This document shows, in pieces, positions 1-35,818 of a DNA stretch of 35,818 nucleotides. The first letter of the stretch is position 1. Every line of letters begins with the position of its first letter. This DNA is from Thermodesulfovibrio sp. N1 (GTDB lineage Bacteria; Nitrospirota; Thermodesulfovibrionia; Thermodesulfovibrionales; Thermodesulfovibrionaceae): positions 1 to 35,818 of the forward strand of contig NZ_MAVV01000016.1 of NCBI RefSeq assembly GCF_001707915.1, read 5' to 3'. Under the pieces are notes generated by a model. That model saw only the letters and a list, made by a program, of their open reading frames with translations, was not told the DNA's origin and did no database searches. Both the position numbers and the translations under genes were made by a program.

Positions 1-998
1 CCAATAATACTTTCAGGTCTTATATGAGCAAAGGGACCGATATTTGAGCCAGACTTTATATGAGAACTTTCAATTACTGTGTAATCTTTTATTTTAACAT
101 TATCTTCAATAATACTATCTCGGATTCTTGTCCCTTGGTAGATAATACAATTTTGCCCGACGGTCGTGTTTCCTTCAAGAAAGACATTTGGATAAATTAT
201 CGTGTCTTTTCCAATTTTTACAGAGGAAGAAATCCAGACAGATAATGGATCATAAAAGGTAACACCTTCAGCCATCAATTCCTTAACAATTCTGTCTCTT
301 AAATATTTCATAGCAAGAGAAAGTTCCTCACGATTGTTTATTCCGATTAACTCATTTTCTTCCGCTATTGAATAGGCGTCAACTTTATATCCTTTAGAAA
401 CCGCTATTTCTACAATGTCTGTGAGATAAAATTCACCCTTACGGGGATTTTCCTTAATTTCTTTAAGAAGGGCTAAAATGTCTCTTTTTAACAAATAAAC
501 TCCACTATTTGCCTCAGAAGATTCCTCTCCAGCGTAATCGGTAACTTCAACTATTTTTTCAACATCTCCTTTAGAGTTTCTTAAAATTCTTCCGTAGGAA
601 TGCTGTCGTTTTGGATAAAAGGAAAGAATTGCCATGGCTGGATTTTTCTCATCAAAAATTTTTAAAAAATTTAAAAGTGTGTCCTTTTTTATCAAAGGTG
701 TATCACCATTTAGAATTAAAATTTTTTCACTTTTTATGGAAGGTAAAGCAGACTCTAAAGCATGGGCTGTTCCCTTAGGTTCATTCTGGAAAACAATGTT
801 CAAATCATGTTTTTCAAGATGTTCTGTAACTTCTTTTAATGATGGATTAATAACAACAAATATATTGGCAGGATTAAAACTTCTGGCACACTCTATAACA
901 TAATTTATAATTGGTTTATCAAAAATTTTGTGAAGTATTTTTGGCATAGAGGACTTCATTCTTGTGCCAAGTCCTGCTGCCAAAATTACCACATCCAT
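1..998 (-). CDS. glmU: Bifunctional GlmU (UDP-GlcNAc pyrophosphorylase / GlcN-1-P acetyltransferase), 3' end cut by window
   Basis: GlmU makes UDP-N-acetylglucosamine for peptidoglycan and lipopolysaccharide: the C-terminal domain acetylates glucosamine-1-phosphate and the N-terminal domain uridylates the product. Reading the minus strand from the ATG at 998 gives about 332 codons, open to the window edge; family members are about 450-460 residues, so roughly the last quarter is outside. The nucleotidyltransferase signature LAAGLGTRMKS is at the N terminus, followed by NGDTPLI and then hexapeptide left-handed beta-helix repeats (for example VKIGKDTIIYPNVFLEGNTT, residues about 260-280). The start overlaps the stop of the DUF502 gene as TAATG, so the two are translationally coupled. 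The identification is secure; only the acetyltransferase end cannot be checked. Confidence 0.95.
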   Translation of the reverse strand, partial: MDVVILAAGLGTRMKSSMPKILHKIFDKPIINYVIECARSFNPANIFVVINPSLKEVTEHLEKHDLNIVFQNEPKGTAHALESALPSIKSEKILILNGDTPLIKKDTLLNFLKIFDEKNPAMAILSFYPKRQHSYGRILRNSKGDVEKIVEVTDYAGEESSEANSGVYLLKRDILALLKEIKENPRKGEFYLTDIVEIAVSKGYKVDAYSIAEENELIGINNREELSLAMKYLRDRIVKELMAEGVTFYDPLSVWISSSVKIGKDTIIYPNVFLEGNTTVGQNCIIYQGTRIRDSIIEDNVKIKDYTVIESSHIKSGSNIGPFAHIRPESII

Positions 999-1609
999 TA
1001 TTTATCACCTCTTATTATTTGTGGTGCAGCAATCCCGCCTGAAAGAATTATTTTTATTCCTTCCTGAATAGGAATATTTGTATGAATAACACTTTCTTCA
1101 TCAAACAAGACCACTTCTCCAAGATAGAGGTTATTAGTAGGTATATATACTGCAATTAGCTTTTTTTCTATATCCTTTTCCTTTAAAAAACATTCCTTTG
1201 TCTGAAATCCAAAAACAAAGCTACCCTTTCTTGGATACTCCACAATTACAAATTTCTGAAAAGAAGTTTTATTTTCAGGAGAAAAAGCATCAATTAATTG
1301 CTTCAAAGATGAATAAAGGCTTTTAAATACAGGTATTTTAAGAAAGAGTAATTTTTCAATCTGATCTAAAAGTTTTTTCCCAAAGACATTGGTTGATATA
1401 ACTCCTACTAAAAAAACTATAACCAAAGCTGTTATAAAGCCTAATCCAGCAATATGCCTTCCAAAAATGTAATCATATATAGGTCCTAACAATCCATCTA
1501 CGATTTTAAAAAGTTGAATTAAGACAAATATACTTATTGCTACAGGAATTGTTACTATTAGACCTGCAATAAATTTTCTCTTAAAAGTAAGTCTAATAGA
1601 TGGCTCCAT
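998..1609 (-). CDS. DUF502 family integral membrane protein
   Basis: This 203-residue protein matches the DUF502 membrane family in length and layout. After a short basic N terminus (RLTFKRKF) come two hydrophobic segments, about residues 13-35 (GLIVTIPVAISIFVLIQLF) and 54-75 (LGFITALVIVFLVGVIS), then a soluble domain with the family-typical stretch KIPVFKSLYSSLKQLIDAF and the motif FVIVEYPRKGSFVFGF. No catalytic residues are apparent and the family function is not established. It starts 1 nt after the yebC stop and its own stop overlaps the glmU start, so it is co-transcribed with both. The operon link to GlmU fits an envelope role, but that is only context. Confidence 0.85.
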   Translation of the reverse strand: MEPSIRLTFKRKFIAGLIVTIPVAISIFVLIQLFKIVDGLLGPIYDYIFGRHIAGLGFITALVIVFLVGVISTNVFGKKLLDQIEKLLFLKIPVFKSLYSSLKQLIDAFSPENKTSFQKFVIVEYPRKGSFVFGFQTKECFLKEKDIEKKLIAVYIPTNNLYLGEVVLFDEESVIHTNIPIQEGIKIILSGGIAAPQIIRGDK

Positions 1610-1610
1610 C

Positions 1611-2366
1611 CTATACTTCTGCCTTAATCATTGCCTCATTTGGGATATCAAAGTTTGCATAAACATTTTGAATGTCATCATGGTCTTCTAAAGCATCCAT
1701 GAGTTTTAACATTTTTTCAGCATCTTCTCCCTCAACAGATACATAATTTTTAGGAAGCATTGTTACCTCTGCTAAAGAAATATTTATCCCAGCTTTCTGC
1801 AAAACCTCTTTCACATCTTTTAATTGTTCTGGTGAAACAATAATTTCATAATTATCCTCTTTAGGATCATTTTTCACATCTTCGACCCCTGCATCTAATA
1901 CAATTGAAAGAAGAGCATCTTCATCAACTGATTTTTTATCAACAAGAATGTATCCTTTTTTCTCAAATATCCATGAAACACATCCAGACTCACCAAGACT
2001 TCCACCATGTTTTGAAAGAAGATGTCTTATCTCAGAAACAGTTCTGTTTTTGTTATCTGTCATAGCTTCAATTAAAAGGGCAACTCCCCCAGGTCCATAT
2101 CCTTCATAAGTAACTTCTTCATAGGCTGTGCCTGCCAGTTCTCCAGTTCCTTTCATTATTGCTCTTTTAATGTTGTCCATTGGCATGTTTACTTCTCTTG
2201 CTTTCTCAATTGCAACTCTCAATCGAGGATTTTTTTCAGGGTCTCCTCCTCCAAGGCGTGCTGCAACGGATATTTCTTTTACAAGTTTTGTGAAAATTTT
2301 ACCTTTTTTGGCATCAACTTGTGCTTTTTTATGTTTGATTTGCGCCCATTTGGAATGCCCTGCCAC
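1611..2366 (-). CDS. yebC: YebC/PmpR (TACO1) family protein
   Basis: The 251-residue protein has the standard family N terminus [23 protein letters not shown] and the conserved [19 protein letters not shown] segment. Members have been described as DNA-binding regulators and, more recently, as factors that help ribosomes through difficult sequences such as proline stretches; the sequence alone does not decide which applies. Length is typical. The start codon is GTG at 2366, supported by a GGAGG six bases upstream. The DUF502 gene follows after 1 nt, and the YkgJ-like gene lies 57 nt upstream. In many bacteria yebC sits near ruvC; that neighbour is absent here. Confidence 0.93.
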
Positions 2367-2423
2367 AATAACCTCCTACAAGGATGGGATATTTTTAATA
2401 ATAATAAGATTTTTCCTGTTCTG

Positions 2424-3170
2424 TCAAATTTTTACTGATTCCAGAGCATTCAATGCATCAATAAATAAAGAGTTTTTAACTCCACCAACTGTCAATTCTC
2501 TGATAAATAAACTTTTTTGAACTTTTATAAATTCTTTTTTATCAATTGAGGCAAATCCACATATCTCGTCGATAAAATCAGAAATAATAGGAACCTCAAA
2601 AAGACCCTCTTCTGATTGCATTAATTTTTTTAAAAAAGGATTATTCTCAAATTTAAAAAAAATTTTTTCCATTATGCTTCTTTGAAAAATAAAATTCTGA
2701 CGAAGTTTATAAAAATTCTCACGAAGTTCTTTATCAGTAAATTCAACATCCCATACCAATTTAGCATCATCGTGAAATCCTTTACAGGATTTGAAAGCTC
2801 CTTGTCTTTTTTTGGCTATCACAAGATTTTGTAATTCTTCAGGAAAGGTTACTGAAAAAGGAATAACAGAGCATTGAAGGGGTTTAAAACTATTTATTGA
2901 ACATAAAAAGTTTTTAAGCATTTGACATCTTTTTTTTAATCTGTTGCCAGCAACAAAGTCTCCAATTATATAAAAATTTCTAAATTTTATAGCAATTTCT
3001 TCTATATAAGCTTTATGATCCGAATTTAAAGGGAATATTTTTCTGAAACCTATTGTAACAGGGAAAAATCTATAAAGTCTGTTAAGCTCTTTTAATGTTA
3101 AAATTGTTGCTCCTCCGCAGCAAAGGGAGGAGCAATCAATCATGCATTGAAATTTTATCTGTTTTCTCAC
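2424..3170 (-). CDS. YkgJ-like cysteine-cluster (putative Zn/Fe-binding) protein
   Basis: This is a 248-residue soluble protein. Its N terminus has a Cys cluster, MIDCSSLCCGG (with another Cys four residues earlier), followed by CQMLKNFLC, then KPLQCSVIPF and a final Cys in FKSCKGFH. The order C-x3-C-x3-CC, then C, then (R/K)PxxCxxxPF, matches the metal-binding YkgJ/FliB-type cysteine cluster domain, although the overall sequence is divergent. The C-terminal 130 residues are charged and helical with no motif I recognise. The start overlaps the pyrE stop by 4 nt (ATGA), so the two are translated together. No substrate can be assigned; a metal-binding role is inferred from the cysteines. Confidence 0.6.
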   Translation of the reverse strand: MRKQIKFQCMIDCSSLCCGGATILTLKELNRLYRFFPVTIGFRKIFPLNSDHKAYIEEIAIKFRNFYIIGDFVAGNRLKKRCQMLKNFLCSINSFKPLQCSVIPFSVTFPEELQNLVIAKKRQGAFKSCKGFHDDAKLVWDVEFTDKELRENFYKLRQNFIFQRSIMEKIFFKFENNPFLKKLMQSEEGLFEVPIISDFIDEICGFASIDKKEFIKVQKSLFIRELTVGGVKNSLFIDALNALESVKI

Positions 3171-3739
3171 TTCCTGTATAGTTTCATTACATCATCTCTT
3201 AAAACAACTGCTTGTAAATGATTGGAAAATCCGCATTCTGAAAGAAACTTCAAAATATTTTCCCTCCCACCTTCTTGTCTGTCAATAAGAACAACTACCC
3301 CTTTTACAAAAATTCCTGCTTCTTTAAGCCTTGTAATTGCTTGAATTGTTGAACTTCCTGTTGTTATAACATCATCAACTACTACTACACTGTCACCTGT
3401 CTGAATATTGCCTTCAATCCACTGCATCGTTCCATGTTCTTTTGCTTTTTTCCTCACCACAAAGGCTTCTATGGGATTACCTTTAAGGTAAGATGTGTAG
3501 GAAACAGCCATTGCAATAGGATCTGCGCCAAGGGTAAGTCCGCCAATTCCTTTTACTCCTAAATCTTTAATCATATTGTAAATAATGTTTCCAATTAGAT
3601 ACATTCCTTCAGGGGATAGAGTTACTTTTTTACAATTAAAGTAATAGTTGCTTAACCCCCCAGAAGTCAGTCTAAAAATCGGAGTTTCAGAATATTTAAA
3701 TGCCTGTTCATAAATTAACTTAATAAGTCTTTCCCTCAT
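3167..3739 (-). CDS. pyrE: Orotate phosphoribosyltransferase
   Basis: PyrE converts orotate and PRPP to orotidine 5'-monophosphate, the step before PyrF (5768-6472, same strand but not adjacent) in UMP synthesis. The 190-residue protein carries the PRPP-binding loop VVVVDDVITTGSST at residues 118-131 and the flexible catalytic loop with RKKAKEHG at about 96-103. Length agrees with the shorter PyrE subfamily. The stop overlaps the YkgJ-like start (ATGA), and the lipoprotein gene ends only 5 nt before its own start, so pyrE lies within a compact transcription unit. Confidence 0.95.
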   Translation of the reverse strand: MRERLIKLIYEQAFKYSETPIFRLTSGGLSNYYFNCKKVTLSPEGMYLIGNIIYNMIKDLGVKGIGGLTLGADPIAMAVSYTSYLKGNPIEAFVVRKKAKEHGTMQWIEGNIQTGDSVVVVDDVITTGSSTIQAITRLKEAGIFVKGVVVLIDRQEGGRENILKFLSECGFSNHLQAVVLRDDVMKLYRK

Positions 3740-3744
3740 AAATT

Positions 3745-4176
3745 TTAATATGTTCTCTCCTGTTTTTCAGATTCACAGATTTCTTTTACTGTATCTTTTA
3801 CGAGTTTTCCATTTTCCCAAACTTTTTCGCTCACTTTTCTGCATTTTGTATAGGGATCTTTGTAATAGTAATCACTTGCTGGTTCTGCTCTGTAGTAACC
3901 TCTTCCATCTTCTGTTCTGTATTCAACTGGTCGTCCACTCTGGTAAGCCTCTCTTGATCCTCTTGTTGAAATATCAGCAATTGTAGCGCCAAAAACTGCT
4001 CCTAATCCAGCACCTATCACTCCTCCGCGCCAAGGATTTTTCTTGTCTAAAAGAGCTCCAGCAATTCCACCGATTACAGCGCCTGCACCTGCTCCTTCAT
4101 AATGTTGCTGATGTAACTGCCCGCATGCTACAGTAAATAACATTAATGCTGCCAATATCAAAGCCATTGCTTTCAT
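3745..4176 (-). CDS. Glycine-zipper lipoprotein
   Basis: A 143-residue predicted lipoprotein. The signal peptide ends in a lipobox-like FTVAC, making Cys18 the candidate lipidated residue. Residues about 30-70 form a glycine zipper (AVIGGIAGALLDKK, then GGVIGAGLGAVFGATIADIS) like that of the YMGG/17-kDa surface antigen families, which insert in or contact the outer membrane. The C-terminal third is polar and rich in Tyr, Arg and Lys. A strong AAGGAGG ribosome binding site precedes the ATG. One copy of the 49-bp direct repeat begins 13 nt upstream of this start codon, so the insertion of the toxin-antitoxin pair has placed new sequence in front of this gene. Function is unknown. Confidence 0.8.
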   Translation of the reverse strand: MKAMALILAALMLFTVACGQLHQQHYEGAGAGAVIGGIAGALLDKKNPWRGGVIGAGLGAVFGATIADISTRGSREAYQSGRPVEYRTEDGRGYYRAEPASDYYYKDPYTKCRKVSEKVWENGKLVKDTVKEICESEKQERTY

Positions 4177-4188
4177 CTTTGACCTCCT

Positions 4189-4237
4189 TTTTTCTTTTAT
4201 TCTAACTCAAAAGCATCAAAAATTACTCTATTTCTTC
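4189..4237. repeat. 49-bp direct repeat, copy A (distal side of TA pair)
   Basis: It matches 4827-4875 at 48 of 49 positions, the difference being A4215 versus C4853. This copy encodes the last codons of the DUF5615 gene and the short spacer before the lipoprotein gene. Read in the other frame it is a fossil of the end of the REC-GGDEF gene. Confidence 0.95.
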
Positions 4238-4591
4238 ATGGAATCTTTTAATTCTTATTCCATTTGGACTGATTACAATTAAATTTCCAAAAATATCTTT
4301 TTCTTTAAGCATAATAAAAAATTTTTTAAATATTTCGCATGTTTCTTTAATGGTGTGTCTATAAATTTTTACTACTATTATCCCGCCACAATATTTTGGA
4401 TGAAATCTGAAGATTTTCGAAAAATCCTTATCCATTGTAATTATTATGCGATTTTGTTCACAGGCTATTTTATAAACCTCATCATCTTTTATTCCAGATA
4501 AATTATCTCTTATGTTTAATACATCATGTCCTAAGTCTCTCAAATATTCAACAATTGGTTCGAATAAATTTTCATCAGTTAGAAACCTCAT
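4223..4591 (-). CDS. DUF5615 PIN-like protein, probable toxin of a TA pair
   Basis: This 122-residue protein opens with MRFLTDENLFEPIVEYLRDL and has the pattern GHDVLNIRD, then IIITMDKDFSKIF and GGIIVVKI. That is the DUF5615 (Mut7-C/PIN-like) fold, whose conserved acidic residues (DEN near the N terminus and TMDKDF at about 53-58) resemble PIN nuclease active sites. Members are commonly paired with DUF433 proteins as putative type II toxin-antitoxin systems. The start overlaps the stop of the DUF433 gene by 4 nt. The last residues HEEIE and the stop are read from the 49-bp repeat, in a different frame from the one used by the REC-GGDEF gene, so the C terminus was fixed by the insertion. Nuclease activity is inferred. 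Confidence 0.82.
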   Translation of the reverse strand: MRFLTDENLFEPIVEYLRDLGHDVLNIRDNLSGIKDDEVYKIACEQNRIIITMDKDFSKIFRFHPKYCGGIIVVKIYRHTIKETCEIFKKFFIMLKEKDIFGNLIVISPNGIRIKRFHEEIE

Positions 4592-4815
4592 GCAGAAACA
4601 CCGGCTTCTTCATCAGCAAGTGCTGCAGCATAACTCAGACATGCTTTAATATCTTCATCTGTAATATTAGGATAGGCCTTTTTAATGTCTTCAAAACTTT
4701 CTCCTTTGGCTAAAAGTTCAAGAATTATGTGAACAGGAATTCTTGTTCCTTTTATGCATGGTTTTCCACTGCAAATTTGCGGATCAATTGAAATTCTTTC
4801 TATTTCTGTTTTCAT
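4588..4815 (-). CDS. DUF433 domain protein, probable antitoxin
   Basis: The 75-residue protein contains the complete DUF433 signature: ISIDPQICSGKPCIKGTRIP, then HIILELLAKGESFEDI and YPNITDEDIKACLSYA. DUF433 is a small helix-turn-helix-like domain that typically precedes a DUF5615 or other PIN-like gene as the presumed antitoxin. A GAGGG ribosome binding site lies just upstream. The gene begins 19 nt after the REC-GGDEF stop and is separated from it only by one repeat copy. Antitoxin and autoregulator roles are family-level inferences. Confidence 0.85.
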   Translation of the reverse strand: MKTEIERISIDPQICSGKPCIKGTRIPVHIILELLAKGESFEDIKKAYPNITDEDIKACLSYAAALADEEAGVSA

Positions 4816-4826
4816 TTTGTTCCCTC

Positions 4827-4875
4827 TTTTTCTTTTATTCTAACTCAAAAGCCTCAAAAATTACTCTATTTCTTC
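4827..4875. repeat. 49-bp direct repeat, copy B (3' end of REC-GGDEF gene)
   Basis: It covers the last 41 nt of the REC-GGDEF coding region and 8 nt beyond its stop. It is the likely original copy, because it encodes an uninterrupted family-like C terminus (NRVIF...). Together with 4189-4237 it brackets the DUF433/DUF5615 pair exactly. Confidence 0.95.
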
Positions 4876-5734
4876 CTGACTGTTTTGCTTTATAAAGAGC
4901 AATGTCTGCTTTTTGAAGTATTTCGTCAAGAAGAATTCGATCATTACCGTAAAAAGTAGTAAATCCAATACTTATTGTTAATTTTATTATTTCTCCTGAA
5001 AAAGTATGGAATATGTGATTTTCAACTCTCTTTCTAAGGTTGTCGCAAATTTCTAAAGCCTCTAATTCATCTGTAGAAGGCATAATAATACAGAATTCCT
5101 CTCCTCCATATCTACCAATAGTCATTTTGTTTGGAAGAAAATCTATGGTTAAGGAGACAAGTTCCATTAAAATTCTGTCTCCTGAAAGATGCCCATAAGT
5201 ATCATTAATTTTTTTAAAGAAATCAATGTCTAAAAGAGCAAGGCTTAAAGGTTCCTTGTATAAAGAACACCAACTCAACTCTTCTTGAATCCTTTCCATA
5301 AGAAATCCTCGGTTGTATGCTCCAGTGAGAGGATCTTTAGTAAGTAACTTATTAAACTCTCTTTTGAGTTCTATAATTTCACGAGTTCTATTAATTTTCA
5401 TAATAATTTCACATTTTAAAAATGGTTTTGAAATATAATCAAAAACTTCTAATTCACATATTTTCATTAGTTGAGAATTATTTTTCTTATTGAGAATGGA
5501 AATAACTGGACATTCTCTTAAGGAGGGAGCTGTTGTGAGAGTTTCTATTATTTTCCATTTCATATTGCCCTTGGCAGAAATATCAAAAAAAATTAAATCA
5601 GGATTTATTTTATAGATGTTATCTATGAGGTTATTGTCTATCTTAAAAGTTTCAAAGTACTCAACTTCTTCTTTAAGAAACTCCGCTAAAAGCTTTGAAA
5701 GGTCTTTTTCATTAGAGCATAGTATAAGTTTCAT
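4835..5734 (-). CDS. Receiver-GGDEF diguanylate cyclase
   Basis: This 299-residue cytoplasmic response regulator is predicted to make c-di-GMP from two GTP. Residues about 1-120 form a receiver with the phospho-acceptor D51 (LIFFD) and the conserved Lys K103 (ISKPF). The usual N-terminal acidic pocket is replaced by SNEK (residues 7-10), so phosphorylation may be weak or altered. The GGDEF domain follows (DPLTGAYNRGF, DIDFFKKINDTYGH) with an active-site GGEEF at 210-214. The RxxD inhibitory site expected about five residues upstream is LPNK, so product inhibition through it is unlikely. A TTTACA-17-TATAAT promoter sits directly upstream, with its -35 box inside the last codons of pyrF, and no Shine-Dalgarno sequence is seen. 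The 3' end was duplicated by the TA insertion. Confidence 0.93.
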   Translation of the reverse strand: MKLILCSNEKDLSKLLAEFLKEEVEYFETFKIDNNLIDNIYKINPDLIFFDISAKGNMKWKIIETLTTAPSLRECPVISILNKKNNSQLMKICELEVFDYISKPFLKCEIIMKINRTREIIELKREFNKLLTKDPLTGAYNRGFLMERIQEELSWCSLYKEPLSLALLDIDFFKKINDTYGHLSGDRILMELVSLTIDFLPNKMTIGRYGGEEFCIIMPSTDELEALEICDNLRKRVENHIFHTFSGEIIKLTISIGFTTFYGNDRILLDEILQKADIALYKAKQSGRNRVIFEAFELE

Positions 5735-5747
5735 TTTTTCATTAAAA

Positions 5748-5776
5748 ATTATACATTAAAAAACTCCCTATGTAAA
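5748..5776 (-). promoter_or_regulatory. Sigma70-type promoter of the REC-GGDEF gene
   Basis: Reading the minus strand, TTTACA (5776-5771) is separated by 17 nt from a perfect TATAAT (5753-5748). The ATG at 5734 lies 13 nt after the -10 box, which leaves a leader of only about 6 nt. No Shine-Dalgarno sequence fits in it. The -35 box overlaps the final pyrF codons and stop. Confidence 0.75.
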
Positions 5777-6472
5777 CAGTTTTTTCAAAACCTCTCCTGG
5801 ATTTTGATTTGAAGTAACAGCCCTTCCTATGACAATGTAATCGGCACCTAAATCAAAGGCTTCTTTTGGAGTGGTAACTATTTTTTGATCATGTAAATCT
5901 GTATCTTTTAATCTTATTCCTGGAGTTACAATAAAGAAATCTTTCCCACACAACTCCTTAATTGTTTTTATCGATGATGCACCTGCAACAACTCCATCTA
6001 GCCCTGCCTCTTTTACCTTTATAGTAAGATTTTTAACAATGGTTTCCCGAGAAACTGGAAAAGAAATTAGTTCCTTCAAGGCTGTTTCATCTATACTTGT
6101 CAAAACAGTAACTCCTAAAATCTTGGGTGGAAGAATATTCTCTTTGTAAGAATGCTCTTTTACTGCCAACAGGGCTTTTTTCATCATTTCAGTACCACCA
6201 AAGGCATGAATTGTGAACATATCTATTTCATATTGAAGGATTGATTTTACAGCTTTATATACAGTGTTAGGAATATCATGGAATTTAAGGTCAAGAAAGA
6301 TTTTTTTGCCTCTTTTTTTCAGTGTTCTTAAAATTTCTCCACCTTCGCTTAAAAAAAGCTCAAGCCCAATCTTGTAAAAGCCAATAACTCCTTCAAGTTG
6401 ATTAACTATTCTTAAGGCATCCTCTTTTTTTGAAAAATCAAGGGCAACTATAATACGACTTGGATCAATCAT
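5768..6472 (-). CDS. pyrF: Orotidine 5'-phosphate decarboxylase
   Basis: PyrF decarboxylates OMP to UMP, the last step of de novo pyrimidine synthesis. The 234-residue TIM barrel shows the catalytic signature [11 protein letters not shown] with D61, K63 and D66, an N-terminal IIVALDFS strand, and a C-terminal phosphate-binding segment [11 protein letters not shown]. Length is typical of the bacterial family. The ATG overlaps the dcd stop (ATGA), so pyrF is translated together with dcd. Its last codons contain the -35 element for the downstream REC-GGDEF gene. Confidence 0.96.
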
Positions 6473-7017
6473 ATTTTTGGAAGAACTATGCCCTGTTGTG
6501 CCTGATATTTACCTTTTCTGTCAGCATAGGAGATTTCGCATTCTTCCTCGGCTTTTAAAAATATCAACTGTGCTATACCTTCATTTGCATAAATTTTTGC
6601 TGGCAGAGGCGTTGTATTCGATATCTCCACAGTTACAAAACCTTCCCAAGCAGGCTCAAGAGGTGTAACATTTACAATAATTCCACATCTTGCATAGGTT
6701 GACTTTCCAATGCAGATTACAAGCACATCTCTTGGAATCCTGAAATACTCAACAGAACGAGCCAATGCAAAGGAGTTTGGTGGAATTATGCATACATCTC
6801 CTTTAAATTCAACAAAGCTTTTAGGGTCAAAATTTTTGGGATCAACTACTGTATTGTTTATATTGGTGAAAATTTTAAATTCATCGGCGACTCTCATGTC
6901 ATAACCATAGGAACTAACACCAAAAGAAATAACACCTTCTCTTATAAGTCCTTCCTCAAAGGGTTCAATCATTCCTTTACGTGCCATTTCTTTAATCCAT
7001 CTGTCATTTCTTACCAT
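6469..7017 (-). CDS. dcd: dCTP deaminase
   Basis: Dcd deaminates dCTP to dUTP, feeding dTTP synthesis; some homologues also hydrolyse dUTP. The 182-residue protein has the family pattern [10 protein letters not shown] near residue 35, then [19 protein letters not shown] and [15 protein letters not shown], the latter holding the catalytic Glu. The upstream sequence GGGAGTGA is an acceptable ribosome binding site. It sits 4 nt after the hybrid kinase stop and overlaps pyrF by 4 nt, giving a kinase-dcd-pyrF order. Mono- or bifunctionality (Dcd versus Dcd-Dut) cannot be read reliably from this sequence. Confidence 0.94.
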
Positions 7018-7021
7018 AACT

Positions 7022-8926
7022 TCACTCCTTCCCGTCTATCATATTTCTTATTTTAAACAAAATTTCCTCAGGAGAAATCGTTTTTTCTACTGTGATAATA
7101 TTTTTTAATTTCACAGGATGTCCACTAATTATTATAACCTTTGCTTCAGGCTTTATTTTCTTTATCTGTCTCATGACTTCTATTCCTGGAATTCCAGGCA
7201 TAATAAGGTCTACAAGTGAAAGGGCAATCTGATCTTTATTTCTCTCAAATATCTTTAAAGCTTCTTGCCCATCTTTAGCTTCGTAAACTTTATATCCATA
7301 GTCTTTAAGCATGGATGATATATAACCTCTTGTCTGTTCATCGTCATCAACAATTAAAATAGTTTCTAAACCTTTCAATGCATTTTTATCAATTGAATGT
7401 TTTAGTTTTGTCTCTTTTATTGGCAGATATATCTTAAAAGTTGTTCCCTTGCTAATCTCACTGTATACATGAATATGTCCATTATATTTTTTAACAAGAC
7501 CGAATACAGTAGATAGCCCTAGTCCTGTTCCTTTACCCTTTGGTTTTGTTGTAAAGAAGGGTTCAAATATTTTCTGCTTTGTTTGTTCATCCATTCCTAT
7601 ACCAGTATCAGATAAGATTATAAGTAAATATTCGCCAGGCATTACAAGAGGATGTGTATAGGAATATTCGGCATCGATACTAACTCTTTTTAAACAGATT
7701 GAAAGTTCGCCTCCCTTCGGCATTGCATCGCGTGCATTAGTAACAAGATTCATAAAAATTACTTCAAGATGAGTTCGGTCAATTTTATAAAAAATTTCTT
7801 CTTCTGGTAGATTTATTTTTAGTTCAATGTCTTTGCCAATAACTGGTTTTAGAAATTCTGAAAATTCATTTAAAAATTTATTTAATGATATCTCCTGAAT
7901 ATCTTCTTTAGATTCCTCCTTTCGGCTAAATAAAAGGAGTTTCTTTGATAGGTCCCTTGCTCTTTCAGATGCTTCTATAATCTTTTGAACATAATTTTTA
8001 AGTTGAGGGTCTTCTATTTTTGAATAAAGAATTCCACTGAAACCTAAAACTGCTGTAAGAATGTTGTTAAACTCATGGGCAACTCTGCCTGAGAGAAAAC
8101 CAAGAGATTCCATCTTTTGAGAATGAATTAACTGTTCCTGAATTTTTTTTCTTTCTGAGATATCTATTATCGAAGCAATTGATTTTTTTGTATAAGGAAG
8201 CATTTCAACATTTAAGAGAACATCTTTAATTTTTCCATTTCTATCTTTTAACTTTGATTCATACTGTCTTGGCGCAAGGGATGGATTAATTCTTCTTAAT
8301 TTATGATACTCTATCATCTTATGAAGCATCTCTGGAGCAATAAATTCCGTCCACTTCATTTTACCTTCAACCTCTTTCTTTGTATATCCTGTCAAAGATT
8401 CAAACTCCTCATTGACATATTCAATTGTCATATCTTCTTCAACAACTATTACAGCAACTCCTATTGATGAAATAATAGTTTTTTGCTGTTCATAAGATTG
8501 TATTAATTCTTGATGTTGTTCTTTAATTTTATTTATATATTCAACAAATCTGTCCCTTTGTTTATTTATCAACTGCCCAAGCATCCTTACAACTTCTACT
8601 GAAGAATCCTCTGAAGCAGTTGCTGAGAAGTCTCCCTCTTGAAGTCTTCTTAAAACATCAAAATGCTCACATATTCCTATTGCAAGCTCATGGGTAAGTT
8701 CAATTATCTCAGAGAGTTCTTCAGAAACTTTATTTATTGAATTTATAAGTTTTTGAACAGCATTTCTTTCAACCACTATGTCTATTTTCTGAGATGTATC
8801 TCCCTGTGCGATTTTTTCTAAAACATCACAGCAATAATGAAGAACTTCACTTAAAGCATTTCCATATTCACAAAAAAAATTTTTACATTTTAGATATCCA
8901 CCATAGGGACAGGGATGATTTTCCAT
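7022..8926 (-). CDS. Soluble hybrid sensor histidine kinase (Cys-rich N terminus, PAS, HisKA, HATPase, receiver)
   Basis: A 634-residue kinase without signal peptide or membrane segments, so it probably senses a cytoplasmic cue. The first 33 residues hold five cysteines (C6, C14, C19, C32, C33). Residues 34-135 are helical and HAMP-like with two similar blocks ([12 protein letters not shown] and [12 protein letters not shown]). A PAS domain spans about 145-258 ([19 protein letters not shown]). The H box GRVAHEFNN places the phospho-acceptor at H284; N393/N397, DTGIGM and GTGLGL complete the ATPase. A C-terminal receiver (about 520-630) has D573 and K615, where the usual KP is KT. It follows tusA by 1 nt, so it lies downstream of the hydrogenase accessory genes. 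The cysteines might bind a metal or sense redox state, but this is inference. Confidence 0.92.
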
Positions 8927-8927
8927 T

Positions 8928-9149
8928 TTAAATCCTTATTGTAACTTTTAATTTATTACCCATTTTTTCTATACTAAGTATGGTTTTGTTAAGTTTTGAA
9001 GCCCATGCTTTGATGTCTTTTTCAAAGGTGGGACAATCTGCTATTACTTCTATAATTTCTCCTTGCTTAAACTGAGGATAAAGGGCACTTAATTTTAAAA
9101 TAGGATAGGGGCACTTTAATCCGCAGTAATCTAAACTTCTGTCTGCCAA
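8928..9149 (-). CDS. TusA-family sulfur carrier protein
   Basis: The 73-residue protein has the TusA/SirA fold signature LDYCGLKCPYPILKL, with C13 of CPYP at the position of the persulfide-forming Cys. An additional Cys at position 9 and the IADCPTFEKDI segment resemble TusA/YedF-type proteins near energy-metabolism genes rather than the tRNA-thiolation TusA. It overlaps the end of hypC by 19 nt and is followed by the hybrid kinase after 1 nt, so it is translated as part of the hydrogenase accessory unit. A role in delivering sulfur or in cofactor assembly for the hydrogenase is plausible but not shown. Confidence 0.88.
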   Translation of the reverse strand: MADRSLDYCGLKCPYPILKLSALYPQFKQGEIIEVIADCPTFEKDIKAWASKLNKTILSIEKMGNKLKVTIRI

Positions 9150-9385
9150 TTTTTTTCCTGCTCCTCCATTTCTTTAAATATTTTTTCAAAAATTTTCAAT
9201 GCCTCTTCTGCCTCTGCTGGTTCCATTTTATTTATTGCAAATCCAGCATGGACAAGAACATACTCACCAATTTTTGGTTCCTCTGGAAGTAACAATAAAC
9301 TTACTTGTTTTCTTAAGCCCATTACATCAACTGTAGCCATATAACCGTCAATTTCTATTATTTTTGACGGGACTGCAAGACACAT
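9131..9385 (-). CDS. hypC: HypC/HybG/HupF hydrogenase maturation chaperone
   Basis: HypC carries the Fe(CN)2CO group from HypD to the hydrogenase large-subunit precursor. I place the start at the ATG at 9385, giving 84 residues beginning MCLAVPSKI: the conserved Cys2 must follow Met, and a GGGGG ribosome binding site lies just upstream. An in-frame GTG four codons earlier would bury this Cys and is rejected. The family core DVMGLRKQVSLLLLP and the C-terminal GEYVLVHAGFAINKM are present. It overlaps the protease gene by 28 nt and tusA by 19 nt. HypA, B, D, E and F are not in this window. Confidence 0.93.
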   Translation of the reverse strand: MCLAVPSKIIEIDGYMATVDVMGLRKQVSLLLLPEEPKIGEYVLVHAGFAINKMEPAEAEEALKIFEKIFKEMEEQEKNWQTEV

Positions 9386-9846
9386 TTTATCCCCCACGAA
9401 TTAAGAATTTTCAAAACTTCATTGACTAATTCATGTATTTTACCAGCTACTGTCTCTGAAAGGTCAAGTCCTAAATCTATGGTTTCAGGCTGAATCCCAA
9501 CAAGAACAAGCTCTTCTGGCATTACTTCCATAAATCTTGCAACCTCAAGGAGATCCTGAACACCAACATGATGAACAGAAAGTTTTGTTTTTAAGTAGGG
9601 AGGAATTTCTTCTCCTCTTAAAACCTTTATATATCCTGGTTCTTTATGGAAATCAACAACATCAATGAGAATAATTTTTTTAAATTTTTCAATGTATGGA
9701 AGAAGATCAAGCCCCAATGTGCCCCCATCAATTATTTCTATTTGAGGGTCAAAAAAATATTTTGTTTTTAAAAATTCTGTAACCTTTGGTCCAATACCTT
9801 CATCCTGCATAAGAATATTTCCAACTCCGATAATGCCTATATCCAT
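9358..9846 (-). CDS. [NiFe] hydrogenase maturation endopeptidase (HyaD/HybD type)
   Basis: This protease trims the C-terminal tail of the large subunit after nickel insertion. The start is taken as the ATG at 9846 (162 residues, MDIGIIGVGNILMQDEGIG), which has AAGGAG upstream; a longer reading would run into the terminator hairpin. Metal ligands expected for HybD are visible: Glu in QDEGIG, Asp in LIDVVDF and His in SVHHVGVQDLL. It is the first gene after the hairpin that follows the large subunit, and it overlaps hypC. Its substrate is most likely the neighbouring large subunit. Confidence 0.93.
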   Translation of the reverse strand: MDIGIIGVGNILMQDEGIGPKVTEFLKTKYFFDPQIEIIDGGTLGLDLLPYIEKFKKIILIDVVDFHKEPGYIKVLRGEEIPPYLKTKLSVHHVGVQDLLEVARFMEVMPEELVLVGIQPETIDLGLDLSETVAGKIHELVNEVLKILNSWGIKCVLQSRQK

Positions 9847-9867
9847 TTCTTTCTCCTTGAAATTAAA

Positions 9868-9893
9868 AAGCCCTCCCACGGTTGGGAGGGCTT
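9868..9893 (-). terminator. Intrinsic terminator or attenuator between hydrogenase structural and accessory genes
   Basis: A perfect 11-bp stem (AAGCCCTCCCA pairing with TGGGAGGGCTT) closes a 4-nt loop; on the minus strand it is followed by a T tract. It lies 21 nt downstream of the large-subunit stop (9915) and just before the protease start (9846). It would stop or reduce read-through, giving more structural than accessory transcript. Confidence 0.85.
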
Positions 9894-9914
9894 AGATTTT
9901 TTTAAAATATTTCT

Positions 9915-11585
9915 TTATTCCTCCTTGACCTCAACAATATGCATACCACAAGCCATACATGGGTCAAAGGAATGGATTGTTCTTAAAAGCTCAAGAGGTT
10001 GCTTAGAATCTGCAACAGGTGTTCCTACAAGGGCTTCCTCAACAGGACCTCTCTGTCCTTTATGATCCCTTGGGGAAAGATTCCATGTAGAAGGAACAAC
10101 CATCTGATAATTTTCAATCTTTTTATTTTTAATTACGATAAAATGAGCTAGTGCACCACGAGGAGCATCATGGAATCCTACTCCCTTTGCCTCTGCAGGC
10201 CAGGTTTTTGGATCCCACTTTTCTGTATTTGCAATTTTGAGGTCACCATTTTTCATATTTGTTGCGAGTTCACTTATGAAATCCTTTATCTTGTATGCAG
10301 TTACAAGAGCTATAATTCCTCTTGCTGCAGTTCTTCCCAATGTGGAGAACAAGGCTTCAGGTCCTACACCAAGTTTTTTCATAACCATGTCAGCCACTTC
10401 TTTAACTTCTTTATGTCCAGATGCGTAGGCAACAAGCACTCTTGCAAGAGGACCTACTTCCATTGGCAGTTCTTCATATCTTGGAGCTTTACCCCAGCTG
10501 TATTTTCCATCTACATTGATGTATTCATAGGGTGGCTTTGGTCCTGTATAATTTGGTGTTGTCTCACCATCCCATGGATGGAGTCCTGCTTTCTCACCCT
10601 TTGAATAGGTATAGTAGGAACGGGTTATATATTCCATTATCTTTTTATGGTCAACAGGATATATCTCTTTTAGATTTTTGTTCTTTATAATTCCAGCTGG
10701 CAACCAGAGTTTTCCGTTTGCATCTGGATACTCACCGCAGGCAAGGAAGTTTTTGTTTCCACCATAGTTTGTCCAGTCTTTGTAGAATGATGCAATAGCA
10801 AGAAGGTCTGGAATGTAAACTTTTTCAACAAATTCAATTCCCATATCTGCATATTTATTTAGCGCAGCAATTGTGCCTGCATTAATGGCATTCTGGCTTT
10901 CTGGATCAATTGGAATTGCCATACCACCAACAAGGAATGTCTGTGGATGAGGATTCTTTGCACCAAGAATTGCCATCATCTTGATTACTTCCTTTTGCCA
11001 ATCTAATGCTTCAAGATAATGGGCAACTGCCATCAAGTTTGCCTCAGGTGGAAGTTTGTAGGCTGAATGCCCCCAGTAGCCGTTGCTGAATATGCCAAGC
11101 TGTCCTCTTTCTACAAAGGCTTTTAATTTATCTTGCACAGCCTTGAAGTAAGTTGCTGAATTATTAGGCCAAGAGGAAATGCTTTTTGCAAGTTCTGATG
11201 TTTTTGCTGGATCTGCTTTAAGAGCGCTAACAACATCAACCCAGTCAAGGGCATGAAGATGATAAAAATGAATAACATGGTCTTGCACACACTGATTTCC
11301 CATTATGAGATTTCTTATAAGGTCTGCATTTCTTGGTACTTTAATTTTTAATGCATCTTCCACTGCTCTTATTGATGCTATTGCATGAACAGTGGTACAG
11401 ACCCCACAGAGTCTTTGTACAAAAACCCATGCCTCTCTTGGGTCTCTTCCTTTCATTATTAGCTCTATTCCACGCCACATTGTACAGGATGAATAGGCAT
11501 CTTTTACTTTTCCATCGGAAACCACTGCTTCACATCTCATATGTCCTTCAATTCTTGTTACTGGATCAATGACTAACCTTGCCAT
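9915..11585 (-). CDS. Periplasmic [NiFe] hydrogenase large (catalytic) subunit
   Basis: The 556-residue subunit holds the NiFe active site that oxidises H2. The N-terminal ligand motif is RLCGVCTTVHAI (C60 and C63), and the C-terminal motif is DPCMACGMH (C543 and C546). Cleavage after H549 would remove a tail of only seven residues (IVEVKEE). Length and motifs match membrane-bound or periplasmic group 1 uptake hydrogenases. It has no signal peptide and is expected to be co-exported with the Tat-signal small subunit encoded 14 nt upstream. No b-type cytochrome subunit gene follows; a terminator does. Electrons probably pass to soluble or otherwise encoded periplasmic carriers, which is inference. 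Confidence 0.97.
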   Translation of the reverse strand: MARLVIDPVTRIEGHMRCEAVVSDGKVKDAYSSCTMWRGIELIMKGRDPREAWVFVQRLCGVCTTVHAIASIRAVEDALKIKVPRNADLIRNLIMGNQCVQDHVIHFYHLHALDWVDVVSALKADPAKTSELAKSISSWPNNSATYFKAVQDKLKAFVERGQLGIFSNGYWGHSAYKLPPEANLMAVAHYLEALDWQKEVIKMMAILGAKNPHPQTFLVGGMAIPIDPESQNAINAGTIAALNKYADMGIEFVEKVYIPDLLAIASFYKDWTNYGGNKNFLACGEYPDANGKLWLPAGIIKNKNLKEIYPVDHKKIMEYITRSYYTYSKGEKAGLHPWDGETTPNYTGPKPPYEYINVDGKYSWGKAPRYEELPMEVGPLARVLVAYASGHKEVKEVADMVMKKLGVGPEALFSTLGRTAARGIIALVTAYKIKDFISELATNMKNGDLKIANTEKWDPKTWPAEAKGVGFHDAPRGALAHFIVIKNKKIENYQMVVPSTWNLSPRDHKGQRGPVEEALVGTPVADSKQPLELLRTIHSFDPCMACGMHIVEVKEE

Positions 11586-11599
11586 ACATGCCCCCTTAT

Positions 11600-12631
11600 T
11601 TATTCCTTATTTTCTTTTTTTGATATTAGACCGGCTACTGCCATAGCACCGAGTCCGATTGTAGATGCTTTAGCAAAAAAGCCTTCTTTACTGTCAATTC
11701 CTGCATAAAATGGAGAATTATCATCCCAAAACTTTGGTTCCGAACAGGCTACACAGGGATGTCCTGCCATAACAGGCCAGCTTGTTCCATCATTCCATCT
11801 AATAGTTGGACAGTTATGATAGGCAAAGGGACCTTTACATCCAAGTTCATATAAACAAAATCCCTGTCTGTGTCCTTTATCTCCCCATAATTTAGCAAAC
11901 TGACCTGTATCAAAATATCCTCTTCTTTCACAGTTGTCATGAATTAAAATTCCGTGAGCAAAAAGTGGTCGTCCAAGTTTGTCTGTCTTTGGAAGTTTTC
12001 CAAAGGTAAGGTAATAAACAACTGTTGCTGTAAAGTTTTCAACATTAAAGGGACAACCAGGAAGATTAATTATAGGTTTGTCTTTAATAATATCTCTTAC
12101 ACCAACTGCACCTGTTGGGTTAGGTTTTGCTGATGGGATTCCACCGTAGGTTGCACAAGTTCCAACAGCAATTATTGCTGCAGCATCCTTTGCAACTTCT
12201 TTCATAATATCAACAGATGATCTACCCCCAATACAGCAATAAATTCCGCCATCTTTTGTCGAAATAGAACCTTCTACTACAACCAGGTATTTACCCTTGT
12301 ACTTATGAATAGCATCATGAAGGGATTTTTCTGCCTGATGTCCTGCTGCTGCCATGATTGTCTCGTGGTATTCAAGGGATACCACATCAAGGACAATCTG
12401 TCCAATTGTTGGTTTTGTTGCCCTCAATGCACTTTCACTGCATCCTGTACAGTCCTGAAAGTGTAACCAGACAACAACGGGTTTTTCTTTCTTTTCCATT
12501 GCTTCAGCAATTTTTGGAACAAAGGAAGAGGAAAGACCTAATACAGCTGCTGTTGTAGCGCAGAATTTGAGAAAGTCTCTTCTTGAAACGCCTTGACGTA
12601 CCAATCCTTCATAGATTGTTTCTCTTTCCAT
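11600..12631 (-). CDS. [NiFe] hydrogenase small subunit with Tat signal
   Basis: The 343-residue small subunit carries the Fe-S relay. A twin-arginine signal, SRRDFLKF at 16-23, is followed by a hydrophobic stretch and a likely cleavage after A44 (AEA). Proximal cluster ligands are DCTGC (C61, C64), GTCATYGG (C159) and LPGCPF (C193). The distal cluster is HDNC with CLYELGC, and the medial cluster comes from HNCP and HPCVAC, the three-Cys set expected for [3Fe-4S]. The C terminus has a short hydrophobic segment (ASTIGLGAMAVAGLIS) that may serve as a weak anchor. A G-rich ribosome binding site precedes the ATG. It is the first gene of its operon and diverges from the FAD oxidoreductase. Confidence 0.96.
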   Translation of the reverse strand: MERETIYEGLVRQGVSRRDFLKFCATTAAVLGLSSSFVPKIAEAMEKKEKPVVVWLHFQDCTGCSESALRATKPTIGQIVLDVVSLEYHETIMAAAGHQAEKSLHDAIHKYKGKYLVVVEGSISTKDGGIYCCIGGRSSVDIMKEVAKDAAAIIAVGTCATYGGIPSAKPNPTGAVGVRDIIKDKPIINLPGCPFNVENFTATVVYYLTFGKLPKTDKLGRPLFAHGILIHDNCERRGYFDTGQFAKLWGDKGHRQGFCLYELGCKGPFAYHNCPTIRWNDGTSWPVMAGHPCVACSEPKFWDDNSPFYAGIDSKEGFFAKASTIGLGAMAVAGLISKKENKE

Positions 12632-12666
12632 ACAAGCCCCCCAAAAAGGATTTTTTTTCTGTATAA

Positions 12667-12695
12667 AGTTTAATTTTTTTTTTCTAATTTGTCAA
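12667..12695 (-). promoter_or_regulatory. Candidate hydrogenase operon promoter
   Basis: On the minus strand, a consensus TTGACA (12695-12690) is followed after 17 nt by TAAACT (12672-12667), a 4/6 match to TATAAT. This predicts a leader of about 30 nt that includes the G-rich ribosome binding site. The -35 box overlaps that of the divergent promoter. Confidence 0.5.
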
Positions 12696-12718
12696 GAGGG
12701 GACAACAAAAAGTATAAT
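12689..12718 (+). promoter_or_regulatory. Sigma70-type promoter of the FAD oxidoreductase
   Basis: TTGTCA (12689-12694), an 18-nt spacer and a perfect TATAAT (12713-12718) lie 9 nt before the ATG at 12728. The transcript would begin within a few bases of the start codon. Its -35 box overlaps the divergent hydrogenase -35 box by five bases. Confidence 0.75.
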
Positions 12719-12727
12719 ATATATCTC

Positions 12728-13690
12728 ATGAGAAATTTATCAGTAGGCATAATAGGTGCTGGTCCTGCAGGAATCGCTGCAGCTGTAGAGTGTAAAGCTA
12801 ATGGAATAAGTAATGTAGTTATATTTGAAAAAGCTTCAAAATATTGTTCAACAATAAGAAGACTTTATCCTGCTGGAAAAAGAGTAGATAAAAATTATAA
12901 AGGAGAGATTTTCCAAACAGAGGGAATATGCACCTTTGAAACAGAGGCGAAAGAAGATTTTCTATTAAGAATGAAAAAATATATTAATGAATACAATATT
13001 TCAATTGAATACAACATTGAAATCAATGGATTAGAAAAAAGAGAGGACTATTATATATTAAAGGCTGGAACATATCTTGTTGCACAAACCCAGGCTGTTA
13101 TAATTGCAACAGGAGTATTTGATAAACCTAAAAAACCTACATATCCAATTCCTGAAGCAATAAAAGGCAGAGTGTTTTTTGAACTACCAAAGGAAATCCC
13201 CGAAGGAGAAAAAATACTTATTGTAGGTGGAGGCAACACTGCTGCTGAACTTGCCTGTCTTTTATCTGGGAAGTGTGATGTTTATTTATCATACAGAAGA
13301 CCTCAATTTTTCAGAATAAATGAAGAAAATCTAAGAGAGCTTGAAAAAAGAAAAGATATGATTAAATTCTTTTTAGGTACTGAAATAAAATCTCTTGAAC
13401 CATCAGAAAATGCAGTAAAAGTTTTATTTCAAGATGGACATATCGAAATTTTTTCAAAAATTTTTTATTGCCTTGGAGGAAGTACTCCCAAAGTATTTCT
13501 TGAAAAAATGGGTATAGAGTTTAATAATTCTACGCCCAAGTTAGATGAATTTGGTGAAAGTAATCTTAAAAAGGTTTTCCTTGTAGGCGATATTGCTGTC
13601 AAAAGAGGAAGCATAATGTTTGCTTTTAATTCGGCTCACAAAGCTGTTAAACGTCTAATCGAAAAGTATCCTGAAATATTAAATTCTTAA
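12728..13690 (+). CDS. NAD(P)/FAD-dependent oxidoreductase, YpdA/thioredoxin-reductase-like
   Basis: The 320-residue flavoprotein has an N-terminal FAD-binding VGIIGAGPAGIAA and a central NAD(P)-binding ILIVGGGNTAAELA, with the closing VFLVGDIA motif near the end. The CxxC redox pair of thioredoxin reductase is absent, so it resembles YpdA-type or related pyridine nucleotide-disulfide oxidoreductases of unknown substrate. I choose the ATG at 12728: the only longer reading begins at a TTG inside the -35 box. There is no Shine-Dalgarno sequence, and the promoter lies immediately upstream. It is transcribed alone, divergent from the hydrogenase; any role in hydrogen metabolism is only suggested by position. 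Confidence 0.88.
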   Translation: MRNLSVGIIGAGPAGIAAAVECKANGISNVVIFEKASKYCSTIRRLYPAGKRVDKNYKGEIFQTEGICTFETEAKEDFLLRMKKYINEYNISIEYNIEINGLEKREDYYILKAGTYLVAQTQAVIIATGVFDKPKKPTYPIPEAIKGRVFFELPKEIPEGEKILIVGGGNTAAELACLLSGKCDVYLSYRRPQFFRINEENLRELEKRKDMIKFFLGTEIKSLEPSENAVKVLFQDGHIEIFSKIFYCLGGSTPKVFLEKMGIEFNNSTPKLDEFGESNLKKVFLVGDIAVKRGSIMFAFNSAHKAVKRLIEKYPEILNS

Positions 13691-13730
13691 TGGTAGAAAA
13701 GTTAAAAATTAAATTTTAAGAAGGATTTTT

Positions 13731-13808
13731 TGGCGGGGTGGACGGGACTTGAACCCGCGGCCTCTTGCGTGACAGGCAAGCGTTCTAACCGTGCTGAACT
13801 ACCACCCC
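13731..13808 (-). tRNA. tRNA-Asp (anticodon GTC)
   Basis: On the minus strand, the acceptor arm GGGGTGG pairs with CCACCCC, followed by the discriminator G and an encoded CCA. The anticodon loop is in GCCTGTCACGC, giving GTC. The T arm carries GGGTTCAAGTCCC. It is transcribed after tRNA-Val with a 10-nt spacer. Confidence 0.95.
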
Positions 13809-13818
13809 ACTTTTCACA

Positions 13819-13891
13819 TGGGCGGAACAGGTTTCGAACCTGTGACCTCAGCCTTGTAAGGGCTGCGCTCTCCCATCTGAGCTATCCGCCC
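13819..13891 (-). tRNA. tRNA-Val (anticodon TAC)
   Basis: The acceptor arm GGGCGGA pairs with TCCGCCC, with discriminator A. The anticodon stem CAGCC/GGCTG encloses CTTACAA, giving TAC, and the T loop is GGTTCGAAACC. Unlike the adjacent tRNA-Asp, CCA is not encoded (TGT follows), so it must be added enzymatically. Confidence 0.95.
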
Positions 13892-13903
13892 GCATTTATT
13901 AAA

Positions 13904-13930
13904 CTAATATAATATTCACTTGTTTGTCAA
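13904..13930 (-). promoter_or_regulatory. Candidate promoter for the tRNA-Val/tRNA-Asp pair
   Basis: A consensus TTGACA (13930-13925) lies upstream of tRNA-Val on its strand. The -10 box is uncertain: TATTAG (13909-13904) at 15 nt, or TATATT at 13 nt. Confidence 0.4.
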
Positions 13931-13980
13931 GAAATTAATCATGATAAACAGATTGTGCTTTAAAATTAATGGGACAGTTG

Positions 13981-13989
13981 TGTTAAAAT
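13981..13989 (+). promoter_or_regulatory. Candidate extended -10 promoter of the radical-SAM/AOR unit
   Basis: TGT followed by TAAAAT matches an extended -10 element (TGnTATAAT) and ends 13 nt before the ATG at 14003. No good -35 box is visible. No ribosome binding site is seen between it and the ATG. Confidence 0.45.
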
Positions 13990-14002
13990 TTTCATATCTA
14001 CT

Positions 14003-15280
14003 ATGAGGAAAAATTATCCAGAAAAAATATCAATAGAAATTACAACAAAATGCAATCTCCACTGTGCAATTTGTCCAAAGCAAAGTCCAAATTATCATCA
14101 ACCTGAAGCTGATATGGATTATGAAACCTTTGAAAGCCTTAAAACAATTTTTCCCCATATTAAGAGTCTTGTTTTAAGCGGAATTGGCGAACCACTTTTA
14201 CATCCAGAAATTGAAAAATTTGTTGCCTTAGCAAGTGCTTACATGCCTAAGAATTCATTTGTAGGATTTCAAACAAACGGAGTTTTACTAAGTGATGAAA
14301 AACTAAAAGAACTTATTAGGTCGGGATTAAATAAAATTTGTGTTTCCATTGACAGTCTTGTCCCCATTAATGGACTTCATGTTCCAGAATTTGGAGAAAA
14401 AGCTCTTGAAGTTATTGCTCGAGCAAAATCAAATGGAGCAAAAAATCTTAAAAGCGGGATAGAGATTGTTATAACCACTGATAATCTTGAACATATAATT
14501 CCTACAATAAATGAATCATTGAAGTACGGAATTGATTTTGTAATTCTTTCCCATCTCATTCCCTATTCATTAGAAAATTCAAAAAAAGTAGCCTATGAAA
14601 CAAGCAATGAAGAAGCAGTAAAGATATTCAAAAAGTGGGTTAACTATCTTGAAAATAAAGGATATAAAATAGATGACTGGCTTGAGCTAATGAAAAAGAA
14701 AGCTTTACCAGAATTTTTCCCTGAAGAAAATGAACCAATGAAACTTTTTAAAGCCATGTATGATGAAGCTTCAAGTAAAGGATTAACTCTTCATATGCAG
14801 AATTTGATAAACAGAAATGATGATCTTATCAGTACAGTTAAGGCTATACTTGAAGAAGTAGAAAGTCTTTGTAGAAAGAAGAATATTTCCTTTCAGATTC
14901 CAAGAACAAATCCAACACCATTGAGAAAATGCGATTTCCTTGAAGAAAAATGTATGTATATTGGAGTTGATGGAGAGGTCTCACCTTGTTATTTCTTATG
15001 GCATAGTTTTACATGTTATATTGGAGGATTAAAAAAGGCAGTTAAAAGATGGAGTTTTGGTAATATAAAAGAAAAAGAGCCTTTGGAGATTTTTAATTCT
15101 TTAGCTTATCAACAATTTATTAACTCCGTTCTTAAATATGATTTTCCCTATTGCTATGACTGCAATTTTGCCCTTTGTGATCTTATGGAGCTTGAAGATT
15201 TTGTTTATGACTGCTATACAAATGATGTCCCCTGTGGAGCCTGTCTGTGGTGTGGCGGATTGTTTTATTGTATGATATAA
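14003..15280 (+). CDS. Radical SAM/SPASM protein, probable tungsten-AOR cofactor maturase
   Basis: The 425-residue protein has the radical SAM motif CNLHCAIC (C17, C21, C24) near the N terminus, followed by LVLSGIGEPLLHPE. The C terminus has many cysteines (CDFLEEKCMYIGVDGEVSPC, YCYDCNFALC and CGACLWCGG), an extended SPASM-like auxiliary cluster region. Radical SAM proteins of this kind are encoded next to aldehyde:ferredoxin oxidoreductases and are annotated as tungsten cofactor oxidoreductase maturases. The AOR gene begins 27 nt downstream, which supports this. The exact reaction is not known to me. Confidence 0.88.
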   Translation: MRKNYPEKISIEITTKCNLHCAICPKQSPNYHQPEADMDYETFESLKTIFPHIKSLVLSGIGEPLLHPEIEKFVALASAYMPKNSFVGFQTNGVLLSDEKLKELIRSGLNKICVSIDSLVPINGLHVPEFGEKALEVIARAKSNGAKNLKSGIEIVITTDNLEHIIPTINESLKYGIDFVILSHLIPYSLENSKKVAYETSNEEAVKIFKKWVNYLENKGYKIDDWLELMKKKALPEFFPEENEPMKLFKAMYDEASSKGLTLHMQNLINRNDDLISTVKAILEEVESLCRKKNISFQIPRTNPTPLRKCDFLEEKCMYIGVDGEVSPCYFLWHSFTCYIGGLKKAVKRWSFGNIKEKEPLEIFNSLAYQQFINSVLKYDFPYCYDCNFALCDLMELEDFVYDCYTNDVPCGACLWCGGLFYCMI

Positions 15281-15307
15281 TTAAACAAAATTTTAAGGAG
15301 GTGTGGC

Positions 15308-17038
15308 ATGAGGATTTTAAGGATTAATATGAGTGAAGAAAAACCAGTAGCAAGATTTGAAGAGCTTGGTGAATATGAAGGTCTTGGTGGTAGAGCCCTT
15401 ACTTCTGCGATTATTTCAAGGGAAGTTGATCCACTCTGTCATCCTCTTGGTGCTGAAAATAAACTTGTAATTGCTCCTGGACTTCTTGGAGGGACAGCTG
15501 CAGCAATGTCTGGAAGAGTTTCTGTAGGTTGTAAAAGTCCTCTTACAGGAGGAATTAAAGAAGCAAATGCTGGAGGTCAGGCTGGACAGGTTCTTGGAAG
15601 ACTTGGGATTGCAGCAGTTGTTCTTGAAGGAAAACCAAAGGGAGATGATACATATAAAATTTATATAAGTAAAGACACTGTTAAAATTGAAAAAGACAGT
15701 ACGATTAAAATGTTACCAAACTATGACTTAATTGAAAAAATGAAAAAAGAATATGGAGAAAAAATAGCCTGTGTTAGTATCGGTACTGCAGGGGAAATGA
15801 AAATGTCTGGAGCATCTGTTGCTTTTACAGATATGGAACTAAGACCTACAAGACATGCTGGAAGAGGTGGTGTTGGTGCTGTAATGGGGTCAAAGGGAGT
15901 AAAAGTCATTGTCCTTGATGATACTGGAACAACTCCAAGACAACCAAAAAATCCAGATGCCTTTAAAGAGGCAAATAAAAAATTTGTTGCAGGACTTCAG
16001 AAACATCCTGTTACAGGACAAGGACTTCCTGCTTATGGAACAAATGTTTTAACAAACATAATTAATGAAGTTGGAGCCTATCCAACCTACAATTTCAAAG
16101 AAGGAAGATTTGCTGGAGCAAGGAAAATAAGTGGTGAGGTTCAGGCTGAACTTGAAAAACAAAGAGGTGGGAATCCAACTCATGGCTGCCATCGTGGGTG
16201 TGTTATTCGTTGTTCAGGCATTTATCATGATAAAGATGGACATTATCTCACAAAACAGCCAGAATATGAAACTGTATGGGCATTTGGTGGAAACTGTGGT
16301 ATTGATGATATTGATAAAATCGCAATGATGGATTTTCTATGTGACAATTATGGATTGGACACCATTGAAATGGGTGCAACAATAGCAGTTGCAATGGAAG
16401 CAGGTTTATTAAAATGGGGAGATGCAGATGGTGCAATAAATATTCTCCATGAAGTAGGGAAGGGAACTTATCTTGGTAGAATTATCGGAAATGGAGCAGC
16501 CTTTACAGGAAGAGCCTTTGGAGTTGAAAGAGTTCCTGTTGTAAAGGGGCAAGCACTTCCAGCCTATGATCCAAGAGCAGTTCAGGGTATAGGTGTTACC
16601 TATGCAACAAGTCCAATGGGAGCTGACCATACAGCCGGATATTCAATTGCATTGAATGTTTTAAAAACTGGTGGATTTGTTGATCCCCTTAAACCTGAAG
16701 GACAGGTTGACCTGTCAAGAAATCTTCAGATTGCAACTGCTTTCATTGATTCAACAGGAATGTGTCTGTTTATAGCCTTTGCATTACTTGACCAGCCAGA
16801 TACAAATCAAGCAGTGCTTGACATGATAAATGCCTTTTATGGATGGAATATGACAGAAAAGGATGTTGTTGAATATGGCAAAAAAGTTCTCAAATTTGAA
16901 AGAGAATTTAATACTCGTGCAGGATTTACAAAACAGCATGACAGACTACCGAGATTCTTCTACAAAGAACCAATTTCACCTCATAATGTTGTTTTTCAGG
17001 TAAAAGACGAAGAAATTGATCAGTTGTTTAACTGGTAG
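15308..17038 (+). CDS. Aldehyde:ferredoxin oxidoreductase family tungstoenzyme
   Basis: AOR-family enzymes oxidise aldehydes to acids, or run in reverse, using a tungsten bis-pterin and one [4Fe-4S] cluster with ferredoxin as the usual partner. The 576-residue protein has the expected EGLGGRALTSA N-terminal region and SGRVSVGCKSPLTGG. Cluster ligands are C294, C298 and C302 (GCHRGCVIRCSG) and C486 (DSTGMCLF). The first two are separated by three residues, against two in the Pyrococcus furiosus enzyme as I recall it. The ribosome binding site AAGGAGGTG is strong. It forms a unit with the radical-SAM gene upstream and the MoaD-like gene after a 360-nt gap. The substrate cannot be assigned from sequence. 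Confidence 0.93.
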   Translation: MRILRINMSEEKPVARFEELGEYEGLGGRALTSAIISREVDPLCHPLGAENKLVIAPGLLGGTAAAMSGRVSVGCKSPLTGGIKEANAGGQAGQVLGRLGIAAVVLEGKPKGDDTYKIYISKDTVKIEKDSTIKMLPNYDLIEKMKKEYGEKIACVSIGTAGEMKMSGASVAFTDMELRPTRHAGRGGVGAVMGSKGVKVIVLDDTGTTPRQPKNPDAFKEANKKFVAGLQKHPVTGQGLPAYGTNVLTNIINEVGAYPTYNFKEGRFAGARKISGEVQAELEKQRGGNPTHGCHRGCVIRCSGIYHDKDGHYLTKQPEYETVWAFGGNCGIDDIDKIAMMDFLCDNYGLDTIEMGATIAVAMEAGLLKWGDADGAINILHEVGKGTYLGRIIGNGAAFTGRAFGVERVPVVKGQALPAYDPRAVQGIGVTYATSPMGADHTAGYSIALNVLKTGGFVDPLKPEGQVDLSRNLQIATAFIDSTGMCLFIAFALLDQPDTNQAVLDMINAFYGWNMTEKDVVEYGKKVLKFEREFNTRAGFTKQHDRLPRFFYKEPISPHNVVFQVKDEEIDQLFNW

Positions 17039-17050
17039 GAAATTTGTCTA

Positions 17051-17098
17051 TGGCTTTGCCTGTGGATTGACAGAGTTGTCATTCTTCAGGCAAAGCCA
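17051..17098. repeat. 12-bp inverted repeat after the AOR gene
   Basis: TGGCTTTGCCTG (17051-17062) is perfectly complementary to CAGGCAAAGCCA (17087-17098) across a 24-nt loop. It begins 12 nt after the AOR stop. There is no T tract, so it may be an RNA-stabilising hairpin or part of the repeat family that follows rather than a terminator. Confidence 0.7.
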
Positions 17099-17173
17099 GA
17101 ATATCCAGAGCTTATTCTCTGAGAGAGATCTCTCTAAACATTTAGCCCCTTGGAAAGATAATATGAGCGAACC

Positions 17174-17340
17174 TGAAATTATCGATTGAAAAAAATGAAT
17201 TTACCTTTTCTTGTCACTCTGAGGTAGCTTAATGCTCCTCTTTTGTCACTCTGAACGAAGTGAAGGATCTCCTCCTTTAATGAGGAGGAGATTCTTCGGC
17301 ACTGCGTACCAGGCAGAACTTTTCTATCGGCAAATTTAAG
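17174..17340. repeat. MITE-like palindromic repeat element between AOR and moaD-like genes
   Basis: The 360-nt gap 17039-17398 holds no gene but contains this element. Its ends are imperfect inverted repeats: TGAAATTATCGATTGAA (17174-17190), and the reverse complement of TTAAATTTGCCGATAGAA (17322-17339). Inside are two forward units starting TTGTCACTCTGA and an inverted unit containing GAGATTCTTCGGCAC. The left 45 bases closely match 32650-32700. No transposase is encoded. Confidence 0.8.
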
Positions 17341-17382
17341 AGCGAAAGATAGTCCGTCTTTCCTCAATCATCAATTGTAGGA

Positions 17383-17388
17383 TATAAT
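17383..17388 (+). promoter_or_regulatory. Candidate -10 box before the MoaD-like gene
   Basis: A perfect TATAAT ends 10 nt before the ATG at 17399. No convincing -35 box is seen, and no Shine-Dalgarno sequence fits between it and the start. It may give the gene its own near-leaderless transcript next to the repeat element. Confidence 0.4.
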
Positions 17389-17398
17389 TATTTTTGAT

Positions 17399-17662
17399 AT
17401 GAAAGTTACAGTAAAACTATTTGGTGGATTAATATCTGACAAGGAATTTCCAAAAAATGAACAGGGAGACCTTGTTATTGAATTTTTGTCTGAAAGTTCT
17501 GTTTCTCAATTAATTGATGCCCTTTCATTAAATAAAAAGCCTTTTATAGTTGTTCTTAATGGCATTATTCTTAGTGACTTACATATTACCCTAAAAGATG
17601 GTGATGAATTAAGTCTTTTCCCTCCAATTGCAGGTGGATTAATTAACAATGGTTTATCCTAA
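17399..17662 (+). CDS. MoaD/ThiS-family sulfur carrier with a 7-residue tail after Gly-Gly
   Basis: The 87-residue ubiquitin-fold protein shows the MoaD pattern VVLNGIILSD, DGDELSLFPPIAGG. In MoaD the C-terminal Gly-Gly is adenylated and thiocarboxylated to donate sulfur to molybdopterin, needed by the tungsten pterin of AOR. Here GG (79-80) is followed by LINNGLS before the stop, so the protein as read could not be activated without trimming. A +1 shift directly after the GG codons would give a TAA at once. The ORF overlaps the chromate transporter start by 14 nt. No ribosome binding site is seen. It most likely serves the AOR cofactor. Confidence 0.85.
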   Translation: MKVTVKLFGGLISDKEFPKNEQGDLVIEFLSESSVSQLIDALSLNKKPFIVVLNGIILSDLHITLKDGDELSLFPPIAGGLINNGLS

Positions 17663-18794
17663 ATTAATTCATCTTTTTATCTCTTTTCTCAAACTTGGGT
17701 TTACTGCTTTTGGTGGACCTGCAATGGTTGCCTATATTAAGGAGCTTGCTGTTGAAAAAAAGAAGTGGCTTGATGGCAAAACCTTTCAGGAAGGCATTGC
17801 CCTTGCCCAGGCAATTCCAGGAGCTACTGCAATGCAGGTTGCAGCTTATGTTGGATTAAAAACAAGAGGGATAATTGGTGGAATTGCAAGTTTTACAGCC
17901 TTTGGATTACCCGCTTTTTTGTTTGTGCTTATTCTGTCCTATTTTTATGCAAAAACTCACACAATACCAGAGGTTATATCAGTTTTTACAGGTCTACAGG
18001 TAATAGTTGTTGCAATAGTTGCTAATGCTTTTTTAAGTTTCGCAAAGCCTGTAATTAAATCAAAGGGTGAGACAGTAGTGGCTATCTTTTCTTTTTTACT
18101 ATTTCTTTTAAAAATCAATCCATTTCTGATAATCATAGCCTGTTTTATTCTTTCTCAATTAATTTTTAGAGATAAAACAGGCTCAGATAACAAAAATGCA
18201 AAGAAAATAAATCTCAGAGACATTTTACCCATTTTTTTTATTGTATTTGCAGGATTACTATTTCTTTATTTATTTGACAAAACTCTTTTCAACATTTCTT
18301 TAATTATGATGAAAATAGATTTTTTTGCCTTTGGAGGCGGGTATGCTTCTTTACCTTTAATGCTTCATGAGTTTGTAGATAGACTTCATTGGATTGATGG
18401 AAAAACTTTCATGGATGGAATAGCCCTTGGACAGATTACCCCGGGACCAATTGTAATTACAGCAACCTTTGTGGGATATTTATTGAAGGGTTTAGCAGGT
18501 GCTACCGTGGCAACAATTTCTATATTTACTCCATCTTTTATTATGATGGCTTTTGCCTCTGAGATTTCAGAAAAGATAAGAGATTCAAATATATTTATCA
18601 GAGCAAAAAGAGGACTTTTAGCTTCCTTTTCAGGTCTACTGCTTTTTGCAACAATTAAGTTTGCTCAATCTGTTGATTGGAATTGGTTAAAGATATTAAT
18701 AGTTTCTATTAGCTTCTTTGCCTTGTTTAAAAGGGTAAATATTCTTTATATTGTTATCACCGGAGCAGTAATTTCAGTTTTTTTATTTAATTAA
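17649..18794 (+). CDS. chrA: Chromate transporter (CHR/ChrA family)
   Basis: The 381-residue polytopic membrane protein has the duplicated CHR domain. The N-terminal half has FTAFGGPAMVAYI, LDGKTFQEGIALAQAIPGATA and MQVAAYVG. The C-terminal half repeats the pattern with FFAFGGGYASLPLM, IDGKTFMDGIALGQITPGP and TATFVGYL. About ten hydrophobic segments are visible. Family members export chromate, often with proton or sulfate coupling; in anaerobes the natural substrate is uncertain and could be another oxyanion. Its start lies inside the tail of the MoaD-like gene. Proximity to a tungstoenzyme cluster makes oxyanion transport worth considering, but this is only inference. Confidence 0.92.
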   Translation: MVYPKLIHLFISFLKLGFTAFGGPAMVAYIKELAVEKKKWLDGKTFQEGIALAQAIPGATAMQVAAYVGLKTRGIIGGIASFTAFGLPAFLFVLILSYFYAKTHTIPEVISVFTGLQVIVVAIVANAFLSFAKPVIKSKGETVVAIFSFLLFLLKINPFLIIIACFILSQLIFRDKTGSDNKNAKKINLRDILPIFFIVFAGLLFLYLFDKTLFNISLIMMKIDFFAFGGGYASLPLMLHEFVDRLHWIDGKTFMDGIALGQITPGPIVITATFVGYLLKGLAGATVATISIFTPSFIMMAFASEISEKIRDSNIFIRAKRGLLASFSGLLLFATIKFAQSVDWNWLKILIVSISFFALFKRVNILYIVITGAVISVFLFN

Positions 18795-18831
18795 GAGACC
18801 CCCATAGATTAAATACTAATGGGGGTCTCTT
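18793..18831. terminator. Hairpin terminator between chrA and the response regulator
   Basis: A 13-bp perfect stem (AAGAGACCCCCAT / ATGGGGGTCTCTT) encloses a 13-nt loop and overlaps the chrA stop codon. Only a short T run follows on the plus strand. It lies between convergent genes and may serve both. Confidence 0.6.
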
Positions 18832-18852
18832 TGTGGGAGGGGCGGGGTGTAA

Positions 18853-19227
18853 CTAATTAGAATTTTTTATATAAAAGGATACTTTTTTGTAAAGTTGGAA
18901 AACATCCCCCTTTGGAATATAATCTGTGACTTTTTTTTGTAAAGTTAATTTTTTTAAATAGTTTTCATCTAAAGAAGAGTAAAACAATACGGGAATTCTG
19001 AATTGTTTAATGTTACATTCAAGTAACTCATATAGTTTATCTCCAGATAAAGCAGGCATATTTACATCAAGAAGAACAATATTAGGACAAAAAGTTTTTA
19101 TATTCTTTGTTGAACCAAGCCATCCATAATTTTCTTTAACTCTGTAACCAACCTTTTCAAGTAGTTCTTTTGTAATCTTTAAATCTTCTTCATTATCATC
19201 AATTATCAATATTTTACCTCTTTCCAT
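18853..19227 (-). CDS. Single-domain response regulator
   Basis: This 124-residue receiver has no output domain. The acidic pocket is IIDDNEED, the phospho-acceptor is D54 (VLLDVNMP), the Ser/Thr switch position is S84 (FYSSL) and the conserved Lys is K106 in YIPKGD. Such proteins act by protein-protein contact or in phosphorelays. AAGGAGG precedes the ATG. It follows the phosphoesterase gene by 11 nt and may be co-transcribed with it. No kinase is adjacent on the same strand; the plus-strand kinase at 23749 and the hybrid kinase at 7022 are candidates only by being in the window. Confidence 0.92.
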   Translation of the reverse strand: MERGKILIIDDNEEDLKITKELLEKVGYRVKENYGWLGSTKNIKTFCPNIVLLDVNMPALSGDKLYELLECNIKQFRIPVLFYSSLDENYLKKLTLQKKVTDYIPKGDVFQLYKKVSFYIKNSN

Positions 19228-19238
19228 AAAATCCTCCT

Positions 19239-19955
19239 TTACTCTCCTTTTATTAATTTTTCTGCAAAATAGTAGGGTAACCCACTTTTTATTATTGCTC
19301 TAATAACTGATTTGATATCATACTGTCTTCTAATAAAAGTTACCTGAACATTACTTCTGCTTATATCTATTAAGCATAAACAGGTTCTTGGGTCTTTATC
19401 TTTTGGTTTCCCAACACTTCCAGCATTGATAAAATATTTACCATTCAATTTTTTAAAATAGGGAATATGTGTATGCCCATAAATCATCAAATCTGCTTGA
19501 GCTTTTTCTGTCATTAAAAAGAAAAAATTATCAGGTCTTTCCTCATACCAGTAGAGATTATTTTTTGTTGGTGTAGCATGAAAAATTTTTACTCTCCTTC
19601 CCTCTACCTCAAAGGATATCTGAAAGGGTAAATTTTTCATATAATTTTTTGATTTTTCTGTTACATGTTTTTTTGTCCATTCAAAGGATAAATGAGCCAT
19701 TTCTGCTTGAAAATGGTCTTCATATTTACAACCGCAATTTTCTTTATCAAAAGCAACTGATTCATCATAATTACCCTGAACTCCTTCGATTTTGTGTTCA
19801 ATCAGAAAATCTACTACCTCATTTACAAAGGGAGCATAACCGCCAAGGTCTCCAAGATGATATATTGTCTCTGGTTTTAACTCCTTGGTAATATCATAGG
19901 CAACCTGAAGAGCTGGAAGATTTCCATGTATGTCTCCTAATATTGCCAGTTTCAC
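19239..19955 (-). CDS. Calcineurin-like metallophosphoesterase (YfcE/MJ0936 type)
   Basis: The 238-residue protein carries all blocks of the calcineurin-like phosphoesterase fold in order: LGDIHGNLPAL, LGDLGGYAP, GNYDESVAF, IFHATPTK and IYGHTHIPYFK, followed by INAGSVGKPKD. These ligate two divalent metals. Members hydrolyse small phosphodiesters or nucleotides, and the substrate is not predictable. It ends 11 nt before the response regulator and begins 14 nt after the glycosyltransferase stop, forming a PHP-GT-phosphoesterase-receiver run. Confidence 0.9.
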   Translation of the reverse strand: MKLAILGDIHGNLPALQVAYDITKELKPETIYHLGDLGGYAPFVNEVVDFLIEHKIEGVQGNYDESVAFDKENCGCKYEDHFQAEMAHLSFEWTKKHVTEKSKNYMKNLPFQISFEVEGRRVKIFHATPTKNNLYWYEERPDNFFFLMTEKAQADLMIYGHTHIPYFKKLNGKYFINAGSVGKPKDKDPRTCLCLIDISRSNVQVTFIRRQYDIKSVIRAIIKSGLPYYFAEKLIKGE

Positions 19956-19969
19956 AGTTTAATTCCTCC

Positions 19970-21139
19970 TTAATGGCTGAATATTGTTTTCAATTTCAAA
20001 TAGGTTCGTTTTAATGAACTATCCGTAACTGGCATAAGTACAGTATTTTCAGAGATTAAATACAGATTGCCTCGCCAGTTGACTTTTGATGTTATGAAGG
20101 GAACAAACCATATAATTCCAGACATTAAATCCTTTATTGGTGAAAACATTATCTGAATTCCTGGTTTTTCTTTAATCATTCTCATTACCAAGTAATCGCC
20201 AGTTGTTTTTATTAGCACAGACAGTAAAAGCAAAATTAATGATAAATTAGAAAAGGCATAGAAAAGAGGGATTAAAGAAGCAATAAAAACTGGATTTGCT
20301 AAAGGTTCTGTAAAGTATTTAACTCCTCCAATTTTCCATCTAATTTTTGCCCATCTCGTATGTCTGTTAAAAAATCTTTTTATTGACCAGTATTCATTTA
20401 TATTTTTAATCATGTAATTTGAAAGAACAACTTTTTTCCCTTTTTCATGCATTAATTTACCAATTAAATAATCCTCTGCTAATACATCCTGAACTGCGTT
20501 AAATCCTCCTATCTCTTCAAAATCCTTTTTTCTCATTAACATAGATTTTCCAATACTACAGGGCATTTTAAGAAACTTATCAAGAAGGCAAACACTTAAT
20601 ATAATGAATGAATTAAGCTGAAGATTTTCTAATACTGCACCAAAACTTTTTCCACCTACACCAACAATTAAATTAGTAACAAGTCCGACATCCTCAGTCA
20701 TAGATGAAACAGTCTTTCTAAGATAATCATCTTCGACACAGACATTGCTGTCACTTATTAAAAAATAATCATATTTTGAAATTCTGTAAGCTTTCATCAT
20801 ATTTTTTACTTTAGGATTTAAAGCTTTACTGGAGTTATCAATGACTATGGTTACTCTATCAGGGTATTTATTTCTTATTTTCTCAGCAACTCTGTATGCA
20901 GGATCATTGCGATTTTCAAGAGATAAAATTACTTCATATTCAGGATAATCCTGCTTACAGAAACTTTCAATATTGTCAAATAAATTGTCATCAAGTCCTT
21001 TAAGTGGCTTAATAATAGAAATTGGCTGGGTAAAACTGTTAGGAATCTCTTCACTCAGCTTTTTTCTTAACGCCAAAACCTGGAAAAAATAAATTATAAA
21101 ACTTAAACCTAAAAGAATTAATATTAACCATAGAAGCAT
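19970..21139 (-). CDS. GT2/GT21-type membrane glycosyltransferase (ceramide glucosyltransferase / HpnI-like)
   Basis: The 389-residue protein has an N-terminal membrane segment (LLWLILILLGLSFIIYFF), a GT-A catalytic domain and two or three C-terminal hydrophobic segments (residues about 285-355). Motifs are SIIKPLKGLDDNL, the D-x-D-like LISDSNVCVEDDYL, LAEDYLIGKLM and RHTRWAKIRW, matching the D1-D2-D3-(Q/R)xxRW layout of ceramide glucosyltransferase and the hopanoid-associated HpnI. It probably transfers a sugar to a lipid on the cytoplasmic face. The acceptor is unknown, and no hopanoid genes are visible. The PHP gene ends 2 nt before its start. Confidence 0.82.
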   Translation of the reverse strand: MLLWLILILLGLSFIIYFFQVLALRKKLSEEIPNSFTQPISIIKPLKGLDDNLFDNIESFCKQDYPEYEVILSLENRNDPAYRVAEKIRNKYPDRVTIVIDNSSKALNPKVKNMMKAYRISKYDYFLISDSNVCVEDDYLRKTVSSMTEDVGLVTNLIVGVGGKSFGAVLENLQLNSFIILSVCLLDKFLKMPCSIGKSMLMRKKDFEEIGGFNAVQDVLAEDYLIGKLMHEKGKKVVLSNYMIKNINEYWSIKRFFNRHTRWAKIRWKIGGVKYFTEPLANPVFIASLIPLFYAFSNLSLILLLLSVLIKTTGDYLVMRMIKEKPGIQIMFSPIKDLMSGIIWFVPFITSKVNWRGNLYLISENTVLMPVTDSSLKRTYLKLKTIFSH

Positions 21140-21141
21140 TT

Positions 21142-21831
21142 TTACCTCCTAAAAAGGGTTATTGCAACGCCTTTGTTGTGTTTAATGCATGTTTTTATAG
21201 TTTCTTTATCCTTTTCACAGTTAAGTAGAGTCTTCCATGAATAAAGATGTCTTGCCTTATGAAAGTCACTGTTTGCGATATAGGGATATTTTTTAAGGCT
21301 TACAACATTAAAAACATCATCCCTGTTTGCAATCTCCCATGCATCAATATACTTGCCATATTTCTGCTTGTTTTTCCAAAGATAGAGGGTGTTTCTTATT
21401 TCTCCCTTCATGTGATGGGGATGGCAGGCAACTACAAGAGCATTTTGTTTTTTTGCTTCAAGAAATATTGATTCATAACTACCGCAAGCAGGAATAAAGT
21501 TCTTAATATCAAGTATTAAGATATGGGCAGATTTGTCTGAGGATAAATAGTTTTTACTGATTTCAACCCCTGGTATTACAAGCATTTCATATTTATTCCA
21601 AGCCCTTTGTGCTTCATACTCAATATTTTCAAGATATTCATTAAAGTTTTTTTCCGTAATTGTGAATCTGAATTTATATGCTAATTTGCCTATGAGACTG
21701 TCTCCATTTACAACATGGTCTGTTATTGCTATCACATCAAATCCTGCCTGACCAAAAAGGTCAACAACTTTTTTTAACTCTAATGAACCATCGGAATACT
21801 TAGTATGAATATGAAAATCGCAAAGTAACAT
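21142..21831 (-). CDS. PHP-domain phosphoesterase
   Basis: The protein begins LLCDFHIHTKYSDGSLEL and contains FDVIAITDH, LVIPGVEIS, ACHPHHMKG and ANSDFHKARH, the metal-binding His/Asp set of the PHP family. I place the start at the ATG at 21831 (229 residues) rather than an in-frame TTG two codons earlier. A TATTAT hexamer ends 10 nt upstream and no Shine-Dalgarno sequence is present. Substrates in this family range from histidinol phosphate to nucleotides and 3',5'-bisphosphates; none can be chosen here. Next to a lipid glycosyltransferase and a second phosphoesterase it may take part in a shared pathway. Confidence 0.88.
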   Translation of the reverse strand: MLLCDFHIHTKYSDGSLELKKVVDLFGQAGFDVIAITDHVVNGDSLIGKLAYKFRFTITEKNFNEYLENIEYEAQRAWNKYEMLVIPGVEISKNYLSSDKSAHILILDIKNFIPACGSYESIFLEAKKQNALVVACHPHHMKGEIRNTLYLWKNKQKYGKYIDAWEIANRDDVFNVVSLKKYPYIANSDFHKARHLYSWKTLLNCEKDKETIKTCIKHNKGVAITLFRR

Positions 21832-21994
21832 TTTCAATTTGATAATAGCATCAGAAAGTTACACGAATATTAAAAGAAAATTAAATTTTTGTTAAATTTT
21901 TGACGAGATTTAACTAAAAATTAACATTTTTTTAAAATTTTTGTAACATTTTTTTGTAATAATCAAAATAAAAAATTCTCTCTCGGAGGAATAT

Positions 21995-22747
21995 ATGCCA
22001 TACGCTGAATTTGGAACTCTTAAATCAAACCAAATTTATGAGAATTTGTACTCTCAGTTAACAGTCCATTTTCAACCAATATTTCATTCAAAAACAAGCA
22101 AAGTTTTCGGATATGAAGCCCTTACAAGGCATAAACAAAAAAAAATCAATATAAAAAAATTATTTGATGATGCTAAATCGAAAGGCTTTATTTATCTTCT
22201 TGATATGTTATGCAGAAGAAACGCTATCAAAGAGGCATCAAAACAGGGGCTTAAAGATTATCTTTTCATAAATATATGTCCGGAAACTCTATTAGATCCT
22301 CAACACACTATAGGGCTAACAGACAGATTTACAAAGGAATTTAATTTCCCAAAGGAAAAAATTGTTCTTGAAATTACTGAGCAAACAGCAATTGAAAATT
22401 ACGATATTTTTATTGAATCAGTTTTTTACTACAAAAATTTGGGATATAAAATAGCTATTGATGACTTTGGAGCTGGTTTTGGTGGACCTAAACTTTTAAG
22501 TCTAATTGAGCCAGATATAGTAAAAATAGATAGACACTTTATATCCTGTCTCAAAGAAAATCCAATTTGTAAGTCCTTTGTTTCTTTTACAGTTAATCTC
22601 TGTCATGAGAGAGGTATAATGGTTGTAGCAGAGGGAATAGAAAATCAGTTGGAGCTTATAGAAGCTTTGAAACTTCAGATTGATCTCCTACAGGGTTATT
22701 ATCTTGGAATGCCTACTTCAAATATAAGAGATAATGATGATCAATAA
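21995..22747 (+). CDS. EAL-domain c-di-GMP phosphodiesterase
   Basis: The 250-residue protein is a stand-alone EAL domain. Catalytic and metal residues are intact: E41 in YEALTR, N93 in INICPETL, E126 in LEITEQT, D156 and D157 in IAIDDFGAGFGG, K177 in DIVKID and E213 in VVAEGIEN. It should hydrolyse c-di-GMP to pGpG. A clear GGAGG precedes the ATG, and the 157-nt AT-rich region upstream is shared with the divergent PHP gene. The stop overlaps the CBS-GGDEF gene by 14 nt. EAL-CBS-GGDEF occurs as one polypeptide in other bacteria, so this may be a split version. Confidence 0.93.
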   Translation: MPYAEFGTLKSNQIYENLYSQLTVHFQPIFHSKTSKVFGYEALTRHKQKKINIKKLFDDAKSKGFIYLLDMLCRRNAIKEASKQGLKDYLFINICPETLLDPQHTIGLTDRFTKEFNFPKEKIVLEITEQTAIENYDIFIESVFYYKNLGYKIAIDDFGAGFGGPKLLSLIEPDIVKIDRHFISCLKENPICKSFVSFTVNLCHERGIMVVAEGIENQLELIEALKLQIDLLQGYYLGMPTSNIRDNDDQ

Positions 22748-23756
22748 AGTTGAACAAAATAAAAATGAACTTATTATTTTGGATCTATCAATAGGAGAAA
22801 TAGCTGAAAGAATACCACCGATAACTTCAAAGACAAATATTAATGAGGCTTTTCTTAGATTTATGAAAGATGAGAAATTTAGCTTAATTCCAGTGATTGA
22901 TGAACAAGAAAGAGTAATTGGTCAATTAAATAGAATAAGATTCTTAGAAAAGACAGTATTAGGTAAATATGGCTACGGCATTCATTTAAATTCCAGAAAA
23001 TGTGTTTGTGAAGTTATGGAAAAACCTTCTTTAATTGTTGAGTATAATTTAACCTTAGAGGAGGTATCAATTCTCGTTCAATCAAGAGCAATTGATAATA
23101 TATACGATGATATTATAGTAAATAAAGATGATAAGTACTTTGGTACTATTTCAGTCAATATTCTTTTAAATGCTATAACTCAAAAAGCTATAATGCTTGC
23201 AAAAGAAGCAAACCCACTTACAGGACTTCCTGGAAATTGGGTAATACAAAGAGAGATAGAAAAAAGGATTTTAAATAAACAACACTTCGATACTGTTTAC
23301 ATTGATATAAACAACTTCAAACCATACAATGACCACTATGGTTTTAGCAGGGGTGACAGGGTAATTACAGTTCTTGGAAGAATTATTTATGAAATATCAA
23401 AAAATTACAAAGGAACCTTTGTTGGACACATTGGTGGAGATGATTTTATATTGCTGTCAAGTTGTGAAGACTCACTACAAATTTGTGAAAAAATAATTGA
23501 ATCCTTTGAGTCTTATTTACCTGAGTTTCATGGAGATGATTTTATTAAGGGATACTATATTGGTAAAAATCGAAAGGAAGAAGAGAAATTATTTGGATTA
23601 CTTTCACTTAGCTGCGCAATTGTAAGCACCGAAATGCGAAAAATAACATCTTATGCTCACCTTGCTTCTATATCTGCAGATGTAAAGGCAGAGGCAAAAA
23701 GAAGATCAAAAGATCAAAAAAAATCTATAGTCTTTAAGGAGAGAAGAAATGATTAA
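22734..23756 (+). CDS. CBS-pair GGDEF diguanylate cyclase-like protein
   Basis: The 340-residue protein has two CBS motifs at about 15-150 (FSLIPVIDEQERVIGQL and a second, weaker one with YFGTISV), suggesting adenine-nucleotide sensing, and a C-terminal GGDEF domain (NPLTGLPGNW, YIDINNFKPYNDHYGF) with GGDDF at 234-238. The RxxD inhibitory site is absent. The start has tandem ATGs (22734 and 22737) inside the EAL gene and no strong ribosome binding site, so translation is probably coupled to EAL. It may be an active cyclase or, with the divergent NPLTGLPGN motif typical of EAL-CBS-GGDEF proteins, a GTP-binding regulatory domain for the phosphodiesterase. Confidence 0.88.
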   Translation: MMINKVEQNKNELIILDLSIGEIAERIPPITSKTNINEAFLRFMKDEKFSLIPVIDEQERVIGQLNRIRFLEKTVLGKYGYGIHLNSRKCVCEVMEKPSLIVEYNLTLEEVSILVQSRAIDNIYDDIIVNKDDKYFGTISVNILLNAITQKAIMLAKEANPLTGLPGNWVIQREIEKRILNKQHFDTVYIDINNFKPYNDHYGFSRGDRVITVLGRIIYEISKNYKGTFVGHIGGDDFILLSSCEDSLQICEKIIESFESYLPEFHGDDFIKGYYIGKNRKEEEKLFGLLSLSCAIVSTEMRKITSYAHLASISADVKAEAKRRSKDQKKSIVFKERRND

Positions 23757-24444
23757 TGATAAAATTCCTTTGTATTTCGCTCTTTTTTCTCATGAATTAA
23801 AATCTCCTTTGAATACTATAATCAACTCAGCAAAGCTTATTGAACTTAACATCCGTAATTCAGATGAAACAAAAATAAAAAGATATCTATCACTGATTTT
23901 ATCATCGTCCCTGTATCTTAAAACATTTATACAAAATACTATTGAATTTGGAAGAATAAGTTTTGATAGAGAAGAACTCTACATAGAAGAATTTGATATT
24001 ATAGAGGTTTTGTACGAAATAGTAGATTTAACAAAAATAATGATAGAGGAAAAAAATATAGAAGTTGAATTCAATCCCTCACAAAAGGAATTTTATATTA
24101 CTTCTGATCCTATTAAAATAAGGCAAATTTTATTAAACATCTCCTCAAATGCTGCAAAATTTACTAAAGAGGGATACATTATATTTACAATTGATGAAAA
24201 AAAAGACGGTGTTTTGATTAATGTGAAAGATACAGGATGTGGTATAAAACAGGAACAACTCGATAAAATTTTCGCTCCTTACTGTAGTTTAGAAAAAAGA
24301 TATGAAACTATTTGTGATAGCTCGGGATTGGGACTTTTTATTACTAAACAGCTTTTATCTTTTATTGGTGGAGATATTTCCATAAAAAGTGAGCTTGATA
24401 AAGGAACAGAAGTTGAAATCTTTATTCCTTCAAAAAGGCGTTAA
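23749..24444 (+). CDS. Small cytoplasmic sensor-less histidine kinase
   Basis: A 231-residue kinase consisting only of HisKA and HATPase domains. The phospho-acceptor is H15 (LFSHELKSPLNT), almost at the N terminus. The ATPase has NISSNAAKFTKEG, VKDTGCGIKQ and SGLGLFITKQLL. No sensor, transmembrane or HAMP region is present, so input must come from a partner. It overlaps CBS-GGDEF by 8 nt after a GGAGAG-like site. Stoichiometric coupling with the c-di-GMP proteins suggests that they or their ligand form the input. The orphan receiver at 18853 is a possible target, without direct evidence. Confidence 0.9.
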   Translation: MINDKIPLYFALFSHELKSPLNTIINSAKLIELNIRNSDETKIKRYLSLILSSSLYLKTFIQNTIEFGRISFDREELYIEEFDIIEVLYEIVDLTKIMIEEKNIEVEFNPSQKEFYITSDPIKIRQILLNISSNAAKFTKEGYIIFTIDEKKDGVLINVKDTGCGIKQEQLDKIFAPYCSLEKRYETICDSSGLGLFITKQLLSFIGGDISIKSELDKGTEVEIFIPSKRR

Positions 24445-25672
24445 TAAAGGTTTTCTATGGGGAGTGGCAACCTCTGCTTTTCAACTTGAAGGCTCTCCAT
24501 ATGCGGACTGGGCTACATGGGATAGTGTTTTAAATCTTAATCCAAAAGTTACAAATCATTATGAACTCTATGAAGAGGATATAAAACTTATTAAAAATCT
24601 TGGTGTGAATGCTTACAGATTCTCCATAGAATGGAGTAGAATCCAACCTACTGAAGATACATGGAATGAAGCAGTTGTAATACATTATCAAAAAATCATT
24701 GATCTTTTAAATGATTACCGCATTACTCCAATGGTCACACTTCATCACTTTACTCATCCTGTATGGTTTATAACCAAATATCCCTGGCATAAAAGAGGAG
24801 CTGTTGAAAAATTTATAAAATACATTGATAAACTTACAGATTCAATTAAAGATGTTGACTACTTTATCACCTTTAATGAACCCTATCTTTTAATACTTGG
24901 AGGATATATTGAAGGATGTATACCTCCTGGATATAAGGATTTTGAATTAGGAATCAAGGCACACAGAAATATTCTTGTCTGTCACTCTCATCTTTATGAC
25001 CTAATTCATTCAAAAAATAAAAATTCCCAAATTAGCATAGCCCATAACATGGCAGTATTCGCACCGTGGATGAAATGGAATCCCCTTGACAGGATATTAG
25101 CAAAACTTGCAAAGAGGTTTTATAATCATTCAATAATTGAGGGATTCTTAAATGGTAAAATAATTATAAAACTTCCAACTCTAAAATCCTATGAAATAGA
25201 TGCTCCAATAAAAGGCAAGCTTGATTTTTTCGGGATTAATTACTACACAAGGATTCACATGCGTTTTAATCCCTTTAAAAAATTATTTGTTGAGTTTAGA
25301 CACAGAGACATAGATGGTCATGGACTTACTGATATGGGTTGGGAGATTTATCCCAAAGGATTGAAAAAAGTTTTAAGATATGCCTCCCAACTTCAAGTTC
25401 CTTTAATAATTACTGAAAATGGAATTGCCACAAAGGATGACAACAAAAAAATGAAATTCATTAAGGCTCATGTTGATGTTATTGAAAGTGCTATAAAAGA
25501 AGGGATTGATGTAAGAGGATACTTTTATTGGTCTTTGATTGACAACTATGAGTGGCTTCACGGACTTGATGCAAGATTTGGTCTTTACAAAGTTGATTTC
25601 AGAAATTACAGAAGAATTCCTACAAAAGCTGCTTCTTTCTACTCTCACATAATAAAATCAAGAAATTTTTAA
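24413..25672 (+). CDS. Glycoside hydrolase family 1 beta-glycosidase
   Basis: A GH1 retaining beta-glycosidase: the N-terminal [15 protein letters not shown], the acid/base [11 protein letters not shown] and the nucleophile LIITENGIA are all present, as is [11 protein letters not shown] near the end. I choose the TTG at 24413 (419 residues) because AAGGA lies 7 nt upstream; a GTG at 24389 has no ribosome binding site, and no ATG is available before the conserved core. The start lies inside the kinase gene. The protein is somewhat shorter than typical GH1 enzymes (about 440-480). There is no signal peptide, so it acts in the cytoplasm. Its stop overlaps the convergent tyrS stop. Confidence 0.92.
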
Positions 25673-26880
25673 ACTATTCTAACCCTAAGAAACCTCTTTT
25701 TACCCACTTTTATTATATAATCACCCTTTTTTAGTTTAGTATCTGAATTATTTAATACTTCATTATTTATTTTTACTGCATTTTGTTTTATGAGTCTTAT
25801 TGCCTCGGATGTACTTTTTGAAAGACCCTGTTCTTTAATTATTTTTGGTATCCAAACTCCTTCTCCTTCATCTTTAATTTCGATGGTTGAAATGTCCTCT
25901 GGAATGTCCTTTTCTCTAAAAAGTTTTATAAATCTATCTCTTGCTTTTTCTGACTGTTGTTTACCATGATACCTCGTAACAATCTCAACTGCCAAAGCTT
26001 CCTTTGCATCTCTTGGGTTAATTTTGCCTTCTTTAATGTTTCTTTTAAGTTCTTCTAATTCTTGCACTGAGATATGGCTTAAAAGTTCATAATACTTAAG
26101 CATTAATTCATCATTTATGGACATTATTTTCCCAAACATTTCATCTGCTGGTTCATTAATACCAATGTAGTTTCCAAGACTCTTTGACATCTTTTGAATA
26201 CCATCAAGTCCTTCCAAAAGAGGCATTGTGATTATTACCTGTTCTTCCATTCCGTATATTTTCATTAATTGTCTTCCCATAAGAAGATTGAATTTTTGGT
26301 CTGTGCCTCCAAGTTCTATATCAGCTTTAAGATAAACAGAGTCATAGGCTTGTAGTAGTGGATAAAGAAATTCAAGAATCGTTATTGGACGACCCTCTGT
26401 AAAACGCTTTTTAAAGTCTTCTCTTTCAAGCATTCTTGCAACTGTTTCAGCTCCTGCAAGTCTGCACATATCAAGGGCTGTCATTTCATTAAACCATTTG
26501 CTGTTAAACATTATCACTGTTTTTTCTGGGTCAAGGATTTTAAAAACCTGTTCTTTGTATGTTTCAGCATTCTTTAAAACTTCTTCTCTTGTAAGCGGTT
26601 TTCTTGTTTCTGTTTTTCCTGATGGGTCTCCTATCATTCCCGTGAAATCACCGATTAAAAATATTATTTCATGACCAAGTTCCTGAAACTGTCTCATTTT
26701 TTCAAGAAGCACAGTATGGCCAAGATGAATATCTGGAGCAGTAGGGTCAAATCCGACTTTTATTCTTAAAGGTTTATTTGCTTTGTAAGCTCTTTCAAGT
26801 TTTTTTTTGAGGTCTTCTTCAAGAATTATTTCAACAGTTCCTCTTTTTATAATTTCAAGTTGTTTTTCAGGTGATAACAT
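25669..26880 (-). CDS. tyrS: Tyrosyl-tRNA synthetase
   Basis: This class I synthetase charges tRNA-Tyr. The 403-residue protein has the HIGH-type HLGHT at 52-56, the tyrosine-pocket motif [20 protein letters not shown] and the KMSKS loop at 230-234. A C-terminal S4-type RNA-binding domain (about 340-400, [19 protein letters not shown]) is present. The length and form match the TyrRZ-like bacterial subgroup. GGAGG precedes the ATG. It follows panB by 9 nt and ends tail-to-tail with the GH1 gene, the two stops overlapping by 4 nt, with no terminator hairpin visible. Confidence 0.97.
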
Positions 26881-26889
26881 TCTGCCTCC

Positions 26890-27684
26890 TTAAAAAGAAT
26901 GCTCATCATTAGGGAAAATTCCCCTTTCAACTTCATCTTTGTATTGCTTTATAGCCTTTAAAATTTCTTCTCTTAAATTTGCATATTTTTTTACAAATTT
27001 TGGTGTAAATCTCTCAAAAAGTCCGAGTAAATCATGAATTACTAAAACCTGTCCATTACAGTATGGACCTGCTCCTATACCAATTGTAGGGATATCAAGA
27101 CTTTCAGTAATTTCCTTCGCAAGCTCAGCAGGAATTACTTCAAGTACTATTGCTACTGCACCTTTGTCCTGTAGTCTCAATGCGTCCTCTTTTATTCTTT
27201 TTGCCTGCTCCTCTGTTTTCCCCTGAAGCCTGTATCCTCCCATTCTGAGTACTGCCTGAGGAGTAAGTCCGAGATGTCCAATAACAGGAATTTCTGCCTC
27301 AGTAATAGCTTTAACCTGTGGAAGAATTTCCCTTCCTCCTTCAAGTTTTACAGCATGGGCACCTGCTTCTTTTATAAGTTTGCCTGCATTTTTTACTGCT
27401 TCCTCAACACTTACTTGATAGGACATAAAGGGCATATCAGCAACAATCATTGCTTTCTGGGTTGATCTAACAACAATCTTTGTATGATAAATCATTTCAT
27501 CCATTGTAACAGGCAGTGTTGTTTCATTACCTTGAACAACCATTGAGAGGGAATCACCTACTAAAATCATGTCTATTCCTGCTTCATCTACAAGGTGTGC
27601 AAAGGGATAATCATAGGCTGTAAGCATTGTAATCTTATTTCTCTGCTTTTTTTTATTTAATAAATCTGTAACAGTAAACCTCAT
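26890..27684 (-). CDS. panB: Ketopantoate hydroxymethyltransferase
   Basis: PanB adds a hydroxymethyl group to alpha-ketoisovalerate in pantothenate synthesis, with methylene-tetrahydrofolate as donor. The 264-residue protein has KITMLTAYDYPFA, IDMILVGDSLSMVVQG, VADMPFMSYQ and IGHLGLTPQ, and the metal-binding Asp residues are in the expected segments. The ATG at 27684 has AAAGGAG upstream, sequence that borders the inserted repeat. The first seven codons and the start are duplicated at 27786-27811, where the ancestral copy overlapped the recJ stop. The ATG now overlaps the stop of a 41-codon ORF created by the insertion. Confidence 0.97.
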   Translation of the reverse strand: MRFTVTDLLNKKKQRNKITMLTAYDYPFAHLVDEAGIDMILVGDSLSMVVQGNETTLPVTMDEMIYHTKIVVRSTQKAMIVADMPFMSYQVSVEEAVKNAGKLIKEAGAHAVKLEGGREILPQVKAITEAEIPVIGHLGLTPQAVLRMGGYRLQGKTEEQAKRIKEDALRLQDKGAVAIVLEVIPAELAKEITESLDIPTIGIGAGPYCNGQVLVIHDLLGLFERFTPKFVKKYANLREEILKAIKQYKDEVERGIFPNDEHSF

Positions 27685-27689
27685 CTTTG
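27664..27689. repeat. 26-bp direct repeat, copy 1 (panB start)
   Basis: It is identical over 26 bases to 27786-27811 and contains the functional panB start codon and its first codons. It flanks the palindromic insertion on the panB side. Confidence 0.97.
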
Positions 27690-27806
27690 TCTCCTTTGTT
27701 TGTCATTCCGAGAGACTCGATGTCCCGAGGAATCTCTAAGGATGAGATTCTTCGGCACTTCGTGCCTCAGAATGACAAAATGTCTATCTGTAACAGTAAA
27801 CCTCAT
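27681..27806 (-). CDS. 41-codon ORF created by repeat insertion, fossil panB start fused to repeat sequence
   Basis: Beginning at the duplicated panB ATG (27806), this frame reads MRFTVTD exactly as PanB does, then continues through the palindromic element. It ends at a TGA that overlaps the real panB ATG by the usual ATGA. The ATG itself overlaps the recJ stop (ATGA). It therefore bridges recJ and panB without untranslated sequence. A function for the peptide is unlikely; translation for coupling is plausible. Confidence 0.5.
   Translation of the reverse strand: MRFTVTDRHFVILRHEVPKNLILRDSSGHRVSRNDKQRRQR
27699..27779. mobile_element. Palindromic MITE/REP-like element inserted at the recJ-panB junction
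   Basis: About 81 bp with terminal inverted repeats TTTGTCATTC (27699-27708) and GAATGACAAA (27770-27779), and inner arms ending GAATCTC and GAGATTC around a short centre. The right arm also contains the small hairpin GGCACTTCGTGCC. It carries no protein gene, and is bracketed at 6-9 nt distance by the 26-bp direct repeats, as expected of a past insertion with target duplication. Confidence 0.8.
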
Positions 27807-27811
27807 CTTTG
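27786..27811. repeat. 26-bp direct repeat, copy 2 (recJ end / fossil panB start)
   Basis: This copy contains the recJ stop overlapping a fossil panB ATG (ATGA at 27806-27803). It is the probable ancestral junction and is identical to 27664-27689. Confidence 0.97.
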
Positions 27812-29476
27812 GGCCCTTCTTATTGCTTTAAGTTGAAGTTGAAGGTTTTTCATTCCCTCCCACTCGTTTATTGATGGAGTAAAGGCTGCATCAATTAGGC
27901 ATCCTTCAAGAATATTTTCCTCTGCCATTTCAAAACCTATTGCAGAAATACTGTTTCCATTCTGTCTTAAAAACATTTTCAGATGATTGTTTCCAACCTT
28001 TCTTAAGTTTACCACAGTAAGTTCCTTTGCTCCAAAAAGTGGTTCACGATTACCTTCTCCAAAGGGTTCAAGTAATTTTATCTCATCAACAATTTTTTCA
28101 TTAATTTCTTCTAAAGTTACCGCAGCATCTAACTGAAGTATGTTTTTAGTGTCTGCAAACAAAGAGTCCGATAATCTGCAAATTCTTTCTTTAAATTCAT
28201 TTAGATTTTCTTTATATAGCATAACTCCTGCAGCTTGTTTATGTCCTCCAAATCGAATAAGCAAGTCTTTACAGCCCAACAACAACTCCTGTAAATCAAA
28301 ACCCTGTGGAGCCCTTGCAGACCCCTTTACTTTATTTTCATCTATTGAAAGTATAAAAACAGGTCTACCAAATCTTTCAATAAGTTTACTTGCTACTGTA
28401 CCGACAACTCCAATATGCCAATTTCCCGATAGTACAATAACAGATTCATCATTAAACTCTTCTTCGAGCTTTTTTTCAATCTCAACCATAATTTTTTCTT
28501 CTGTTTTCTGTCTTAAAGAATTCACTTGATTTAGCCATTGACCAATATTTGAGAGTTCTTCAATATCTTCTGAAGTAAAAAATTTTACAACATCCCCTGC
28601 ATAGTCAATTCTTCCAGGAGCATTTATTCTTGGAATTATGCAATAACTTAAATGGAAATTTTTAATATTATTAGAATTTATTCCAGCTATTTCTTTCAGT
28701 ATTTTGATTGATTTTCTGTAAGGATTTTCAATAAGACTCCATCCCTCTTTTATTATTGCTCTGTTAATGGTATTAAGGGGAACCATATCAGCATATGTTC
28801 CTAAAATTACAAGATCAAGATACTCCATTGCCTGTTGTTGATCTATTGCCATTGCAAGTATAAAGGCAACTCCTACTCCAGCTAAAAATGCATAGGGCGA
28901 GTTTCTATCAATCTTTGGATTTATTACAGCCAAAGCTTCAGGAAGAACAACCTTTTCATTTATTCTTAATGGTTCATGATGATCTGTAATGATTACACCA
29001 ATTCCTTCTTGTCTTGCGTATTGAATTGTATCGAAATCTTTTATTCCGCAGTCAACAGTAATTATCAGTTTTACACCTATTTTTTTTGCCATTTCAATAC
29101 TTGTATGTGTTAAACCATATCCATGATGAATCCTATGAGGGATGTGATAAAAAACATTAGCTCCTCTTTTCTTTAAAAAATCATAGAGAATCGCTGTCCC
29201 TGTTAATCCATCGGCATCGTAATCACCATTTATTAAAATTTTTGTGCCTGAAAGGATTGCTTCATTAATTATTTTTGTGGATTCATAAACTCCAGGAATA
29301 CAGAAAGGATCTATCAGGTCAATTGAAGGATTCAGAAAGGAATAAATCTCATCTAAGTCTTTAAGCCCCCTTGATACAAGAACCTGCGCAAGGGGAACTG
29401 ATATATTCAATGCCTTTGAAAGATATTGAAGATAAGCCTGATTTGTTTTAACAACAACCCATTCACTGTATTGCAT
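27803..29476 (-). CDS. recJ: Single-stranded-DNA exonuclease RecJ
   Basis: RecJ degrades single-stranded DNA 5' to 3' in recombination and mismatch repair. The 557-residue protein has the DHH phosphoesterase motifs: INGDYDADGLTGTA, ITVDCGIKDF and IITDHHEP. The DHHA1 region has SARAPQGFDLQ and RFGGHKQAAGVML, and a C-terminal OB-like region follows. Size is within the usual range. It begins 1 nt after the secF stop, so it is part of the yajC-secDF unit, and the gene order secD-secF-recJ is common. Its TGA lies in the 26-bp duplication. Confidence 0.97.
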   Translation of the reverse strand: MQYSEWVVVKTNQAYLQYLSKALNISVPLAQVLVSRGLKDLDEIYSFLNPSIDLIDPFCIPGVYESTKIINEAILSGTKILINGDYDADGLTGTAILYDFLKKRGANVFYHIPHRIHHGYGLTHTSIEMAKKIGVKLIITVDCGIKDFDTIQYARQEGIGVIITDHHEPLRINEKVVLPEALAVINPKIDRNSPYAFLAGVGVAFILAMAIDQQQAMEYLDLVILGTYADMVPLNTINRAIIKEGWSLIENPYRKSIKILKEIAGINSNNIKNFHLSYCIIPRINAPGRIDYAGDVVKFFTSEDIEELSNIGQWLNQVNSLRQKTEEKIMVEIEKKLEEEFNDESVIVLSGNWHIGVVGTVASKLIERFGRPVFILSIDENKVKGSARAPQGFDLQELLLGCKDLLIRFGGHKQAAGVMLYKENLNEFKERICRLSDSLFADTKNILQLDAAVTLEEINEKIVDEIKLLEPFGEGNREPLFGAKELTVVNLRKVGNNHLKMFLRQNGNSISAIGFEMAEENILEGCLIDAAFTPSINEWEGMKNLQLQLKAIRRAQR

Positions 29477-29477
29477 T

Positions 29478-30383
29478 TTATCTCTTTAAAAGAGAGTTCT
29501 TGCCAAGCAAAAGTACTATTGGGCTTGCAACAAATATAGATGAATAAGTACCGATCACTATCCCTATCATCATTGCAAGGGCAAAATCGTGTAAAACTTC
29601 TCCACCAAAGAAAAATAGTGCTGTTGCTGCCATAAAAGTTGTAAGAGAAGTTATAATTGTTCTTGACAAAACTTCATTGATGCTTTTGTTCATAAGTGCT
29701 TCAAGAGTGATTGTTCCTTTTGCAACTTTTCCGAGATTTTCACGAATTCGGTCAAAGACAACAACTGTATCTGTTAAAGAGTATCCAGCAATTGTAAGAA
29801 GGGCACTTATAAAAATTAGATTTATCTCTTTATCAAGAAGGTAAAAAATTCCGAGTACTGCCATAACATCATGGAAGGTAGCTGCTGTTGCACCAATTGA
29901 AAAATGAAATCTAAATCTTATTGCAATGTATAAAAGTATTCCAACAGTAGCAGCAACAATTGCAAGTAAAGCATCCCTTTTTGTTCTTTCTCCAATTTTT
30001 GGACCAATTGCGGTTATTGACTCAATCAGAGGTTCTTTATTTGTCAAATTTTCTTTAAGAGCTCTTTCAACCTCTTCTTGAGCACCTTCTTGTTGTTTTT
30101 TTAGTTTTATAAGAATCTTTTTTTCAGTTGGAAGCTCCTGTATATCCACATCTTTTATTCCTGCTTTGTCAATTACTGCTCTTATTTCTGAAAGGGTAAC
30201 TGGTTGTGAAAATCTTACCTGAAGACTTACTCCTCCTGCAAAATCAACGCCAAGATTTGCTTTACCTGTATAAATCTGAAAAATTGCAAATATTCCTAAA
30301 ATTATCATTAAGCAAGAAAGTCCTAAGGCAATGTATTTTTTCCCTAAAAAATCAATGTTTGTTTTACCAAGTATCTGTATCAT
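29478..30383 (-). CDS. secF: Protein translocase subunit SecF
   Basis: SecF works with SecD and YajC to pull preproteins through SecYEG using the proton gradient. The 301-residue protein has the first membrane segment [19 protein letters not shown] and the following signature [14 protein letters not shown]. The periplasmic domain is followed by five further membrane helices, with [11 protein letters not shown] in the fourth region. The start overlaps the secD stop (ATGA), and recJ begins 1 nt after its stop. Length is typical. Confidence 0.97.
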
Positions 30384-32002
30384 ATACTAAGACTCCTGCG
30401 CTCCTTTCCAATGTATATGAAATCAAAGACTGTTTTTGTTCCAATTAATGCTGTAAAAAGGTTTATGGAAACGCCAAGGGAGAGGGTTACTGCAAAACCC
30501 TTAATAGGTCCAGAACCAAAATGAAAAAGCACTGCTGCAGTTATAAGTGTTGTTACATGGGAGTCAAATATGGTCCAGAAAGCCTTTTTATATCCCGATT
30601 CAATGGCTGCTTTAGGAGTTTTGCCAAGTCTTAATTCTTCTCTTATTCTTTCAAACATCAAAACATTAGAGTCTACAGCCATTCCTACTGCCAGAGCAAT
30701 TCCTGCAATCCCAGGAAGTGTAAGTGTTGCATTCAAAGCAGCAAGGGCACCAATAAGAAGAATAATATTTAAAATTAAAGCAAAATCAGCAATTACACCA
30801 CTTAAACGGTAGTAAATAATCATGAATAAAGCCACAAATACTGCTGCAATAATTACTGCAGTTTTCCCAGCTTCAATAGAGTCTCTTCCAAGAGTTGGAC
30901 CAACTGTTACATTCTGAATAAGGTTTACAGGTGCTGGAAGTGCACCAGCTCTAAGGACAATTGCAAGGTCCTTTGCTTCCTCCAAAGTAAAATTTCCAGA
31001 AATCTGAGCATTTCCACCTTCAATTTTTTCCTGTATTACAGGGGCTGAATAGAGATTTCCATCAAGAATAATGGCAAGTCTTCGTTTTACATATTTACCT
31101 GTAATCTCCTCAAAAATCTTTGCACCAGCATCATTGAATCTCAAGGATACATAAGGTTCATTGAATCTCTGGTCAATACTTACATGAGCCTCAGCAAGAA
31201 GATCTCCTGTAAGTAAGACATCTTTTTTTACTATATAGGGTCTTTTATAAACTTCTCCTGTTTCTTTGTTTACAATCCTTTGAAAAACAATTTCATCACC
31301 TTCAGGAATTTTATTCTTCCACTGATTGAGGAATGCCTCTTCTTCACCTGCTCTTATAAGAGATGGAAGTTCTTTCCATAAAGGAGTTTCTTCATCGAGG
31401 AGTTTAAATTCAAGTTGAGCAGTTTTCCCGATTATTTCAAGAGCTTTTTTAGGATCCTTTACTCCTGGAAGCTGAATGACTATTTCATTTTCACCCTGGC
31501 GGTGTATTGTTGGTTCAGCCACACCAAGCTGGTCAATTCTGTTACGAATTACCTCAATTGCCTGCTCAACTGAAGTAGTTTCAACTCTCTTAAAGGCTTC
31601 TTCTGGTATTTCGCAAAATAGATAACCACCTTGTTCAGAAAAAGAAAGGTCAGGGTAGTTTTCTTTTATGAGCTTTTTTACCTCATCATTTACTGGTTGA
31701 ACAGTTATTTTTTCTCTTTCAGCCTTTACAGTGGCTTTTATTCCTTTTTTTTCAAGAAGACTCTGCAGATGCATTCCAATTCTTTCAACTGTTATCTCCC
31801 GAGCTCTTTTAATGTCAACTTCAAAAATTAGATGGGAGCCACCTCTTAAATCAAGTCCGAGAACAATTCCTTTGTTAGGCATATTTTTTTTCCACCAATC
31901 GGGCATGTAACTAAAAAGAGGAGTATTTGGCAAAAAGAATATAAATGCTAAAATAACAGTCAACAGTATAAGCGAACCCCTGATGTAAATGCCTTTTCTC
32001 AT
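30380..32002 (-). CDS. secD: Protein translocase subunit SecD
   Basis: The 540-residue partner of SecF has an N-terminal membrane segment, the motif [18 protein letters not shown], a large periplasmic domain (about 60-370, with [16 protein letters not shown] and [12 protein letters not shown]), and a C-terminal bundle of membrane helices containing [15 protein letters not shown]. The ATG has an AAGGGA site about 10 nt upstream. A 224-nt gap filled with decayed repeats separates it from yajC, although the two are usually adjacent. Coupling to secF is through an ATGA overlap. Confidence 0.97.
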
Positions 32003-32047
32003 GGTTATTTTTTCCCTTTACTTTTTTTAATACTGATTTTTCTTTCC

Positions 32048-32222
32048 TGTCATCATGTTCTTTTTTTTATCATTTCGAGAACTCTTTTTTGTCATCCCTT
32101 CGCTGACCCTTCGCTTAGGCGCAGGGCTTCGGCTCAGGAAAACGTCCGAGTCTCTTTTTCCGTCATTCTAAATCTTCTTTTCCTTGTCATTCTGAGGCAC
32201 AAAGTGCCGAAGAATCCCATCC
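32048..32222. repeat. Decayed cluster of GTCATTCTGAG-type repeats between yajC and secD
   Basis: This fills most of the 224-nt gap. At least four partial forward units are recognisable: TATCATTTCGAGAACTC, TTGTCATCCCTTCGCTGACC, CCGTCATTCTAAATCTTC, and a well-preserved TTGTCATTCTGAGGCACAAA ending GTGCCGAAGAATC next to the yajC stop. No coding signal is apparent. Confidence 0.75.
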
Positions 32223-32226
32223 TACA

Positions 32227-32580
32227 TTAATCTTCATCTGTTGGTGGTCTTAAGGCAGCAACTGACTGTTTTGAAAATTTAACCTTTACATTTTCAGCAA
32301 TTTTTAAAACTACCGTATTTGGATTTACAGCTTCAACGACACCGTAAATTCCACCAACTGTTATAACTTTGTCTCCTCTTTTCAGATTTTCAAGCATCTG
32401 TCTGTGTTCTTTTGCTCTTTTCTGTTGAGGTCTGATGAGTAAAAAGTAAAAGACAACGATAATTAAAATAAGAGGCAAAAGACTTGCAACAAGGCTCATT
32501 ATTGGGTCACCCTGTGCTCCACCTCCCTGTGGTGCGGGTCCCATTGCATAGGCATCAGATATTAATGTCAAAAACTTCAT
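32227..32580 (-). CDS. yajC: SecDF-associated protein YajC
   Basis: YajC is a small single-span membrane subunit of the SecDF-YajC complex. The 117-residue protein has an N-terminal Gly/Pro-rich stretch, the membrane helix LLPLILIIVVFYFLLIRPQQ at about 34-53 with the family-typical RPQQKR end, and the C-terminal KRGDKVITVGGIYGVVEAV domain. The N-terminal extension before the helix is somewhat longer than in many homologues. GGAGGTG precedes the ATG. It heads the secDF-recJ-panB-tyrS run. Confidence 0.95.
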   Translation of the reverse strand: MKFLTLISDAYAMGPAPQGGGAQGDPIMSLVASLLPLILIIVVFYFLLIRPQQKRAKEHRQMLENLKRGDKVITVGGIYGVVEAVNPNTVVLKIAENVKVKFSKQSVAALRPPTDED

Positions 32581-32649
32581 ATTTCACCTCCAAATTTTTT
32601 AAATCTTTTTATAGTAGCAATCTTAGATAAAAAATCTCAAGTTTTATCT

Positions 32650-32896
32650 TGAAATTGCTGATATAAAAAATGAATTTACCTTTTCTCGTCATCCTGAGGC
32701 GAAGCCGAAGGATCTCCTCTTTTTTTCCCCATATAGATTCTTTAATGAAAGATTCCTCGGGGGGTATTGAACCCCTCGTAATGACAACTTGAAGAGGTCA
32801 TTCTGAGGAGCGAAAGCGACCGAAGAATCTCATTCCTTTGTGAGACCCTTCGGGACCTCGTCCCTCAGGGTGACAAAAATAGTGGATCAGGGTGAC
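32650..32896. repeat. Tandem palindromic repeat cluster upstream of yajC
   Basis: The 409-nt gene-free stretch 32581-32989 contains this cluster. The left edge (32650-32700) shares TGAAATT, AAAAAATGAATTTACC and GTCA-CTGAGG blocks with 17174-17225. Units lie as two inverted pairs: 32686-32715 with 32750-32787, and 32797-32832 with 32841-32875; a fragment follows at 32885-32896. The remaining sequence before yajC is AT-rich with no clear promoter. Confidence 0.8.
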
Positions 32897-32989
32897 GAAA
32901 AAATATCAGGTGTCAGAATCACAAAAACTAGGAATTGTGGGAGCATAAAATGGCTCAAGATAACTTTCTTTATCTACATTTTTTTAATA

Positions 32990-34057
32990 TTATGACTTAA
33001 ATAATATTAGAACTTTATGAGTTTCACCCATTCCTTGAGGAAGTATGAGTCTTTTAAATTTATCAATAAGTTCTTGTTTTTTCAATCTTTCAAGTAATTG
33101 TTCATCACAGAGGGATACAAGAAACTTACTCTGTGACATATATTCTATTAACTCAAATCCGGAATCATTAGCCCATTTTTGAAGTACAGAAAAATTAACA
33201 TGACTTGTTATGTCCTGCAGTCCAATATTTATATAGGGATTTTCATTTATTGTATGTTTATAATAGCAAAGAAGGGTACCTTTATTTCTTTGAGGGTTGT
33301 AATATTCTTCATTGTTCCATCCGTAATCAAAAATGAGCAAGAATCCCCTCTTAACTGCCTTTGAGAGCTTTTCAATGAAATCTTTCATTCTAAGATTTAT
33401 CTCTGAACGGTATCCGTCTATTTCTAAGACATGTTGAGCAGACTCTTGTATAAATTCAAAGGTTTCCTTTCTTGCAGGCATTAGTTTTTCAATAAAATCT
33501 CCTTTTTCATCAATTGTTACATATACTTCAAAAAGTTTTCCCTTCTTAACTTCAAAAATTCTCACAGGAAAGGCATCGAAGATTTCATTGCATATAACCA
33601 CACCATTTAAATTAAATAGCTCATCTATGGAAGAATACCATCTTATGTAGTCAAGATATTTTGCCAACCTCTCCTGTTGTCTTTTTTTTAAATATGGATT
33701 TATTTCAACGAGATTGTATTTAAAGTTAGACAGCATGTTTTCTTTACTTAATAATTCTTCCATAATGTCTTCACATAGGTATCCCATTCCAGGACCAATT
33801 TCTGTAATAGAAAAATTTTGTGGGTATCCCAGCTTTTCCCATAAAATTTTGATGTATCTAACTAAAAGAATTCCAAAAACTTTGCCAAGATGAGAAGCTG
33901 TGAAGAAATCCCCTTCTTTCCCGATTTCTATGTTATCTCTGGTGTAGTAGCCAAGATTTGGAAAGTAAAGAGCCAATTCCATAAATTCATCAAAGGGAAT
34001 TATATTTCTCTTTTTTATCTCTTCAGTTATTTTCCGATGGAGAGGATTATTAGTCAT
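32990..34057 (-). CDS. MidA/NDUFAF7-like SAM-dependent methyltransferase (DUF185)
   Basis: The 355-residue protein follows the DUF185 (SAM-MT_12) family pattern: IPFDEFMELALYFPNLGYY at the N terminus, EGDFFTASHLGKVFG, the SAM-binding FSITEIGPGMGYLCEDI, GVVICNEIFDAFPVR and LLIFDYGWN. In mitochondria the homologue methylates an arginine of complex I subunit NDUFS2; the bacterial target is not established. The start overlaps the nadA stop (TAATG), so the two are co-translated. The stop borders the gene-free repeat region. Confidence 0.9.
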   Translation of the reverse strand: MTNNPLHRKITEEIKKRNIIPFDEFMELALYFPNLGYYTRDNIEIGKEGDFFTASHLGKVFGILLVRYIKILWEKLGYPQNFSITEIGPGMGYLCEDIMEELLSKENMLSNFKYNLVEINPYLKKRQQERLAKYLDYIRWYSSIDELFNLNGVVICNEIFDAFPVRIFEVKKGKLFEVYVTIDEKGDFIEKLMPARKETFEFIQESAQHVLEIDGYRSEINLRMKDFIEKLSKAVKRGFLLIFDYGWNNEEYYNPQRNKGTLLCYYKHTINENPYINIGLQDITSHVNFSVLQKWANDSGFELIEYMSQSKFLVSLCDEQLLERLKKQELIDKFKRLILPQGMGETHKVLILFKS

Positions 34058-34977
34058 TAATTCTTTGGTTTATAGAGGGTAAACATTCTTTCAATTGCTT
34101 CTTTTGCTTTTAATCTTATGTCTTCAGGTACTTTTATTATATGTTTCATATCCCTAAGAGCTGTCAAAACACTTTCAAGGGTGGTGACTTTCATATTAGG
34201 GCATATCATTGTTTTTTTCAAGGGATAAAAATTTTTATCGGGATTTTCCTTTTTCAATCTGTAAATAAGTCCTGTTTCAGTGCCAATTAAAAATTCCTTT
34301 GCTGAAGATGATTTAGCAAACCGAACCATACCAGATGTTGATGCCACATGGTCAGCTAAATCAATAACCTCAGGTCTACATTCAGGATGAACAACTACTA
34401 AGGCATTTGGATAGAGTTCTTTACTTCTTATTACATCATCTTTTTTTATCATGTGATGGGTCGGGCAGAAGCCATCCCATGGAATTATCTCTTTTTCTGG
34501 GGCTTTTCTTTTGACCCAATCAGCAAGATTCTTATCAGGGACAAAAAGAATTTTTTCGAATGGAACAGCCTTAACAATTTCAGGAGCATTTGCAGAGGTA
34601 CAGCAGGCATAGCTTAAAGCTTTAACTTCTGCTGTGGTGTTTACATAGGCAATTACTGGAGTATCAGGGAATTGGGATGCCCACTTAGTCAGCTTTCTTG
34701 CATCAATCATATCAGCCATTGGACATCCTGCGTCTATCTCTGGTAAAAGCACAGTTTTTTCAGGATTAAGGATTGAAGCAGTTTCTGCCATAAAGTGAAC
34801 TCCACAAAAAACAATAATATCACATTCAAGCTCCACAGCCTTTCTGCTTAATTCAAGGGAGTCACCTACAAAATCGGCTATATTCTGAATTTCTTCTCTC
34901 TGGTAGTTGTGGGCAAGAATAACAGCATTTTTTTGTTTTTTTAATTCAAAAATTTCCTTTACTGTCTCGTTGACCAT
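34057..34977 (-). CDS. nadA: Quinolinate synthase
   Basis: NadA condenses iminoaspartate with dihydroxyacetone phosphate to quinolinate for NAD synthesis, using a [4Fe-4S] cluster. Three expected ligands are C85 (DAGCPMAD), C171 (GFCPTHH) and C259 (MICPNMKV), with spacing like that of the short bacterial enzymes. AHNYQREEIQ at about 22-31 and the conserved YVNTTAEVKA segment are present. The 306-residue length is typical. It starts within the transglycosylase gene (19-nt overlap). Its partner nadB is not in the window. Confidence 0.97.
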   Translation of the reverse strand: MVNETVKEIFELKKQKNAVILAHNYQREEIQNIADFVGDSLELSRKAVELECDIIVFCGVHFMAETASILNPEKTVLLPEIDAGCPMADMIDARKLTKWASQFPDTPVIAYVNTTAEVKALSYACCTSANAPEIVKAVPFEKILFVPDKNLADWVKRKAPEKEIIPWDGFCPTHHMIKKDDVIRSKELYPNALVVVHPECRPEVIDLADHVASTSGMVRFAKSSSAKEFLIGTETGLIYRLKKENPDKNFYPLKKTMICPNMKVTTLESVLTALRDMKHIIKVPEDIRLKAKEAIERMFTLYKPKN

Positions 34978-35651
34978 ATATAAATATCCTCTCTGTTTGT
35001 GTATAGTACAGTTCCATCAGAGAGAATTATAGCTTTAATGGGAAGGGATTTTCTTGTTTTAGCAGTTTCACTTTGGACTGGTAAAACTCCATTATATCTG
35101 AGTGAAATTCTTCTTACATAGTTCAGTGTTTCTGGAATGTTTGGAATTCTTCCTAAAGATTCAACAAGATTAGGTCCTGCATTGTAAGCTGCCAAAGCAA
35201 GATTTATATTGCCATTAAATTTTTCAAGAAGATATTTCATGTAGCGTATACCTCCGTCAATATTTTCAATGGGGTCATAGGGATTTTTCACGCCAAGCAA
35301 AAGTGCTGTTGAAGGCATAAGCTGCATAATTCCCATTGCTCCCTTTGGAGATACTGCATTTATGTTCCAATTTGATTCTTCCTTTATGATTTCCTTTATA
35401 AGTTTTGGGTCAACACCGTAAAGTTTTGATTTTTCTTCTACAATTTTTTCAAGTTCATCTTTTGAATATTTAAATGTTTCCTTCTTTGAAGAATCTACTT
35501 CAAAGGAGGTTTTTTTTGTTGATAATTTTTTACTTTCCTTTCCACAAAGATTTGTATAAACCATTTCACCGTCAATCTGTCTAAGACATATTTTTTCTGC
35601 CCATGCTGAAGAGAAGACAAGCAAAATTAATATGGAACATATTAAAAGCAT
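34959..35651 (-). CDS. Secreted soluble lytic transglycosylase (SLT domain)
   Basis: The 230-residue protein has a signal peptide (LLICSILILLVFSSAWA, likely cleaved after A18), a short DUF4124-like segment with IDGEMVYTNLC, and an SLT domain at about 65-180. The catalytic Glu is E92 (IKEESNWN), followed by SPKGAMGIMQLMPSTA and ALAAYNAGPN. It would cleave peptidoglycan glycan strands in the periplasm. A promoter, TTGAAA-18-TATCAT, ends 7 nt before the ATG, so the mRNA should be leaderless. It appears to be the first gene of a transglycosylase-nadA-midA unit. Confidence 0.93.
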   Translation of the reverse strand: MLLICSILILLVFSSAWAEKICLRQIDGEMVYTNLCGKESKKLSTKKTSFEVDSSKKETFKYSKDELEKIVEEKSKLYGVDPKLIKEIIKEESNWNINAVSPKGAMGIMQLMPSTALLLGVKNPYDPIENIDGGIRYMKYLLEKFNGNINLALAAYNAGPNLVESLGRIPNIPETLNYVRRISLRYNGVLPVQSETAKTRKSLPIKAIILSDGTVLYTNREDIYIWSTRQ

Positions 35652-35658
35652 ATTGAAA

Positions 35659-35688
35659 ATGATACCAAAGAGTTCTTTATATTTTCAA
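35659..35688 (-). promoter_or_regulatory. Promoter of the transglycosylase-nadA unit
   Basis: TTGAAA (35688-35683), an 18-nt spacer and TATCAT (35664-35659) end 7 nt before the ATG at 35651. The predicted transcript starts at or next to the start codon. There is no Shine-Dalgarno sequence. Confidence 0.6.
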
Positions 35689-35703
35689 TTAATTCATAAT
35701 ATT

Positions 35704-35818
35704 TGAAATTGCCGATTGAAGAAAGGCTGTATTTCACTCATTTTATAATTCTTAAGGACTTAATATCTCAAGGAGGACTCCAGAGGCAAAGCCTGAGGAA
35801 TTTTTCAGTTTTTGTCAT
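35704..35818. repeat. Partial repeat element at the window end
   Basis: TGAAATTGCCGATTGAA (35704-35720) matches the terminal motif of the 17174 element. Further on, AGGCAAAGCCTGAGGAAT resembles the unit core, and the window ends in TTTTTGTCAT, probably the start of another unit. The element continues beyond the window. Confidence 0.6.

Follow-up and report, generated by a model that had tools for sequence, protein, structure and literature searches.

A toxin-antitoxin-like gene pair bracketed by copies of a neighboring gene's tail in Thermodesulfovibrio sp. N1

The gene pair and its bracketing repeat

On the minus strand of the window (by which we mean the whole stretch of 35,818 nucleotides [nt] that was analyzed), an operon carries, in order, pyrF, a GGDEF gene, a DUF433 gene, a DUF5615 gene, a glycine-zipper lipoprotein gene, and pyrE. 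The DUF433 and DUF5615 genes overlap by 4 bp and form a toxin-antitoxin (TA)-like pair (Table 1); their sequences lead us to infer a TA function. Searches of the PDB with the predicted toxin found no solved relative by sequence and no meaningful or confident match by fold, and PADLOC returned no match.

Table 1. Features of the locus, with positions in the window
Feature	Position	Strand	Remarks
Glycine-zipper lipoprotein gene, ancestral downstream neighbor	3745-4176	-	
Copy D (downstream) of the 49-bp repeat	4189-4237	-	Lipoprotein side; leads into the lipoprotein gene's ancestral ribosome-binding region
DUF5615 gene, PIN-like predicted toxin, 122 aa	4223-4591	-	Pfam 1e-22; Mut7-C 3.9e-7
Inserted module, 589 bp	4238-4826	-	Junction aligned with the empty site
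DUF433 gene, predicted antitoxin, 75 aa	4588-4815	-	Pfam 2.5e-27; PDB 2ga1 1e-5
Copy U (upstream) of the 49-bp repeat	4827-4875	-	GGDEF side; last 41 nt of the GGDEF gene including the stop, plus 8 nt
GGDEF gene, tail duplicated, remains intact	4835-5734	-	Pfam 8e-39

The pair lies between two direct copies, U and D, of a 49-bp repeat that agree at 48 of 49 positions (one difference). The GGDEF stop codon is at positions 4835 to 4837, so that 41 nt of copy U, counting the stop, are coding. Both points had been made in an initial annotation of the sequence, and both were borne out. The same annotation had seen no transposase or integrase; likewise, the ORF list and an inverted-repeat scan gave no transposase, integrase, or terminal inverted repeat at the insert, which has no integrase ORF, and no integrase was recognized within the first 9 kb of the window. 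Its label for the gene, REC-GGDEF, stands for the GGDEF domain only; the N-terminal REC domain scored 27.1 bits, under the Pfam cutoff of 30.2.

With up to one mismatch allowed, the longest direct repeat was 49 bp in the real window versus 17 to 21 bp in 30 first-order Markov shuffles of it. When the genus's own 20-kb contexts served as controls, a comparable bracketing repeat was found at none of 211 placements. A chance repeat is ruled out by these two results.

The last four residues of the predicted toxin (EEIE) and its stop codon come from copy D, read in another frame, as had been claimed. In an alignment, toxin homologues (∼60% identical) share sequence as far as the equivalent of Arg116 and thereafter have varied ends; thus, the DUF5615 gene probably had its native end removed at the junction. 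A structure model (pLDDT 87) shows a complete last strand and no structure in the borrowed residues, and hence the protein with its borrowed C terminus is probably not damaged.

The GGDEF gene is itself a mosaic. Its body (up to residue ∼220) has its closest relatives in the G003 group, the genome itself grouping with G009, G012, and G014. The C-terminal ∼50 residues of the protein are clade-like and closest to those of the clade-mate G012. We rejected the idea that the duplication arose when the GGDEF gene was replaced by a xenologue, because the replacement breakpoint does not coincide with the repeat.

Elsewhere in the window, between recJ and panB (27664 to 27818), the start of panB is duplicated over 33 bp (91% identity), and the copies flank an 89-bp palindromic TGTCATTCTGAGG...GGAATGACA element. 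The arrangement resembles insertion of a REP/MITE-like element with long duplication of its target. The two loci had been likened to each other and perhaps ascribed to the same mechanism. They do share a long duplication, but the cargo differs and a common mechanism would be conjectural.

The same site in related genomes

The GGDEF gene has orthologues in all 15 congeners, and the DUF433/DUF5615 pair is absent from 13 of them. In most pair-free congeners the lipoprotein gene starts 21 to 58 bp past the GGDEF stop. In the clade-mates G014 and G009 the GGDEF tail continues uninterrupted, and removing the insert and one repeat copy from the window yields their empty site; that is, the left flank through copy U, joined to the sequence after copy D, aligns with these sites. 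Both flanks are therefore unbroken through the duplicated segment, which is the defining mark of insertion with target duplication. An empty site with a single tail copy, as the initial annotation had predicted, is thus present in G014, G009, and others.

Other changes have occurred in this region. The lipoprotein gene itself is truncated in G009. Two congeners, G003 and G002, have other inserts of ∼270 bp between the GGDEF and lipoprotein genes, with no duplicated tail; that of G002 (L063) is a palindromic REP-like sequence and that of G003 (L072) is a small zinc-ribbon-like ORF. The interval between the lipoprotein gene and pyrE holds what resembles a remnant of an MNT nucleotidyltransferase in G012 (L069) and of a HEPN/DUF86 C terminus in G009 (L071). 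These remnants suggest that a second TA module entered the same operon and then decayed. There is also apparently an intein-like insert in dcd (dCTP deaminase) of G012 (L062, L069), and probably in that of G014 (L070), which is found neither in the window nor in G009.

G012 has the same pair at the same junction, with an antitoxin 90% and a toxin 86% identical to those of the window. Its toxin is cut after ∼66 native residues and then enters a remnant, 23 to 28 nt long, of copy D. At fourfold-degenerate sites, the pair has diverged between the window's genome (G000) and G012 about as much as the neighboring genes have (only 35 such sites are in the pair). Given this divergence and the common junction, the insertion is not recent, and a recent insertion restricted to this strain was rejected.

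The neighboring genes differ by ∼13 to 22% between G000 and G012. If the two repeat copies had diverged independently to that extent, the binomial chance of finding only one difference in 49 positions would be 0.009 to 0.00008. The copies are thus too alike for an insertion as old as the split between G000 and G012, from which we infer that they were later homogenized. Their near-identity would require gene conversion or a more complicated history, recombination between the copies being the simplest reason. The window's two copies also resemble each other more than they do the tail in any relative.

On the clade tree G000 branches first, then G009, and then G012 with G014, and the pair is in G000 and G012 only. 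This patchy distribution implies losses in G009 and G014, or else transfer. The lipoprotein and pyrE trees conflict within the clade; local exchange has therefore occurred.

Recurrence at other loci in the phylum

The ribE locus of another genus, g73, independently shows filled, decayed, and empty states. In G214 the riboflavin synthase gene is followed by the pair and then by a duplicate of its own final 243 bp, which ends exactly at the stop; beyond this comes the ancestral downstream sequence. At the empty sites of G255 and G189, one ribE tail is followed directly by the downstream sequence of G214. The locus is eroded in G265, which has kept both tails and almost lost the pair. Four more genomes (G218, G221, G234, and G270) have the pair or its remains at the same left ribE junction, with no detectable right copy. 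In a tree of the ribE tails, the two copies of G214 are sisters (support 87), as are the two copies of G265 (support 74), indicating that the tail was duplicated in place and not imported.

Related strains having the pair and no repeat had been named as evidence against the insertion. Such cases do occur, namely, these four genomes and, with its partial second copy, G012. The repeat-less pairs are always at the same junction as in filled relatives, and we therefore read them as decayed.

Duplicated ends of adjacent genes flank other DUF433/DUF5615 pairs, as had been anticipated, far more commonly than in controls. In an initial set of 58 pairs, repeats of at least 45 bits bracketed 13, versus 3 of 69 flank-only controls, with 2 of those 3 in one array. 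We also took 80 DUF5615 loci from across the phylum, chosen irrespective of their similarity to the window's toxin, and counted direct repeats of at least 50 bits within 600 bp on either side. Of the 80 loci, 15 were bracketed; when the placement was shifted within these loci, 7 of 308 were (Fisher P ≈ 8e-7; placements within one locus are not independent). With a single geometry applied to all families, the frequencies were 15/74 for DUF5615, 7/23 for PIN, 4/23 for HepT, and 0/25 for GNAT acetyltransferases. The PIN and HepT loci behave as the DUF5615 loci do; thus, a pattern confined to DUF5615 was rejected.

Inspection of the DUF5615 repeats for gene tails showed that ∼13 of the 15 are the tails of neighboring genes, which may lie on either strand and represent many unrelated families. 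The donors include genes for riboflavin synthase, UDP-GlcNAc 2-epimerase, a CsgG/PDZ protein, a TPR protein, CHAD, a class-III aminotransferase, DsbA, an RF-1-domain protein, and methylases. The bracketing repeats are 27 to 289 bp long. Repeats other than tails also occur (tRNA, CRISPR, and REP sequences), and among the PIN and HepT repeats at least one, around a HepT locus, is a tRNA sequence. The signature around ∼1 in 5 pairs suggests that the modules move without a known transposase and spare the target gene.

Some loci have a different arrangement. A number of close homologues, found in Nitrospirota, Planctomycetota, and elsewhere, follow a tail that encodes the C terminus of an Eco57I-type N6-methylase and is often detached from any methylase body. 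L104 (1-4700) is an array of tail, module, tail, and module behind a methylase gene, and in L102 two tails are only 78% identical. In the L104, L103, and L102 arrays, the methylase tails alternate with DUF2283, DUF433/DUF5615, and BRO-N genes, like cassettes separated by spacers. Finally, in G035 (L056:1190-1900), the tmRNA gene has a DUF433/DUF5615 pair at its 3' end, bracketed by 31-bp direct copies of that end and with no integrase in the vicinity. The methylase arrays and the tmRNA case also fit integration by tail homology or an old integrase site.

Origin of the duplication and known systems

The initial annotation had proposed that a small module inserted here and preserved the host gene by duplicating its end, and the empty sites and the recurrence support this proposal. 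We think it probable (roughly 0.75) that the pair was inserted as a bare module, that the GGDEF tail was duplicated by break repair, and that homogenization or erosion followed. The TA-like module would have been captured, as a bare fragment of ∼589 bp, in the interval that separates the GGDEF gene from the lipoprotein gene. The DNA most likely broke at this site, and its ends were filled in or re-replicated during repair while the fragment bearing the module was joined in. The duplication would then extend from the insertion point back over the stop codon and leave the host gene whole. Outcomes that spare the gene would survive selection and those that break it would be lost, so that gene tails may predominate among the duplicated pieces with no need for a site preference. 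Recombination between the copies could later keep them alike or delete the module without a scar, and without such recombination the module and the second copy would erode.

The duplication might instead have arrived with the module. A circular or linear DNA carrying the module and a conserved gene tail could enter the resident tail by a single crossover, the tail acting as a portable site of homology. The N6-methylase loci fit such a route, since there the close homologues follow conserved, often bodiless tails, L104 is a tail-module array, and the dissimilar tails of L102 look as though they had different origins. However, the sister tails within G214 and within G265, and the mutual closeness of the window's copies, argue for duplication in place, unless conversion erased the difference. 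In addition, the target genes belong to many unrelated families, and no close homologue outside the genus was seen beside a GGDEF tail. Integration by tail homology is thus an unlikely, though not negligible, source of this locus.

It is considerably less probable that the repeats are the att sites of an integrase, either lost or acting in trans, whose targets are gene 3' ends, and that the addictive pair is all that is left of an integrative element. The tmRNA 3' end is a classic integrase target, and the pair in G035 lies between copies of just this sequence; the tRNA repeat around one HepT locus is of the same kind. But no integrase or other element gene was found near, and a single integrase would leave a fixed core rather than repeats of such variable length in unrelated targets. 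Short tandem duplications do arise in genomes, and one could have occurred independently of the module. Against this, or chance, are the shuffles and the genus background given above, as well as the absence of the module exactly where the second copy is absent, decayed forms aside. At the GGDEF locus the empty sites refute this explanation, to which we give almost no weight. Insertion of a bare module with duplication of the target by break repair is therefore the reading that we prefer here. Whether it can be extended is less certain: that several TA families in Nitrospirota move as bare, transposase-free modules, duplicating tens to hundreds of target bases, and that gene-tail duplication is a general and previously unreported scar of their settlement, is a tentative proposal, to which we give slightly less than even odds.

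A duplicated neighbor's tail is a scar that can be counted, so that it becomes testable how TA genes enter chromosomes without a mobile element to carry them. Such a scar would permit insertions to be dated, losses to be recognized, and families to be compared. It would also unite TA modules with restriction-modification systems, around which this scar has been described, and explain how modules land inside operons without breaking them. With tail copies on both sides, the modules themselves could readily be lost without a scar or form tandem arrays.

Genomic islands at the 3' ends of tRNA and tmRNA genes carry a direct repeat of the gene's 3' end that keeps the gene functional. The locus described here is similar in that the element lies between direct repeats of a gene's 3' end and the gene is spared. 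It departs from such islands in lacking an integrase and a fixed core site, in having just two genes, and in the variable length of the repeat.

VapBC-type PIN-COG2442 pairs are a known class of TA systems (Makarova et al. 2009, PMC2701414), one member of which, vapBC10 of Synechocystis, has been studied (PMC3834315). As in these pairs, the gene for the DUF433 (COG2442) antitoxin precedes and overlaps that for a PIN-like toxin; in contrast to them, the predicted toxin is in the DUF5615 branch (Pfam also matches Mut7-C).

The closest parallel is with restriction-modification genes, whose insertion with long target duplication was reportedly the subject of Nobusato et al. in 2000 and Furuta et al. 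in 2010. A nonexhaustive search of the literature found no prior report of TA modules with long target duplications. That restriction-modification and TA systems share addiction and apparent mobility was noted in a 2009 review citing the original paper (PMC2654758). Such insertion was described for restriction-modification genes from two Helicobacter pylori genomes; the duplication, according to a review, varies in length, on the order of 100 bp (PMC1643837, PMC3874152, PMC3031569). Common to those insertions and ours are an addictive chromosomal module, an empty site in relatives, a long direct target duplication of variable length, and the lack of a linked transposase. They differ in that the cargo here is a TA-like pair (DUF433 plus DUF5615), the genomes are from Nitrospirota, gene tails make up most of the duplicated targets, and recurrence was measured against controls. 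The hallmarks of insertion with long target duplication, namely, flanking repeats, an empty site, and no transposase or inverted repeats, are all found at the GGDEF locus; restriction-modification cargo is not. If the module moved as the comparisons indicate, the locus would be a variant of insertion with long target duplication that differs from the described form in its cargo.
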